Source: Pirellulaceae bacterium
GTDB taxonomy: Bacteria > Planctomycetota > Planctomycetia > Pirellulales > Pirellulaceae
Length of the DNA: 64,000 nucleotides
Direction of reading: 5' to 3'
Assembly: GCA_026004775.1 (NCBI GenBank)
Contig: BPJU01000006.1
Coordinates: 62,001 to 126,000, forward strand
Notes under the pieces: generated by a model
The model's database searches: none
The model's input: only the letters and a program-made list of their open reading frames with translations
Told to the model about the DNA's origin: nothing
Shown: positions 1-64,000 of the stretch, in pieces
How the letters are laid out: every line of letters begins with the position of its first letter
Numbering within the stretch: position 1 is the stretch's first letter
Made by a program: the position numbers and the translations under genes

Positions 1-938
1 AGTTCCCGAGGCGGTTTCTTGCCGCCGTCGTACCAGACCAGCTTCACCGGTGGGCGGCCGTTCCGCGCCGGGAACTCATACGTGATGACTGACCAGGCCG
101 GATAAGTTTCGCCATTGTGACCCGGTGTTTCGGCCACCACCGAAATCGGGTCCCGCAGATCCAGCGCCATATAGGCCATATTGAGCGTATGGCAGGCCAT
201 ATCACCCAAGGCTCCGGTTCCAAAGTCCCACCAGCCGCGCCACTTGAACGGGTGATAGGCTGGATGATACGGCCGATAAGGGGCAGGACCGATAAACTCG
301 TCCCAGTGCACTTCGGGAGGACAGGGAGGCGTGTCCTTGGGCCGATCGATGCCCTGGGGCCAAATCGGCCGATTTGTCCAAACATGGACCTCTTTGACGG
401 CCCCAATGACGCCCGCCTTAATCAGAGCGGCACTCGTTCTTAAATTCGTTTCGGCAGTACCTTGATTGCCCATCTGGGTGGCGACTTTTTTCTCGCGAGC
501 AATCTCAGCCAGCCGCCGAGCTTCCCAAATCGAATGGGTGAGCGGTTTCTGGGTGAAGCATGCTTTGCCCAAATTCATGGCCATGGCCGAGGCGACTGCG
601 TGGGTATGATCGGGCGTGCTGACGGTCACCGCATCGATCTTGCCGGCCATTTCATCGAACATCTTGCGGAAGTCGAAATACTTCTTCGCTTCGGGCCACT
701 TGTTGGCTGCCCGTTCCAGATTCCGCTCGTCGATGTCACAGATCGCCACCATGACGCCGTGAGCGGCTGCGTCTGCCGAGTCACTGGAGCCTTTGCCCCC
801 CACACCGATACTGGCGAAGTGGATCGTTTCGATGGCTGACCGAGACGGGCGCGGCGACACGCCGCCGGCGGCCCAAAAGCCAACACCCGTAGCGGCCATC
901 GCTTTGATGAATCGACGACGATGCGTTCTGTGCGGCAT
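1..938 (-). CDS. Gfo/Idh/MocA-family oxidoreductase, TAT-exported, 3' end cut by window
   Basis: The frame is open from an ATG at 938 to the left edge, about 312 codons with the C-terminus missing. The start is set by AGGAGG six bases upstream. The N-terminus [13 protein letters not shown] carries a twin-arginine motif (RRRFIK) followed by an Ala/Gly-rich hydrophobic stretch, so export by the Tat pathway is likely. A Rossmann-type GVGGKG loop follows near residue 50, then an STPDHTHA segment and a TQKPLTHS segment in the place of the family EKP motif. These proteins are usually NAD(P)-dependent dehydrogenases of sugars or polyols, and Tat-exported versions are abundant in planctomycetes. The substrate cannot be told. 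It lies downstream of truB on the same strand, but the 540-bp gap argues against an operon. Confidence 0.88.
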
Positions 939-1480
939 ACTGTTCCTCCTGTGTAATGCACTTCAGGTCGGTTTAAACCGTGCCGGGACAGCCACGTGCC
1001 GCCCGACTGTTGAAAGTATCCCACGGCCGAGCCGTTTTCAATTGCGGTTCCGGCATTTTGTTGGGCTGACGCGCATTGCCTGCCCGGCCGCCGGCCCGCA
1101 TGCCAGGCGAACGCGGCGGACGAAAAGGCCACGCGGCTTTCTCGAAATGCCGTTAATTATGGCGAGCCGGACTTGGGCAGCAACGCTTCGACGGCTGGCC
1201 GTGAAGGTAGCGATCTCTGCGCTCCAGGGCAACACGGCCAGCAAGGTCCGGCCGCCGCAGCAAAACCCAACGCGTGGTCAAACGGCTGGCCTTCTAGCGG
1301 GGGCACTGCCGGCGCTTCATTATCGACATCCCCAGCCGCCGAGGCATCCACAGCATCCACCGCACCGGCCCGTCCCATCAGGCACCACGAGATCCATGTT
1401 AGCCGCGCCGATGACGACAATCATCGTGTGTCACTCCGGCATGCAACCGCCTGATTTCTGCGCCCGCTTGCGGTGACCTC
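939..1480. other. Intergenic stretch, no supported gene
   Basis: These 542 bases lie between the truB stop and the start of the exported oxidoreductase. Several open frames exist on both strands, but none has a ribosome binding site, a recognisable domain or protein-like composition. The oxidoreductase promoter presumably lies in the part nearest 940; no clear -35/-10 pair is visible. Confidence 0.5.
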
Positions 1481-2374
1481 TCAGGACTCTGCCATCGAAC
1501 TGCCGGGTGGAGCCAAATTGATCACCGGACGGAATTTTCCACCGGCCGCTCGTTCGAGGATCGCTATCGGTTGCCCTGCGGCATTTACCGCCACCAGCTC
1601 GCGTGCGCCATGCGGCGCGGGGGCAAGCCGTATCCATTGTCCATTGGATAAAGCACGCTGCTGGGAATTGTCGAGCATGATTTGAGGCCATTCGCCCAGC
1701 GCCACTATTGGCTCGATCATGTGTGCCAGGACGTCTTCGACATGGCGGTATTGTTCTAAAGGTACGGCATCTGCCAGTGTGAAGTTCCCGACCGCTTCTC
1801 GTCGCAAGCTTACCATGATGGCGGCCGTATCGAGCCGCCGAGCAATATCACGCCCCAATGCTCGAATATAGGTACCCGCTCCACAGCGAACCACGATTTC
1901 CCACTCGGGCGGCTCATACGCGACCAACTCCAGCGAATAGACCTCGACCGTCCGAGCCTGGAGTTGCGGCTTGGTGCCTTTTCTGGCCAGGTGATAGGCT
2001 CGCTGGCCGGCGACCTTCACCGCCGAAAAATCGGGTGGCACCTGCTCGACCCGGCCAACAAACTTCCGGCATACTTCCTCCAGTTCTTCTCGGCTGGGCA
2101 ACGGCCCTTCCACCGGAGAGGCCGGCCCCTCGATATCATCAGTGGGACTCTGCCAGCCGAACCGAAATCGTGCTCGATATTTCTTGGGCTTTTGCTGCAC
2201 ATAGCTGATCAGTCGCGTCGCCGGACCGATCCCCAGAACCAGCACTCCCGTAGCCAGAGGATCCAGCGTGCCCGCGTGCCCCACTTTGGCCGGCGCAACC
2301 AGCTTTTGTATCACGTTGACGGCATCGCGAGACGTAATACCTTGGGGCTTGTCGATGTTCAGCCAGCCAAACAT
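1481..2374 (-). CDS. truB: tRNA pseudouridine(55) synthase TruB
   Basis: The 297-residue product converts U55 in the T-loop of tRNAs to pseudouridine in the cytoplasm. The family signature is complete: N-terminal LNIDKPQGITS, then GHAGTLDPLATGVL with the catalytic Asp at residue 38, a KKYRARFRFG strand, and CGAGTYIRALGRD in the C-terminal half of the catalytic fold. A PUA-like tail follows. Length is normal for bacterial TruB. It is flanked by unrelated genes rather than the common rbfA/rpsO neighbours and seems to be its own transcription unit. The ATG at 2374 starts directly at the conserved N-terminus. Confidence 0.96.
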   Translation of the reverse strand: MFGWLNIDKPQGITSRDAVNVIQKLVAPAKVGHAGTLDPLATGVLVLGIGPATRLISYVQQKPKKYRARFRFGWQSPTDDIEGPASPVEGPLPSREELEEVCRKFVGRVEQVPPDFSAVKVAGQRAYHLARKGTKPQLQARTVEVYSLELVAYEPPEWEIVVRCGAGTYIRALGRDIARRLDTAAIMVSLRREAVGNFTLADAVPLEQYRHVEDVLAHMIEPIVALGEWPQIMLDNSQQRALSNGQWIRLAPAPHGARELVAVNAAGQPIAILERAAGGKFRPVINLAPPGSSMAES

Positions 2375-2633
2375 GCTTGACAGACCTTATAGAAACGCGC
2401 TATTTTACTTTCACAAAGCAAAGCAATCATTATTCTGTCACGTGCAATTATCCTTGGCTAACGTATTTCGAAATTCCTGCCACACTGTGGTAGCAATGTT
2501 TTGCATGCAGAATTGATAATTTGCTTCGCAATGGTAATTCTTGCAATATGTGTTGGTAGTATATTAACAACGACTCTAGCAGTGCATTGGGGCATTGCCG
2601 GCAAGCAGGATTCGTAGTATTGCCCGCCATCGT

Positions 2634-4166
2634 CTACGGTGCCTCTTGGAGAGCCGGAATGGGCCAGCAATACAGCAATTTTGTTTCAGCGGGAGGGCGT
2701 TCTTCAAGGTGCGCGAGTTTCGCTCGTAGCTCGCTGCCGGTAACGCCCCCCATTTGCGCGAAACGCTCGATCTTGTTCTGCCAGAGCTGGCGGAAGCGGC
2801 CGTCCATTTTGCGAGCGTGTCCGAGCGGAAAGCGTACCATGCCGCTTTCCCAGGTGCGGTCGGCAGCCGTTAATTTCACCGATGCCGGGATGGCTTCCGG
2901 ATACGCTGCGTCGTAGTCCGAGCCTCCGTGGCGCACCTCGATCCGCTCCATCAATTGGCGGGTCATCGGATGAAAAAGTGCCGGAGGGTCGAAGTCTTCC
3001 GGCATCAGCATCAGGCTGTTCCAGTCACTGCTGCGGAGTTGGATCATCTTGCGCAGCAACGTCGCTGCCAGATAGTAGATACTGTGGTCGGCCGACTGGC
3101 GCGTCCGCGGATCGCGTTTGGCCGGATCAGCAATAATACTGTAAGCCGGTTCATAGAGAGCAATTTCAACAGAGCGGATTTCGTCTGCCGAGCGGGGCAG
3201 ATACCCGTGCCGGGAACACAGTTCCAGGAGTGCCTCGAGGGCACTGGCCGATTGGTGCTCGTAGATCCCCAGTTTGATGTGCATCTGCATCAGTGCAAAG
3301 CGGTCGCCGTGGGTGGCCAGTTGCAGATCGAACGGCGAGGAGCCGTGTTGGGTGGGAGGCTCAAACAAGCAGAACAGCGCCTGGGGATTACGGAATATAT
3401 CGGCCGGCCCGCGAAAGCCGGCCAGAGCCCGTTTGGCGGCCAGCACGGCCATCTCCGCGGCCAGGGCGGCCGATGCTCCTTTGGAATCCGACAAGTCGCG
3501 TCCGGCGCGAATGGCTCGGAACGGCACATAGTGGGCGACAACCAAGCCAATGGCTGATTCGATCTGGTCGACACTGGCATGGTGCAGCGCGGCGTAGACC
3601 ACCGCCGAGGCGATGGCGCCGTGGAGGACGTGGTCGATCTGGTAGCGGCGTAACGCGAACGCTTCCGCCAATCGACCTCGGATTTCATCCAAAGCGAGCA
3701 TCGCGCGAGCCAGCCGGCGACCGTCGCACGCTTGTTCGGCGGCCGCCGCTACCGGTACCGGATAGAAGTCATTGTGACCGAATTCACCCGCCCCGCTCTT
3801 GCGGAACGGGTCGTAGCCGAAATTCGTGCCGTTGGCATCCAACTCACGCACCGCCGCACAATTGGCTACCACCGCCTTCTCGGCTGCCACCGCAGTTGTG
3901 CTTCCGAAGCAGAACGCTCCAGGCTGACTGGGGTACTGGAGAGCCTCGGCCCGCAGCAGGGTGGGCGCCGAGTAGCGACGGGCCAGTGCTGCGACAGCAC
4001 ACGCCACGCTGTCGATATGAAACATCTCCAAGTGCCGGAAGACCTTCGGTTCAGGTTCCGGCCAATGCCCCGCAATAAATTGGATAGCGTATTGGGCGAG
4101 CCCACGAGCCTGGTTCGAATCGCGAGGCAACCAAACGCACCCGTCCTGTTCTTCCAGTCGTTCCAT
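2634..4166 (-). CDS. MmgE/PrpD-family protein (2-methylcitrate dehydratase-like)
   Basis: The 510-residue product resembles the MmgE/PrpD superfamily along its whole length: an all-helical N-terminal half with RHLEMFHIDSVACAVAAL, an ANGTNFGYDPFRKSGAG region, a DQIESAIGLVVAHYVPF helix, and a C-terminal domain with the LKLTAADRTWESGM-type segment near residue 450. Family members include 2-methylcitrate dehydratase and iminodisuccinate epimerase, so the substrate is not fixed by sequence alone. No prpB or prpC lies nearby, so a role in propionate breakdown is not supported by context. The start at 4166 has GGGGAA upstream. The gene is divergent from hemL. Confidence 0.8.
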   Translation of the reverse strand: MERLEEQDGCVWLPRDSNQARGLAQYAIQFIAGHWPEPEPKVFRHLEMFHIDSVACAVAALARRYSAPTLLRAEALQYPSQPGAFCFGSTTAVAAEKAVVANCAAVRELDANGTNFGYDPFRKSGAGEFGHNDFYPVPVAAAAEQACDGRRLARAMLALDEIRGRLAEAFALRRYQIDHVLHGAIASAVVYAALHHASVDQIESAIGLVVAHYVPFRAIRAGRDLSDSKGASAALAAEMAVLAAKRALAGFRGPADIFRNPQALFCLFEPPTQHGSSPFDLQLATHGDRFALMQMHIKLGIYEHQSASALEALLELCSRHGYLPRSADEIRSVEIALYEPAYSIIADPAKRDPRTRQSADHSIYYLAATLLRKMIQLRSSDWNSLMLMPEDFDPPALFHPMTRQLMERIEVRHGGSDYDAAYPEAIPASVKLTAADRTWESGMVRFPLGHARKMDGRFRQLWQNKIERFAQMGGVTGSELRAKLAHLEERPPAETKLLYCWPIPALQEAP

Positions 4167-4547
4167 GGCGGTATTCCCCGGCTATTGTTCGGCTGCTTTT
4201 GACTGAACCTGCCCCAAGCGACTTTGCCGCCCGCCGATCGCTTCGGCCTCCGCCTTTGCACAGGTGACGTAGCCGCCGCACATCGCAATTGGGTGGTGCT
4301 TATGGTTTTCGCCCAACCTTCGACCTTCGATCGCATCTGGTATGGGCAACTGGTACTACCTTGGGTGACACTAGTTGGCAGATTATAAAAGACGATCAGC
4401 CGAGCACAGTGGGCCGGTGGGTTCGGTTGGCAGCAGACGCCGGTAACGACCGGCTGTAGGGTTATCGGTAGTCGTTACGGATCAAGTGTGGATGGCGGCT
4501 GTGGCAGGCTGAGGTCGATGGGGCGTGTCCAAGTGGAGCGATCGGTG
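4167..4547. other. Divergent intergenic region between prpD-like gene and hemL
   Basis: These 381 bases separate two divergent genes and must hold both promoters. An in-frame upstream extension of hemL to 4488 is open, but it lacks conserved residues. No convincing promoter hexamers, riboswitch or hairpin was seen. Confidence 0.4.
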
Positions 4548-5855
4548 ATGCCATTGAGGAATCAAAAGAGCAGCGAAGCGTTCGCCCGTGCTCGTAAACG
4601 AATCCCCGGCGGGGTCAACAGTCCGGCTCGAGCCTTCGGCGCCGTGGGCGGAGAGCCGCTGTTCATCGAACGGGGTGAGGGCGCGTATTTGTTCGATATC
4701 GACGGGCACCAATACATCGACTACGTCGGTTCCTGGGGCCCCCTGATCCTGGGACATCGGCACCCGAAGGTGGTGGCGGCGTTGCGCGAGGCTTTGGAAA
4801 GAGGCACCAGCTTTGGGGCTCCCACCGAAGCCGAAACGCAATTGGCAGAGTTGGTGATCGAGGCGGTGCCGTCGATCGAAATGGTGCGGTTCGTCAACTC
4901 CGGCACCGAAGCGACGATGAGCGCCATACGGCTGGCTCGAGCCTATACGGGGCGGGACGTGATCATCAAATTCGCGGGAAATTACCATGGGCACGTCGAC
5001 AGCTTGCTGGTGGCCGCAGGCAGTTCGGCGGCGACGCTGGCCGTGCCGAACTCTCCTGGCGTCACCGAAGGCACCGCCCGGGATACGCTGGTCCTGGAAT
5101 ACAACGATGTGGCGGGGCTTGAAGAGGCGTTTGGCCGAATGGCTGATCGGATTGCAGGGGTGATTGTCGAGCCGGTGGCGGGAAATATGGGCTGCGTGCC
5201 CCCGTCGCCGGAATTTCTCCAGGCGCTGCGACGATTGACCCAAGCCCACGGGAGCCTGCTTATTTTCGACGAGGTGATGACCGGTTTTCGTGTGGCCTAC
5301 GGCGGGGCCCAGCAGCTTTACGGGGTGATGCCCGACCTTACCACGTTAGGCAAAATCATCGGCGGCGGGTTACCCGTGGGGGCGTATGGGGGGCGGGCCG
5401 AAATCATGGAACATGTATTGCCCAGCGGCAAGGTGTTCCAGGCAGGCACATTGAGCGGCAACCCGCTGGCGATGGCTGCCGGAATCGCCACATTGACCAC
5501 GCTCCGAGAGACGAACCCCTACGAGGCTCTGGAAAGCTCCTCGCAACGCTTGGCTTCCGGGCTGCTGGATGCGGCTCGACAGGCAGGACTTCCGGCTTCG
5601 GTCAATCAAGTCGGAAGCATGCTGACGCTGTTTTTCCACCCGGGGCCGGTGAACAACTGGAGTGATGCCTCGAAAGCCGATACGCGCCGCTTTGCCCAGT
5701 TCTTCTGGGAAATGATTAAGCGAGGCGTCTACCTTCCCTGCAGCCAGTTTGAAGCGATGTTCGTCTCGACTTGTCACACCGAACGGGAGCTGGATCAGAC
5801 GATCCAGGCGGCTCATCAGGCCTGTCTTCGAGTGGCACAGCAGGTGGCCTCGTGA
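4548..5855 (+). CDS. hemL: Glutamate-1-semialdehyde 2,1-aminomutase HemL
   Basis: HemL is a PLP enzyme that turns glutamate-1-semialdehyde into 5-aminolevulinate, the first committed tetrapyrrole precursor in the C5 pathway. The 435-residue product shows [13 protein letters not shown] at the N-terminus, the [17 protein letters not shown] cofactor-binding region, [20 protein letters not shown] with the PLP-ring Asp, and [17 protein letters not shown] with the Schiff-base lysine. The ATG at 4548 was chosen because it has GGAG upstream and places the conserved PGGVNSP motif at the usual distance; the frame stays open back to 4488 without homology. Its stop overlaps the GTG of tsaB by four bases, so the two are translationally coupled. 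Confidence 0.96.
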
Positions 5856-6550
5856 ACCGAAGCGTTGTCGAGACGGATGCTCTGCTGGTCTTGGGGCTGG
5901 AGACGTCGCACGCACCCGGAGCCGTAGCGTTATTGGCCGGCGAGCGGTGCATCGAGCGGTGGTTGCCCGAGCAGCAATCGACCACCGCCTCGCTGTTGGT
6001 GGCCGCGCAGGAGCTTCTTAGCCAATGGGAGCGTAGCCCGCAGGATGTGGGACTGCTGTGTATCTCGCGTGGCCCCGGGTCGTTTACCGGTCTTCGCATT
6101 GCGATGACCGTGGCCAAGATTTGGGGTTACGTGCGTCATGTTCCGGTCGTCGCTGTGCCGACACCGGTGATTCTGGCAGCACAAATTCCGGCCGTGTTGG
6201 ACGAGCTATGGGTGCTGCTGGATGCCCAGCGCCGCGAGCTTTTCGCCCAAAGATTCAAGAAGCGTGAGGGCTGTTGGCAACCGGCCGGGCCGTGCCAGAT
6301 TATGTCGGCAGCCCAGTGGTGGGAAAGGCTCGAGAATCGCTGTCAGGTGGTGGGAACCGGGTGGCGGCGTGCCGAAGGGCGCGGTGGCGTGAAGGAGTCG
6401 CTGGTGGACGTTGGAGCGGCCAGCGCCTGGCGTCCGGCGGCTTCCACCTTGTGCCGAGTTGGATGGCATCTCTATCAAGAGGGGCAGGTAGCCGATCCGT
6501 GGACACTCGTGCCGGACTACGTTCGTCCAAGCGGCGCCGAGGAACGCTAA
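5852..6550 (+). CDS. tsaB: tRNA threonylcarbamoyladenosine biosynthesis protein TsaB
   Basis: TsaB is the actin-fold partner of TsaD in the complex that makes t6A37 in tRNAs reading ANN codons. The 232-residue product has the N-terminal strand [15 protein letters not shown] and the diagnostic [16 protein letters not shown] motif. The C-terminal half is weakly conserved, as is usual for TsaB. The start is taken as the GTG at 5852, which overlaps the hemL stop as GTGA and puts the first beta-strand about 13 residues in. Upstream in-frame ATGs lie inside hemL and would add a non-homologous leader. Pairing with hemL suggests co-transcription. Confidence 0.92.
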
Positions 6551-6920
6551 CCGGAACCGGTTGCGGCGAGCCCGAAGACATCCGCCCCTCGGCCGCCCGT
6601 CCAACGGCAACTACCCGCCTGTCCGAAGAACGGCCGCCGCATCGATTGCGGGTAATTCATCTAGTTTATTTCTTCGGACCAATGGTGCTTCGTCAAACGA
6701 TGGTTTCTGCTTACAAGGATTTCCGTTGGCCGCGGGCGCCCGACGTAGTCATTTTCCAGCCGATCATTTGCCGGCCGACGCCGCGCCGTTGGTCGTCGAG
6801 ATCAACGGATTTGGTGGTGACCATTCAATGGACCAATTGGCGAGTTTCTGTAAACCCGGAGTTGCGTGGGTGGGCTCTGTAAAGAACCGGGCGACGCGAT
6901 GACCAAGCCACCCCGAAAGA

Positions 6921-7069
6921 ATGGTGCCAGGCACTACGGTCCGCGGGCCAAATGTGGTGCCAGGCATTACGCTTCGCCGCCGAAAAACGAGGTGCCAGGC
7001 ACCACGCCAACCAGAAAAGGTGGTGCCAGGCACTAGCGTTACCGCGAAAAGCGTGGTGCCAGGCACTAC
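6921..7069. repeat. Five-unit cluster of REP-like palindromes (GGTGCCAGGC)
   Basis: Five copies of the near-palindrome GGTGCCAGGCAC begin at 6923, 6956, 6991, 7022 and 7055, spaced 31-35 bases apart, with mostly unrelated sequence between them. Each can form a short hairpin (GGTGCC/GGCACC around a single A). Short open frames here on both strands only echo the repeat as VPGT. The rest of the 6551-7318 gap shows nothing else recognisable. The cluster directly follows the 3' end of the REP-associated transposase homologue at 7319-8980, which is typical REP/RAYT geography. Confidence 0.8.
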
Positions 7070-7318
7070 GGTTTTGCCGGCCGGGCCACCAACCGATACC
7101 ACCCTAATTGTGGATAATGCTATAAGACAATATCGCTACTTCCCGGGCTCGCGTTCGCCCCGACAGCCACTACACCGCTCAGAAAAGCCTCAAGGAGAAG
7201 CCCAAAAGACCAATTACTGGTTCCTACGAGCCACCTCAGACAAGACTCTCACCCAGCAACGCCTTGCGGGCTGCTAAAAAAGCTTCCGAAAAACTGAACT
7301 TTCATCCATCACGGGACA

Positions 7319-8980
7319 CTAACTCGAGTCCAACCGATTCTCGTCCGAGCCTGCCCGCTCCTCGCGCTGCCTACGCAACACTGCCCGCCGCCGCCTCACC
7401 CAATCGTTAAACCCCAACAACTCCTTGGCGGTCCTCCGCGGATTACGCACCCACGCCTCGCCCGTCCGTATCACATCCGCTACCCGCAACCGCACCCGCT
7501 CGAGCACCCCGCGCAACCTCTCCAACTCCGCCTGCCCATACCCCAAGAGAAGCGCAACCACCCCCGCCAATTCGTCCGGATTCTCCCTTGCCGCCAATAA
7601 CCGCTCGACCCATTGTTGAACCTCTTCCTCCGTGCTCAAGCCGGGCAGTTGACAGGCTTGCCCCCACACCTGAAGCCAATGGGCCAAGTTCCGGCGCACC
7701 CTGTTTCGCAGATTCTCATCCAGCGGTTTTACCCGGAGCAATTCGTCCGTGATTTTCCAGTCACGCCCCGGGCGACGTATCCGCTCCTCTTCCACGTCGG
7801 CGCTCGGTTTCATCAGCCGCCAAATACGCCATGTGGCACCCAACCACCGCGAAAGCGCTACCCATTCGACCGGGTCGACCGGCCCGATGCCCGATATCCC
7901 GTGCCACTGGTCGACGTCGGTTGCCGGCCAGCCCTCCCTCCGGCAATCCACCGGACCTAACGCCAGCACTTCGCGTATTTCTTCCACATAGCCATCAATT
8001 TGTATTGGCTCAACAGCGCCGGCACTCGCCGCCCCATTTGCCTGCCGGCCTTGCCCTGATGCGTTTTGCCTTGATGTATTTTGCCGGGACGCATTTTGCT
8101 TGGATGGACTGTGCCGGGACGGATTCTGCCTTGATGGATGTTGCGCACCATCCGGCACGTGCAGCCCGCCCGCTACTACTAACCCCGATTCCAGCTCCAC
8201 ACCCGCCACCTGAATCCTGCGACCGTCCGGAGTCCGCAGCCCCGTGATCACCAATTCGTTGAGGTCCGTTACCACCTGGAGCAAGCTGTCGTCGTCTTCC
8301 AGGCCTTTCTCACGCATCAAACCCACATATCGGTCCCACAGCGAACCGCTGTGACACACCTCTGATATCGGGACCACACCGGTCGAGACCAGCTCGATTT
8401 CTTGAATCAATGCCACCAGGATCGAATGCGACTCGGCATTGACCGGCACCGAGCCATATCGGTCCGACCAAAAGTGGCCGCTCACCTGGTCCTCCCGGTT
8501 GAAGAGGATCGCCACGCGCTGCTTGACCACTTGTTCGAAGAAGGGCAGCGACGCCAATTGCCCGCGCCAATACTCAATAAACTCCACGTCCTGGCACAGC
8601 ACTTCCGGTGGCGGTGCATTACGCCTCCAGCGGATGCGGTGCTTTCTGCACCTCTTGGCAACCGGCCTGGGAAAAGCACGCTTTACGCGAAGCAGTATCT
8701 CCTCAGCCGACCAACTCTTCGCCCACTCCGGATGCACGTGCAGATAGCTTACCCAGGCGTTGGGCAGCACAGCCGTCGAATAGAGCTCCAACGAAAAGGA
8801 CGGAAGGTAGTGGTTACAAGTGTCGAGAATCGTTTTGCGCCTGTGGGCAAAATCCTTTCCTCGCAACGGGTTCTTACCCAGCAGGGCTTCCTGGCGAGAA
8901 CACTCCGAGATGCACGCTACCCGCACAGGTTGGCCGTCGGGCAAGATCTCATATCGAGCCGCACGTCCCATCGATGCCAC
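7319..8980 (-). CDS. REP-associated tyrosine transposase (RAYT) homologue lacking catalytic residues
   Basis: The 553-residue product aligns with the planctomycete branch of the IS200-like/RAYT family: an N-terminal CISECSRQEALLG segment, AVLPN near residues 70-74, WSAEEILLRVKRAFP, and later NREDQVSGHFWSDRYGS. Active relatives read N-H-x-H after the AVL(S/M) motif. Here the sequence is NAWVS, so both metal-binding histidines (positions 75 and 77) are replaced. The region that normally reads YVDLNPIRAG, which holds the nucleophilic Tyr, reads EIELVSTGVV. The C-terminal half is a long extension with a pentapeptide repeat. The intact 553-codon frame suggests the protein is kept for a non-transposition role, perhaps binding the REP cluster beside it. 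That role is inference. Confidence 0.7.
   Translation of the reverse strand: MASMGRAARYEILPDGQPVRVACISECSRQEALLGKNPLRGKDFAHRRKTILDTCNHYLPSFSLELYSTAVLPNAWVSYLHVHPEWAKSWSAEEILLRVKRAFPRPVAKRCRKHRIRWRRNAPPPEVLCQDVEFIEYWRGQLASLPFFEQVVKQRVAILFNREDQVSGHFWSDRYGSVPVNAESHSILVALIQEIELVSTGVVPISEVCHSGSLWDRYVGLMREKGLEDDDSLLQVVTDLNELVITGLRTPDGRRIQVAGVELESGLVVAGGLHVPDGAQHPSRQNPSRHSPSKQNASRQNTSRQNASGQGRQANGAASAGAVEPIQIDGYVEEIREVLALGPVDCRREGWPATDVDQWHGISGIGPVDPVEWVALSRWLGATWRIWRLMKPSADVEEERIRRPGRDWKITDELLRVKPLDENLRNRVRRNLAHWLQVWGQACQLPGLSTEEEVQQWVERLLAARENPDELAGVVALLLGYGQAELERLRGVLERVRLRVADVIRTGEAWVRNPRRTAKELLGFNDWVRRRRAVLRRQREERAGSDENRLDSS
8051..8140 (-). repeat. 15-bp tandem repeat inside the RAYT-like gene
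   Basis: Six imperfect 15-base units, each beginning on the plus strand near TTGCC and 15 bases apart, encode a run of (S/A)-(R/K)-(Q/H)-(N/S)-(P/A/T) pentapeptides (for example SRQNPSRHSPSKQNA). This is a likely slippage-prone, variable-length linker in the C-terminal extension. Confidence 0.75.
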
Positions 8981-9420
8981 CTCCGTTCGGCGCGCACGTC
9001 GCGGCCCACGGCGCTTGCCGAAACCCAGGATACCCCTGCTACCTTCTCGAATTCATCCACCGCCCTAAACACCAACAACAGGGCAGCCGATTCTTCGCGG
9101 TCGCCCCCGGTCAACTCAGCAGCACGCTTTTGACCGTTACCAAAAGCGGAAACGCGGACAGACGGTTGCTCAAGCCGTAGTTCCCGATAAAAAATCTTGC
9201 AGCACTTTGCGTCCGAGGCACTTGTCGCATGATCCGCCGTGCACCGGCTGACTACGGCCTGGCAAATGGTCGGGTATGGTTCAACGCCAAGCAGCGCAAA
9301 GCCCCTGGCGTGGACGCTGTGGGCGCGACTGCATCGCAAATGGCTGAGCGTTTTCGTGGCCGGCAACGGGAAGTTCGTTGCAGGTAAGCATGCAAAGTTT
9401 GTCCAAAAGTCCCCAAAAAC
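8981..9420. other. Gene-free stretch upstream of the RAYT-like gene
   Basis: No frame in these 440 bases has protein-like composition or a domain I recognise. A long minus-strand frame covers it (8917-9534), but it is only the decayed continuation of the IS630 remnant next door and an out-of-frame shadow of the RAYT-like gene. Confidence 0.5.
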
Positions 9421-9609
9421 TGTGGACCGGCGGTCAAATACCTCCGCGATTTGTTGGTCTGTCCAACCCGCACCGTTTGCGTCCGCCTTCGGCAGCATCT
9501 GAGGTCGCCGCACCTTCCGGATTTTCGGCGTCAATTAACGGATCACTCGCCGCCACTGCCGACGTTCGTGGTCCGTCAAGCGAACGTCCGTCAACTGAAC
9601 GGTATATTT
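9421..9609 (-). pseudogene. Remnant of IS630-family transposase N-terminus
   Basis: Reading 9609 down to 9421 on the minus strand gives KYTVQLTDVRLTDHERRQ, an in-frame TAA, then KVRRPQMLPKADANGAGWTD and QQIAEVFDRRST. This matches the N-terminal helix-turn-helix region of IS630-type transposases (usual form KYxVxLTDEER... LRRAQxLLKAD...GWTD). It has no start codon, contains an internal stop and ends abruptly where similarity is lost, so it is a short dead fragment. Confidence 0.75.
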
Positions 9610-9721
9610 CTACCGCGTGGCCGTCCTCCATGGCTAAGCATCTCGACTTACAAAACGCTTGGCCAGCAGAAAGCCGTTCAATCCAACTTCGTCAATCCCA
9701 ACTCGCCGCAGATACGAAACA

Positions 9722-10024
9722 TTAGTACTCGTCCGGCAGCAGCAGAGTGGTCCGTGGGCGGATACCGCGACGATTGGCCGCCTCGGTGATGATCCATAAT
9801 ACGACGCCTTTGCGAGTGCGGTGGGCCGACAGCAGTCGGGCACCGGACTGGAGAGCTTTGTCGTTGCTCTGCCAGTCCTCCGCATCGACTTCTCCCCAAT
9901 CGCCCGCGACGTGGCGGCTGAGCAGTTCGATCGGCTGCTGGCCAGCATCCAGCAGGGCCTCCAACGCCCCGGGAGTTGCATAAACCTCTCCCAACTCGAA
10001 CTTCTTCTGTTCGGACCGTTCCAT
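9722..10024 (-). CDS. Small conserved 'plasmid-related' protein
   Basis: The 100-residue product has the pattern YATPGALEALLDAGQQP, HVAGDWGEVDAEDWQSND and a C-terminal LWIITEAANRRGI..TTLLLPDEY. Proteins with this layout are widespread on plasmids and islands in distant bacteria and are usually annotated only as plasmid-related; I know of no established function. The ATG at 10024 follows GAAGGAG by eight bases and is preferred to the longer frame beginning at 10057. It sits between the IS630 relic and the Dnmt2-like gene, in an accessory patch. Confidence 0.7.
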   Translation of the reverse strand: MERSEQKKFELGEVYATPGALEALLDAGQQPIELLSRHVAGDWGEVDAEDWQSNDKALQSGARLLSAHRTRKGVVLWIITEAANRRGIRPRTTLLLPDEY

Positions 10025-10132
10025 GGCACCGGCTCCTTCTCTTAATGGATTAATCACGCTTGGGGCGTAAAACCCATCAAGTCGCCCGCACCTGAGTGAG
10101 CCGATGCCGATTCACCCTTGCCCACGGTGGTT

Positions 10133-11017
10133 CTATGGACGAACGTGCTCAAGAAGCCAGCGTACCACGGGAATCGACAGACTGTTGCCCAGCAGATTCC
10201 ACTGCCGCCGCCGAGAGCAGCTTTCCGGAAAACGAAAGCTGTCCGGAAAGCCCATCAACCGGGCTACTTCGCGAGGTGAAAAGCGGCGCACGCCGTGCAA
10301 AGTGCGCAGGCAAGAACCACTGCGGACCGGGGAACGACCATAGGCAGCCGTAAAGCAACTGACGATGCTATCCGCAGCCCAGGCATCATCAATCACGTGG
10401 ATGGCATGTCCGTAGCGAGCCAGCAGCGCCCGATCGACCCACAGATCTTCCGCATCGGGGGGCATTAGATATTCACCCAGTCGATGCGGCTGGTACGGCA
10501 GCGGTTGCCACTCCACAGGGCCTTGAAGGCTGGCCAACATGTAGAATCGCCGCCGGCGGTTGGGAATACCCAACTGCGTCGGACAGACTTCGATAGACGC
10601 CCAATGGTATCCGATTTTTTCGAGCCGGCTTCGAAGACGCTGCCACATGCGGGATTGGCCAAAGGGGGGGACGTTTTCCAAGGCCAGCCAGGCAGGTCGG
10701 AATCGGTCGATCCACTCCAGCAACACCAGCAGGCTGGCCGCTCGAGGGTCCTGATCGTCTCGCTGTCTGCCGCGAGCCGTATAAGGCTGGCACGGAGGTG
10801 ACATCCACCACAGGTCAGCCTGCCAAGAGGCTACCTGATATGCCGGCAACGAGCAGATCTCGCGCACCCAGGTGGGATACGGAAAGTTGGCCGAATAGAC
10901 ATCGAGTGCTCCGCGGTCGATGTCGACCGCCGCCACCACCTCGAATCCGGGACGATCCTGCAGCGCCAGCGCGCAGCCGCCGATTCCCGCGAACCATTCT
11001 ACCAGTCGCAACGCCAT
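10133..11017 (-). CDS. Dnmt2-type cytosine-C5 methyltransferase (likely tRNA-C38)
   Basis: The 294-residue product is a single-domain C5-methyltransferase. It has motif I FAGIGG (9-14), motif IV SPPCQPYTARGRQRDDQDPR with the nucleophile Cys76, motif VI ENV (114-116), motif VIII LGIPNRRRRFYMLA and a C-terminal GNS. Several details point to the Dnmt2 clade rather than to restriction-associated enzymes: the proline pair and Q-rich tail after PCQ, IPN before the arginines of motif VIII, and the clade-specific CFT motif (SCFTAAYGRSP, 220-230) followed by a SGSCL segment. Dnmt2 enzymes methylate C38 of tRNA-Asp or tRNA-Glu. The ATG at 11017 was chosen because it begins four residues before motif I; the longer frame to 11461 has no homology. 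No restriction endonuclease gene is adjacent. Confidence 0.85.
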   Translation of the reverse strand: MALRLVEWFAGIGGCALALQDRPGFEVVAAVDIDRGALDVYSANFPYPTWVREICSLPAYQVASWQADLWWMSPPCQPYTARGRQRDDQDPRAASLLVLLEWIDRFRPAWLALENVPPFGQSRMWQRLRSRLEKIGYHWASIEVCPTQLGIPNRRRRFYMLASLQGPVEWQPLPYQPHRLGEYLMPPDAEDLWVDRALLARYGHAIHVIDDAWAADSIVSCFTAAYGRSPVRSGSCLRTLHGVRRFSPREVARLMGFPDSFRFPESCSRRRQWNLLGNSLSIPVVRWLLEHVRP

Positions 11018-11287
11018 GGCCCGGTCCGCACTCCGAAACGGCTTTTTCGAGATTTTTGGACAGGCGCCTGTCACACAGCCGGCCATTTTCGGCCGAATAA
11101 TCCGGCTCTGCTGGTATCCTACCCGGCATGCGTTGGGGTGGCGACCGGGCACCCCGAACGTCCAAGTGGCCGTCGTGCGGCTTGATTCCGAGAGAACGGC
11201 GGCCACCATGCCGATCGCCGCGAGCTGCGGCGGCCAATACGCTGGCCAAACCCGGAAAACAGGATTCCTGTTGACAAGGAGCGTCTT

Positions 11288-12751
11288 ATGAAGTGCCGAA
11301 TTCTGGCTCGTACGGTAGAAGGAGCTTTCGCTTGGCAGGCCGACGCGTGGCTGGCTTTGCAATTGATCTGTTGTGCGTCGGCAGAGCCGAAGACGCGCGA
11401 GCACTTGGCGGACGCACTGCGGCAGCACCGCCCGGAGCTTCGGCTGTGGGACCATGCCCATATGTTGGCAGCCGACCCGCCGAGAGATCCGCCGCCGGTC
11501 GGTGCGGGAGAATGTTGGTGTCTAGTCGATTACATCGGCCGCACGGTCGTGCTTTCCCGAACGTTCCCGCCATTACCGGACAACAGTTCGATTGTTCAAT
11601 GGAAACCGTCCGAGGCAAACACAGCGGCGGACTGGTTTACACTGACCAGTGAATCACCGGTTATGGGTCGGGTGGCTCTGCTCCATCTGCCCCCCAGTTG
11701 GCAATGGTGCACGGAGGATTCGCCCTGGGCGCGGACCGTGGATACTCGATACGAACAGGCCCTCCTCGAGCCGCTGATCGACATCGATTATCTGTTGTGG
11801 GGAGCTCCGCTGTTCGAGTCGATCATGAACCTGGTCACACGATTGCCCGCGGATAGCGACTTTCCCAAAGCCAAGCGGCAACTCCACCGGGAGTGGTTGT
11901 GCGGTACGCTTCCGGGATTGCTCGGTTATCCGACTTGCTCGGTGCTGTGGGCGGGTGCCTGGTACGCGGAGTACGAGCTGGAACTGCGGCAGAGGTTATG
12001 GATCACGACCGGCCATCGCCCCCAACCTTTGCCAGCCAGTTCGCCGGCTTTCCGATTCGGCCCGTATGCGGTTGGGCATCATCTGTTGCACTATTACCTG
12101 GTCCAGATGCTGCTCGAAGAGGCGTGGCACTACCGACAAAAACAGGGCGGCGAGCCGAACGACGACGCTTGGCTGAGGGAGTTGGAGCGGCGAGCCGAAG
12201 CCTGGTGGCAGGAACCGTTCAACGACTCGCTTACCGGCTTGACCCGCCGAGAAATCTGGATGCGAATGCGCCGCCGTATGCCGCTGACGGTCAACTGTCG
12301 CCGGTTTGCCGGAGCCCAATGGCCCAAGGATCCAAGCTGCCAGATGGCCGATTGGGCCTTCGAGTGCTTAGGACGCGCGGACGTCTACGACGAACTGGTC
12401 GACGGCTATTCGGCGCACCTCTTTCTGGACTCTTGGTTTCCGTGGGTTAATGACCAACGACACCACGGTCAACCGGCCGGTCCCAACGGCGATAACGAAG
12501 ATAAAGTTAAAGTTCAAGATAAACGCAGCGGGGAACAACCGACTCGCACCCGGGTATTACTGGCGTTACAGCCACAGCACAAGTGCATCGACGTCTACTG
12601 CGAGTCTACCCCGCGGCACCATTCGGAAAGTGCTTTGCCGCCACCGTGGAGTGTGGTAGACGGTCCGAACAGGATGGGCATGGTCTTTTTGCGTAACAAA
12701 CCGGCTGCTCAGTACTGGGTTCCGTGCCAGGTAGGGCAGTTTGTGAAGTGA
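11288..12751 (+). CDS. Hypothetical protein, 487 aa
   Basis: I do not recognise this protein. It has a good start (AAGGAG seven bases before the ATG) and sound coding composition, rich in Trp and Arg. No signal peptide or membrane segment is seen. The middle part (residues 150-400) is helical-looking with many Trp-Arg pairs; residues 415-445 are a low-complexity charged linker, followed by a short beta-rich tail. It is divergent from the Dnmt2-like gene, and its 3' end overlaps the convergent plsC gene by 43 bases. Confidence 0.65.
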   Translation: MKCRILARTVEGAFAWQADAWLALQLICCASAEPKTREHLADALRQHRPELRLWDHAHMLAADPPRDPPPVGAGECWCLVDYIGRTVVLSRTFPPLPDNSSIVQWKPSEANTAADWFTLTSESPVMGRVALLHLPPSWQWCTEDSPWARTVDTRYEQALLEPLIDIDYLLWGAPLFESIMNLVTRLPADSDFPKAKRQLHREWLCGTLPGLLGYPTCSVLWAGAWYAEYELELRQRLWITTGHRPQPLPASSPAFRFGPYAVGHHLLHYYLVQMLLEEAWHYRQKQGGEPNDDAWLRELERRAEAWWQEPFNDSLTGLTRREIWMRMRRRMPLTVNCRRFAGAQWPKDPSCQMADWAFECLGRADVYDELVDGYSAHLFLDSWFPWVNDQRHHGQPAGPNGDNEDKVKVQDKRSGEQPTRTRVLLALQPQHKCIDVYCESTPRHHSESALPPPWSVVDGPNRMGMVFLRNKPAAQYWVPCQVGQFVK

Positions 12752-13470
12752 GCCGGCGAATCAACCGAGCCGTACCGGAGCGTCTTGGGATGGTGGTCCA
12801 CCGGGGCGTTACCGCCGCAGTAGGGGAGTCCAAGACGAATCGACCTCGCCTGTTGGTGACAGGCGGCCAGACGCTGTTGGAGTTCCTGCACCAGTTGGTC
12901 CGCCGCCCACCGGCGTACCTGTTCGGCTTCTATGCAGGGGCCGATCACCAACACGATACGTGCCGGGTGGGGCCACGGTTGGTATCGCGGCCAGGAGCAG
13001 TGCGCTCCGTCGATCGCCACGGGCAGCAGGGGGACTTCGGCTCGTTTGGCTACGGCGCAGAAGCCGGGCTTGAGCGGCTGGAGGCGGCCGTCTGGCGAAC
13101 GCGTTCCTTCCGGGAAGATCAGCACCAGTTCGCCGGCATGCAACCGCCGCAACGTTTCGCGCAAGCCGTCCAGCCCCATCCCTTCGCGTTCGATCGGGAT
13201 AGCATCCAGGAAGCGAATGAGCGAGGCCAGGATGCGGTTTTCAAACAAGGAACGGCGTGCCAGATAATTCAGCCGCCGATTGAATTGCATCCCCACCAGG
13301 ATCGGATCCAGAACGCTCTGGTGGTTGGCACAGATCAGCGCCGGGCCCGTGCGGGGAATGTGGTGTCGCCCCAAGCACTGGATCCGCCAAAAAATCACAG
13401 CGGCCAGTCGCGCCGTGTGGCGAAGCAATCGGTAGGCGATCAATTGCGTGGCCGAGCGTTTTCGGGTCAT
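12709..13470 (-). CDS. plsC: 1-acyl-sn-glycerol-3-phosphate acyltransferase (PlsC family)
   Basis: The 253-residue product carries the acyltransferase blocks in order: NHQSVLDP (NHxxxxD catalytic block, about residue 49), a mid-domain RRSLFENRILASLIRF segment, FPEGTRS (about residue 119) and PLLPVAIDG. It would acylate lysophosphatidic acid at the inner membrane to give phosphatidic acid. A C-terminal tail of about 50 residues beyond the domain is not conserved and overlaps the convergent hypothetical gene. It is the last gene of a minus-strand operon with cmk, 24 bases upstream; cmk-plsC pairing is common in bacteria and supports the call. Confidence 0.9.
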   Translation of the reverse strand: MTRKRSATQLIAYRLLRHTARLAAVIFWRIQCLGRHHIPRTGPALICANHQSVLDPILVGMQFNRRLNYLARRSLFENRILASLIRFLDAIPIEREGMGLDGLRETLRRLHAGELVLIFPEGTRSPDGRLQPLKPGFCAVAKRAEVPLLPVAIDGAHCSWPRYQPWPHPARIVLVIGPCIEAEQVRRWAADQLVQELQQRLAACHQQARSIRLGLPYCGGNAPVDHHPKTLRYGSVDSPAHFTNCPTWHGTQY

Positions 13471-13494
13471 AGCTAGGGTGGGCAGCTAGGAGTG

Positions 13495-14229
13495 TTACGG
13501 GAGGGTCTCCCCTGAGACAGAATCACGGTCGGACGTTGGAAGCGGGCTGGAACCCTCGTGAGGCACCTCCCGCCGCGCACGCTCGCCACACGAGCGCACC
13601 AGCCATTCCAGATGATTCACCACTTCATCCAGACTCAATCCATCGGTGACCACCACCACGGCATCATCGGCTTGGCGCAACGCGCCGACGGGGCGTGACG
13701 TATCTTGTTGGTCCCGCCGCAGCAGTTCTTGTTGCACCGCCTCGCGGGCGACCGCCACCCCTTGACGCTCGTACTGCTCCAGTCGGCGCCGCACCCGCTC
13801 GTCGAGTGATGCCGTGAGAAAGATTTTGCACTCGGCCTGGGGAAAAACCACCGTTCCCTGATCTCGGCCTTCGGTGACGACGTTGCGGTTGCAGGCCCAT
13901 CGCCTCTGAAGCTCCACCAGATGCGCTCGGATCCGCGGATGGTCGGCAATGTAATGGATCGCATCGGTTACGGCCGGCAAACGGATATGGGCCGTTACAT
14001 CCTGGCCGTTAACGAGTACCCGTTCTTGCTGCCAATCGACTGCCAGTTGCGTGGCTAGCCGAGCCAGTTCGTCGGGGCGATCCAACGGCCAACCTCGATC
14101 CAAAGCCCACCACGTGACGGCTCGATACATGGCACCGGTATCCAGGAACTGGAAATCGAGCCGTCGAGCCAGCGCGCGTGCGGCGCTGCTCTTCCCGGCT
14201 CCGGCAGGTCCGTCGATGGTTACGATCAT
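13495..14229 (-). CDS. cmk: Cytidylate kinase
   Basis: The enzyme phosphorylates CMP and dCMP with ATP. The 244-residue product opens with the P-loop TIDGPAGAGKSSAARALA, followed by FLDTGAMYRAVTWWAL, an RDQGTVVFPQAECKIFLTAS block and the lid region RRLEQYERQG...LRRDQQDTSRP. An extra C-terminal tail of about 20 residues is unconserved. The start at 14229 lies three bases after the stop of the GH38-like gene, so the genes are probably co-transcribed and translationally coupled. Confidence 0.95.
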   Translation of the reverse strand: MIVTIDGPAGAGKSSAARALARRLDFQFLDTGAMYRAVTWWALDRGWPLDRPDELARLATQLAVDWQQERVLVNGQDVTAHIRLPAVTDAIHYIADHPRIRAHLVELQRRWACNRNVVTEGRDQGTVVFPQAECKIFLTASLDERVRRRLEQYERQGVAVAREAVQQELLRRDQQDTSRPVGALRQADDAVVVVTDGLSLDEVVNHLEWLVRSCGERARREVPHEGSSPLPTSDRDSVSGETLP

Positions 14230-14232
14230 CGG

Positions 14233-17010
14233 TTACCTTTCGGCAAAACGGGCTTCCAGATAGAGCCACTCGTAAGGCCCGAACTCCAGGCAAACCGCTC
14301 CTTCATCTACGGGCAGTTCTCGAGTCGGCTGCCCGAAAAGGTTCAACTCCTGGGCCGAAGCTAGGGGCCGAAATGCCTGGAAGCGGGTTCGGGTGGCGGC
14401 ACCGGCCGTTTCCAGCAATGCCACCCGGAACCCGACCGGCCTATCCTGTTCGAGCAGCGGCTGCCAGGAAGTGGCCACCACGTTGCGCACCCCGATCCGG
14501 AACAACCAACCGGCTTGCTGATGCTCGCCCAACGGCACCTGGTGCACCGGTGCTTCCTGGCCGATTGCCACTTGATACAGAAACTGCCACGCCTCGGCAA
14601 CCGGATGGGGCACGTTCACGGCAATACCTAACTGGAACCGCCTTCTGGATTCACCGCGTACCAGCAGCAATGTATCCAGGAAGCGTCCTTCCCAGAGGCG
14701 GTGGAAGGCCAGTCCGGCGGTGAGCACGGCGACTCGCGCACGACCGTCGTCGATTTCGACGTAGAGTGGTGCCTCGGTGCGACCCGGCTCGACGCGCTGC
14801 CGCGTTTCGTGCAGACTACGCGACACCAAAGCCGTATCGTCACCCCAGGCAAAGCGGCAGGCGTAATATGACTGCCACGGGTCAGGCCGCGGTTCCCGAA
14901 GCGGTTCCAGGTCGATTTCCAGCCGCAACACCGGATCCCCCCGCGTGGCTCGCCAAATTTGACGGAACCGAGCCACCACCTGGTCGTTCTCATCGCGCAG
15001 CGTGCCTAACGATTGGATCACACCCAGGTCCGCATCTGTTTCGAGGATCCGCAGTTCGTCGGCCACCATGACAGTGTACTCGTGGGCCGGCGAGGTGGCC
15101 GAGCCGGGGCCGGCCAGGCGCATCGCCAACTGCTGCGAAAGCAGATTCGGGCGCGCTTGATAACTGCGGACGCTCAGCAGTCCTCCCGTATTCGGGTGTA
15201 CGTACGCTTCGTAGAGGTCCGTTCTGAGACAATTCCCCTCGGCCACCGGACGCGGTTTGCGCGACCACCATCGGCGCCGCTGGTTTCCAGGCGGCTCTAC
15301 CCGTGCAAAGCCCCAGCCGGGTATGGAAACGCGCGCCCGACGGCTCTCCTGGGAGTTGCTGGTGGTTTGATGAACCGCCGGCGGCAACGCGATCCGCCAG
15401 GATGATGCCCAGGGGTTGGCCACTAGTGCGTATCTGGTTTCGCTTGAGGCCGAGCGGGACAAAGCCGCCACAAAGTTGGCTTCGGCTTTTTCGTGGGCAG
15501 TTTTCCAAAGGGCTGGATCGGCCGGATGAGTATCCGTACCCGACTCGGGAAACTCCATCGGTTCGCCGCGGCCAAGCAGCGCCGCCCAGCAGGCGAATGC
15601 CTGGGCGGCTCGACGAAGTGCCAGGTTTTCCCAGTAGGTCGCTACTCGTCCGATCGGGTCCGACTCGTTACGCACCACAGCTCGCCGCAGATAGTCGTTG
15701 CGGTACTGCCATGCTTCGAAGCGGTCGAGCCGGCCCGGCAGGTAGGTATCTCGAAAATAGTCGTTCCACGTGCAGAATCGCCCGAGAGCCGGGGAATGCC
15801 GGGAGACGCGCCGCAATTCTTCGTACCACGTACAGGTGCGCCCCGGCCAGTGCGCAAAACAGAGGGTCGCCACGTGATCCATGTCCATAGTTTCGCCCAG
15901 TTTCATTGCCAGGTCGAGAAATTCGCCGGGCTCTTGCGCGTCGAGCACGGACCGGGCGAACGCATCAATGGCCGTGCCGTCGGCGCCCTCCCACCGCGTC
16001 TTGGCTTGGCTGCCTTGGGGTACGCTGTTTCCGTCGAGTGTCGTATGGAGCGCGGCCAAGTAACCGGTTTTTTGAAGAAGCTGGGGCAACAGCGGCGTTA
16101 AACCGCACCGCCAGCGGGCGAAAATCGTCGGCCGGCGGCCCAAATGGCATTCGTAAAGCTCCAAAGCCTTTCGCAACTCGCCGGCCACCGTCTCCAGATC
16201 CCACAACGGCCATCGGCCCTCCTCCACACAGCCTCCGACCAGGCTGGCGTGGCCTCCGGAAAGTGCGTTTTGCAATGCCCCGAACGTATCGGGGTGCCGG
16301 GCCAGTGGCTCGAGAAGTTCGGCTCGCAACAGAACATTCGCCGGCCGACCACTGGCTAATTCTTGCGCCAATTCGGTGCCAAGCGTATTGGGTGCCGTCA
16401 AAGTCAGATCCAGCAGATAGACGTCGACCGAATAATAGTGATCGCGTTCCTCGCTCAGCAGGTTGTAACAGAGGATCAGTTTTTGCCGAGCCGGTTCGAA
16501 CTGGCCGCTGGCCGCCAATTGCGCAGCCTCCACCAATTGGCTGCGGAAATGCAGTTCGTCCAGATTGCTGGCATATCGCATACGGCGCGTCAGCAGTTCG
16601 ACTTGCAAGTAACAATACCCCAAAGCGAGAAAGTCGCTCACCAGTTCCGGACATATTTTTGGGGGGGACCCCAGGTGTGTCTGATAGAAGTCGAATGCTT
16701 GAGCCAGCATGGCTTGTCGATCGGCAGCGCGCACCAGCCACGCGCCGTCGGCTGCCGCACGCGACAAGAAGCCGGTCGGCAGCGCCGCTACTGCCACTTC
16801 CGGTACCACCAGCAGCATGTTCTGAAGCTGTTCGGGGGGGCTGTCGGCGCGATACCAGTTGGGTGCCTGGCCGGCCGCCGCGATGAAAGCCGGGTGCCAC
16901 ACTGCGGTCCAGGCCGCCAGCAGATTATCGGCCTGCGGACCTCGGTGGTAGACCGGAAAGTCTTCCAGGCTGTGGCATGGTACGAGGACAGCCGATTCGC
17001 GCAGTGCCAT
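14233..17010 (-). CDS. Glycoside hydrolase family 38-like protein
   Basis: The large 925-residue product resembles the N-terminal alpha-mannosidase (GH38/57-type) barrel through a segment with HASLVGGCVEEGRWPLWDLE, then YECHLGRRPTIFARWRCGLT and LLQKTGYLAALHTTLDGNS. The C-terminal half is a beta-rich domain such as follows GH38 catalytic domains. I could not place the catalytic Asp with certainty, so activity is uncertain. There is no signal peptide, so the protein is probably cytoplasmic. The ATG at 17010 is preferred over the TTG just before it. It is the first gene of the GH38-like/cmk/plsC operon. Confidence 0.65.
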   Translation of the reverse strand: MALRESAVLVPCHSLEDFPVYHRGPQADNLLAAWTAVWHPAFIAAAGQAPNWYRADSPPEQLQNMLLVVPEVAVAALPTGFLSRAAADGAWLVRAADRQAMLAQAFDFYQTHLGSPPKICPELVSDFLALGYCYLQVELLTRRMRYASNLDELHFRSQLVEAAQLAASGQFEPARQKLILCYNLLSEERDHYYSVDVYLLDLTLTAPNTLGTELAQELASGRPANVLLRAELLEPLARHPDTFGALQNALSGGHASLVGGCVEEGRWPLWDLETVAGELRKALELYECHLGRRPTIFARWRCGLTPLLPQLLQKTGYLAALHTTLDGNSVPQGSQAKTRWEGADGTAIDAFARSVLDAQEPGEFLDLAMKLGETMDMDHVATLCFAHWPGRTCTWYEELRRVSRHSPALGRFCTWNDYFRDTYLPGRLDRFEAWQYRNDYLRRAVVRNESDPIGRVATYWENLALRRAAQAFACWAALLGRGEPMEFPESGTDTHPADPALWKTAHEKAEANFVAALSRSASSETRYALVANPWASSWRIALPPAVHQTTSNSQESRRARVSIPGWGFARVEPPGNQRRRWWSRKPRPVAEGNCLRTDLYEAYVHPNTGGLLSVRSYQARPNLLSQQLAMRLAGPGSATSPAHEYTVMVADELRILETDADLGVIQSLGTLRDENDQVVARFRQIWRATRGDPVLRLEIDLEPLREPRPDPWQSYYACRFAWGDDTALVSRSLHETRQRVEPGRTEAPLYVEIDDGRARVAVLTAGLAFHRLWEGRFLDTLLLVRGESRRRFQLGIAVNVPHPVAEAWQFLYQVAIGQEAPVHQVPLGEHQQAGWLFRIGVRNVVATSWQPLLEQDRPVGFRVALLETAGAATRTRFQAFRPLASAQELNLFGQPTRELPVDEGAVCLEFGPYEWLYLEARFAER

Positions 17011-17307
17011 CAATCAACGCCCCCAAAATACGAAATCCCGACTCGCCGTCACGTGTCCCCCCTTGAGCAAACCGCCCGCTGCCCCTTCCTCCAACCAGCT
17101 TCCTTCAACTGCTCCAAATCCCGTCCGCAAACCCCTTTTGGTTGACAAGCGTCCCTGCTGCTCACTAGATTAACAGATGGAGGCGTATTCGTGGCGGGGT
17201 GCCTGCGGTTGGTTTCGGGGACCTTGCGGAGTCACAGCGGTTGGAATGGGCTCGGTAAGGGCTGAGCTGCTTTTCTGGGTAATTCACTTAGTCAGGAACC
17301 GAAACTC

Positions 17308-19719
17308 ATGGCCAAAGTAAACGGCGTTTGGGGAATCGACATCGGGCAGTGTGCTTTAAAAGCCATGCGCTGCCGCAAAGATGGCGACCGGGTGGTAGCC
17401 GATGCTTTCGATTACATCGAATACCCGAAGATCTTGAGCCAGCCCGATGAAGACGATCCGAAGCAACTGGTGCAGGATGCTCTGGAACAGTTTCTTTCGC
17501 GAAACGAGGTCAAGGGCTATCGGATAGCCATTGCCGTTCCGGGGCAAGCCGGCTTGTCACGCTTTTTTAAACCGCCGCCCGTCGATGCCAAGAAGATTCC
17601 GGATATCGTCAAGTATGAAGCACGCCAGGTGATCCCGTTCCCGCTGGACGAAGTGATTTGGGATTACCAATTGCTGGGCGGGCAGGAGGTGGAAGGTTTT
17701 ACGATCGACGCCGAAGTGGGCTTGTTCGCCATGAAACGCGACCAGGTGGAACGGGCGATCGAGCCGTTCCAGCGCGTGGGCGTCGAGCTGGATATTGTGC
17801 AATTGGCACCGCTGAGTCTGTTTAACTTCGTCACGTTCGAGTTGCTGGCGGATCGCGCCACCGTATACGATCCGGACAATCCACCCCCGTCGATCATCGT
17901 TCTTTCCTTGGGAACCGACACCACCGATCTGGTAGTGACCAACGGTTTTCGCGTCTGGCAGCGCAGCATCGCCATCGGAGGGAATCATTTTACCAAGCAG
18001 TTGACCAAAGAGCTGAAGTTGACGTTTGCCCAAGCCGAGCACTTGAAGCGCAATGCTCGCCAGGCCGACGATCCGAAACGGGTTTTCCAGGCGATGCGTC
18101 CCGTGTTCAATGATCTGGTGCGTGAGGTGCAGCGGTCGATCAACTATTTCCAGAACATCGACCGCAAGGCGCGCTTGGAAGGCGTGGTTCTGCTGGGTAA
18201 CACGGTAAAACTTCCCGGTTTGCAGCCGTTTTTGGCGAAAAACCTGGGTTACGATGTGATCCATTTCGATCAGTTCCGCAAACTAGATGAATCGGCGATC
18301 ATCAATGCGCCGGCGTTCAAAGAAAACCTGCTGGCATTCGCGGTCTCATACGGCTTGTGCCTTCAGGGTTTGGACGTCGCCAAACTGCGCACGAACTTGA
18401 TTCCGCGCGAGCTGCTGGTGGAGCGGATGGTGCGGGCCAAGAAGCCGTGGGCGCTGGCGACGGTGGCGTCTGTTTTGTTGGCCTGCACAGTCAATTTTCT
18501 GTTCAACTACAGCGTCTGGTATCGAGCTCACCCGACGTATCGGGCAAATAATGTATCCTGGCGCGATGTGGAGCAGTTGGCGGACAATGTCAAGCGCGTC
18601 AGCAGCACCTATTTGAGCACGGATCGGGAGTTGCTCAGCCGCAAGACACTCTTGGAAAAACTGGGCGACGAAGTGGTGGGCAACGCCGACCGCCGCATCC
18701 TTTGGCTGGAACTGATTACGGCATTCAATCAGGGTTTGCCGCGAACGGAGGGAGTCGAGCCCGGTACAGTGCCGGATCCAAAACAGATCCCATTCAGCCA
18801 GCGCAAGGAGTTGCATATCGAAGGATTGGAATCGCTGTACGTGAGCGACTTGTCGCAGTGGTTCAATGAGGGGATCCGCAAGCGGTATGAAGAAACATTG
18901 CGCGTGATTCGATCCTCCGGCAATCAAGCAGCCGGCTCGAATACGCCAGCCCCTACCGATCAATTGAATGCCGCTACTCCCGTCACCGGTCCGACCGGGG
19001 AAGGATGGGTGCTGCGGTTCAGCGGCTACCATTTTTACAACGAAGATGCCGAGAAAGGTGGGTCGGCACATCTTTACAACACGATCATCAAGTTCCTCGA
19101 ACAGGGCACCGTCGTCCTGCCCAATCCGAAAGCGGGCGGGCAGTTGGTGCAGTTCAGCGTCAAGGAGTTGGGAATCGGTTATCCGGTGCTGGTCCAGGAA
19201 TCGCCTATCCAGAAAGATTTCCGCATTCCCAATCCGAACTATACCGGCCCGGGTGCCGCCAGCGGCAATACTCTGGCAGGGGGCGGTTTTGAACCGGGCA
19301 GCGTAGGGCCTGGCGGATTCCCGATGCCACCGGGTTTTGAGGATGCTGGGGGAGTAGAACCGGCAGGAGTCGGCGGGCCGGGCTTCGCTACACCCCCAGG
19401 CTTTCCAGCCAGCGGCTTCCCGGCCAGTGGTGGACCGGCAAGCGGATTCCCAGGAGGTAGCGGCGGTATAGCGGGGCAAGGCGCTACGGCCGCTGGCGAG
19501 ATCCCGAAGGACGCCAACGGTGAACCGGCTTATTTCACCGCGCCGCGGTATCAGTTCCGCATTGAGTTCTGCTGGCAACCCGTGCCGCTCACCAAGCGAT
19601 TGCAAATGCGCGAGGAAGCTGTGCGGCAACAAGCTGCCGAAGCCGCCGCGCAGCAAGCCAATAATGTATCCGGTCCGGAGCAGGTGGCAGGGGTAATGCC
19701 CGACGGCGGCAATCGGTAG
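17308..19719 (+). CDS. pilM: PilM-type actin-fold pilus protein fused to PilN-like membrane domain
   Basis: The first ~365 residues are a PilM-like ATPase: GIDIGQCALKAM (phosphate 1), KIPDIVKYEARQVIPFPLDEV, SLGTDTTDLVV (phosphate 2), and GNTVKLPGLQPFL (adenosine region). The chain then continues through LRTNLIPRELL into a single membrane helix (about 390-410, WALATVASVLLACTVNFLF) and a periplasmic part, which looks like a PilN-type domain in the same polypeptide. Normal PilM has about 350 residues and a separate PilN; this one has 803. A Gly/Pro-rich stretch (about 650-725) with FPASG units precedes the last beta-rich segment. It should anchor the cytoplasmic ring of a type IV pilus or type II secretion-like machine. 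It is the first of four plus-strand genes ending in a secretin. Confidence 0.85.
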   Translation: MAKVNGVWGIDIGQCALKAMRCRKDGDRVVADAFDYIEYPKILSQPDEDDPKQLVQDALEQFLSRNEVKGYRIAIAVPGQAGLSRFFKPPPVDAKKIPDIVKYEARQVIPFPLDEVIWDYQLLGGQEVEGFTIDAEVGLFAMKRDQVERAIEPFQRVGVELDIVQLAPLSLFNFVTFELLADRATVYDPDNPPPSIIVLSLGTDTTDLVVTNGFRVWQRSIAIGGNHFTKQLTKELKLTFAQAEHLKRNARQADDPKRVFQAMRPVFNDLVREVQRSINYFQNIDRKARLEGVVLLGNTVKLPGLQPFLAKNLGYDVIHFDQFRKLDESAIINAPAFKENLLAFAVSYGLCLQGLDVAKLRTNLIPRELLVERMVRAKKPWALATVASVLLACTVNFLFNYSVWYRAHPTYRANNVSWRDVEQLADNVKRVSSTYLSTDRELLSRKTLLEKLGDEVVGNADRRILWLELITAFNQGLPRTEGVEPGTVPDPKQIPFSQRKELHIEGLESLYVSDLSQWFNEGIRKRYEETLRVIRSSGNQAAGSNTPAPTDQLNAATPVTGPTGEGWVLRFSGYHFYNEDAEKGGSAHLYNTIIKFLEQGTVVLPNPKAGGQLVQFSVKELGIGYPVLVQESPIQKDFRIPNPNYTGPGAASGNTLAGGGFEPGSVGPGGFPMPPGFEDAGGVEPAGVGGPGFATPPGFPASGFPASGGPASGFPGGSGGIAGQGATAAGEIPKDANGEPAYFTAPRYQFRIEFCWQPVPLTKRLQMREEAVRQQAAEAAAQQANNVSGPEQVAGVMPDGGNR

Positions 19720-19842
19720 GCACTGGTGGGGCCAGGGAGCCGGTGACATGGGAATTAGAAAAGCATTTCGCTAGGTGAAGAGAATGGAGAAAGCGTTCGG
19801 TTGAATCAAGTGATGTAACCAGCGCCTGAGGAGTAGCCTTCG

Positions 19843-21513
19843 ATGGCACAAGCCAACAAAGATATCGTGCGGACCCTGCAAAAGAATTCTTTTTGGATCG
19901 CCACCGGTCTGATGGTGGTCGTATCGCTGGCTATCTGGTGGCTGAGCACGGCTCGATTGCGATCGGAAACCAAGGCCCGCATCGACGCGATCAAGAGTAT
20001 GGAAGGCGCCGTGCGGACCGTAGCTAATACGCCTCATCATCCCAATCAACACACGCAGCGCCACATGGAAGAGGTGATCTCGCGGCTGTCCGAAGACGTT
20101 TATGATGCCTGGCAACAGCAATATGACCGGCAGCGGGCGTTGCTTACGTGGCCGCAGATTCTCGGGCAGGAATTCATCGCGATCGTCACCCGGCTCCAGC
20201 CGATCGAGGCCAAAGTGAAATTCGGCCCGGATGTGAAAGAAGAGCTGAACCTGACATTGCGCCAGCGTTACCGTGACTATATCGACACCGAGCTTCCGAA
20301 GTTGGCCGATATCATCGGGGCTCATTGGGCAGCGTCCACTCCGGCCGGACGTCGAGCTGCCGGGCCGCTTAAGCCCCCGGTCGTGCACTGGTCACCGTCG
20401 GATCAACAGGCGCTGCAGAGACTGCGATTCAATTGGGGAGGGCGTGCCCCGACCACATTGGAAGTCCTCTATGCCCAGGAGGACTACTGGGTACTTCGCT
20501 CGATCATGGAAATCATCAAAGCCACCAACGGCGATGTGGAACATCGCTACCAGGCCGCCGTAAAGACGATTGACTTCATCGACATCGGCCGCACCGCTAT
20601 TTCTCCCACTGCCGCGGGCGCTACGGGCGGCTTCCTGCTGGGCGGTTCGAGCATGGGGGGCGGTGAGGCTGATGCGGCCGGCGGGACCATCGGCGGCTTC
20701 CCGATGTCGGGGATGCCCGGCATCAGCGCGGGAGCCGGTGGCGGTACGGCGGCCGTCGGCGGTAACGAGATCGCCAGCGGCGGTACCCTGGGGCCGACCG
20801 CGGCCGCTCCCCTGACGGATCCTGGCGACTACCGGTATGTCGATCCAAAGCTCAGTCCGTTGCCGGCCCAACGTGTCCGCTCAGCCTTCGATTCGACCAA
20901 CCCGGAAGACGCGTTCTTGATGGTTGCCAAAAGGATACCGGTCCGCATCCGCGTGAAGGTCGACCAGAGAAAACTGCCGAAGTTGCTGGCCGAATGTGGG
21001 AATGCCCGGATGCAGCTTGAGGTGAGGCAGGTGCGGATCAATCAGGCGCCGCGCCGCGGCAGTTCCCTCGGAGGTGGTGGGGCCTTTGGCGGCGGCATGG
21101 GCAGCACCCCTCCGCCGCCGGGCGAGCCCACGGGCATGGCTGGCGGTGGCGGCGAGGACGCCGGTGTGAGCATCCCGGGCTTTGGCGGCGGCGCTGAAGG
21201 CTTTTTTGGAGGTGCCGAAAACGAACCGGACGCAGCCGGTGGTGGATTGGCCGGACCCGGTTTTGCCGGCAGTAGCGCCCCTCCCTTCTACGGGCCAAGC
21301 GCTCCGCCGGGAACCGCCGCGACCGGTCGCGCTCTAAGCGATGAATCGCCGTTCGACGTCGATGTCGAATTGTTCGGAGTGATTTATATTTACAACCCCG
21401 TAGACCGGGAAAAACTGGGAATCAAGTTGGATGAAGTCGGCGAAGGGCCGGCAACGCAGACGCCGCCGGCCGAAGCCAACGCCGACGGTGGCGCGACCAC
21501 TTCGGCAGGTTAA
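19843..21513 (+). CDS. Membrane-anchored pilus-operon protein with Gly-rich linkers
   Basis: The 556-residue product has one N-terminal membrane helix (FWIATGLMVVVSLAIWWL, about residues 18-35), a coiled-coil-prone periplasmic region, and two Gly-rich linkers (about 250-320 and 395-500) around short folded blocks. In position and topology it corresponds to PilO or an extra inner-membrane platform subunit, but sequence similarity is too weak for a firm name. GAGGAG sits before the ATG. It follows the pilM-like gene by 123 bases and shares its linker style. Confidence 0.65.
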   Translation: MAQANKDIVRTLQKNSFWIATGLMVVVSLAIWWLSTARLRSETKARIDAIKSMEGAVRTVANTPHHPNQHTQRHMEEVISRLSEDVYDAWQQQYDRQRALLTWPQILGQEFIAIVTRLQPIEAKVKFGPDVKEELNLTLRQRYRDYIDTELPKLADIIGAHWAASTPAGRRAAGPLKPPVVHWSPSDQQALQRLRFNWGGRAPTTLEVLYAQEDYWVLRSIMEIIKATNGDVEHRYQAAVKTIDFIDIGRTAISPTAAGATGGFLLGGSSMGGGEADAAGGTIGGFPMSGMPGISAGAGGGTAAVGGNEIASGGTLGPTAAAPLTDPGDYRYVDPKLSPLPAQRVRSAFDSTNPEDAFLMVAKRIPVRIRVKVDQRKLPKLLAECGNARMQLEVRQVRINQAPRRGSSLGGGGAFGGGMGSTPPPPGEPTGMAGGGGEDAGVSIPGFGGGAEGFFGGAENEPDAAGGGLAGPGFAGSSAPPFYGPSAPPGTAATGRALSDESPFDVDVELFGVIYIYNPVDREKLGIKLDEVGEGPATQTPPAEANADGGATTSAG

Positions 21514-21718
21514 AATCGGGCAGGGAGCGAGGACGAGTGTCCCGAGCTGAGGATTGGGCACGAGTTGGACAAGTCTTCAGCGGATGAAACCCCACACGGC
21601 GCATAGGCCGCCCCGAGGGTCACGGGTTGCTGGTGCCGGTGGTTAGTACGATAAACCGAGAGCGAACCAAAAATCTGGATAGCCAGGCAGTACCGTCGTA
21701 AAGAAGGACTCCGACATT

Positions 21719-24148
21719 ATGAAACTTAGTTTCTCGGGTGACGCTATCCAAAAAGCTTTGATCCAACACGTCGAGAAAATTGCATTCGGGCTGTCGTTGG
21801 TGGCCCTGGTGCTGTTGTTGCTGTTGGGGCTGCGTGTAAAGGGTGTTGATAAGACGCCGGCCGAGTTGAAAGAATTCGCTTCAAAAACTCAGACCAACAT
21901 CGAAACGATCGATCCGTGGGATCAGATCAAAGACTCGCCTGAACGAGTTACGCTGACCCGTTATTCCGAAGCTGTCAAAGAGGGCAATGTCCCGACCGAG
22001 GGTGGTCTGTATGCGTATACGCAGCCGCTGAATCCCTTCGTCCCGCGTCCGGTGGTCAAACGCAAAGACCCCACGCTGTATCCTCCGGTAAAAGTGATCG
22101 TCCACAGTCTGAATGCCTCCATCGCTTATCGGAACACGCAAGGCCTTCCCGACCGGCTCGGCGAATTGAAAACGGTCACGGTTGAGCCTCAGTCGGCTCG
22201 GAACCGATCGCGTGATGATCGCCGTTCGCGACGCGGCTTCATGAGTATGCCGCCGGGTTATGAAGACGGGGAGTTTCCTGGTATGGGAGGAGACGAGAGC
22301 GATGCCGGCGGTGGCATTCCGTTCTTTGGTGAAGGCCCGCCACCGCCGGGTGTGGGCGGGACGGGGTCGACGGCCGGCGCGGCTGGTGCTCCCAAAATTT
22401 TCCGCAACCCGGTCGGTTGGCGGCCGGGTGGCTTGGCTGGGGCCATGGGCAGCAGCATGTACAGCGGTATGATGTCGGCACCGCCGGGTGTTAGCCAACC
22501 GCCGGGCACGACCGGAGCCTCCTCAACGCAACAAAGTTCGCCGATCTATATCAAGCCCAGTCGCATCATGGTAGTACTGGCTCTGGTCGAGTATGAAAAG
22601 CAATGGGACGAGTATAAGCACACTTTTGAGAACGCTGCGGGCTATAATCCAAGCCGTGACCAGCCCAATTACTTGGCGATCGCGGTGGAACGGGCTGAAG
22701 TGCCCGATGATCCCAATGCCCCGCTGGTGTGGCAGAAGATCGGCAGCACGAATGAGGCGTTCAAGGAGATGCAGCAGTGGGCCGGTGTCTACGACGAGGT
22801 GGCACATCCACTGTATGTCCTGAGCCGCACCACCATGCCCATTCCGCCGATCTTGATGCGCGAAATTGACGACTTGGTGATCCACCCGGAGATTCCGCGA
22901 AAGACCCAGCAACTGCCGTCCCCATCCCCGACCTCACCTGCGGGACAATCCCCGCAGCAGCCCAGCAGTCCGGAAGGTGACGTGCCCAGTGACATTCCGA
23001 GATTTGGTCCATCCGGGGTGCCGGGTTACCCGATGCCGCCTGGAATACCCGGCTACAGCGGCGCAGGCGGTTTTCCGGCCAGCGGTATTCCGGGCAGCGG
23101 CTTTCCGGCGCCTCCGGGGTTTTCCGACGGGGAAGGTATGCCGGGTGGGGCGGCAGGCATCGGTTTTCCGAGTGCTCCGCCGGGGTTAGGGCCGTATGGT
23201 GGTGGTGCCGAGGGCGACGCCGATGCGGCAGGCGCCACGATGTATGGCGCCGGGGGGATGTATCCAGGTATGGGAATGGGCATGGGTCGGATAGCGAGCA
23301 CCACCAAGTACAAGCTTGTCCGGTTTTTTGATCTGACCGCCGAGCCAGGCAAGACCTATCGCTATCGCGTGCAGTTACTGCTGGAGGACCCCAATCATCC
23401 GCAAGATCCCCGGCTGGACGTGGCTCCGCGGATGCTGGAGGACTCGGTGGCGGCACGCGTAGCAGACCTTAATTCAAAAGAACCGAAAAACGGCCCTCGG
23501 CAACATTTCTACCGGCGTACCGAGTGGAGTGAGCCGAGTGAACCGGTGTCACTGGAAAGGCCGGAGCGGTTCTATGTCGGGCCGGTGGTGCGTACGAATG
23601 TCGCTCGGCACAAGAACGGGGCGCTGCTGGTGCGGGATCCAACTGTCATGACGGCCGCGGCCGTGCTGTGGGATCCCACGTGGGGCATCGATGTTTCAGC
23701 AAAGATCGACGTAATTCCGGGAGGAACGCTCAACGTCAGTGGGGATTTGGAAGTGGTGCATCCGCTGACGCTGGAATTCAAGAAGCTCGAAAAATACGAC
23801 TTACGCACGCATTGCGCGCTGGTCGATGTGCGCGGTGGTGACAAAGTCGGCGGTGATAGCACTGCCCCATTGCTGGCACCGTTGGAGGCCGTGTTTGTCG
23901 ATGCCCAGGGACAATTGCACGTGCGCGATGAGATCGGCGATCTGGATCGCTATCGGCGATTTGCCTTCGAAGAAGATACGACCCAATCCGGAATGGGGCT
24001 TCCCGGTGTCCCAGGGATGCCGCCCGAGGGTATGGAACCGGATGGGATGGCCCCCGGAGGTTTATTCCCGCCTAGTGGCATGCCGGGTTCTTCAGGTAAT
24101 CGTCCGGGCCGAGCAAGGGGACGGGGAGCGCAAAATCGCGGCTCGTAA
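21719..24148 (+). CDS. Membrane-anchored pilus-operon protein, 809 aa
   Basis: I do not recognise the family. An N-terminal membrane helix (about 22-42, GLSLVALVLLLLLGLRV) is followed by a long periplasmic chain. Folded segments (about 110-160, 275-390, 525-740) are separated by low-complexity Gly/Pro/Ser linkers with repeated PPG, FPASGIPG and GMG motifs. The segment from 525 (KYKLVRFFDLTAEPGKTYRY) looks like an Ig-like or fibronectin-like beta domain. AAGGA precedes the ATG. Its place between PilM and the secretin suggests a periplasmic connector, perhaps equivalent to PilP; that is inference. Confidence 0.6.
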   Translation: MKLSFSGDAIQKALIQHVEKIAFGLSLVALVLLLLLGLRVKGVDKTPAELKEFASKTQTNIETIDPWDQIKDSPERVTLTRYSEAVKEGNVPTEGGLYAYTQPLNPFVPRPVVKRKDPTLYPPVKVIVHSLNASIAYRNTQGLPDRLGELKTVTVEPQSARNRSRDDRRSRRGFMSMPPGYEDGEFPGMGGDESDAGGGIPFFGEGPPPPGVGGTGSTAGAAGAPKIFRNPVGWRPGGLAGAMGSSMYSGMMSAPPGVSQPPGTTGASSTQQSSPIYIKPSRIMVVLALVEYEKQWDEYKHTFENAAGYNPSRDQPNYLAIAVERAEVPDDPNAPLVWQKIGSTNEAFKEMQQWAGVYDEVAHPLYVLSRTTMPIPPILMREIDDLVIHPEIPRKTQQLPSPSPTSPAGQSPQQPSSPEGDVPSDIPRFGPSGVPGYPMPPGIPGYSGAGGFPASGIPGSGFPAPPGFSDGEGMPGGAAGIGFPSAPPGLGPYGGGAEGDADAAGATMYGAGGMYPGMGMGMGRIASTTKYKLVRFFDLTAEPGKTYRYRVQLLLEDPNHPQDPRLDVAPRMLEDSVAARVADLNSKEPKNGPRQHFYRRTEWSEPSEPVSLERPERFYVGPVVRTNVARHKNGALLVRDPTVMTAAAVLWDPTWGIDVSAKIDVIPGGTLNVSGDLEVVHPLTLEFKKLEKYDLRTHCALVDVRGGDKVGGDSTAPLLAPLEAVFVDAQGQLHVRDEIGDLDRYRRFAFEEDTTQSGMGLPGVPGMPPEGMEPDGMAPGGLFPPSGMPGSSGNRPGRARGRGAQNRGS

Positions 24149-24713
24149 CCGGGTGTGGCGAGTGTATCGGCTTGCGGGGACCGTGTCGGCAGAGCCGCGA
24201 GTACGGGTGAATCGGCCCAGACGATGGTCCAAGTAAGGGCCCGCTCGTGTGTATGTATGGCCGGCGACAGGTGCCTAGTATAGATTACATTTTACCCACC
24301 TATGGGAGGGTTTCGGCGCCGGGAGGCTGGCGAATAGTGTCACAAGGCGTCCGAATTGATCTTGACATGCGGTGGGGTTCTTCAGTATTAGCCCTTTCCG
24401 CGTAACGCCCAGTGCGCCGAGTAGGTTGGCGAACGTTGCCGGAGCCGACAAGGATGTTGGCAATGCGGTGGAACTTTTCTGAGTCGTTGCTATTGACACA
24501 ATCCTTGTGGTCCGCTACTAGTTGCCCCACTCGTTGCAGGTACACGACGGACGGCTTGATCGCTGGCATGAGCAGGGAAGCACTAAGGATGATGGCCGCC
24601 CGATCGGCAGAGGCTGGTTTGACCAACAGACCGATGCCCGGTAGGGAGACTCCTCGGTGGTCGACAATACCATCCGGTCGCAGCGGCTTGCGCGTCGAAT
24701 AAGGAGGTTCGCG
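24149..24713. other. Intergenic region before the secretin gene
   Basis: About 565 bases without a supported gene. Two plus-strand promoter-like pairs are visible: TTGACA at 24362 with TATTAG 18 bases later, and TTGACA at 24493 with TACTAG 17 bases later. Either could drive the secretin gene separately from the genes upstream. Open frames on both strands here look like chance. Confidence 0.35.
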
Positions 24714-27700
24714 TTGAAAGCCTGGAGAGTTCTGACCGATTATCCGAAGAGGAAAGCGTTTCTGGCGGCTTGGTTGGCGGTAGCTACGTGGCTGGGGGGC
24801 GGGGTGGCCGGCGGGGCGCTTTGGGCACAGAGCTCATCCGGCCCGCAGGCTGCCGCGGCGCGCCCCTCGGTACCTGCGGCTCCAAGCGCTACGGTGGCTC
24901 CTGCACTGCTGCTGGCCCGTCGCGCTTTGGCGCGAGGCGATCTTGTGGAGGCGTTACGGCAAGTCCAGGCCGCCAAGGGCCAACCCCTTCCTGCGGGGGG
25001 ACCTCAGGATTCGCCACAGGCGGTCGAGCAGCTCATCCGCCAACAGCAGCGATTTGCAGCCGGGCCGGCCGTGGGTGAGGATCCGGCGGTTTTCCACAGG
25101 GCTTACGCGGAGTTCTTACTGAGCCAAGCCGATCAGTTGATTCTGTACAACGATCTGGATACGGCGGAGTACCTGGCCCAGCAAGCCAAGAATCTCCCGG
25201 TGGAGTTTCGGCCCTTTGAGCGTAGTCCGGATGCGGTCCTCCAGACCGTGGCGGCACGCCGACGGGCGGGCAGTGACGAGCTTCGCCGGTTGCCGGCTCT
25301 AGAAACCGGTCAGGACGACCAGGCCAAACAACGAGCTCGTCAATTGCTTGCCCAGGCGCAACTGGAAATGGATCGCGGTAATCTGGCGGTGGCGCATCAA
25401 CTGGCCGAACAAGCCAGAAACCTGAACGTCACTTGGGAGCCGTCGGAACTGCAGCCGTGGCAGTTGTTATTGGAGATCGGCAACCGCCAGCGGCAGCGGG
25501 GTATGCCGGTGATGCCGGCCTCCGCGGCAACCGATCCTTCACGGGGCGAAAGCCGCTACGCGGTGCAACCCGGGGTATACGTTCCCGAGCAGGATGCGTC
25601 ACGTGTGGTGCCGGCTGGCGTGCAGCAGCCGACGCCCGCACAACCTGCCCCGCAAAATTCGCAGGGCATGCGGCTCTACCAGCAAGGGCTCCAGGCTCTG
25701 GAAAAACAAGAAATCGGCACGGCGCTGGAACTATTTCGCCAGGCGTGGCGCTATGAGGCGGAGCTGGATCCGCAGACGCGCCAGCAACTCCGCGATAAGC
25801 TGACTTTGCTTCAGGCGGTCGCCCCGCCATCCGGGGACCAGCCCAAATCACCCCTGGAAGAGGTGGCTGCCCGCCAGCAAATAGCTCAGCAGCAACTGTT
25901 CCGCGAGATCAATAACGAGCAACGTGCCGCGGAACAGCAACTGGCCACCGACCCCAAAGGCGCTTTGAATCGCATGCAGACGCTCCGCAACCGCGTAGCG
26001 AATGCCGATATCGATCCAGCGGTCAAAAAGCAATTCCTGACGTTCGTGGATCGCCAAATCCAGCAGATCCAGGCTTATATTGACCAGAATCGCGTCGCCA
26101 TCGAGCAGGACGAACGCAACCGCAAAATCGAAGCCGACCGGCTGCGCGACCAGCAGGAACTGCTGATGACGCAGGACAAGTTGGCCGAACTGGTCGAGCA
26201 GTTCAACACCTTGATGGATCAGCAGCGCTACAGCGAAGCAGAAGTGATCGCTCGTCAGGCACGCCAAATAGCGCCCGATGAACCGGTGGTAGCCACCATG
26301 TTGTGGAAGAGTCGCTTTGCCCATCGCGTCATGGCGGACGCGATGAATCGGGATGCCAAAGAAAATGGTTTCGTGATGGCCTTACAGTCGGTCGATGAAT
26401 CCGCTGCACCGTTCGATGATCGGAATCCGATCGTCTTCGGCGACCCGAAGCGGTGGGACGAGCTGACGCGGCGGCGGCTGCGGATGATGGAGCGCAGCAA
26501 CCGCCGGCTTTCACCGGACGAACAAGAGATCCAAAAAGCGCTCTCGACCCGTATATCAGTCAACCTGAAAGACGTGCCGCTGAGCGAAGCCCTCAAGACC
26601 TTGTGTGACATCGCCAACATCCCGGTATTCCTGGATCCCCAGGGACTGGCGGTCGAAGGGATCGCCACCGATCAACCGGTGACCCTGGAGCTGCCCAAGG
26701 AGATACCGCTGCGTAGCGCGCTCAATTTGATTCTCCAGCCGCTGCGGTTGAACTACGTGATTGAAGATGACGTGTTGAAGATCACCAGCCAGGGGGCACG
26801 TAACGCCAAGGTTTATGCCGAAACGTACAATGTGGCCGACCTGGTGATTCCGATTCCCAACTTCGTGCCCGGGCATTCACTGGGGCTGCCGGAAGCGATT
26901 CGCGAGGCGCACCTGCATCTGGGACAACTCAGCGGGGCAGGTAACCCCATACCCTTGACGCTCTCGCCCGACGCACTCACCAGCGCACCGTCCAGCGGCT
27001 CGGTACTGGCTCAGACCCAAGCCTTTGGGCGGCTGCCCTCCAAGGGGAGTCGCGCACGCCCCCATCGTTATGCCGGCGATTTCCGAGGAGTAATGGGGGG
27101 AGTGACCGAGGATGACTTCCAGCCGCTGATCGACCTGATCACCACGACGATCGCCCCTGATTCCTGGGACATCAATGGAGGTAACGGCGCCATCCAACCT
27201 TTCGTGGCCAATTTGAGTCTGGTCGTCAGCCAGACCCAGGATGTACACGAGCAGATCGCGGACCTGTTGGATCAATTGCGCCGCTTGCAGGATCTCCAGG
27301 TGACGATCGAGGTACGGTTCATCACGCTGCGCGACAACTTCTTCGAGAGGATCGGCATCGATTTCGACTTCAACATCGATGACAATTCGGGATTGAGCAC
27401 CCGCACACCGTTGATCCCCGACGACACCGGTCCGAGCATCGCCATCGGTTTGAATCCGGTGGGCGATCCGACGCCGGATCTGGACTTCCAATTCCGGCAG
27501 GAAAGCTTCAATTCCGCAGTGCCACAGTTCGGCGGGTTCGACGCTGCCACCGCGGCCAATTTCGGGTTTGCGATCTTGAGCGACATCGAAGTGTTCTTCT
27601 TGCTCCAGGCCGCGCAAGGTGATCGGCGTAGCAACGTCCTCCAGGCTCCCAAAGTGACGATGTTCAACGGCCAGATCGCCACGATTAACGACACGGCCAA

Positions 27701-28259
27701 TAAACCGTTCGTTACACAGATTATCCCGGTAGTGGGTGACTTCGCGGCTGCCCACATGCCGGTGATCACGGTGCTGTCGGAAGGAACGTCCCTGAGCGTG
27801 CAGGCGGTCGTGTCACAGGATCGGCGTTTTGTCCGCTTGACACTGGTGCCGGTGTTCAGTGAGGTAGGCGAAGTTTCGACCTTCACTTTCACCGGACGCA
27901 CCAGCACCAATAGCGGTACCAACGTGCTGGATCCAGCCGGCAACCTCACCGGTACGCGCGATAACGAACAGGTCGTGACCGAGGCGGCAACCGTACAGTT
28001 GCCCACCTTCCTGACCACCAGTGTCAGCACGACGGTCAACGTGCCGGACGGCGGAACGATCTTGCTGGGCGGTATCAAACGTCTGGCTGAAGGGCGGAAC
28101 GAAAACGCCGTCCCCATGCTCGGCAAGATTCCGTATATCAATCGATTGTTCAAAAACATCGGTATCGGCCGCGAAGCGCAGAGCCTGATGATGATGGTTA
28201 CGCCTCGCATCATCATTCAGGAGGAAGAAGAAGCCAAACTGGGCCAAGTGGCTCCCTAG
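24714..28259 (+). CDS. Type II/IV secretin (GspD/PilQ family)
   Basis: The 1181-residue product forms the outer-membrane ring of a type IV pilus or type II secretion system. After a signal peptide (hydrophobic core [20 protein letters not shown]) comes a long helical region with TPR-like and Gln-rich coiled-coil repeats (to about 600). A secretin N-domain of STN type follows ([17 protein letters not shown]...LKITSQG), then the secretin core with [31 protein letters not shown] and the signature [12 protein letters not shown]...[14 protein letters not shown]. The start is taken as TTG at 24714, six bases after a perfect AAGGAGG and just before the signal peptide; the frame is open upstream to a GTG at 24657. 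At 1181 residues it is far longer than typical secretins (about 600-700). Confidence 0.92.
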
Positions 28260-28340
28260 CCGATGGGAAAGTAAATGAGCGGAAGCCGTGGCCCCTTGCC
28301 GCGGCTTGCCGCTAATGCGGGCGTTTAGCGCGTTTTTTTC

Positions 28341-28370
28341 CATGGCGGAAGTCTTGTGACTTCCGCCATG
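28341..28370. terminator. Perfect 13-bp hairpin between convergent genes
   Basis: CATGGCGGAAGTC and its exact complement flank a TTGT loop. It lies 80 bases after the secretin stop and upstream of the convergent Gfo/Idh/MocA gene end, a fitting place for a two-way terminator. There is no proper T-run, so intrinsic termination is uncertain. The stem core GCGGAAGTC/GACTTCCGC also occurs inside the 211-bp MITE copies at 42.4 and 53.2 kb, so it could instead be a relic of such an element. Confidence 0.5.
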
Positions 28371-28649
28371 ACGTTTTGACGGGTACGAGGTAGGCGGCCG
28401 CCGTGCGCTCGTGACTGCTTGCCGGACAACCCCCTCCCACGCCCTCCCCCGCTTACGGGGCAAACCTCTGCCTTGCGCTCGCCGCCACGCTTGCTGAAAA
28501 AAGACTTGCCCACTCCCTTTGCCCCCGCGAGTAGTGGCATTATGGTACTGTCGTGAGGTGGGCCAATGTGCCGCACGAATAACGGGCAAAGACGCACATG
28601 TTAATTGCTCACTATTGTGGTCGAAAGGAATTCGATTTCGTGTTAGTTC

Positions 28650-28732
28650 TTGTAGCATTGGCGCAAAGCATAAGTGTGTTAGAGTGCAACAACTGTCGTA
28701 TTAGTTGGTCGGGCAGGGGAATAGCTAACCCC
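28650..28732 (+). repeat. 83-bp dispersed repeat, copy 1 (inverted relative to 40785-40866)
   Basis: From TTGTAGCATTGGCGCAAAGC to the AATAGCTAACCCC end, this segment matches the reverse complement of 40785-40866 with two mismatches by eye. It lies in the gap between the secretin and the second Gfo/Idh/MocA gene, which otherwise holds no gene. It has no obvious terminal inverted repeats or coding frame. Confidence 0.85.
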
Positions 28733-28809
28733 GGGTGTACGTGCGGTGTAAACCAGCATTTACCAGGCGTGTACCACGACGAGCTTCTGGACGGCGTTAC
28801 CGTTTTACT

Positions 28810-29799
28810 CTAAACAGCCACCATCTCGGCCTGTTGTGACTCCATCGACCTGTTGATCGCCAGACACAATGCGAGCGATTTAACCGCATCTTCATACGTG
28901 GACCGAACCAACGATCGGTTACCCGTGCGGATCGCTTCGAGCCACGCACTTTGCTCCTGTTCAAATCCATTCGTGGTGTCGTTGAGCTCGATTTCCTCCG
29001 GACCGTCAACACCCCTCAGGCGTTGCGCGTTTAAGTCCAGCACAAAACTAAACTCGGCTCCCGTTACTTCCAGTTCGTCCACCCACCGATAGTGTCCCCA
29101 ACAATGGCTGTGAGATACCAGCACGCCGCTGCACGTGGTGAATTGTACAGTCACAGTGTCTTCCGCCGTGTTGATAGTATCGGAGGGCCGGATGCGGAAC
29201 GCTCCCTGAGCGCTGACTTTCTGGACGTCACCAAAAAGGTATCGAACCAGATCCAATACATGTATTGCCTGATCCAGGATGGGACCACCCGATAAATCCT
29301 TGCGAAGATACCATGTCTTGGTTTGCTCAAAAACGGGATTATTCACTACATGGCCTAGATACCGTGAGCGAACATAGGCAACCGGACGATCCCGAATGAG
29401 AGCCTTGAGGCGATCCACTAATGGGTAGTAGCGGAACAAGAAACCGACACTCACCAGCGCGTTGTATTGGGAAATAATTTCTTGCGTTCGTCGAGCCATT
29501 TCCAGGGAATTGGCAGGCGGCTTCTCACATAATATCGGCAATCCGCGCCGCGCTGCAGCTTCTATCAACTCCGTCCGAAACATAGGTGGCGTACAAATGA
29601 TCACGCCATCGAGTGCCTGTTCATCCAGCATCCTATCCACGTCACTGTAGGCCGCACCGGCATCTTCGCTGGCGGCTTGCTGCGCTTTGGCGAAGTCTGT
29701 ATCGCAAAATGCCACAAAGGCTGCATCCGCCTGTCGTTTCATCGCCTCACGATGCGTACGGGATATTTTACCGCAACCAATCAACCCGATTCGAAGCAT
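28810..29799 (-). CDS. Gfo/Idh/MocA-family oxidoreductase
   Basis: The 329-residue cytoplasmic protein starts with the dinucleotide-binding motif IGLIGCGKISRTH and has the family motif CEKPPANS (EKP, about residue 95), where the Lys is expected near the active site. The C-terminal alpha/beta domain carries GGPILDQAIHVLDLVRYLFG, the usual DxxxHxxD helix. It probably oxidises or reduces a sugar or polyol with NAD(P); the substrate is unknown. Unlike the protein at the left edge, it has no Tat signal. It is convergent with the secretin and is a single-gene unit. Confidence 0.92.
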   Translation of the reverse strand: MLRIGLIGCGKISRTHREAMKRQADAAFVAFCDTDFAKAQQAASEDAGAAYSDVDRMLDEQALDGVIICTPPMFRTELIEAAARRGLPILCEKPPANSLEMARRTQEIISQYNALVSVGFLFRYYPLVDRLKALIRDRPVAYVRSRYLGHVVNNPVFEQTKTWYLRKDLSGGPILDQAIHVLDLVRYLFGDVQKVSAQGAFRIRPSDTINTAEDTVTVQFTTCSGVLVSHSHCWGHYRWVDELEVTGAEFSFVLDLNAQRLRGVDGPEEIELNDTTNGFEQEQSAWLEAIRTGNRSLVRSTYEDAVKSLALCLAINRSMESQQAEMVAV

Positions 29800-30432
29800 T
29801 GCTAGCTCCTATACATCATTGCGCTTACCGTTATGCCGGCTTTTCTCGCGAACAGGAAACCCTAGTGCCCTGCAACCATCGCTTCCGTCGGCGGTTGCGG
29901 CTTCCAGCCGCGCCGTCCCGGGATCTTGCTACTGGGTTTGGAAAGCCGAGTGCCCGTTTTTAAAAAAGTTCCCGTTGCCGGCTGTAAAGCCGCGCTGGGT
30001 TCAGATCGCGTCGTTCATAGATTTCAGACGGACACCCCTCCAGCAGGTGCTGGCGCAGGACAACGACCTTATCACGAGGCGCTAAACAACCGTGCATTCC
30101 GGACATGGGGCCCCGCCTCTACCCAGGTATCTTATCCCATACGCCCGCGGTGTCCAGTTCCGTGCGAACCAGGACACTTCTCTTGAAAGGAACAGAGAAG
30201 TACGCCGTTGCAAAGTTTCCAGCTACTGCGGTAACGTCAAGCGGCCGCGTCGGCCCCGTTGCATTGACCAAAACCTTGCCGGTGGATACACTCAACGGTA
30301 ACTTCTGAACTGTGCGCGGATCGCGTCGCAGACGCGGAACAGAAGGGCTGGTGGGGATCGAAAACGAAGGCCTGAGGGGCCAGACGATGAAGTTAGGGCC
30401 CCAAACTATAACTGGGTAGCACAGGTGCAAAG
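29800..30432. other. Gene-free stretch, about 630 bases
   Basis: No frame here has a ribosome binding site combined with protein-like composition. Upstream signals for the minus-strand oxidoreductase and the plus-strand HxCxxC gene must lie in it. No repeat or structured RNA was recognised. Confidence 0.4.
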
Positions 30433-30876
30433 GTGCGCAGGTTAACTTCCCCGAAGCTCGTTGGGGTGCTTGGGGCGGCGTGGCTGCTGGCTGCGCTGGC
30501 GGCGGACCTGCGCTTCTGTGCTCACCTTCATCGCGCATCCTCATACGGGAATCCCGCGCAACTGGCCTTCACTGCGTTTCACATCCACTCGCAACCCGAA
30601 CTTCACGAAGGCGAAAGTGGTGTGAAGCCGGACGGCGGGCTGTGCGAGGCGATGTACGATTCGATCCCGCATAGTCCGGTCAACTCGCAGACTTGGAAGG
30701 GCCATCACTGTCCGCTGTGTGCGTCCCACATTTCTGGCGAAGTACCTCAACCGGCAGCCCTCCACTGGTTCGCCAATGATGCACCCAGGCCGTTCTTCGG
30801 CTGCGATTCGAGGAATTTCTGCGGCGCAGTCGCTTCCCATGTGCATAGCGCGCGCGGACCTCCTCTAGCTGCCTGA
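30433..30876 (+). CDS. Small secreted HxCxxC protein (DUF2946-like)
   Basis: The 147-residue product begins at a GTG with only a weak ribosome binding site. It has an N-terminal hydrophobic signal or anchor (VGVLGAAWLLAALAADL) and a WKGHHCPLCASHI motif near residue 90. Small exported proteins with an H-x-C-x-x-C motif, such as the DUF2946 family, are common in bacteria and are often linked to copper; the family assignment here rests on that pattern alone. The gene comes 150 bases before a DUF1559 gene on the same strand, the same pairing as at 51.1-52.9 kb. Confidence 0.5.
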   Translation: MRRLTSPKLVGVLGAAWLLAALAADLRFCAHLHRASSYGNPAQLAFTAFHIHSQPELHEGESGVKPDGGLCEAMYDSIPHSPVNSQTWKGHHCPLCASHISGEVPQPAALHWFANDAPRPFFGCDSRNFCGAVASHVHSARGPPLAA

Positions 30877-31028
30877 TGTTTTTTCCCATTTTCTGGTCGC
30901 CGTAGCAGCGCTTGCGCTGGCTCGAATATGGCGATGGAAAAGGCAAGGCGGTTAATCAGAATTGGTTGTAATCTTTCTCATATCTTTCATCCCACAGGGA
31001 GCGGCGTTGAAGGTGCGCCGGTTGTGCT

Positions 31029-31937
31029 ATGGACCGAGGAAAAAAGTTCGGTGATCTGCGCGCAGGTTTCACTCTGGTGGAGTTGCTGGTGGTGATTGCC
31101 ATAATCGGGTTGCTCGTAGCCTTGCTGTTGCCGGCGGTACAGGCTGCACGAGAAGCGGCTCGCCGCACGTCATGCTTCAACAACCTGAAACAAATCGGCC
31201 TCGCCCTGCACATGTACCATGATGCTCTCGGCTCCCTGCCAAGCGGTTGGATCGCGATTGATCCGGCTACTCGGTTGCCGTGGCCGGAAGGCGAGCCCGG
31301 TTGGGCATGGGCTTCGATGGTATTACCTTTCCTGGAGCAGGCAAATGTTTCCTCTCAACTTATCAACTACGGGATTCCGATCGCGGACCCAGTACACCAG
31401 GCTGCCCGGCAGACGTCGCTGAAGATTTATCGGTGTCCCTCGGATCCGGGCAATGAGTTTTTTGATTTGCCCGAAGAGGATGATCCCTCCGTGGTGTTAG
31501 TGCGGCTGCCGGCAGCTAATTATGTCGGCTGTTTCGGATTGCAGCAGATTCATGATTGTGAGGGGCTGCCACCCGGGACGATTTGTCGCGGGGACGGAAC
31601 GTTCTTTCACATGATAGGTGTGCGATTTTCTGATATTCGAGACGGGCTCTCTAATACGTTTCTGGTAGGCGAGCGCAGTAGCCTTTACGGCTATTCGACG
31701 TGGTTGGGGGTGGTATCCGGAGGCGAGGAGGCGATGGCCCGCGTCCTGGGAAGTGTTGATCATCCGCCGAATACCAAGGGGATTCACCTGGAGGATTTCA
31801 GCAGTCATCATCCGGCCGGAGCAAATTTCCTGTTAGGAGACGGCTCGGTCCGGCTGATCGACGAGCGGATCGACCTTGCTGTGTTTCATGCCCTAGCCAC
31901 GCGGGCCGGAAACGAACCGGTGACGGTGGATCGGTGA
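31029..31937 (+). CDS. DUF1559 prepilin-like protein
   Basis: The 302-residue product has a type IV prepilin N-terminus: a short charged leader, [18 protein letters not shown] with cleavage expected after the Gly and methylation of Phe, then [20 protein letters not shown] and LKQIGLALHMYHDALGSLPS, characteristic of the large planctomycete DUF1559 family. The C-terminus has the family signature ANFLLGDGSVRLIDERID. It is probably inserted in the envelope through the prepilin peptidase route and may be handled by the PilM/secretin machine; DUF1559 function is not established. It follows the small HxCxxC gene. Confidence 0.93.
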   Translation: MDRGKKFGDLRAGFTLVELLVVIAIIGLLVALLLPAVQAAREAARRTSCFNNLKQIGLALHMYHDALGSLPSGWIAIDPATRLPWPEGEPGWAWASMVLPFLEQANVSSQLINYGIPIADPVHQAARQTSLKIYRCPSDPGNEFFDLPEEDDPSVVLVRLPAANYVGCFGLQQIHDCEGLPPGTICRGDGTFFHMIGVRFSDIRDGLSNTFLVGERSSLYGYSTWLGVVSGGEEAMARVLGSVDHPPNTKGIHLEDFSSHHPAGANFLLGDGSVRLIDERIDLAVFHALATRAGNEPVTVDR

Positions 31938-31968
31938 TTTGTTGCAGAGCGAGACCTGTGGGAGCGGG

Positions 31969-32805
31969 TTACGCCGGTGCGACGATGACGCTCTTGATGT
32001 GGTCCAACATCTGCAAGACGACTTGGAGCGGCACACGTTGCCAGCCGTCCGTTTTTTCGCGGAGTAGAGCTAGTTGAAGCTGTTCAAAAGCTTCAGCCAG
32101 ATCCTCGGGCAATTCTCGCCACGGGGCGGGGCCGGTTGCGGCGGGTTGTTCTTCGCTCAGCAACGCCGGATCCGGACGATCCACAACCTCGACGGCCGAA
32201 GTGTTGTCGGGTTCGGCGGGTGAAGGCTCAACCGCTTCCGACTCCGCCCCCACCGGGGAACTCAATATGGGTTGGCTGGCCAGCGGGGTGTCTACCGGGC
32301 CATCGGTCGCGGGCGCATCCTCGTCGATGGGCAACGCCGCCATCGCGTCCGGCTGCTCATCGCAAACCTCTCCCAGCCGTGCCAGAGTCTGGTCGTGTTC
32401 ACGCTTCATTTGGGCTGCCGACCAGCCGTTGCGGGCGGCGCCTTCCAGCCACATTTCGGCGTCTTCCCATGCCAATGCTACATAGAAATGTGTCCAATAG
32501 AGCCCGGGAAAATCGCCGTAAGTGGCGCCGAATCGCTCGTACACGCGACGCAGTCGGCCGACGTGTTGGGGCGTGACGTTTTCAACCAGCGCCGCCCACT
32601 GTTCGTCCGAATACTCGGACGGGTCGGCCCCCGTGGCTTGCAAAGCAGCACGCCACTGGCAAATGATTCGGCCTTTTTCCCAATTGGTATAGCTTACCAG
32701 ACGATTCCATTGCGTAACGAACTGCCCATTGGTGGAAGCCATAGCGGCAAGGACTTCGCCTTGCGAATCGGACGAAAACCGAGATGCTACAATGACCTCA
32801 TCCAT
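31969..32805 (-). CDS. Conserved hypothetical protein, 278 aa
   Basis: I do not recognise a named domain. Residues 1-145 look folded and helical (SYTNWEKGRIICQWRAAL, TPQHVGRLRRVYERFG, LYWTHFYVALAWEDAEMWL, NGWSAAQMKREHDQTLAR), a layout that recalls DNA-binding or regulatory helical proteins. Residues 150-225 are an acidic Pro/Ala-rich linker, and the last 50 residues form another helical segment. No signal peptide is present. GAGGATG precedes the ATG. It is convergent with the DUF1559 gene, 31 bases apart. Confidence 0.6.
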   Translation of the reverse strand: MDEVIVASRFSSDSQGEVLAAMASTNGQFVTQWNRLVSYTNWEKGRIICQWRAALQATGADPSEYSDEQWAALVENVTPQHVGRLRRVYERFGATYGDFPGLYWTHFYVALAWEDAEMWLEGAARNGWSAAQMKREHDQTLARLGEVCDEQPDAMAALPIDEDAPATDGPVDTPLASQPILSSPVGAESEAVEPSPAEPDNTSAVEVVDRPDPALLSEEQPAATGPAPWRELPEDLAEAFEQLQLALLREKTDGWQRVPLQVVLQMLDHIKSVIVAPA

Positions 32806-32928
32806 CAGAACATCCTCGTAAAGGCTGGGGTATCACGGTCGCAGCAAAAGGGCGCATTGCCGTCCCACCGCCTACGCATCGGTGGCTAGCATCGCCTTTG
32901 GCTCGGTCAAAAAACGAGTCTTGGGCCG

Positions 32929-33147
32929 TCAAGCCGGTGCCGGTGCGCGTTCCACGGATTGGAATCCGCACGTCTTGTGGCTACCGTCGCAGAACGGTTT
33001 TTTTTGCGAGTGACCGCAGCGGCACAAGGCACAAGCCGGCTTGTTGGGATCCACCGGAAAGGGCCGTCCCTCGGCATCCACAATCTCGATCGGCCCCTCG
33101 ATCAGCAATGGTCCGTTGTCACGCACCCGAATGGTCACTCGTGTCAT
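32929..33147 (-). CDS. CDGSH-type iron-sulfur protein
   Basis: The 72-residue product holds the complete CDGSH motif CRCGHSQKKPFCDGSH, whose three Cys and one His bind a redox-active, pH-labile 2Fe-2S cluster. The N-terminal half is a short beta-strand region typical of bacterial single-CDGSH proteins. The ATG at 33147 has GGGAG six bases upstream; the frame is open to 33204 without homology. The physiological partner is unknown. It is a single gene upstream of moeA's 3' end. Confidence 0.9.
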   Translation of the reverse strand: MTRVTIRVRDNGPLLIEGPIEIVDAEGRPFPVDPNKPACALCRCGHSQKKPFCDGSHKTCGFQSVERAPAPA

Positions 33148-33248
33148 ACTTGGCTCCCATGCTGTTGCCAACTTGAAGCACTCCTGCTTGTTGGTTGTCA
33201 CCACCGTTTTACCCGCTCAGCCGTGATCGGGGAACCAGGGCCTTGGAA

Positions 33249-34466
33249 TCAACGACTGGGCAGCCAGTAAACGCCGACTTCCTCACCCAGCGGCCAACAG
33301 ATCGTCCCGGATGGAATGACCAGCAGCGCGGTGGCATCGGCCAGTGTCCGCAGGTCGGCCGAACCTTTCCAGTTCAGCGGCCGCACACGCGGTTGACCGT
33401 CGTAGAAGCTGGCGGTAGCCGGATAATACGTGACGCGATCCGCTCGGTGTTCGAAAGGAACGGCCAGGCGTGCCTTACCGAAACGCTCGGCACGCCGATC
33501 CCCGCGTCCGCACAGCATGTCCAGAGCCGGCCGTACGAACAACTCGAAACAGACTAGACTGCTCACCGGATTGCCGGGCAAGCCAAACACCCAACATTGT
33601 CGGCCTTCCTGTTCGTACAGTCCACACCAAATCGGTTTACCAGGCTTGACATTGACGCCATGGAACAGGCGGCGGACGGCCAGGCGCTCGAGCACCTGGG
33701 GGACATAGTCGCGGTCTCCCATGGAGACACCCCCGGTAAGCAGGAGCACATCGCTGGCCAAGCCGTGGCGTACCAGCCGCTCCAATTCCGAAGGCTCATC
33801 ACGAGCGATCCCCAACGATCGAGCATCAGCGCCGGCGGTAGAGGCCAGTGCCGCCAGCATCGCTGCGTTGCTATTACGGATTTGGCCTGGCTGGGGAATC
33901 GCCTCGGGTTCGACCAACTCATCGCCGGTGGCCAAAATGGCCACTTCGGGTTTACGGGTAACCCTGACAGCGGTCTGCCCCACTTCGGCCAAAAGCCCCA
34001 CGTCGATGGGGCGCAGTTGCCGTCCGGCCGGCAGCAACATCTCGCCCCGCTTCATGCTGGCCCCTTTGGGCAGAATGTTCTGGCCGACTTTTACGTCAGC
34101 CTGCCGAATCCGCACTCGATCAACACCCACCGCTTCGGTGTGCTCGAACATCACCACAGCATCTGCCCCGGTCGGGACCGGGGCTCCGGTCATGATGCGG
34201 ACAGCCTGCCGAGGTTGCAATGGGCAGGTGGCTACCTGGCCGGCCGTCAGGCTGCCGGCCACGTCCAGTTCGGCGCCGGCGACCGCATCGGCGGCTCGTA
34301 CCGCATATCCGTCCATCAAGGCCTTGTCAAAAGGCGGCGAATCGCTGTCGCTGGTCACGTCATCACACAGAACGCGTCCGGCCGCCGCCCAAAGCGACAC
34401 CATCTCTGCCGGCAAGGCTCGAGCATGTTCCAGGACGATTTGTTGAGCTTTTTCGATTTCGATCAT
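33249..34466 (-). CDS. moeA: Molybdopterin molybdenumtransferase MoeA
   Basis: MoeA inserts molybdate into adenylated molybdopterin to make the molybdenum cofactor. The 405-residue product shows SPPFDKALMDGYAVRA, AVRIMTGAPVPTGADAVVMFE, the PKGASMKRGE block, VAILATGDELVEPE and the MPT-binding LLTGGVSMGDRDY, then VFGLPGNPVSSLVCFELFV. The C-terminal beta domain is complete. Its start overlaps the stop of the pabA/trpG-like gene, so the two are co-transcribed. No other moa/mob genes are visible nearby. Confidence 0.95.
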   Translation of the reverse strand: MIEIEKAQQIVLEHARALPAEMVSLWAAAGRVLCDDVTSDSDSPPFDKALMDGYAVRAADAVAGAELDVAGSLTAGQVATCPLQPRQAVRIMTGAPVPTGADAVVMFEHTEAVGVDRVRIRQADVKVGQNILPKGASMKRGEMLLPAGRQLRPIDVGLLAEVGQTAVRVTRKPEVAILATGDELVEPEAIPQPGQIRNSNAAMLAALASTAGADARSLGIARDEPSELERLVRHGLASDVLLLTGGVSMGDRDYVPQVLERLAVRRLFHGVNVKPGKPIWCGLYEQEGRQCWVFGLPGNPVSSLVCFELFVRPALDMLCGRGDRRAERFGKARLAVPFEHRADRVTYYPATASFYDGQPRVRPLNWKGSADLRTLADATALLVIPSGTICWPLGEEVGVYWLPSR

Positions 34467-35053
34467 CAGCAGCTTTGTTTCAGGAATCGCCGTAACAGTT
34501 CATGCCCACACTCGGTAAGAAAACTCTCCGGATGAAACTGCCAGCCTTCCACCGGGTAGCGGTGATGCCGGATGGCCATGATTTCTTTTGATCCGTCCGG
34601 TGCAAAGGCCCACGCACTGCATTCGAACTGGTCGGACAACGTCCCCGGCTCAATCACCAGACTGTGATAGCGAGTGGCCACGAACGGGTTGGGCAAGCCG
34701 CGGAACAATCCTCGATCGTCGTGATAAATAGCATCGGTCTTGCCGTGCATCAGGTGCTTGGCGCGCACGATGGTGGCTCCGGTCGCCTGCCCAATGGCTT
34801 GATGTCCCAGACAGACGCCCAAAATCGGGAACTTCCCCATCGCCCGCGCCACACATTCGACCGATACCCCGGCCTCGCTGGGCGTGCACGGACCGGGCGA
34901 GATGATCAGGTGGCTTGGCTGCAGTTGCAGCACCTGGTCGACGGAGACCTGGTCATTGCGATAAACGACGATCTCCACGTCGGGATCGATCTCCCCCAAT
35001 CGCTGGACCAGGTTGTAGGTAAAAGAATCGTAGTTGTCGATGATTACGATCAT
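34466..35053 (-). CDS. pabA: Anthranilate/aminodeoxychorismate synthase glutamine amidotransferase subunit
   Basis: The 195-residue class I glutamine amidotransferase releases ammonia from glutamine for TrpE or PabB. It has the start motif IVIIDNYDSFTYNLVQ, oxyanion motif SPGPCTPSEAG, the nucleophile elbow GVCLGHQAIGQ (Cys near residue 80) and the HPESF triad end. TrpG and PabA cannot be separated by sequence, and in many bacteria one protein serves both pathways. The ATG at 35053 was chosen because it begins at the conserved first strand. Its stop shares bases with the moeA start; that pairing has no obvious pathway logic. Confidence 0.93.
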   Translation of the reverse strand: MIVIIDNYDSFTYNLVQRLGEIDPDVEIVVYRNDQVSVDQVLQLQPSHLIISPGPCTPSEAGVSVECVARAMGKFPILGVCLGHQAIGQATGATIVRAKHLMHGKTDAIYHDDRGLFRGLPNPFVATRYHSLVIEPGTLSDQFECSAWAFAPDGSKEIMAIRHHRYPVEGWQFHPESFLTECGHELLRRFLKQSC

Positions 35054-35351
35054 GGGTGTACCTGGACGGTCAGCTTGCACGGGCAATGGATGCTTGGCTC
35101 CTTGCGCCGCCCCAGTGCCATTCTGTGCTTTTCATCTTACCCAGCTCACCGATCTTGCGTCAGATGGCGTTTCGGGCTTGAAAACATGGATATTTTTCAG
35201 CGCGGATGGCTGATCCGGGCTTGGGCCGCCGAACGTATAGCTATAGGGTACGTCGGCTGCGGAATGGCGGCATGTTGGTTCGCACCCGAGCCGGGTGGGG
35301 TGCCGTTCCTGGACCGGCGACGATCCGTGCAATATCGACGGAAGCTTTCCC

Positions 35352-36278
35352 ATGGCACTTTCGCGCCCATTGAGTCTTCCAGGACCAACAAAGTTGGTGG
35401 GATTGGCCTTTTTGGTATCGGTTTTGTTGAGCGGCAATGCGGAGGGCGAGACCGGCCTGCCGTCCGGAGTTCCCTGGCCCTTGCCGCCGAACAGTTGGAC
35501 GCCGACCGGGGTGTTACGCGAGGTGCTCATCAAGACACTGCCCGAACAGTATCAGAACGACAAGCACTGGGGCAAGCAGCGGCCGGTCGAACGCTGGCGC
35601 TGGACGCGAAGCGATGGTCCATTGCGGCTGGAAAAAGTTACGGTGCCGGTCAATCACGGAAGCTGGTGGCGCTACGAGGTACGGCTGGTGGATCCGGAGC
35701 GGGAGCTGGAAGTTTGGCTCGATAACCCACGGCTGACGCCACGCGGGACATTCCTGGTGGACGGTACGGCTCGAGCGCGGCTTGAACTCTTCGGGAGACT
35801 CTCCGAGTGGCTCTACGGCGTGCAGCTCATCAGTGTCAATGCCGTCGCCGATGCGCGCGTTACGGTACGAGCCACTTGGGAAGTGGCTTTGGATTGGCAA
35901 GCCGGAACCGGACTGCCCAGGTGGGCGGTCCGGGCAGATCAGGTAAAATGTAATGTAGATGAATTTCGTGTGGTGCGTGTCAGCCAGGCCCACGGGCCGC
36001 TCGTAAAAAAAGCTGGACCCTTGATGCGCGATTGGTTAAATCGGCGGCTGGACGAACAGCAGGAGCGGATTCGGGATCGGATCAATCAGCAACTGGAGAA
36101 GGGCAGAAGACCCCAACCACCGGGGGAGGCGATCAGCTCGCCGCCATCCGACAGACCGCCCCCCTTTGACCGAAGGCAGGGGGTAGACTACAACGGCAAG
36201 GAGGAGTTGGCAGAGCCACTGCCCGCCGAACCAAAGAGGCCCTTGCAAGAGGGAGCCGTGAACCGGGTCAGGCCTTAA
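35352..36278 (+). CDS. Secreted hypothetical protein, 308 aa
   Basis: I do not recognise the family. An N-terminal signal peptide (KLVGLAFLVSVLLSGNAEG) is followed by a region of alternating strands and charged residues (about 60-230), with an LFGRLSEWLYGVQLISVNAVA segment. The last 70 residues are a basic helix (DWLNRRLDEQQERIRDRINQ) and a Pro-rich tail. The ATG at 35352 has GGAAG upstream and sits directly before the signal peptide. It is probably periplasmic or extracellular. It is divergent from the pabA/moeA pair and upstream of dnaX. Confidence 0.6.
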   Translation: MALSRPLSLPGPTKLVGLAFLVSVLLSGNAEGETGLPSGVPWPLPPNSWTPTGVLREVLIKTLPEQYQNDKHWGKQRPVERWRWTRSDGPLRLEKVTVPVNHGSWWRYEVRLVDPERELEVWLDNPRLTPRGTFLVDGTARARLELFGRLSEWLYGVQLISVNAVADARVTVRATWEVALDWQAGTGLPRWAVRADQVKCNVDEFRVVRVSQAHGPLVKKAGPLMRDWLNRRLDEQQERIRDRINQQLEKGRRPQPPGEAISSPPSDRPPPFDRRQGVDYNGKEELAEPLPAEPKRPLQEGAVNRVRP

Positions 36279-36402
36279 CCGGAGCAGCCCTAAGCGGGGT
36301 ACCTTTGTGCGAGGGTCTCTTTGGTTCGGCGCGAGGTGAAGTGGTGGGGGGTACTTGGCTCGGCTCGTCAAGTTTCCCGGCTGACGGTCACGGGGGGCGA
36401 CG

Positions 36403-38283
36403 ATGGCAGCGGATCATGGCAGTGCACTGGCGAGCGGCCCGGCGAACGAAGGGACGTATCAGGTTGTCGCTCGGCGTTACCGGCCACGTGGATTCGATGA
36501 GCTGGTTGGCCAGGCGCCCGTCGCGCAAGCTCTTCGCAACGCGATTGTTTCGAACCGAGTCGGACATGCCTATCTTTTCACGGGGGCAAGAGGGGTCGGC
36601 AAAACGTCTACGGCCCGCATCTTTGCCAAAGCATTGAACTGCGTGAACGGTCCCACCGTACAACCCGACAACACCTGTGACATATGCCGGGGTATTGATG
36701 CGGGCGAGGACATGGACGTGTTGGAGATCGACGGAGCCAGCAACCGCGGCATTGAAGAGATTCGGCATTTACGGGCGACGATCCATATCCGTCCGTCCCG
36801 AGCTCGTTACAAGATCTACATCATCGACGAAGTGCACATGCTGACGCTGGCTGCCTTCAATGCGTTATTGAAAACGTTGGAGGAACCGCCAGACCACGTG
36901 AAGTTTATTTTCTGTACGACGGACCCGGAAAAAATTCCTGTTACGGTTCTGTCGCGTTGCCAGCGTTATGATTTTGCTCCGATTGATTCCGTTCAGATTG
37001 TTGAGCGGTTACGGTACATCGTGCAGCAAGAGGGCCGGCAGGTCGAGGATCAGGTGCTCGACGAACTGGCTCGCCGCGCCAAAGGGTCGATGCGCGACAG
37101 CCAGTCGTTGCTCGAGCAGTTGCTGGCGTTTGGCGGCGAGCAGATCTCGCTCAACGATCTGCACTCGCTGCTGGGTACGGCCGACGTAACTGCCGTGCGA
37201 CGCTTGGCGTCGGCGTTGTTGGCACGCCGTCCGGCGGAGGTTCTGGCCGAACTGGATGCGGCGTTGCATGCCGGTGCCGAGCCGGGGCATCTGGCCGAAC
37301 AGTTGTTGAGTTGGTTCCGTGACATGTTGGTGGCGGCTCTGGGAGCGCCGGTGTCACTGGCTACCATGGCCGATAGTGCGGTCTGGGGCGAACTGGCAGA
37401 CCAGGGCCGACAAGCCGGCAGTGAAACGTTGCTGGCGATCCTGCAGATTCTGGATCAGGCCCTGGTGCGGATGCGGCAGAGCACTTATTCCCGCCTCCTG
37501 CTGGAAATGGCACTGTTGCGGGTCAGCATGTTGCCGAACCTGCTGGACCTGGCGGCTCTGGTGGAATCGTTGTCCGTGTCGGGCGGCTCTTCTTCACCGA
37601 ACGCGGCTTCAGCCGAAGCCCAGCCCACCATCCGGCCGGCCGCATCGGGCCATGCGCCGGCATCGGTGGCCCAAGCGCCCCAAGAAGGCGTATCGTCGCG
37701 TCAAAAAAAAAGCCCCGATAGCGCGGCACCGCCCGGGGTAGGCTCCGATAGCAGTCCGCAAGTCCCCAGCGGCTCAGCTTCGGCATGCAACTCGGATCCA
37801 GCTTCGTTGCCCTCGCCCCCGAGGACTCCTGCGGATACGCTGCAGGGCGGCACAACGAGCCAGACGACCGGCAACGGCGAATCGCTCGAGCCGGAGGTGG
37901 CGGCTGATGCGCTGTGGCGGCAGGCGGCTCAAACCATCGGTGGCCTTTTCGGTTCGATGATGGATTCGGCGGCTGAGGTTCGATGGTCGAGTCCCGAAAG
38001 CATGGTGGTCACGTTTCGAACCGACGCACGGGCCGCGGCAGAACAAGTGAGTCGCCCGGACAAAAGAGCTCAGATTGAAAAGACTCTCGAATCCCTGGCG
38101 AAGCGACCGGTTCGTGTCCAGGTCGAGCATCGGGAGGAGGGGCCCGTGACCCCCGCGCGCCCGGCGGTCTCCACTTCCCCACTGCAAGCCGCAGCCCGTG
38201 ATCCATGGGTGCGTCGAGCTATCGAGTTGTTCGATGCCGAAGTGGTCCGCGTGATCGGTCCGACGCCCGATCGATCTTCGTGA
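36403..38283 (+). CDS. dnaX: DNA polymerase III subunit tau/gamma DnaX
   Basis: DnaX is the clamp-loader motor and polymerase organiser of the replisome. The 626-residue product has YRPRGFDELVGQAPVAQAL, Walker A GARGVGKTSTARIFAKALNC, the zinc module Cys residues (CVNG...CDIC), Walker B YIIDEVHMLT, and sensor 1 with FIFCTTDPEKIPVTVLSRCQR, followed by collar helices to about 370. The rest is a low-complexity linker and a tau-type C-terminal domain. A run of nine A at 37703-37711 at the linker start, with stops soon after in both alternative frames, would produce a short gamma form (see separate entry). The start follows a weak purine-rich site. Confidence 0.96.
   Translation: MAADHGSALASGPANEGTYQVVARRYRPRGFDELVGQAPVAQALRNAIVSNRVGHAYLFTGARGVGKTSTARIFAKALNCVNGPTVQPDNTCDICRGIDAGEDMDVLEIDGASNRGIEEIRHLRATIHIRPSRARYKIYIIDEVHMLTLAAFNALLKTLEEPPDHVKFIFCTTDPEKIPVTVLSRCQRYDFAPIDSVQIVERLRYIVQQEGRQVEDQVLDELARRAKGSMRDSQSLLEQLLAFGGEQISLNDLHSLLGTADVTAVRRLASALLARRPAEVLAELDAALHAGAEPGHLAEQLLSWFRDMLVAALGAPVSLATMADSAVWGELADQGRQAGSETLLAILQILDQALVRMRQSTYSRLLLEMALLRVSMLPNLLDLAALVESLSVSGGSSSPNAASAEAQPTIRPAASGHAPASVAQAPQEGVSSRQKKSPDSAAPPGVGSDSSPQVPSGSASACNSDPASLPSPPRTPADTLQGGTTSQTTGNGESLEPEVAADALWRQAAQTIGGLFGSMMDSAAEVRWSSPESMVVTFRTDARAAAEQVSRPDKRAQIEKTLESLAKRPVRVQVEHREEGPVTPARPAVSTSPLQAAARDPWVRRAIELFDAEVVRVIGPTPDRSS
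37703..37721 (+). promoter_or_regulatory. A9 slippage site in dnaX, likely tau/gamma switch
   Basis: In-frame codons are CAA AAA AAA AGC. A -1 shift gives AAA AAA AAG CCC CGA TAG, ending at 37721; a +1 shift reaches TAG at 37739-37741. CCCCG just after the run can pair with CGGGG at about 37734-37738, giving a possible stimulatory stem. In E. coli, ribosomal -1 frameshifting at A AAA AAG makes gamma; in Thermus thermophilus a nine-A run in dnaX does so by transcriptional slippage. Either route here would give a protein of about 437 residues. Confidence 0.75.
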
Positions 38284-38464
38284 TTCCACCACGTTACTAC
38301 CAGTGCGGCTGAGTCGCCTGCGGAGCCTATCCGGCCGGCGGTCGCTTATCGCCGCGGCGGGCGTTTCCCACATCCGCCAAAGAAAGGTACAATGACCTAG
38401 GAGGGCAACCAGTAGAAGGCGTTGCCGGAGCGTGGCACGCGGTTCCCGGGAAAGATAATCGATA

Positions 38465-40123
38465 ATGGCGGCCAGCATGAGGCTTTCCTTCAGTCTTGAT
38501 CAACGGCAAATACAAAAACAGATCCAGACGCTGGCTCCCCGCATGATCCAGTCGATGGAGATTCTCCAGTTGCCGATACTGGAGCTCCAGGAGCGTATCG
38601 AGCAGGAATTGACGGAGAATCCGGTGTTGGAGGTTGTCGAGGAGGAGCCGGAGGAGGACGAGCCGGTTGTATTGGAAAATCCGAACTTGCCGACCGAAGA
38701 TGAAAAGCCTTTAGTGGTGAAAGCCGACGGTAACAATGCGGAGGATTTCGAGCGGCTGTCGAATCTGGACGAGGAGATTCCGGAGGCATTTGACGATTCA
38801 CCGCGTCCTTCGGTGAATCGGCTGGAGGAGGAGGCCGATCGGCAACACGACTTGATGGCCAACTTGCCGGACAGGCCACCCTCGCTGCAAGACTATTTGC
38901 TCGAGCAGTTGCGGGACATGGAGGTCGCGCCGGATGTAGCGGAAATTGCCGAGAGAATTATTTCGACGCTGGATGCTCGAGACGGCGGCTATTTCCGCGG
39001 CAGCCTGCACGACCTGGTACCTCGCGAGGCGGGACCGCAGGGGCTGGAAAAAGCCAAACAGGCGCTGGCCATCGTTCAGAAGATGGAGCCGCGTGGCGTC
39101 GGGGCTCGAGACCTTCGCGAGTGCCTGTTGCTTCAGTTGACTCCCGACATGCCTTACTACCGCGAGCTGAAACTGCTCATCAGCAATCATTTGGAGGACT
39201 TGCGGGACAATCGGATTCAGGCCATCGCGGCAGCGACGAAGTTGGATATTCCGACGATCTATGCGGCCTGGGAGCAGCTACGGAGGCTCAATCCGCGTCC
39301 GGCGGCTCAATTTGCCGAGGAATTCACGCCGGTCGTCGTTCCGGACCTGTATTTGGAAGTGGGCGAAGACGGCAAGTACCAGCTTCGCCTGGAGGATGAT
39401 CAACTGCCGAGCTTGCGGATCAGCGAATACTATCGGCGCCGGCTTCAGGACGGTACGGCGACACCGGAAGAGCGGGAGTTCATCAAGCGCAAGATCAACT
39501 CGGCCAACTGGCTGATTGAAGCGATCGAGCAGCGGCGAAACACGCTCCTGAAGGTGGCTCAGGCGATCGTCGAGCACCAGTGGAAATTTCTCGAATATGG
39601 GCCGGAATATATCGAGCCGCTCAAGATGCAGCAGATCGCTGACAAGGTGGGCGTCCATGTGACCACCGTCAGTCGCGCAGTGGATGACAAGTGGATCCAA
39701 ACCCCGCGCGGGTTGTTTCCGTTGCGCCGGTTTTTCGTCGGGGGTACGCGCAGCTACGACGGTGAGGATGTGGCGTGGGATGTGATCCGCGTCAAACTTC
39801 AGGAGATTATCGACCACGAGGACAAGAGCAACCCGCTCAGCGACGACAACCTGGTCAAGGAACTGGCCAAGCACGGTTTGAAGGTGGCTCGGCGCACTGT
39901 GACCAAGTATCGCCAGAAGATGGGTATTCCCACGGCCCGCCAGCGAAAGCAGTGGCTGCCCGTGGAACGGACCGACGATGGGCCCAATGGGGCTGCCGCC
40001 GGCGACTCTGAACCTCAACAGCCTGACGTCGACTTGTCCGATGACGGGCCGAATGGCGACGCCTCCGTGCAGGATGTATCGTCGCTGGCAGCCCGCGTAG
40101 ACAATCCAGCAGGGGAACAGTAA
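38465..40123 (+). CDS. rpoN: RNA polymerase sigma-54 factor RpoN
   Basis: RpoN directs RNA polymerase to -24/-12 promoters, opened by AAA+ activators. The 552-residue product has the Gln-rich region I (LAPRMIQSMEILQLPILELQ), an acidic region II (about 55-110), the core-binding domain, the helix-turn-helix (ADKVGVHVTTVSRAVDDKW) and the RpoN box KVARRTVTKYRQKMGIP. A disordered acidic tail of about 50 residues after the box is unusual. An alternative ATG lies four codons downstream at Met5. No lptB or hpf neighbours are seen. Confidence 0.96.
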   Translation: MAASMRLSFSLDQRQIQKQIQTLAPRMIQSMEILQLPILELQERIEQELTENPVLEVVEEEPEEDEPVVLENPNLPTEDEKPLVVKADGNNAEDFERLSNLDEEIPEAFDDSPRPSVNRLEEEADRQHDLMANLPDRPPSLQDYLLEQLRDMEVAPDVAEIAERIISTLDARDGGYFRGSLHDLVPREAGPQGLEKAKQALAIVQKMEPRGVGARDLRECLLLQLTPDMPYYRELKLLISNHLEDLRDNRIQAIAAATKLDIPTIYAAWEQLRRLNPRPAAQFAEEFTPVVVPDLYLEVGEDGKYQLRLEDDQLPSLRISEYYRRRLQDGTATPEEREFIKRKINSANWLIEAIEQRRNTLLKVAQAIVEHQWKFLEYGPEYIEPLKMQQIADKVGVHVTTVSRAVDDKWIQTPRGLFPLRRFFVGGTRSYDGEDVAWDVIRVKLQEIIDHEDKSNPLSDDNLVKELAKHGLKVARRTVTKYRQKMGIPTARQRKQWLPVERTDDGPNGAAAGDSEPQQPDVDLSDDGPNGDASVQDVSSLAARVDNPAGEQ

Positions 40124-40190
40124 AATCCTTGTGTGAGTGTCGGACTGCGTACCGTGCGGGTTCTTCTCCCCGTGCCGGTGCGTGAATCAT

Positions 40191-40263
40191 GGGGCGGTAG
40201 CTCAGTTGGGAGAGCGTGGCGTTCGCAATGCCAAGGTCGAGGGTTCGAATCCCTTCCGCTCCA
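40191..40263 (+). tRNA. tRNA-Ala (anticodon CGC)
   Basis: A complete cloverleaf is seen: acceptor GGGGCGG/CCGCTCC with the alanine-identity G3-U70 pair, D stem GCTC/GAGC, anticodon stem TGGCG/TGCCA with loop TTCGCAA (anticodon CGC), and T arm GAGGG-TTCGAAT-CCCTT. The discriminator is A, and the 3' CCA is not encoded. It marks the change from core genes to the repeat-rich accessory region that begins directly after it. Confidence 0.95.
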
Positions 40264-40487
40264 CTTGGCACGTCAGGCACGACATGGTTTGCCCCTACGG
40301 ATTCGGGTGTGATAGTAGGGCGAGAAAGTAGTTTTCTTTCAAGCGAATGCGGCAAACATTTTCGTTGATCATGCCCCCAGGAGGTAGCTACTACCGGTAG
40401 GCGTGCTACGACTCCGCACGCGTCTTGGGCGAGTTGAAGCTGTCGAAGCCCCCAGTGTTATCCGCACCACAGCCAGCCGGCAATGTT

Positions 40488-40502
40488 GTAACCGTTCACA
40501 GT
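40488..40502 (+). repeat. Solo MITE terminal repeat (GTAACCGTTCACAGT)
   Basis: These 15 bases are identical to the left end of the 211-bp element at 42352. No element body or right end follows, so this looks like a relic or an abortive end. Confidence 0.55.
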
Positions 40503-40582
40503 CGAAAACTGCTCGTAGGGGTTTTAGCGGAATCCGTTATAAAGCACCAACGGCACGCCCCTCCCACTCCACGGAGACCGCT

Positions 40583-40765
40583 GAAATACAAAACCTACTC
40601 CCTCTCCCCCTTTAGGGCCAGGCCAGGGCGCCTGCCGACTGCGGCAGCCAGGCGTTGAAATACAAAACCTACTCCCTCTCCCCCTTTAGGGTCAGGCCAG
40701 GGCGCCTGCCGACTGCGGCAGCCAGGCGTTGAAATACAAAACCTACTCCCTCTCCCCCTTTAGGG
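40583..40765 (+). repeat. 74-bp tandem repeat, about 2.5 copies
   Basis: Units begin at 40583, 40657 and 40731 with GAAATACAAAACC. The first two are identical except for one base, and the third is cut off after TTTAGGG. Each unit holds an inner hairpin (CTGCCG-ACTG-CGGCAG). The third runs into a perfect 11-bp hairpin CCCTCTCCCCC-TTTA-GGGGGAGAGGG at 40748-40773, a motif seen scattered in many planctomycete genomes. It is not a CRISPR, because the 'spacer' parts are also identical. Confidence 0.85.
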
Positions 40766-40784
40766 GGAGAGGGCCGGGGTGAGG

Positions 40785-40866
40785 GGGTTAGCTATCCCCC
40801 TGCCCGACCAACTAACACGACAGTTGTTGCACTCTAACACACTTATGCTTTGCGCCAATGCTACAA
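40785..40866 (-). repeat. 83-bp dispersed repeat, copy 2 (inverted)
   Basis: This is the reverse complement of 28650-28732 with two mismatches by eye. Its edge at about 40866 cuts the nucleotidyltransferase fragment that follows: the repeat supplies the TAG that ends that frame. Confidence 0.85.
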
Positions 40867-41031
40867 AAACGGCACCTCTTGGTCGGTGATGACGAGAAAA
40901 CCGCAGTCGCTATCGGGGCGTGCGTCGCCGCGGGCGCGGCTGCCGAAAAGCAGGATCTTCTGCACGCGGTAGCCTGCCCGTTCTATTTCCTCGGTAATAA
41001 CCGTTTTGGCTCTTTGCAAACGCCCGTCCAT
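40861..41031 (-). pseudogene. Truncated minimal nucleotidyltransferase (MntA-like)
   Basis: The fragment reads MDGRLQRAKTVITEEIERAG then VQKILLFGSRARGDARPDSD with a following CGFLVI. It contains the GSxARGxxxxxSD motif of minimal nucleotidyltransferases, whose full-length members pair with HEPN proteins as toxin-antitoxin systems. After 53 residues the frame enters the 83-bp repeat and stops, so the second half of the domain is missing. Its ATG lies four bases after the stop of the methyltransferase remnant upstream, pointing to a former operon. Confidence 0.75.
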
Positions 41032-41035
41032 GGTC

Positions 41036-41674
41036 TCACCGCGAGATCAAGGGTTCGATAAGTCGCCTATAGGTGCTCTTCAGCTCTGCCGTCGTGCCAT
41101 CTACAAACCCCACTGTGCCCGGATCGTTCGGGGCTGTGGGGTCGAGACGGATGCGCCGAATCCGCTTGCCGGTGAGGCAGGAAACGGTCTCGGCCAGGTG
41201 AATGTCCCGGGACAGTCAGGAAACGTCTCCCGGATTTCGTTCTCCTCCAGGTGCACGTCCATCACCCTCCCGCCCGTCTCGTCATTATCCCGTATCTTGG
41301 GGGCGCGCAGGAAGAGGTACCGGCAAAGATCGTCTCCTTCCGCAGTGTGAAGCGGTCGGCGTGATCAAGGTAGTTTGTCTTGCGTAGGGGCTCCTCGTAC
41401 TACTCGAGGCGGAAGTATCTGACGAAGTGGCCCATGCCCCTATCGTCAGGTTGGGCGTTGCCGTCCCGCCACTGGTTCGAAAACACCGCCTTGTTGATGC
41501 GTGGCGGGAGCGCGGTGCGGAGGGAGCGGCCATCTCCACCAGGATGTACTTGAGCATGCCACTGCCCTCCCGGTTCAGGTCGATGCCCCCGTGGGCTGTT
41601 GTGCCGGAGCCGGGGAAAAAGTCGAGGACAGTTGAGTCTCTGTCCGTTGTACCTTCGACACTTCTTTGAATCAT
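41036..41674 (-). pseudogene. Remnant of site-specific DNA methyltransferase (type III Mod-like C-terminus)
   Basis: The frame from 41674 reads DSTVLDFFPGSGTTAHGGID then LNREGSGMLKYILVEM, the SAM-binding FxGSGTT region of beta-class N-6/N-4 DNA methylases. It then shifts frame at least twice. Other frames recover HFVRYFRLESYEEPLRKTNY, DIHLAETVSCLTGKRIRRIR and a natural end LKSTYRRLIEPLISR-stop. The catalytic DPPY half is absent. This is a decayed 3' part of a type III-like modification gene, followed by a truncated nucleotidyltransferase. Confidence 0.75.
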
Positions 41675-41784
41675 CTCCGGCTCCCTTGGATGTCGGCCTT
41701 CATCATGCCCTATGATATGCCGTAACTACTGGAAAGCCGGATGCCTGTCTTTGTAGGAAACCGGGAATGCCAGCTGCTCAGCGC

Positions 41785-42135
41785 TCAATCCTTGGGGCAG
41801 AAGTTTCGTCCTGGCCAAAATACACACGCCCTTCTGCCATCCATGTGTACAAGGTGGATTTGGTAGCTGCACTTTCTGACGAAACCCGATATTAGGCTGC
41901 GAGGGCCGACGGGCGAAATAGGAAAACGCCGATTCGCCGATTCTTGTCGATGCCTACCGCACACCTGGTATTGCAAAAATTCGTTGCGCAGAATGTACCG
42001 CTGCAACGCCTTGCGACGATCGGCGTGCGACGGCCGGCGGTTCGGGTCATCCCGGGGGGATGCACTGCGGTCAGTAAGCTCCTCGTGGGGGCGCCACGCC
42101 CACGTTTCCAGCGGCGAATAGCTCCAGAGGTTCAT
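41785..42135 (-). pseudogene. Possible C-terminal remnant of a planctomycete transposase
   Basis: The frame contains SPLETWAWRPHEELTDRSAS and DDPNRRPSHADRRKALQRYI followed by LRNEF, resembling from memory the C-terminal tail of DDE transposases common in planctomycetes. Nothing upstream extends the similarity, and the second half looks random. Confidence is low; a database search would decide it. Confidence 0.35.
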
Positions 42136-42210
42136 GTGGCAGGCTTCTCTGTTCGCCCGAATACTGCGCAGTTGTGGTTGTCCGGCCCCCCACGCTTTTT
42201 CTTTTCCGGA

Positions 42211-42262
42211 ACGAGTTGAAGCTCTCGAAGTCTGGCATTATCCGCACCACAGCCGGCCATCA
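42211..42262 (+). repeat. Imperfect direct repeat of 40429-40480
   Basis: Both places carry CGAGTTGAAGCT(G/C)TCGAAG, then a few differing bases, then TATCCGCACCACAGCC. At the first place the repeat runs on into the solo MITE end at 40488. It is probably part of an older mobile or repeat unit. Confidence 0.6.
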
Positions 42263-42351
42263 CAATCTTTCCGTTACCAGTTCCCGATGATCGTGTCGCA
42301 GATTGGTGACAGAAAGGTGAGCCATTTGCTTGAGCCTATGGCCGAGGGCAC

Positions 42352-42562
42352 GTAACCGTTCACAGTTGTATCACAAGCTGTTTCGGGGCCTCGCTTCCAA
42401 AGGTGCGGAACACTTGCGTGTTCCGCATACGGAATGTGGACGCTTCGCGAAGATTTTGTCGTTGCGGAAGTCTCGCGGCGGCCGCTACCGCGTCCGCCTT
42501 GCGACTTCCGCTACCCCATAAGCTGATATCGTGTTCTTCATTTGCTAACCGTGAACGGTTAC
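42352..42562 (+). mobile_element. 211-bp MITE, copy 1, with 8-bp target site duplication
   Basis: The ends are inverted repeats: GTAACCGTTCAC on the left, GTGAACGGTTAC on the right. The element is flanked on both sides by GAGGGCAC, a perfect 8-bp target duplication. Inside are a hairpin TGCGGAACAC-TTGC-GTGTTCCGCA and a longer one built on GCGGAAGTC/GACTTCCGC. No coding frame is present, so it must be moved in trans. The second copy at 53209 differs at about eleven positions by eye. Confidence 0.88.
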
Positions 42563-42887
42563 GAGGGCACAAACACCCGGCAGCCGTTGTAGGCCCACTA
42601 ACTGTATTACCGACAGGGCATCCCAGAAAAAGCGTACATGATGTAGTTTGCGGTATCCGAAGAAGGGCGGACGATCACATGGCGAAACAGGGTCGCGCGG
42701 GTATAAATCCTGCCGAAGCTTGAAAGGTCTGACAGTGGGGGAGATGATTGGCGAGTTGACGTTTTACGACCGGCCCTCCAACAGTTTCTACCTCGCAATC
42801 CGGAATTCTGTGACGCAAACATGGCGGCATTGAACCAGGATTCTTGCTTTTTGGCCAAACACCATGGTTAAACAGGCAGATTGTTGC

Positions 42888-44021
42888 TTAGGGTTGTTCG
42901 AGGTAGAACCGGATAGCGTACCTCCCCTTCTTTCGGTCGATCCATTCTATTGTATAGTAGAAATCTGTTTCGCCTTCCTTTGAGATCAACCGGGCGCGGG
43001 CAACACGCCGCTGCTTTACTGGATCAAAGGAAATCTCTACCGGATCACGAATTTCTACCTTCCCAACCACGTCTTTCAAGGCCTGGTACATCGGGCCACG
43101 TTCGATGGACTCCATGATTAGCCGAAGCACCTCCGGCGACTGCACGGATGGGAGATCCGGCTTGGATAGCCAGGTGGAGAGGATTGCCCCAATGAAGACG
43201 GCTGTCGTCACTAGCGCTGGAAGAACAAGGTTTGATGCCCCGAGTCGCCGCCGCGTGAAAAAGTGGAGAGGATATGCCACGAACCAAACAAGCAGAATAC
43301 TCGTGAATGAGTCGACTGGCGGGCTGAGTATCTGTGTGGGCGGCAGTGACGCGCTGCCACTGCGCACCATAAGTTGCCGCAAATCCAGGTACCCAAGGAC
43401 CGCAGTGGAAACAACGGTCAAGCCGATGAGCAGGATGGCACCTCGTCCCGTCAGATGTATTCGCTGGTGCTGCCAGATAAGGATACCGGCTGCCAGCGGG
43501 AGAAAAAGCATGAGTATTGCCATGGCGTTTGAATGTCTCTTGGTAACGAAGGCGGCCGGCGCATGAGGTGCCGGCTCGGACGCGGCGCTTCGATTGCGTT
43601 TTTCTATCCTCCGCCGCACAGCCCAGTCGTCAAGGTACACCGCCAATCCGAGCAGAAGGCCAATGCAGCCTCCCGCGACTGCGTAGGGTGTAGGAGCCTT
43701 AAGCGAGAATGGGCTGTCCACAAAAAGGGAGTGTCCCAAAAAAGCAAAAACCAATGAGGATAAGAGAGCCACGATCCACGGCCTCAACCATGGTGGCAGC
43801 GTCCGATCGCTCTTCTGCGGTACATGCGCGACCGAGCCCCGGTAGGGCAAGAGCAGCGCTGTGCAAAGGACAACCATCCCGACCAGTGGCACGACACCAA
43901 ACCACGTCCAGTGCGGCGAGTACCCTTTCCGTGAAAATATCCAGGCCGCCAGCAATATCGGCCCTAACCAAATAGCCACAAGTACTGTGATCCCAAAGAC
44001 CGTCTGAAGGTCGACGCTCAC
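42888..44021 (-). CDS. Multi-pass membrane protein of unknown function, 377 aa
   Basis: About eight or nine hydrophobic segments are visible (for example TVFGITVLVAIWLGPILLAA, WFGVVPLVGMVVLCTALLL, LSSLVFAFLGHSLFV, AVAGGCIGLLLGLAVYL, AILMLFLPLAAGILIW, AILLIGLTVVSTAVLGYL, LVLPALVTTAVFIGAILSTW). They are followed by a soluble C-terminal domain of about 90 residues with charged strands (VEISFDPVKQRRVARARLIS). I do not recognise a family. It lies alone in the accessory region, convergent with nothing obvious. Confidence 0.65.
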   Translation of the reverse strand: MSVDLQTVFGITVLVAIWLGPILLAAWIFSRKGYSPHWTWFGVVPLVGMVVLCTALLLPYRGSVAHVPQKSDRTLPPWLRPWIVALLSSLVFAFLGHSLFVDSPFSLKAPTPYAVAGGCIGLLLGLAVYLDDWAVRRRIEKRNRSAASEPAPHAPAAFVTKRHSNAMAILMLFLPLAAGILIWQHQRIHLTGRGAILLIGLTVVSTAVLGYLDLRQLMVRSGSASLPPTQILSPPVDSFTSILLVWFVAYPLHFFTRRRLGASNLVLPALVTTAVFIGAILSTWLSKPDLPSVQSPEVLRLIMESIERGPMYQALKDVVGKVEIRDPVEISFDPVKQRRVARARLISKEGETDFYYTIEWIDRKKGRYAIRFYLEQP

Positions 44022-44718
44022 GAGTGACTCCCACGAGAGCGGAGTTTTGTGTAAAGAAACGTCCTATGGCCCAAAGCCATGTCCAGTGATCCGAATAACG
44101 GTATCGGGCTGGCGAGCAACGGCTGTGACCGTAACCGTCCGCGTATTTTAGCTGGATGAATCGGGCTTGAAAAACCGAAGGCGCAGCAAATTCCGAACAC
44201 AGGTTCAGACCAGGCCGTATCCAGGGAACGCAAGCCCCAATGCGAGGACGCCAAAGAATCCTTCCTTGTCCATATCACACGCTCTCGTACTCCTATTAAA
44301 GCAGTGCATTGCCTGCTTGTTGCACGGCCATGCCAAGAAGAAACTTGTGCGGCGGCTAACCGACGAGTATTGGCGACTGCTCGGTCTACCCACCGGGGTA
44401 GAACCTGGTAGCGAACCAAGCCGTGTGGCGGCGTCTTTCGGAGCGTCCGCGGCGCCCCATGCTTCATCACCTGACGCGGGCGACTCATGACGTGAGGGGA
44501 AAGTCGCTCCGGAGATCTGCTTGCGCTCACTTGGCATCGGGATATTGGTGTTATTGAGATGCACCCAGAGGTGCGGTATATTGCCGGCGTTGGTTGGAAA
44601 AGGCTTGCCAAGAACAGTGGCGGAAAACGGCCGGAGCTACCAACAAGAGATTCGGCGGTCGCCCGATTGATCTCTGAACAGCAAGTCCGCGGTCAAGCCT
44701 TTCGGGAGCCTTCCGTTG
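44022..44718. other. Gene-free stretch upstream of the sigma factor
   Basis: About 700 bases with overlapping open frames on both strands but none with a start signal or protein-like composition. Promoters for the membrane protein and the sigma-factor cluster should lie here; no clear hexamers were seen. Confidence 0.4.
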
Positions 44719-45402
44719 ATGTCCGATGCAGCCACAAATGGAAGATTGGAAGAGGCCGTGCGGGTACTCCTCCGTGTTGCAGAAGGCGATGTCGAGCAAG
44801 CGCACAAGGAGGTCTTCGGGTTTCTTGTTCGCCTCGCTTCGAATTTGCTTTCTGTATTGTGGTCGCAGAAGCGGCGCGATCGGCACTCCGCAGAAGATCT
44901 GGCAGATTTCGTTATGCTCCAGCTTCTCGCGAGCAAGTATGATTCCGACCGACAGAGCTTCTCTTCTTGGGCTTGGACGATTATCCGCAACCGGATCTTT
45001 AGTCTGAAACAGAAAGAACAACGACAAAAGTTGCACGATGACATGGACAATACCTTCTTTCGCTCTCCGACGAAGGCGGCAAATCCCCGCTTTTGGACCT
45101 CTCCGTTTTCTCGGGATGAACTTGAGGAGATTTCGTCCTGGGGGCCACCACAACACCGTGTGTTATTATTGGTCATTGCCGGGCTGCACAAGAAAGTTCC
45201 AGCGGACTTGTGGCAAAGCTGGTGCCGGCAAGCCGGATTTGCACAGCCATTCCCACCGGCGGGCATCGACCGTGAAGGCTATTGGACCGGCAAAATACCG
45301 GACTTGGCGAAACATTTGGAGATCAAAAGTAACACGCTCAACCAACTGTGGAAGCGCAAGAAACATCTGCTGGCTCGCCTCGATTCGATAACCGACCCGT
45401 GA
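44719..45402 (+). CDS. ECF-like RNA polymerase sigma factor
   Basis: The 227-residue product has a sigma-70 region 2 pattern: RHSAEDLADFVMLQLLASKY then FSSWAWTIIRNRIFSLKQKE, matching the core-binding and -10 recognition helices of ECF sigma factors. The C-terminal part ends in a helix-turn-helix-like LAKHLEIKSNTLNQLWKRKK in the place of region 4. The insert between them (about 110-190) is longer than in standard ECF factors, so its class is unclear. The ATG at 44719 follows GGGAG by nine bases. It heads a plus-strand cluster that ends with the Lon-CARF protease, as sigma CalpS accompanies CalpL in type III CRISPR signalling; that link is inference. Confidence 0.7.
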   Translation: MSDAATNGRLEEAVRVLLRVAEGDVEQAHKEVFGFLVRLASNLLSVLWSQKRRDRHSAEDLADFVMLQLLASKYDSDRQSFSSWAWTIIRNRIFSLKQKEQRQKLHDDMDNTFFRSPTKAANPRFWTSPFSRDELEEISSWGPPQHRVLLLVIAGLHKKVPADLWQSWCRQAGFAQPFPPAGIDREGYWTGKIPDLAKHLEIKSNTLNQLWKRKKHLLARLDSITDP

Positions 45403-45530
45403 ATGCGTCGGGGGATGCGGTTCGGGTTTGCGAGCATTCAGGCACGGGCTGAGCTACATGACGAAATGAGCCAATCGGAGAATCGACAACCGGACCACGC
45501 TTTCTACCGAACGAAGAAAACGCGGGAACG

Positions 45531-46163
45531 ATGAAAATGTTGATTCAGTGGGATAACATCAGTGTGCCGCCTGCCATGCATCCTCGCCAAGAGGCCGGCG
45601 CAGTCAGCATCAATCTGTCTAGTGATACGTTGCGGCACGTTGTCAGACGTCACATCCGTCACGGTGACGGGCCCTGGGACGAGTGGCTCGGTGCGCCGGC
45701 GATTGAAGCGATCCTGGAGTGGTACAAAACCAAAGGTACCGAGCTCGCTGTTGAGGCTCACAAGACACTATCGGAACGCCTTGGCGCGGAATTGGCCCGT
45801 GCTCTTGGTTGGCCACTGTGCCAGCGGCAAAGCTCCAGGGAGGATCTGCATGGGTCACGGTGGCAAGTCGTCCTGCCCAACGGACTGTTGGTAGTGCTGG
45901 AGTTTAGAAGATCGGCCTATTGGTTCGTCACCATGTACTGGCCTCTGAACCACGAAACCCAGATCTTTCCCGAGCCGTGGCGGCAAGTGGCTGTTCGCCT
46001 GGTATTGAACGCTCGTGAATGGAGAGACTTGGTCGGGCAAAACAGGTTTTATCACGAAGAATTCGTCAAGAAGTATGTGACGCCCGAGAATTGGGGGTTC
46101 CAGCGTTGTGGCGAGCAGCCGAGCCTTTGGCAGTGGACCGGCACTTTCCCGGACTTGGATTGA
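45531..46163 (+). CDS. Hypothetical protein in sigma/Lon-CARF cluster, 210 aa
   Basis: I do not recognise the family. It is a soluble alpha/beta-looking protein without signal peptide or membrane segment. It has an SINLSSDTLRHVVRRHIRHG helix near residue 25-45 and a beta-rich WQVVLPNGLLVVLEFRRSAY centre, and ends in Trp-rich WQWTGTFPDLD. It follows the sigma factor by 128 bases on the same strand. By position it could be the sigma partner (anti-sigma) or the protease substrate, but no sequence feature proves either. Confidence 0.55.
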   Translation: MKMLIQWDNISVPPAMHPRQEAGAVSINLSSDTLRHVVRRHIRHGDGPWDEWLGAPAIEAILEWYKTKGTELAVEAHKTLSERLGAELARALGWPLCQRQSSREDLHGSRWQVVLPNGLLVVLEFRRSAYWFVTMYWPLNHETQIFPEPWRQVAVRLVLNAREWRDLVGQNRFYHEEFVKKYVTPENWGFQRCGEQPSLWQWTGTFPDLD

Positions 46164-46398
46164 CGGCTCCACCCGAATAATCCGTATAATGCGTCCGCGG
46201 CGAAAGTAATTGTCATGTATCGCCTTACGAGTTGGTACTATATAGTGGCTAGGATGAACGGCTGATGGGAGGGATTGTCTATGGCTTGGACCACCTAGAG
46301 GCTGGTACTGTTTTTGTAGGCCGCACCGATGTGCCTTACGTTAAGGGCCGCTACGTTTAGAGAATTTATGAATACTAGAGAAGTAAGGACTAGCGAAA

Positions 46399-47516
46399 AT
46401 GTGTGCCGAGCCGATAAGCCTGCATGAGCAGTTGACGGCCGAGCCGATTCGGGAGTTGCAACGGCTGCTGCGCGATGCGAGACTGATCCACCTGCAACGA
46501 CCGGAGGCAGCCGACAAGCATATTCGAGGTCGTGCCGTTGCTGCTGTCCGCAACCTGGGCTATTGCTACCTGTTCGGTTCCGGTCATGTCCAATTTCCGC
46601 CACGCGTCCCTGTGTCCGTGGTCCGTGCAGCGGCCAAAGAAGCCGCACGGCTTTACGATCGCTGGATTGAGCGAGCCGTACGCCTCTCTGAAGAGTGGGA
46701 CGGCGAAGACCTCATCAAGTGGATAGAAACGGCTACTCTTCAGCGGTTGGAGGACCGTATGGAAGGGGAAGCCATCTATGTGGGAATCAGCGAATCGCTG
46801 TTTGCAGCGCGACGAGAGGGCGAGCTGACTTCGGACCAGGTGAACGCGGTGCTGGCACCTCTTCAGGACCTGTTGGACCAATGGGATGCTGTGCTCTTGG
46901 ATGAGGTGGACGCGTTGAGCGTCGCTGCCGATGAACCGATCCTTGCGAATTGGCGTGAGGGTTTGACGGAACCGTATCGCGACCCACCTCCTTGGTGGCT
47001 TTCTGGCATGCTGGAGGAAATCGCCCGAGAAATGGAAGAACACGAAGATCGGGACTTGTGGTCTTTTACAGCCCCCATGAAGAGACGTCTCGAGCTCAGC
47101 GAGCCACTGCCTTTCCGTCGCGATTGGTCGCCCTTGAACTGGCTGCCGCTCCGAAGACCGAACACGTCCTGTTGCGGTGGAATTCACCCGATGGCAACTA
47201 CTATGGATTCGCCTCTGTCCCGTATCCGCCTTCTTCGGAAGCGCAGGTACGACTGGCTCTGTTCCGTGCCGTTGACGGGCAACCGGCAACCGAGTTATCA
47301 GGCCAGAGAGTCGACGTGGCTCGTGTGACCGCTAAGCTCGATCAGCAAGCGCAATGCGAACTAGCGGTGCGCAAGCTGAAGGCGAATGTACAGTGGGGAA
47401 TTCCCTTGGAACTGCGCGTGGGGCCTAAGCGGGAGCTTTGGCTCCCGGATGACGATTCACTACAGCGAGTGGAACGTCTAATTAACGATCAACCAGCGGA
47501 GGGCGAGGGAAGGTAG
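46399..47516 (+). pseudogene. Frameshifted hypothetical gene in sigma/Lon-CARF cluster
   Basis: Two overlapping frames carry one gene. Frame 1 from the ATG at 46399 is protein-like up to about residue 240 (EEHEDRDLWSFTAPMKRRLE) and then turns Arg/Ser/Cys-rich. The other frame becomes protein-like from about 47130 (AAAPKTEHVLLRWNSPDGNY) and runs to a stop at 47516. The crossing lies at about 47100-47145 and needs a -1 (or +2) shift. No slippery run is seen there, so mutation or a sequencing error is likelier than programmed shifting. The rebuilt product would have about 370 residues; I recognise no domain. Its end is 22 bases before the Lon-CARF gene. Confidence 0.6.
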
Positions 47517-47538
47517 GCCGGGTGCGCGGGCGCAGCGA

Positions 47539-48867
47539 ATGAAAGAGCTGGAGCAATTGCGACGCGATTGCGACCAAGCGGAGGGCCGGAACGCTTTCGG
47601 GGCGGTTCTGTCGGTGGTCGAGCATTTTGGTGACTGGGCGCCGTGGGTGCTTAAGCCTGAGTTGATCGCGGTTGCCCGGGCGTTTCACCCTTTGACGGAA
47701 CCTTCTCTTCAGCAGCTACAGCGAGTGGGCACGTGTGGCGTGCTGTTTATCTGCACGACGCCGCATTCTGCCTTGCAGAGGGCGTTTTTCCTGCCGCTGC
47801 AATGGGTTCCCAAGAGTGCCGCCCATCCGGCGTCCTGCCCGCTGGACCTCCACGGAAAAAAAGTAGCCGACGTGTTGCGGGTAGACGGCTTCGTTTTAAG
47901 GCCATTCGGCCAGGTTGGGGCGGCTGCGGTCGAGCTGGTTTGCCAGCCGGAAATCACCTCGTGGGATTCGGCCTGGTTGCCGCTCGCCTTGGGACTGCTG
48001 AGCGCTCAGGCCGGCCGCCCGCTCAACACCGGTACGTTGGCGGCTGGTGCTTGGTCACAAGATCAGGGGCTCACCCAGGTGGGCAATATCGAAGAAAAAA
48101 CGGAATTGGCGATCCAGTTGCGCGCCCATCGGCTGCTGATTCCGGAGGGTAACGAATGCGAAGCGCGGAAGGTTCTGGGTCGGCATGGCGGATCGCTGAA
48201 ATTAGTACCGTTAGGCTCCGGCCAGGTCGATTTTCGGGAACTTATGCGTCCCGTTGTGACGGAGTTACTCTTGGAGCCAGCTTGGGAAGCCGCTGAGCAG
48301 GAGCTCCAAGGATATTATTCGGCTTTACGATCGCATGGCAAACCCGATGATGCGGACCGCTGGTATGAGCGGGTTTTAGTTCCCAGGATTGCCGTTCGGT
48401 TACGCGAGCAGTGGTTGGCAAAGAAGCAATCGGGCGCTGAAGGGGAGATCTTGGTGACGGTACTTAGTCATAGTCCGTCTGCGTCTTTCTTAGCCATGGC
48501 GGTGGTGTGGCCGAAGCGTTGCTTTCTCCTCTATACAAAGGACTTGGCGCGCTACTTGGCGCGGTTGGAGGAAATGCTCGCATGGCATCGTGAGCTATTG
48601 CCGCCTGACTTCGAGCTGCGGCGGCTGGAGACTGCTTCGCAGGATGCCTTGCTTGAGCTTATTGGTCGGTTTCGTGAAGAAACGCTGGCGGATGTACCCG
48701 GTGGTCGCGTGGTGGTGGATCTTACGCCGGGGACGAAGGAGATGACGCTTGCGTTGTTTGCCGAGGCGACGCGTCCCTCGGATTATGCACTGTATATACG
48801 CTCGCAACAGGATCCGGCCCGCAAGCCGATCCCTTTTACCGAGACGCTGCGTGTGTGGCAGCGGTAG
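47539..48867 (+). CDS. Lon-type peptidase fused to CARF-like sensor domain
   Basis: The 442-residue product has two recognisable halves. Residues about 120-240 align without gaps to the Lon (S16) proteolytic domain: SAWLPLALGLLSAQAGRPLN corresponds to SAGIAMCTALVSCLTGNPV of E. coli Lon, and VGNIEEKTELA to IGGLKEKLLAA. The Ser144-Lys187 spacing (43) equals that of Ser679-Lys722 in Lon. There is no AAA+ domain. Residues about 300-435 look like a CARF Rossmann domain (ILVTVLSHSPSASFLAMAVV then VVVDLTPGTKEMTLALFAEA), with TPGTKxM in place of the TGGTKxM ligand loop. CARF domains bind cyclic oligoadenylates, so the protein may be a nucleotide-gated protease, analogous to SAVED-Lon CalpL. Its substrate may be a clustered gene product. 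No cas10 is nearby. Confidence 0.75.
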   Translation: MKELEQLRRDCDQAEGRNAFGAVLSVVEHFGDWAPWVLKPELIAVARAFHPLTEPSLQQLQRVGTCGVLFICTTPHSALQRAFFLPLQWVPKSAAHPASCPLDLHGKKVADVLRVDGFVLRPFGQVGAAAVELVCQPEITSWDSAWLPLALGLLSAQAGRPLNTGTLAAGAWSQDQGLTQVGNIEEKTELAIQLRAHRLLIPEGNECEARKVLGRHGGSLKLVPLGSGQVDFRELMRPVVTELLLEPAWEAAEQELQGYYSALRSHGKPDDADRWYERVLVPRIAVRLREQWLAKKQSGAEGEILVTVLSHSPSASFLAMAVVWPKRCFLLYTKDLARYLARLEEMLAWHRELLPPDFELRRLETASQDALLELIGRFREETLADVPGGRVVVDLTPGTKEMTLALFAEATRPSDYALYIRSQQDPARKPIPFTETLRVWQR

Positions 48868-49080
48868 TCGGCAGCGATAGTGCAGCACGAACACGGCTCG
48901 ATCCACTTCAACCGACGTGGGAGCCAGTTGCCAAGAGCCATTCGGGATCCGGTGGGACAACACGCGGAAACGCTCCGCGATCGATCCAAACGCCTTCATG
49001 CGTTCATGTCCCATCATCGCGCGGCGGTCGGCTTGAGCCGTCTTGGAGCCTGTTTGTTGTTTGGCGACCCGAGTGGGCAA

Positions 49081-49512
49081 TTAGGGCCGGCTTGAAAACG
49101 GCGCCCCGACTCCTTCGTGCTGGCTTACGAACCGCCCCTGTCTGTCAAATTCCAGGTACCACCACTGTAGTTGCTCTCCCACGGGGTAAACCCAATAGAA
49201 ACGCCGGTGGCCACGCTCATCCACATACAGCGCCAGTTGACCTTCTAACAAAGGATTGTCGGCTAAAGCCGGATTTTCGGCGAAGTGGCGATTGAGGATA
49301 TATTCGTCCGTTTTCGCCATGGCGATCTGTTTGAAAGAGCGTCCGTCTGTTTGCAAAGTTTCGGGCAGGACCACGGTTGGTAGCCCCGGCGGTGTGCTCG
49401 ATGACGTACACCCCAGCACAAGAACCAGCGCCAGTCGCAAGGGCAGAAGCCCCGGACTGACGCTGGCGTGAGGGGGCAGATCCAGTCGGCGTCCGTCTCT
49501 CAAGGCGCTCAC
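49081..49512 (-). CDS. Small lipoprotein of unknown function
   Basis: The 143-residue product has a hydrophobic leader ending in a lipobox (LVLVLGC, lipidated Cys35), a Ser/Pro linker, and a compact domain of about 80 residues with YILNRHFAENPALADN and RRFYWVYPVGEQLQWWYLEF. No family recognised. The leader is preceded by about 20 extra residues, so the true start may be an internal codon closer to the hydrophobic stretch. It lies convergent to the Lon-CARF gene and downstream of the PQQ/EF-hand gene, 30 bases away, so those two may be co-transcribed. Confidence 0.6.
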   Translation of the reverse strand: MSALRDGRRLDLPPHASVSPGLLPLRLALVLVLGCTSSSTPPGLPTVVLPETLQTDGRSFKQIAMAKTDEYILNRHFAENPALADNPLLEGQLALYVDERGHRRFYWVYPVGEQLQWWYLEFDRQGRFVSQHEGVGAPFSSRP

Positions 49513-49542
49513 CTATACTGTGTCTTGAAAACGTTAGCCTTA

Positions 49543-51054
49543 CTACTCGATGACAGAGTTGGTGACGCAATACAGCCGCGTGCCTGTGCGGATGTAGAAA
49601 GCGCTTGGCGTGGCGGCCACTCCGTAAACAATCGGATCTCGGCTCTCGTGGCGGGCATTTTCTCGTCGCTTGCGAAATTGTTCCTCCAGAGCCTGAATCT
49701 CCTCGCTGTCCAGTAGACCGTCACCGTTCTTGTCACCCTCGGCCAACATGCGGCGAGATTCCGGCGATAACTCATCAGCCGACAATTTGCCGTCTTGGTT
49801 GGCGTCACTCCGCAGCAGTCTTTGCGCAAAGCTGTCTCGAGCCGGCTGGTTGGCTGGTGTTTCGACGTAAGTCTCCGGCTGCGGCGGGTTGGCTGGATCC
49901 CACAACCGATTCGTAGCTAACTTCATCCATTGCGGGCCGGAACGTATGACGGTGGTTACCCCGTCCTTGCCGAAAAAATAGATCCGATCGCCCGCCACGA
50001 TCGGGGTAGCCCAGCATGGTCCTGGGAGCCTTTCAGCGTAGTGCTCGGTACCGGTAGCTCGGTCCAGACAGTACAATACTCCAATTCGGTTTACGTAGTA
50101 GACGCACCCGTCTGCTACGACAGGACTGGCGTAGTCACACAGGGCACGTTCCGCTCTCCACAGGATGTCAACGCCCCCGTTTCGGTTGGCTTTGACGCAG
50201 ACGTTGGATCGGGCAGCATGGGTTTCCGTTTCGAAGTCGGACAAAGCGGCACCGATGAACAACATCTCGCCATCGTAAGTGGGGGACGGGATGGCGTTGC
50301 CGCTGATTTCACCCAGCGTCCACAGCTCGTCTCCGGTCTGAGCGTCATAGGCCTGAACACTACCTCCTGAGCTGACGATGACAAGTGTGCGATCGCCCTG
50401 CGAGATAACGATTGGTGAGCTCCATGACTTGCAAGATTTTCGCGCCTTGCGCCATCGGGTTTGCCCGGTCGGTTTGTCCAGGCTTATAAGGTAGGATGGC
50501 CCATCGTGCTGGATGTTCAGCACGAGCGAATCGTGCGTCTGGGCCGGCGAGGCTCCTAGCCCATGATGATTGAGGAAAGGACCAAAATCGGCGACCAGCG
50601 ACCGTTTCCATAAGACTTGGCCATCATGTGCAACGGCCACTACATCGCCCCCTTCAAAAAACGCGTACACTGCCTTGCTGTCGACACACGGCGTGGGGGC
50701 TGCTCGCGCGACGAAATAGTTCGACGGCGCTGTGCTACTGGACGGTATAGCCACCCGCCAGACCACCTCGCCACTCTTGGCATCCAAGGCCAAAAGGACC
50801 GATGTTTCTTTGTGGGGACCTTCCACGCTTGTCACGTAAAGACGGTTGCCCCAAGTTACAGGAGAAGACTGTCCGTATCCCGGCAACTCAACCTGCCAGG
50901 CAATGCCCTCGGAAGGCGACCACTTTAAAGGCAAATTTTGGCCCATCACGGTTGAAGTGCCACCATTGCGAAAACTCACCCAAGAAAGTTCCACTTGGCC
51001 CGCCAGAACCAATGCCATGCATACACAGAACGCGTTCATGCACTTGCTCCGCAT
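49543..51054 (-). CDS. PQQ-like beta-propeller protein with EF-hand calcium-binding segment
   Basis: The 503-residue product has a signal peptide, then repeated propeller blades of the WGNRLYVTSVEG...LLALDAKSGEVVWRV type (PQQ-repeat family), with at least six blades visible. A pair of EF-hand loops follows near residues 410-455 (DANQDGKLSADEL and DKNGDGLLDSEEI), then a last blade strand. Such exported proteins are frequent in planctomycetes and may be scaffolds or enzymes; no substrate can be named. It lies downstream of a DUF1559 gene on the same strand (about 100 bases), perhaps in one unit with it. Confidence 0.85.
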   Translation of the reverse strand: MRSKCMNAFCVCMALVLAGQVELSWVSFRNGGTSTVMGQNLPLKWSPSEGIAWQVELPGYGQSSPVTWGNRLYVTSVEGPHKETSVLLALDAKSGEVVWRVAIPSSSTAPSNYFVARAAPTPCVDSKAVYAFFEGGDVVAVAHDGQVLWKRSLVADFGPFLNHHGLGASPAQTHDSLVLNIQHDGPSYLISLDKPTGQTRWRKARKSCKSWSSPIVISQGDRTLVIVSSGGSVQAYDAQTGDELWTLGEISGNAIPSPTYDGEMLFIGAALSDFETETHAARSNVCVKANRNGGVDILWRAERALCDYASPVVADGCVYYVNRIGVLYCLDRATGTEHYAERLPGPCWATPIVAGDRIYFFGKDGVTTVIRSGPQWMKLATNRLWDPANPPQPETYVETPANQPARDSFAQRLLRSDANQDGKLSADELSPESRRMLAEGDKNGDGLLDSEEIQALEEQFRKRRENARHESRDPIVYGVAATPSAFYIRTGTRLYCVTNSVIE

Positions 51055-51150
51055 TTGTTACAAGGCTCGTACCGTTCGCGACATCAACTTCGGCAAACCA
51101 CGACAGGTAAGACAGAGTTCGCTCATAGCATGTTTGATACCCACTTCCTG

Positions 51151-52119
51151 CTAGAAGTCGCCCAACGCCTGCCCGTCATTTCGCGCATGGAGGTTGCGCC
51201 AAGTGCTGAGCTTGATCCGCTCAGCGACGAACCGAACGCTTCCGTCTACCAAAGCAATATTGACTCCACCTCGATGCAGGCTGCGCGCTCCCATTAAAGC
51301 GTCACCATGGAACGCCACATCGGGCACGGGAGCGTTCGGCGGAAAGTAGGCATTGATCATAGAATGGTACGTAAGATTGCGTATCCATTGGCCGGCACGC
51401 GCCCCGCTGTACCTGGCGGCAGGACGCACTGCAAGGTCGTCAGCCGTTGCGGAGCACACGGAACCACCTGATACGAATTTCATTTGAGTGCGCGGATCCA
51501 CCAACGAAAGCGTGTCAGGACCACGCAACCCGAATCGCGTCTCGGCAAATAGCACCGTGTGGCTGCTTCCATCCGTAATATGCGCAAACCGAGTCGATGA
51601 ACCCCGCCAAAACACGCCATCCGCGCGCCCCCCGCTGCTGCAATATGCCATTCCCGTTCCCGACCCGAGGTTGGCCATGTAATTACCACCAGCCCATAGG
51701 TGACCGCCCTGCCAGTACATCGTTTCGCCCGCATCGCTTGGGCAAACGAATACGGGAATTTTCATGCTGATAACGGGAGCCAGCGGAGGATTTACCGTGG
51801 GATTCCAGGGTAGGCCAACTAACAATGGTAGGCGAAAGTCTATCAAAGCCTGAATATTCTGTTGTTCAATGAAGGGAAGGAGAAGGGCTTGGGCCGAGTA
51901 CCCGTATAGTGAGTCCGGGGCCGGCATCGGAAAGCTGTTAAAAGTATCGTGGTAGTTGTGTGACGCCAGAGCTATCTGTTTCAAGTTATTCGAGCAACTT
52001 AACCGACGTGCGGCCTCTCTGGCAGCTTGCACGGCCGGCAGCAGAAGTGCCACGAGAATCCCAATAATCGCGATCACAACCAATAACTCGATTATCGTAA
52101 ATGCTTTTCGATTATTCAT
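51151..52119 (-). CDS. DUF1559 prepilin-like protein
   Basis: The 322-residue product begins with a short leader and the prepilin motif [20 protein letters not shown], then [20 protein letters not shown] and [20 protein letters not shown]. The residue at the cleavage site is Lys-Ala before Phe rather than the usual Gly, so processing may be less efficient. It ends with the family signature [17 protein letters not shown]. It pairs with the upstream small HxCxxC gene, as at 30.4-31.9 kb. A GGAGAT sequence precedes the ATG. Confidence 0.92.
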
Positions 52120-52455
52120 TTGCGAAATCTCCTCGTTGTGACTGGCGAGCTTACTGGTGAGCGAAGGTAGAGGCCGCCGCGCAAGCGATGGAATCTTGTG
52201 GGACTGGTCGTGTTCTCGACTCCAAACGCCGCGCGGCGGTCTATGTCGCTATTGGGCCAGCACTTGCCGGTGGAAGCTTCCAATAGCCCGCCCGAATTTT
52301 AGGTGGGAGTTCCCACTGAGTACGGCAGGGCAGACGCAACGCGTTACCAATCGGTGGCACGGGGGACGCGCCGGCCGGAAACTCGGAATTGGCATGCAGG
52401 GGTGCATCCGATCCGGTTGGCGTTGCGTCCGTTGGCTCAAGTGAAGGATAGAGAC
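52120..52455. other. Intergenic stretch, nothing recognised
   Basis: About 336 bases between the HxCxxC gene and the DUF1559 gene on the minus strand. It should carry the leader of the DUF1559 transcript; no hairpin, repeat or promoter pair stands out. Confidence 0.4.
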
Positions 52456-52854
52456 TTACGTTTGCGGAGGAGCCCTAGACCGGAAGCCTCTGCAGATGGG
52501 AACGACATAAAGGAGTGCAGGCGCCAGAATAGGCGCGGTCGTCACAGAGCCAGCGGGTCGGAACGAAACCGGCGCCGCCATCGTCCTAACCTGGCAAAGC
52601 ACCTGGCACACCCAGCAATGCTGCGCATCGTGCGGAAGCTTATGGCGTAACGGTGATTCAAGATGCCGCACATGCTCACTGAAATGGGGGGACGTTGGTT
52701 GTTCGGTCGCGGATCGGGAAACATTGACGCGACAATTGTCGGAGGCACAGTGGTCCTGGCATTGCAAGAAATGGATAGCCTGCCCGCTCAGAGCGCAAAT
52801 GCCATAGAGTAGCGCAAGAATAAAAGCAAGGAACCGCCGGGTAGCAGTTGCCAT
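52456..52854 (-). CDS. Small secreted HxCxxC protein (DUF2946-like)
   Basis: The 132-residue product starts at the ATG at 52854 with AAGGTG six bases upstream. An N-terminal hydrophobic segment (RRFLAFILALLYGICALSG) is followed by a Cys/His-rich region and HDAQHCWVCQVLCQ. It shares layout with the protein at 30433-30876 (hydrophobic start, about 70 residues, then H-x-C-x-x-C), but little direct identity. Metal binding, perhaps copper, is plausible. It is followed on the same strand by a DUF1559 gene. Confidence 0.55.
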   Translation of the reverse strand: MATATRRFLAFILALLYGICALSGQAIHFLQCQDHCASDNCRVNVSRSATEQPTSPHFSEHVRHLESPLRHKLPHDAQHCWVCQVLCQVRTMAAPVSFRPAGSVTTAPILAPALLYVVPICRGFRSRAPPQT

Positions 52855-53032
52855 ACGCGCACCTTCGGATAAACCCTCGTACCGCCTACCTCGACCAGTC
52901 CCAAGCACAATGCTAGGTTCTACGTTTTGAGGTGTCAAGAGGTTCGCAGTCTTTTTCGCAATTGTCTTGGTTCAGTCGGAACTGGACATGGCGGAGGTAC
53001 GGGCTAAGATACCCCAAGAAATGAGGAAGGCC

Positions 53033-53212
53033 ATGTCCAGAACGCGCCGGTTTTTCTCGCCGGAGGATAAAGTCGCCATCCTCCGCATGCATTTCCTCGA
53101 GGGAGTGCCCGTCTCAGAGACCTGTAAACAACTCGACCTCAACTCCGCCCAGTTCTACAACTGGCAGCGAGAACTCTTCGAGAACGGCCACTTGGCTTTC
53201 CGAGCCCCGTGA
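53033..53212 (+). pseudogene. IS3-type transposase OrfA fragment cut by a MITE
   Basis: The frame reads MSRTRRFFSPEDKVAILRMH, LEGVPVSETCKQLDLNSAQF and YNWQRELFENGHLAF, a helix-turn-helix OrfA-type transposase start. It ends at a TGA created by the left end of the 211-bp element beginning at 53209. The remainder of the gene and OrfB are absent. GAGGAAGG precedes the ATG at 53033; the frame is open upstream to 52967. Confidence 0.75.
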
Positions 53213-53419
53213 CCGTTCACGGTTGAATCACAAGCTGTTTCGGGGCCTCGCTTCCAAAAATGCGGAACACTTGCGTGTTCCGCATACGGAATGTGGACCC
53301 TTCGCGAAGATTTTTTCGTTGCGGAAGTCTTGCGGCGGCCGCTACCGCGCCCGCCTTGCGACTTCCGCTACCCCATAAGCCAATATCGTGTTCTTCATTT
53401 GCTAACCGTGAACGGTTAC
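53209..53419 (+). mobile_element. 211-bp MITE, copy 2
   Basis: Same length and structure as the element at 42352, with ends GTGACCGTTCACGGTT and AACCGTGAACGGTTAC; the left end has one changed base. The flanking eight bases (CGAGCCCC left, CGCAAAGT right) do not match, so the target duplication is lost or the site was rearranged. It interrupts an OrfA-type transposase gene. Confidence 0.85.
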
Positions 53420-53621
53420 CGCAAAGTTACGATTTCTAGCAACTATGGGCGTGTGACGGCCGGCGATTTGGGGCGTTTGGCTTGTGTAGTCGCACGGCCG
53501 TCCCCGCCAGGTGGGACACCTCGGCAGGAAGCGATGCCAGCGATCTGCCGGGCCTGTCGAATCCCGGCAGAGGAACCACATGCTGCATCACCGGATACTG
53601 ACCCGCTTTCCGGCTGAAGCA

Positions 53622-56600
53622 TTACGAGTGGCGAGCTTCCTCAACCCGTACGAACAAAACATGAAATTCCTGGTCCTCCGTGCGTATAACGAGCAGATGG
53701 CGTTCCCGATCCCATTCCAGTTGCACGCTTTGCTCGCCGCTTCGCATCAGCCAGCGTACCGAGCTTCCGAAAATCTCAGGTGGGAACACATCAATCTCTT
53801 GTTCTGCGCGGATTTCCGGGATACTGGATCCGGCCTTCGGGGCAAAAAAGCGACTTCGATACGTAGTAGACAGGAATTCGATGATTGCTTGGGAGCCTGC
53901 CGCCAGATTACGAACCTCCAGAGTGGCGCCCCGGCGCGTTTCCCCTGGATTCACAACAATCCTGTGTGAAGCACGTCCAGATTCACTGTCTCGTCCGTAT
54001 CTTGTGTCTTGCCACTGCCGATACCGCATGTGATAGTCAGACAAGCGTTGTCGGATAATTTCGCGCTGCTCGTCGGACCACCCTTGCTCATCTGCGAATT
54101 CGGCCAGATCATCATAGAAATCTCGCGCAAGTCTGCGGAACGGTACTTGCTCAATAAACTTTCCTACTGTCAGCCACCATTCAAACGGAGCAATATCGGC
54201 TTCGGTTTGTGCAGCCGCCATGGTGGCTCGAAGGCTGGCATACAAGTCGAAACCGAGCGCATCCACAATATCTCTCAGAATCCGCCACGATCTATCATCA
54301 TGATGTTCGTGACTGCGAATCCAGTCGCGAGGGGCCTCACCAATAATCCGCAGAGCCTGGCATGCCACGTCGCGGAGCTCCGGAGCGATATTTTCCACAT
54401 AGCTGATACTGCGTTTTGCTTCAGATTCGGGGATTTCCGCGTATTCTCGCAAATGAGACTGCAAAAACGACTGAACGTCCACGGCAGAAGCTCGTTCGCG
54501 TCTGTCAAAATACCACAGCAGGCTCAACGCAAAAGTAGCAACCTTGCCCGCGCGCTGTTGCAAGTCTGCTTCGAACGCAGCAGCATAGGATTGAAATATA
54601 TCATAGCTCGCTTTTACTAGCTCAGACAGATAAAACACAAATTGCGCCCAATTGCTGTCCGGATCCTTTCGCGTCTCCCAACTGCCGCGGATTCGGTGTC
54701 GCAGCACATTCGCATCGGAGTCTAGAGAAAATCCGGCGACTACTCCTCTTATGATCTGTTGGAGAGCGGGCCTTTTGGCAGTATCGGCAGCGCTGTATAA
54801 TTTATCTGCTTCGACAATCAGGTCAAATAAAAAGTGTGTCCAGTCGGCAACAAAATCTACCCGCTCGAGCTGCTGATATAGATGATGCACCTGAAGGACT
54901 AGTTCGGCGACGGGCGCGGAGAGATCAGGGACATCCCGGAACGAAGCTAAAACTCTTGCCCAGATCTTTTCGGTCAAAAGACGGTTTTCCAGGCCGGCCA
55001 GCATGACGAATACCGTAGGCCAGCGTTCATAGTAATCTGCTGCTCGCGCTACGCGCCGGCGGTCATCAGGGCCGAGGCGCGTGTTGGGAAACTGATCGAA
55101 AAGCATCAACACGCGGTGGTAGTCGCCGGCACTATCCCACCAGCGAAGGCAATTCGGGTATGGGGTGCTGTGCGCTTTGGCAACGAAATAGTCCTTATGG
55201 TTGTCGCGTCGTACTTGTTCCCAGTATTCGGCGGCCGTAGAATATTGGGCCAACTGAAAAGCAAGCTGAGCCAGGAAATCACAATAACGCGTACTATTTG
55301 TTGGTTCGGGAGTCCACCGCCTTGCCAGGTCGAGGACAACTGTCTGAACCTGCCGATCGGGCTGTGGCAAATGAAGTGCCGCGCTTACTAATTGGATATA
55401 GAGTGCGTCCCAGGTGAGCTGCGACTCGTCGCCCTTGGGGGTTTGTCGAGGGAGTGCCGTTACTTCCTGCAGCAGAATGGCAAGATTGTGAACTGCGGCT
55501 GGGGTAGGAGGCGAACTATGTGTAAGTGCCGCCATGGCATGGGCGATGCGCCGCCGCCAGTCGGGCTGTATTCGCTCGTCTGTCAGATGATTCCAGGCAT
55601 CCGGGTTGGCAGCGGCAGCTTCCCAAAACCAATCGGAAGCTACGTCCGCCTTGATCGGGAGCATGCGGTTAGCTGCCTCAAGGATGGAATTTTCATAATA
55701 GAGTTTATAGGCCAGCATCCGGTCGCGGTCCACGGGGCGGCCGGCCCGGTCGTAGTAGAAGGCGCTTCGCTCAGCATGGTGAGGATTTCGTTGATCGTAA
55801 GCTAGTTTCTCGAATTCCTCGGCCAAATACGGCCAGTCGCGACGAGAAAGAGCCATTAGTTCATGGATATCGCCGTCGCTAAAAACAAAAGCGCATGCAG
55901 CAGTATCGTGTTGTGCCCCGAGAGGGGTATCCGTGGCGGCAGGGGGCTGCGCAGTTCGGCCTGATATCCAGCGGTCGAGTTGGCTCCAGAAGGCATTCCA
56001 TCCCTCATCGGTTTCGATAATCCATAGTTGCTCCCGACTGCGGCTGGCGGCGACGTACAAGCGATTGAGAAAGTACTCGGTGAGAAACCGCAAAGCTTCG
56101 GGAATGGTCGCGTCTTCTACAGCGTTTTGCCAATTCCAAAAATCAGCGAGCAGGCGGTATTCCCTCAACCAAAGAGCCCAGAGTACACCGAATCCTGCGA
56201 TCGCTACGAAGTCGTGCTCCAAGCCTTTGATCTCGGCAGGCACTACGTAATTGGGCCGGTTGTCCGGAGTACGATCGTAGCCGAGTTTCTTCCAAAAACT
56301 ACGCGTGTGCTCCAGTGCCGGATCGTCGTCTTCAGGACCAATAATAAGTATCCCTTGTTGGAGCATATTCTCTAGATCGGCGCTACCAGAAATGATCAGC
56401 CTGCGGATTCGTTGGTTGGGCTGGCGATCCGCCGTACGCCATAACTGCTGCAAATTGCCACCACGGCCCAGTATTTCCTGGCGAAGTAACTGGAGAGCGT
56501 TACAAAGCTGCCCAATACTTTGTGCATTTCGATAATTGAAACGCAGCTCGACGCCACGTATGCGAGGTTTGGTGAGGTTCGGGATGTTCTCAACAAGCGT

Positions 56601-58460
56601 CTCGGCCAAGTCTGACCTGACCCGCGCCCAGCGAAAGACCGAAGGGTTGATCGTCTGGTGCGCATCGCCCGCCAGAATGATGGGCAAGTGCAACCCATTT
56701 CTTCGCCGAAACAGGTCCTGCAGATCGTACTTCAGCCATGCTAGACTCCTAAGTAAGGTGGCCAACTCTAGGCGTGTCAAATCCTGAACCTCATCACAAA
56801 TCAGAACGGCGTAATCTTCCGCGTCCTCACGGCGGTGCAGGAGCACTTGCCAGGCGAGATCCAGGTCATCCCAGAACGGGGGCTCAAAATCGTTAGCACT
56901 GCATGGCACCGTAAGACGTTTGTACCATGGCCATATCCGGTTCCAGACGTTGTCATAGAAATCGGCGGAAACTTGCCGATCGCGTTGGGGAATATCTTCG
57001 CTTTCACGGTATTCCTCTGCTGTCATCCAACGGTCCTCGTTGGCTGCGCTAATCTTATACCCTTTAATATAGCTGCGCAGCACAAACCACACCGCCTCTG
57101 GATTACACTCTCTACTGCGCGTCCAAACGTCAGTACAGATATGACGCGGATCACCGTGGCCGCGCAACAGATCCGTAAAACGACTGAAGTCGATCCAGCC
57201 GCCCTGCCGCGTCCGGTGTTGGAATCGTGACCGGTGCTCAGCAGAAAGCTGTTTTAACGCAAAGTCATGATAAGTGCTGAAGACCGGCGTGGCCCGGTGA
57301 TTCTCCATTTCACCTTCTGCCACAAGGCGCTGGCAAATCCTGTTGATGAGCCCTGCTGCCGTCCTCAACAGATTACGGCTTTGTGTCAGGTAAAGAATGC
57401 GTGACGCAAATTGTTTACTCTGTGCACAGCGTTCTGCTGTATAGTAGATCAGGAGCGTGGTCTTTCCGCTGCCAGCCCGCCCTTCGATTACGGCGGGCAG
57501 GCAGTCACCCGCCAGTAATTCCTCCAATTGCCGGCACTCCTCGGAAGACAAGGGCAAGAATACTTCGCGCTGCTCGGGATTCCAAAGCGACTGCCACAGC
57601 CTTTCGTCCGCCAGAAGGTAGCCGGGAAAAGCACGTTCCGTCAACTGGCTAAGCGCGTCGTGATAAACATCCAAAGGTACACGAGGCGCCAAAGTCAAAA
57701 CTCGTTTGTCGACTAACTCCCATACCTCCATAATCTTGCGGCGCTCGTTGTCGAATACCCTACGGGCTTGCGTCGGAGGCAGTAGCCCGAGCATAAGGAC
57801 GTGGTGAAACTTGCCGACGTTCGGTCTTAGCCGTACGTAAAACAATTCAATTCCATTGACATCTTTTTTCAGTAGTGTGTCGTATTCTTCATGCGCTGTA
57901 CAATTTTCGATGTCGCAAAGCCCAGCATAGACGGCCGCTTTGTGGCTATCCAACTCCAAAAGGTAATAACTTGCGCAGAAATTCGCATGGAGGAAAAAAG
58001 TGTCAACACGCTCCCGGGGTCTAACGGGAGCCAGCCACGTTTCTAACTCGGCCGGCACCGGGGGCAAGCACGGCCAGACCGAGCCCCGCGCGTCACAAGC
58101 AATACGGGCGGCCTCTTCGATTTTGGAACGATGGGACGCCACGAGCTGGCTATAGCGTTGTTCCAGCCGCTCCGCCTTCCCTTCGCAATATGCGGTATCG
58201 TGGCGCTGCAGAAAATCCACCAGCACCAAGACGGGTACGCGTTCTTGCTGTACGCGAATGTCCACAAGTCGCGCAACGAGACGGTAAGGGCCGAACGGCT
58301 TTTTAAACCAGCCTTGTCCCAAAGCTTTCAGGTGGGGAATGAAGAAGCTGTTGGATTCTCGCGATGCTCGTCGTAAGTCGTCAATGAAGTGCCGGATCCG
58401 CGTCCGATAGGTGGCCGGAGCCTCTTGTACCGCAGGCATTTCGTATATAGCGAACCCCAT
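53622..58460 (-). CDS. Very large SF1 (UvrD/Rep-like) helicase with long C-terminal helical region
   Basis: The 1612-residue product has SF1A helicase motifs: Walker A EGRAGSGKTTLL (326-337), motif II ICDEVQDLTRLEL (DEVQD 556-560), motif III LAGDAHQTINPS (GDAHQ 598-602), LRFNYRNAQS, EIKGLEHDFVAI and LYVAASRSREQLWII. The N-terminal 20-95 (RHFIDDLRRASRES, KKPFGPYRLVARLVDIRVQQ, VLVDFLQRHD) has the pattern of a RelE/ParE-type toxin fold; this is tentative. Beyond about 850 the chain is a helical repeat region of some 600 residues ending in a beta-rich domain. GGGGAG lies before the ATG. It directly follows the type I-G cas operon on the same strand and is a likely defence gene, by context only. 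Confidence 0.85.
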   Translation of the reverse strand: MGFAIYEMPAVQEAPATYRTRIRHFIDDLRRASRESNSFFIPHLKALGQGWFKKPFGPYRLVARLVDIRVQQERVPVLVLVDFLQRHDTAYCEGKAERLEQRYSQLVASHRSKIEEAARIACDARGSVWPCLPPVPAELETWLAPVRPRERVDTFFLHANFCASYYLLELDSHKAAVYAGLCDIENCTAHEEYDTLLKKDVNGIELFYVRLRPNVGKFHHVLMLGLLPPTQARRVFDNERRKIMEVWELVDKRVLTLAPRVPLDVYHDALSQLTERAFPGYLLADERLWQSLWNPEQREVFLPLSSEECRQLEELLAGDCLPAVIEGRAGSGKTTLLIYYTAERCAQSKQFASRILYLTQSRNLLRTAAGLINRICQRLVAEGEMENHRATPVFSTYHDFALKQLSAEHRSRFQHRTRQGGWIDFSRFTDLLRGHGDPRHICTDVWTRSRECNPEAVWFVLRSYIKGYKISAANEDRWMTAEEYRESEDIPQRDRQVSADFYDNVWNRIWPWYKRLTVPCSANDFEPPFWDDLDLAWQVLLHRREDAEDYAVLICDEVQDLTRLELATLLRSLAWLKYDLQDLFRRRNGLHLPIILAGDAHQTINPSVFRWARVRSDLAETLVENIPNLTKPRIRGVELRFNYRNAQSIGQLCNALQLLRQEILGRGGNLQQLWRTADRQPNQRIRRLIISGSADLENMLQQGILIIGPEDDDPALEHTRSFWKKLGYDRTPDNRPNYVVPAEIKGLEHDFVAIAGFGVLWALWLREYRLLADFWNWQNAVEDATIPEALRFLTEYFLNRLYVAASRSREQLWIIETDEGWNAFWSQLDRWISGRTAQPPAATDTPLGAQHDTAACAFVFSDGDIHELMALSRRDWPYLAEEFEKLAYDQRNPHHAERSAFYYDRAGRPVDRDRMLAYKLYYENSILEAANRMLPIKADVASDWFWEAAAANPDAWNHLTDERIQPDWRRRIAHAMAALTHSSPPTPAAVHNLAILLQEVTALPRQTPKGDESQLTWDALYIQLVSAALHLPQPDRQVQTVVLDLARRWTPEPTNSTRYCDFLAQLAFQLAQYSTAAEYWEQVRRDNHKDYFVAKAHSTPYPNCLRWWDSAGDYHRVLMLFDQFPNTRLGPDDRRRVARAADYYERWPTVFVMLAGLENRLLTEKIWARVLASFRDVPDLSAPVAELVLQVHHLYQQLERVDFVADWTHFLFDLIVEADKLYSAADTAKRPALQQIIRGVVAGFSLDSDANVLRHRIRGSWETRKDPDSNWAQFVFYLSELVKASYDIFQSYAAAFEADLQQRAGKVATFALSLLWYFDRRERASAVDVQSFLQSHLREYAEIPESEAKRSISYVENIAPELRDVACQALRIIGEAPRDWIRSHEHHDDRSWRILRDIVDALGFDLYASLRATMAAAQTEADIAPFEWWLTVGKFIEQVPFRRLARDFYDDLAEFADEQGWSDEQREIIRQRLSDYHMRYRQWQDTRYGRDSESGRASHRIVVNPGETRRGATLEVRNLAAGSQAIIEFLSTTYRSRFFAPKAGSSIPEIRAEQEIDVFPPEIFGSSVRWLMRSGEQSVQLEWDRERHLLVIRTEDQEFHVLFVRVEEARHS

Positions 58461-58475
58461 CGGTTACTCCCCTGT

Positions 58476-58880
58476 TCAGAACGCCCGTAAGTACAGTTCC
58501 AACCACGAACAAATGCACTGCGCCCGCAATGGCGAACATGACTCGTTGTGAAGTGGCAGCTCGAACGAAGTAAAGAGAGTATCTACCTGAACTGCTGCGG
58601 GATAGCTTTGATTTTGGAAAAGGCCCGCAACGATATACTCGTCACAACGCCGATGCACCTCTGAAGAAGAGACGCGTCGCAACTAGCATGGACTGTCGGT
58701 CCACGATGAGCCACCCTTACAGCAGCAGTTCCGATTCTCAAGAACACAGACATAATCCACCCCCTTGCAGCAATGTAACAGACCGGGAATGTTCGCATTG
58801 AGCGAGTAGCATACTAAAGGAAATCCAGCCGCTGACCGGCAGACCAGATCAATACCCTTTTGAAAAGCGCTACCCTTCAT
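58476..58880 (-). other. Possible small gene with an in-frame TAG, between csb2 and the helicase
   Basis: One minus-strand frame runs from an ATG at 58880 to a TGA at 58476, broken only by a TAG at 58683-58685. The first half (65 residues) is Cys-rich (GLLHCCKGVDYVCVLENRNC); the second begins LRRVSSSEVHRRCDEYIVAG. A purine-rich AAGGCGGAAACT precedes the ATG. The stop of the second half is 15 bases before the helicase start. It could be a broken gene of about 130 residues or chance. No family recognised. Confidence 0.3.
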
Positions 58881-59002
58881 AGTTTCCGCCTTGCCCCCCA
58901 GAGCTGTCCCCCAACAGAGGGGTACGCATGGTAGATTCTTATGGGCTGCCGGCGGTTTGTCAAGCGTTCGGAAACCTTAAACATCAACTTTGCGCGGAGC
59001 GT

Positions 59003-60481
59003 TTAGGAAGATGCTTGTTGACCAGCCCCATCTCGAGCCGCGAATAAGCCCAGTCCTACATGGCGCCCCACCCCCAGGGCCAAAGGGCCAGGAATAGGTT
59101 CACGGAAATGCACCGCCACGTGCCACCTCGAAAAGTGACGCATGTACTCAGGCACGAAGTAGTGCCGGGGGTGAGTGGCACCAGGCCAAAAAGGTGCCTT
59201 CCGGAAAGTGAACGATTCAACCGCCTCGATCGGAATCCCTGCCTGCGCGACTGCCTTGAGAAAGAGCCGCTCGGCTTTCACATGCTTTCCGTCATCGAAG
59301 CCAGGGAGAACTACCGGCGTCACGGAATGCCAGCACTTTGACTCGCGGACGTAGAGGTCCACCACGCGGCGCGAGCTACGACGCCGCAGGTCGAGCAATA
59401 TACCGCGCTCGTTGCCGCGTTCGTCCCGTAGCGTACCGTTGCGCAGGCGCTGCTGCGCCCACGTTGCGTGGACACCATCTCCACCGAAAGGCTCTGCAAC
59501 GAGCAGGCGGCGGATCATGCCGTCGGCATGTTCGTGGCCAATGCTCGGCAACGGCAGGTAGGAGAATCGCGCGGAAGTCACGTCTGTTCGGTCCTTGACG
59601 TGGCCGGCGACATAAAACTCGGCTCCGCCGGGAAACGTATGGCCGTGTCCGGCTTCGTCTTCCTTCGCCGATTGACATGCCAGCGACCGCAGCATCGCGG
59701 CCACCCTCGCGGCGTCCTCCACCCGGAACGCCACTCCTTCGGGAAGCTCGAAGGCTACGTGCGGACGCGGAGGCAACGTGCCGACTGGCAAGTAGACCCT
59801 TGTGTCAAACACCCGAGGCTCTCTCGCCCCTGGCGGAAGCTTCATCGAGAGCCTATTTCGGAACGCTTCGTACGCACGCTCAAGATCGTCCAGTGAGCCA
59901 CTCTTGGGCACCCGCAGCTTGCTTCTGCTACTGAGCGGCACGTCCCAGGGCTGCCACCGCTGCCCGGCAAGAGCTCGCACTTCGGATCTGTTCAGAATGC
60001 GCCCCTGAGCCACCGCTTGATCAATCCCCCACCCCAGCGTCGTCAGGTGGCGTGCCTCGGCCTCCAATACTTCTGCGAGTGGGCGAGCCTGCTCCCATTC
60101 GTCCTCCGCGATGTCCCAAAGGTAGTGCAACGTCGCCGGCCCGTCGTTCAAGATGCGATGGGGCCGGAGGGTCTTTTGCGTCAAGCGCTTATGGCGCTCG
60201 AATTTGGTGTCGCTGTCGTTGTTGGGGACGAATAACGTGTAACCCGCCGCTGGTCGCGCGGCCGGAGCAATGATGATCGGGGGTTTGCGGCGCTCGAGCC
60301 AACGGTAGGCGTTGGCTTTGGCCTCTGACCATTCAGCGTCGCGGCACCCTGTGCACGATCCAGCCACCAGCGCCTGGAACAAACGCATCGGCGATGGAGG
60401 CCACTCCGGCGCGTCTTCATCGCGCTTGCCGTGGAAAAGTGGATCGAGAAGTGTAACAGAAATGCAGAGATACCTGGTCAT
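59003..60481 (-). CDS. csb2: Type I-G CRISPR protein Csb2 (Cas5-Cas6 fusion, GSU0054 family)
   Basis: The 492-residue product matches the Csb2/GSU0054 family. An N-terminal RAMP fold begins ISVTLLDPLFHGKRDEDAPE, then WPPSPMRLFQALVAG, and the C-terminal RAMP domain ends with the Gly-rich loop PGPLALGVGRHVGLGLFA typical of Cas6-like proteins. In type I-G (former I-U) systems Csb2 combines the Cas5 and crRNA-processing Cas6 roles. Its ATG overlaps the csb1 stop by four bases. It is the last recognisable gene of the operon; downstream, where cas4-cas1 and cas2 often sit in Geobacter-like loci, there is only the uncertain small frame and the helicase. Confidence 0.9.
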   Translation of the reverse strand: MTRYLCISVTLLDPLFHGKRDEDAPEWPPSPMRLFQALVAGSCTGCRDAEWSEAKANAYRWLERRKPPIIIAPAARPAAGYTLFVPNNDSDTKFERHKRLTQKTLRPHRILNDGPATLHYLWDIAEDEWEQARPLAEVLEAEARHLTTLGWGIDQAVAQGRILNRSEVRALAGQRWQPWDVPLSSRSKLRVPKSGSLDDLERAYEAFRNRLSMKLPPGAREPRVFDTRVYLPVGTLPPRPHVAFELPEGVAFRVEDAARVAAMLRSLACQSAKEDEAGHGHTFPGGAEFYVAGHVKDRTDVTSARFSYLPLPSIGHEHADGMIRRLLVAEPFGGDGVHATWAQQRLRNGTLRDERGNERGILLDLRRRSSRRVVDLYVRESKCWHSVTPVVLPGFDDGKHVKAERLFLKAVAQAGIPIEAVESFTFRKAPFWPGATHPRHYFVPEYMRHFSRWHVAVHFREPIPGPLALGVGRHVGLGLFAARDGAGQQASS

Positions 60482-61629
60482 TGGTTTGCTTCTGCCTCGC
60501 TCAGCTTCGCGCGACGCGACTTCTTGCGCTCCTGCTTCGAGTGCCCCAGCTCATCACGGGCCTTTCTTCCGTTGAAGTTGGCTTGCTTCTTCGGTCCAAC
60601 ACCGAACCCTTTAGCCACGACTTTCGCGTATGCCAAGGCTTGGTCGTGCGGCAGTGTGAAGTTCTGTTCGCGGCTACCGTCGTGCTTTACGAGCGACCAT
60701 TCGGGCGGTCGGTCTGGGTCCGGCACAAGCTGGCATCCCTCACGAAGGAAGGTCTCCTGCGGCGCGGTAAACGCGACGAGCGACAGGCCGAGGATGTAAC
60801 GCCGTAGCGGGAGGGGGTCAGTATCCCTGCCCGCGCGAAGCGCGCGCAACGCAACGAGGTTCAGCGTGGCATCTCGCCTGATCTCCTGCTCGACCAGGAC
60901 GCCGCCATGTGACCAGGGTGCCGGAGCATGACTGAGACCCAGTTCCGACATCGCATCTTGCTGTTTCTTCTCCGCGGGCGCATCCAGCAAGCCGCTTCCG
61001 ACGTAGTCGATGGCTGGGATGTATTGAGCCGAACGGTGTAGCGGCTTTACCTTGAAAGCCCTGATCACAGAGCGGACGACGCGCGGGAACTTTACCTGGG
61101 TGCTGCGGGAGTCCCACACACCGAACACGAGTGATGTCGGGGCGATCTTGGCCAGCTTGGTCGCGTCGCCGGCTCGGACTGCATTGAACGCCTCTTCCAG
61201 TTCCGCCCACAGGTCGGAGAACCGAACGATGGCGTCGGCGGCCCGGTGGCCCGCCTCAAGCAGATTGACCTCCTTGTCACCCGCCTTGATGATCACTTCT
61301 GGCACGAGCTCTTTGTACGCGTCGCGCATGAAAATCGGTTCCATCCGATTCGCCTGAGAGCCGACGCTGTCGATCTGGCAGACGCTGGTGCCATCCTCGA
61401 ACCAGTCGATGTTGTACCCCATCGGACCCTTTTGACCCTTATACACACCGGGAATCCGCTCGCCCTCGTTGAATCGCTTGCCGGCCTCGGTATCGGCGAG
61501 TGTGTAGGTGGGCGGAAAGATCACCGCGTCTTTGCCCTCCGCTGGCACAAGCCATTGCCGCATCACCAGCGCTGCAACATTGCTGTCGTCCTTTAGCCAG
61601 TTGTCGTACTTCTCCAACAGGTTACTCAT
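60478..61629 (-). CDS. csb1: Type I-G CRISPR backbone protein Csb1 (Cas7, GSU0053 family)
   Basis: The 383-residue Csb1 is the Cas7-like subunit that coats crRNA along the Cascade backbone. It matches the family by ALVMRQWLVPAEGKDAVIFP near the start, VCQIDSVGSQANRMEPIF, PTSLVFGVWDSRSTQVKFPR and AIDYVGSG. The last 30 residues form a basic, lysine-rich tail. Its ATG overlaps the csb3 stop by eight bases (ATGAGTAA) with AGGAG upstream, and its stop overlaps csb2, so the four genes form one translationally coupled operon. Confidence 0.92.
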   Translation of the reverse strand: MSNLLEKYDNWLKDDSNVAALVMRQWLVPAEGKDAVIFPPTYTLADTEAGKRFNEGERIPGVYKGQKGPMGYNIDWFEDGTSVCQIDSVGSQANRMEPIFMRDAYKELVPEVIIKAGDKEVNLLEAGHRAADAIVRFSDLWAELEEAFNAVRAGDATKLAKIAPTSLVFGVWDSRSTQVKFPRVVRSVIRAFKVKPLHRSAQYIPAIDYVGSGLLDAPAEKKQQDAMSELGLSHAPAPWSHGGVLVEQEIRRDATLNLVALRALRAGRDTDPLPLRRYILGLSLVAFTAPQETFLREGCQLVPDPDRPPEWSLVKHDGSREQNFTLPHDQALAYAKVVAKGFGVGPKKQANFNGRKARDELGHSKQERKKSRRAKLSEAEANQ

Positions 61630-62410
61630 AGGAATCTCCTTCCACGATGTTTGCAGTGTTTAGCCCCTTGAAGCTTCCACGGGAGACGAAGTGTGTCCTG
61701 AGACGGCACAGCGTGACGCCTGGCAAGAGGCCGAGCACCGCTGCCCGCGCGACGGGCGCAGTAAGAGGCACGCGCCAGGCCGAGTACCACACAGATCGCT
61801 TTTGCTCGTCGAGTTCCGGGAAGAACCGCTGAAGGCCAATCGCGCCGAACAACTCCACCGCCGGGCGGGTCGGTAGGTTCTTAAGTTTATTGTGTTCATT
61901 GAAAGAGAATCCGGCACGCAGCGCATCCCAACCCAGATCACTGTCAAATCCGTAGGAACCCTGGACCTGATGGCTAAGCATCAGTAAGTTCTTGGCCTGA
62001 CCATTGATGGAGCCAAGACAGCTGCGAAGCGGGCCCCGCCACTTCGTAAACATCTGCAGCGACGTCGCGTTCGCAGCCCAGGTCTTGAATAGGTTCGTTG
62101 AGCCGTCGCTTCTGCGCCACCAGTCGAGTCGAATATGCATGGGATCTCCGAGTTGGACGGGATCGGTCTTCGGGTCATCAATCGGGATGGCCTGCGCGTC
62201 GCATCCGAGTGCTGCATTGACCAGGTCAGCGACATTTGCGGGCTCGCCGTCACTACGGGCTAAGAAAAACTGGCCATCCGCAAACCACCCTTCCGCTGGG
62301 CCTGGGCACCACACGCGGTGAGCGACTTCCAAAAGCCCGCAGCAGGCAAAGAACTGGCCAGGATTGGTCCAATCCACACTCACACTTAGGGTGGAGTTCG
62401 AATCGCTCAT
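61622..62410 (-). CDS. csb3: Type I-G CRISPR protein Csb3 (GSU0052 family)
   Basis: The 262-residue product begins MSDSNSTLSVSVDWTNPGQF and continues FACCGLLEVAHRVWPG-like, with LLMLSHQVQGSYGFDSDLGW and PAVELFGAIGLQRFFPELD further on, matching Csb3 of Geobacter-like I-G loci. It is the proposed large-subunit-type (Cas8-like) protein of this variant; its exact role is less certain than that of the other subunits. The start at 62410 overlaps the cas3 stop as ATGA; a longer frame to 62521 lies inside cas3 and has no homology. Confidence 0.85.
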   Translation of the reverse strand: MSDSNSTLSVSVDWTNPGQFFACCGLLEVAHRVWCPGPAEGWFADGQFFLARSDGEPANVADLVNAALGCDAQAIPIDDPKTDPVQLGDPMHIRLDWWRRSDGSTNLFKTWAANATSLQMFTKWRGPLRSCLGSINGQAKNLLMLSHQVQGSYGFDSDLGWDALRAGFSFNEHNKLKNLPTRPAVELFGAIGLQRFFPELDEQKRSVWYSAWRVPLTAPVARAAVLGLLPGVTLCRLRTHFVSRGSFKGLNTANIVEGDSYE

Positions 62411-64000
62411 GGCTTGGCCTCCTCCGGCACGCGCTGGCGGGAACCAGAGATGGGTCGTGGCAATGCTGTCGCCTGCTGCGACGCCGCGATGTCCGCGCAG
62501 CGCACGAGCGACTCCAGCCACGCAAGACCCCAGCGGCCGTACTTCTGCTGAAGCTGTCCGAACCGGCGAACGACCTCGGCGAACGCCCGCTCGTTCTCGG
62601 CGGTCCGGCGTGAGCTGTCGAAGGCGCTGGCCTCAAAGTGGGGTCGCGCCCATCCGTGGTGAGCTGCAATTAAATGCAGGATCAAGTCCCTATCGGCCAT
62701 CTTCATGAGGTCCTCGTCGTTCATCGCATCGAGCAGCGATCCGAACTCGTGCCGATATCCCCCAAGCCAACGGGGGTGGAGGTAACGAGGAGACTTCGCG
62801 AGTGGTGGCGTGCCTGCCCTGTTTCGCGCGTAGCGCTGCCAGACCGGACGGTCCTTGCCCGTGTCGTGCCAACGCGCTGCGGTGATCAACGCGCCTCGAA
62901 CGGGCTCATCGAGACCCAACCGGTCTACAATGCACGTCATGTGCTGGACGATCGAGTCTGTGTGCTCCGCCAGCGTCTGTCTGGCGCTGGTCGTCTCGGG
63001 GTTCTCGAGCGCGGACAGGGCTGGCGAAACGTATAGGACAAGATCAACGGTTTCGATCTCCTCGCCATTCTCCTCCGGCTGGCGAAGCGGGATCCGCACC
63101 TTTTCCCGAAGTCCGCTCGGTGGGACGTCAGTTATCTCGCCTGAGATCAGGCGTTCGAACCTCTCGCCTTCCGGGCCAACGCGATGGATCCAGCGTTCGC
63201 GCCCACAGTCAACGGGTTCGATCTCGGCCACGTCCAAGTCCGGGCGCGACTTCGAATCCGGGTCCAGCAGGCCGTTCTCATCAAGCCCACCCGCCTCCAC
63301 CGGCAGCACCACGGTGCGATAAGCGACGTTTGCACCGCTCAATTCTGACAAAGAGGACCACGAAGCGTTGCCCCGTTCGTCGAGCACCACGACCCGAACA
63401 ATTCTTGTGCTGCTAAGCTTCTTGAGCGCCTTCTCGACACGGTCGTAGCGGTCGCGGAGCCTCTCGCGGGCTTCGATCCGGCAGGCACCGAACCAGGCAC
63501 GCAGCGTCTCCTCATCTACATCCGCCTCGCGTAGCAGCGTGACCTCATGTCGCCACGCCACAAAGGTCTCCGGCGGATCGGCGGTAAGGCCGTGGAGAAA
63601 TGGGGCAACCTCGGGGCGGCCTGGCATCTGGTCGATACTCGTAAGCGACCAGTTGTCGAGCAAGATATCCGTCAACGGCGGGGCAGAGACCCGAGGCGAA
63701 AACGCTGCCCGGACGTCGTCCGAGCTTGTCTCATCGAGGAGGTTCCGCAGGTTCTTCGGGCTCACATCCACCCCCTCGCTGCCAGCCCCGTCCAGCCACT
63801 TCCGGAGGAGGCAAAGAGTGGCGTCCACGGCCTGATCGAAATCCGAAGCTTTCTTCTTTGGGGCGGTGTCGACCACGAGCTCTATTCTCGCCTCGCGCTC
63901 ACTGCCCCCGCGCCGATTCACGCGGCCCAGTCTCTGGATCAAAGCGTCGAGCGTCGTAAGATCACAAACCATGTGGTCGGCGTCCAAGTCGATGCCCACT
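62407..64000 (-). CDS. cas3: Type I-G Cas3 helicase-nuclease, C-terminal part
   Basis: The gene enters from the right edge in helicase motif V (VGIDLDADHMVCDL) and motif VI (LIQRLGRVNRRGG). It continues through a linker domain and ends in an HD nuclease domain with AARWHDTGKDRP, HLIAAHHGWARP and LVRCADIAAS. The HD nuclease lies C-terminal to the helicase, which is characteristic of type I-G (I-U) and distinguishes it from other type I Cas3 proteins. It unwinds and degrades target DNA after Cascade binding. The N-terminal helicase half is outside the window. Its stop overlaps the csb3 start by four bases. Confidence 0.92.
   Translation of the reverse strand, partial: VGIDLDADHMVCDLTTLDALIQRLGRVNRRGGSEREARIELVVDTAPKKKASDFDQAVDATLCLLRKWLDGAGSEGVDVSPKNLRNLLDETSSDDVRAAFSPRVSAPPLTDILLDNWSLTSIDQMPGRPEVAPFLHGLTADPPETFVAWRHEVTLLREADVDEETLRAWFGACRIEARERLRDRYDRVEKALKKLSSTRIVRVVVLDERGNASWSSLSELSGANVAYRTVVLPVEAGGLDENGLLDPDSKSRPDLDVAEIEPVDCGRERWIHRVGPEGERFERLISGEITDVPPSGLREKVRIPLRQPEENGEEIETVDLVLYVSPALSALENPETTSARQTLAEHTDSIVQHMTCIVDRLGLDEPVRGALITAARWHDTGKDRPVWQRYARNRAGTPPLAKSPRYLHPRWLGGYRHEFGSLLDAMNDEDLMKMADRDLILHLIAAHHGWARPHFEASAFDSSRRTAENERAFAEVVRRFGQLQQKYGRWGLAWLESLVRCADIAASQQATALPRPISGSRQRVPEEAKP

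Follow-up and report, generated by a model that had tools for sequence, protein, structure and literature searches.

The dnaX gene and its run of nine adenines

The window, i.e., the whole stretch of 64,000 nucleotides that we analysed, carries on its forward strand the gene of the clamp-loader subunit, dnaX (36403–38283), whose frame 0 encodes the full-length tau in a single open reading frame of 626 aa. The protein matched the TIGR02397 (dnaX_nterm) profile with 424.3 bits (cut-off of 250), as well as the Pfam profiles for the delta2/ATPase, lid and domain III regions. A run of nine adenines (A9) occupies positions 37703–37711 of the same strand, exactly to the base where the initial annotation had put it, and is read in frame 0 as CAA AAA AAA AGC. 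Since the collar (Pfam domain III) ends at residue 388 and the first A of the run belongs to codon 434, this candidate slippage site lies in the linker, about 45 residues beyond the collar. Downstream, the linker and the C-terminal domain (37712–38280, forward strand) form the tau-only part, which would be absent from gamma; it lies past Pfam domain III, and its C-terminal part aligns with relatives. Frame 0 stays open for 190 codons beyond the run, which places the gene outside the two-ORF class of GeneTack, where frame 0 ends at the site.

Two TAG codons of the forward strand follow the run, at 37719–37721 in the -1 frame and at 37739–37741 in the +1 frame, as had been annotated. The first would terminate gamma in transcripts with one additional A (A10, 439 aa) or two fewer (A7, 438 aa), the second in those with one A fewer (A8, 445 aa) or two more (A11, 446 aa). 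The predicted masses are 66.9 kDa for tau, 47.4 kDa for a gamma with the C-terminus RQKKKPR (from an added A or a ribosomal -1 shift) and 48.0 kDa for one with APIARHRPG (+1 frame), which a ribosomal -1 shift would not be expected to give. No other run of A or T in the whole window reaches nine, and the genome encodes both tRNA-Lys(UUU) and tRNA-Lys(CUU). Directly 3' of dnaX, an ORF (38465–40123) resembles sigma-54 (rpoN), judging from its translation alone, and a tRNA-Ala with the anticodon CGC is found at 40191–40263.

Conservation of the run in relatives

The dnaX genes of relatives were taken from 60 genomes that share the window's family or order (its own included, none of the others being of the same genus), from a phylum search of 119 genomes (the window's included) and from 80 named loci. 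The final set comprised 72 distinct genes: 57 of the order (window included), five of the class and 10 named. The phylum search provided the five class loci and, from 103 genomes, a further 104 loci, with 10 genomes left out; the core match was incomplete in 10 of these further loci, leaving 94 readable. Eleven of the named loci were used as Planctomycetia-like on the basis of title or similarity (the titles of L003, L006, L007 and L026 say no more than "Planctomycetota bacterium"), which gave 10 after removal of the one duplicate. Before counting we dropped L006 (which duplicates L130), L139 and L140 (a single gene on two contigs), L141 (a 5' fragment of the gene of L138), G023 (no match) and G058 (a weak paralogue match only). 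We kept L137 and L138, which lack the 5' part of the gene, and counted both L172 and L173, whose sequences hardly differ at the site.

Past the conserved core, the longest A run had nine A in 34 of the 72 genes, 10 in 28, and three to six in the remaining 10 (L086, L087, L096, L100, L106, L120, L132, L135, L003 and L005); none of the 72 genes of the order and class had a longest run of seven, eight or more than 10. The core parts of the same genes (86 kb) contained no A run longer than seven, and the longest T run past the core, found in one of the 72 genes, had eight T. This pattern is far beyond chance. The initial annotation had proposed conservation in relatives as a check of the slippage reading, which withstood it: 62 of 72 genes, related to each other and thus not independent events, have nine or 10 A, and 10 of 72 lack the run. 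Slippage-made gamma is therefore not indispensable. In a single FastTree of the DnaX cores, in which 69 of the 72 genes were placed and the named entries nearest to the window were Candidatus Anammoximicrobium and Aporhodopirellula (L004, with A10), a Fitch count reconstructed the run as ancestral in the set, with eight changes. Given these neighbours, we treat the window as a probable member of Pirellulales.

The runs lie in the linker, 23 to 79 residues beyond the counterpart of residue 375, and occur in all three phases (phase 1 in 33 genes, phase 2 in 24, phase 0 in five). One might suppose that the run is a neutral relic or serves the protein by encoding a Lys-Lys patch in the linker, with no important gamma in either case, and the 10 relatives that manage without it are consistent with this. 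We regard it as very improbable. A lysine patch would accept AAG, the codon of 607 of the 1135 lysines outside the run in the same genes, and would not account for the lack of genes with seven or eight A; a relic would vary in length and would leave unexplained the strong enrichment of stops in both frames described below. Moreover, the residues flanking the run have a pairwise identity of only ~0.1, and Lys-Lys is missing from the corresponding linker stretch of all 10 run-less genes, which together suggest that the A run itself, not a lysine pair, is kept. The latter check replaced a calculation on lysine codons (138 full codons within runs, all AAA, log10 P of -53.6), which we dropped as circular: only pure A counted as a run, which by construction also gives an identity of 1.0 at both lysine positions.

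Elsewhere in the phylum sample the run is uncommon. By hand count, 8 of the 94 readable loci had an A run of at least nine past the core, and some of these are AT-rich genes or carry the run far from the linker (L243). The exception to the rest of the phylum sample is a Phycisphaerales-like order, described below, in which the run is common. In the literature that we searched (open-licence papers, without supplements), the class-wide conservation has not been described; the available part of the GeneTack study counts two Planctomycetes genomes and names no planctomycete dnaX (PMC3711429).

Stop codons in the shifted frames

A stop codon was found within 15 codons of the run in the -1 frame of all 62 run-bearing genes and in the +1 frame of 57; both frames were closed in 57/62, a count that likewise comes from related genes rather than independent events. 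At comparison positions elsewhere downstream in the run-bearing genes, the corresponding frequencies were 40% (-1), 41% (+1) and 17.8% (both); the run-less genes gave 26%, 37% and 13.1%. The median distance to the stop was three codons in either frame, against 21 and 21 at the comparison positions. Local base composition was considered as the source of these stops and rejected by a permutation of the first 15 full codons 3' of the run, which preserves that composition: both stops were observed in 53 of the 62 genes, against a mean of 18.1 and a maximum of 30 in the permutations, and none of 1000 trials matched the observation. Both the length of the run and the stops in the two shifted frames show signs of selection.

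These stops, together with the conservation of the run, strongly support the earlier proposal that one gene would give gamma and tau by slippage at the A run. Gamma could also arise by proteolysis of tau, the run being incidental, in favour of which there is only a precedent, in Caulobacter (as given in the accessible text of PMC5009743). Proteolysis leaves both the run lengths and the stops in the two frames unexplained, and we consider it scarcely credible.

Probable slippage, at transcription or at translation

The initial annotation had left open two routes to gamma, ribosomal -1 frameshifting as in Escherichia coli and transcriptional slippage as in Thermus. Our results favour the second: judging from sequence features, A9 is likely to be a site of programmed transcriptional slippage like that of Thermus dnaX. 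At the run, RNA polymerase would add or drop A residues and produce a mixed population of mRNAs. Those with nine or 12 A would be translated into tau (626 or 627 aa), and those with other numbers would run into one of the two nearby TAGs, giving gamma-like proteins of 438–446 aa (a small correction to the ~437 residues first expected) that would keep the ATPase and collar domains and lose the linker and the C-terminal domain. We infer that slippage occurs, that its level is transcriptional and not translational, and that gamma is made and used.

The window resembles Thermus thermophilus dnaX in having a run of at least nine A past the ATPase and collar parts (nine A on the sense strand in Thermus), near stops in both other frames and tau in one ORF; the run lies about two-thirds through the coding sequence in the window and reportedly seven-eighths through in Thermus (available parts of PMC1088944 and PMC5009743). 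In the planctomycetes the sequence pattern extends across a class of mostly GC-rich genomes; mRNAs with varying numbers of A and a gamma:tau ratio of ~1:1 belong to the Thermus model. For a large share of genomes, PMC1088944 places at nine the length from which selection against runs can be seen.

A -1 shift by the ribosome requires a heptamer and a stop in the -1 frame, but neither nine or more A nor a stop in the +1 frame. Any A9, that of the window included, contains A_AAA_AAA in frame, and the -1 stop is present within 15 codons in 62/62 genes, so that gamma might be made at translation, either by -1 frameshifting of the E. coli dnaX type or by ribosomes sliding on poly(A), a process treated in PMC4363877 (available part). 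In the text available, the GeneTack authors likewise allow for either level at poly-A sites, dnaX among them (PMC3711429). On balance we consider a translational origin unlikely. Runs of seven or eight A could hold the heptamer, yet they are absent, and stops in the +1 frame, useless to a -1 shift, are about as enriched as those in the -1 frame. Sliding of ribosomes in both directions would escape the latter objection.

The window shares with E. coli dnaX a tau encoded in frame 0, a gamma made by shifting into a near -1 stop, and an A-rich site. It differs in the heptamer (A_AAA_AAA instead of A_AAA_AAG), in the enrichment of the +1 stop and in the presence of two tRNA-Lys; the set of run-bearing genes further differs in lacking an enrichment of Shine-Dalgarno-like motifs and a conserved stem-loop. 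A_AAA_AAG does not occur in frame at the window's site and was in frame 0 in seven of the 62 run-bearing genes (a plain count, with no background set). No Shine-Dalgarno-like motif was found 5–18 bases before the run in the window, and in the set such motifs preceded the run in 7/62 genes, against a background of 10.4%, i.e., without enrichment. The available text of PMC5009743 connects two lysine tRNAs with the use of polymerase slippage in Thermus; the presence of both in the window's genome therefore favours transcriptional slippage.

The initial annotation had also pointed to a CCCCG/CGGGG stem just downstream of the run (37713–37738, forward strand; arms at 37713–37717 and 37734–37738). 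The arms can indeed pair, but the fold is unexceptional relative to dinucleotide shuffles (z of -1.32 over 30 nt and 0.00 over 45 nt), leaves almost no spacer after the run and is not conserved in the 62 genes. Hence, this possible stem is probably not functional. Among these genes we found no conserved fold 3' of the run over 45 nt (mean z of -0.29, control of -0.07); the 45 nt upstream had a mean z of -0.13, and the 60 nt downstream one of -0.45, slightly better than shuffles in a comparison made without a 60-nt control. By the same measure, E. coli dnaX scored -1.74 over 45 nt and -0.03 over 60 nt. The 45-nt measure can therefore detect real stimulators, as indicated by E. coli dnaX and by the family f30 described below (mean z of -2.39 vs -0.13).

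Thus, runs of only nine or 10 A, the comparable enrichment of +1 and -1 stops, the low count of A_AAA_AAG, Shine-Dalgarno-like motifs at background level and the lack of a conserved downstream structure all favour the Thermus type.

Inverted dnaX genes in a Phycisphaerales-like order

We searched 41 genomes of the order in which the run is common and read the 30 loci of best matches, five of which (L263, L264, L254, L258 and L259) repeat genomes of the phylum sample. We call the order Phycisphaerales-like because L254 lies close to L048 and L081, two named Phycisphaerales, in the DnaX tree. Frame 0 was long in 18 of these best-match loci, 15 of them with A9–10 and three with A7 or A8. In the other 12 (L362, L364–L366, L368, L369, L371, L376, L377 and L381–L383) it was short (393–415 aa), its stop lying 0–8 codons past A_AAA_AAN, G_GGA_AAA or a longer A run. 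A profile of the tau C-terminus, built from Planctomycetia, matched the -1 frame in seven of the 12 and the +1 frame in one (L366), with no match at E 0.05 in L377 and L381–L383. The tau end likewise lies in the -1 frame in the named L048 and L081.

These relatives appear to have an inverted form of the gene, in which gamma would be the product of frame 0 and tau would come from a shift (into the +1 frame in L366). Inverted poly-A dnaX genes are already known from GeneTack (PMC3711429, available part). Its two-ORF genes, whose tau needs recoding, resemble the dnaX of the window in where the poly-A site lies within the gene; they differ in that tau is encoded in frame 0 in the window, and the two-ORF forms occur in its relatives. 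Two further loci deserve mention. The metagenome-assembled Opitutaceae L082 has the same inverted look, but its sequence did not match the tau profile. In L239 (1–2401), frame 0 ends at 380 aa, a tau-like C-terminus lies in the +1 frame and an ATG soon follows the stop; this is perhaps a split gene.

A different candidate cassette in the family f30

In f30, a family of the phylum, we searched 23 genomes, of which 21 had any match, and obtained 19 dnaX loci, 18 of them readable (L278–L294 and L296). In the 17 readable loci whose 5' end is complete (all but the truncated L296), frame 0 ended at 397–411 aa. In 18/18 the stop came 0–4 codons after NNC CCN (16 CCY and two CCG), and the -1 frame stayed open for 60–232 codons. 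The tau C-terminal profile (E ≤0.05) matched this frame, and no other, in 16 of the 18 loci, with no match in L278 and L291. Examples of the cassette are found at L285:1390–1446, L281:2641–2697 and L291:1179–1235.

A GC-rich hairpin follows at 3–6 nt from the CCN codon (in the fold, the initial 3 nt were constrained to be unpaired), its outermost helix having only two to three pairs in L279, L280, L283 and L287. The 45 nt after the stop folded with z values from -6.04 to +0.76 (mean of -2.39), at or below -2 in 11 of the 18 loci and above -1.2 in seven. Both sides had changed in three of the five consensus pairs, in an alignment that is imperfect where the distance from stop to hairpin varies, and the outer helix included GC, CG, AT and TA pairs, which were taken from each sequence's own fold and are hence biased towards pairing. 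The cassette looks like a -1 ribosomal site that would make tau. Measurements in E. coli given in the accessible part of PMC4066793 show C_CC.Y to be one of the tetramers prone to shifting, with low efficiency. Our limited literature search returned no description of such a cassette in dnaX, which is apparently new, in a comparison that covered in detail 12 of the 17 GeneTack dnaX genes without poly-A.

A possible turnover of the recoding mechanism

Taken together, these loci make it somewhat probable that within one phylum a two-product dnaX has been kept while its recoding mechanism turned over among three forms. In the first, with tau as the default, polymerase slippage would act at A9–10 (Planctomycetia and part of the Phycisphaerales-like order). 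In the second, the inverted form of the same order, gamma would be the default and the shift would take place at A_AAA_AAN, G_GGA_AAA or longer A runs. The third would be the new -1 ribosomal cassette of f30, with C_CCN, a stop after 0–4 codons, a GC-rich hairpin and tau as the shift product.

This kind of slippage in dnaX is already known; what merits further attention is its conservation across a class, the pattern of nine A, 10 A or nothing and the apparent turnover of mechanisms. Bacterial housekeeping genes that normally yield two proteins through transcriptional slippage are known from few cases, with Thermus dnaX as the model. If our reading is correct, a large bacterial group with cultured members has long used such slippage, its natural losses would serve as controls, and both the purpose of gamma and the reason for a run length of nine or 10 would become testable. 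Relatives with a swapped default or another shift site would then be natural experiments on selection for the gamma:tau ratio.

Long runs also occur elsewhere in the window's genome (6.14 Mb in 30 contigs), where AAAAAAAAA had 26 overlapping matches on both strands, which collapse by position to 18 separate runs. Runs of nine to 10 A or T lie within stop-to-stop open frames of ~400–690 aa at L161 (C13:126375), L159 (C9:124835) and L149 (C1:240091), which are possible further slippage genes.
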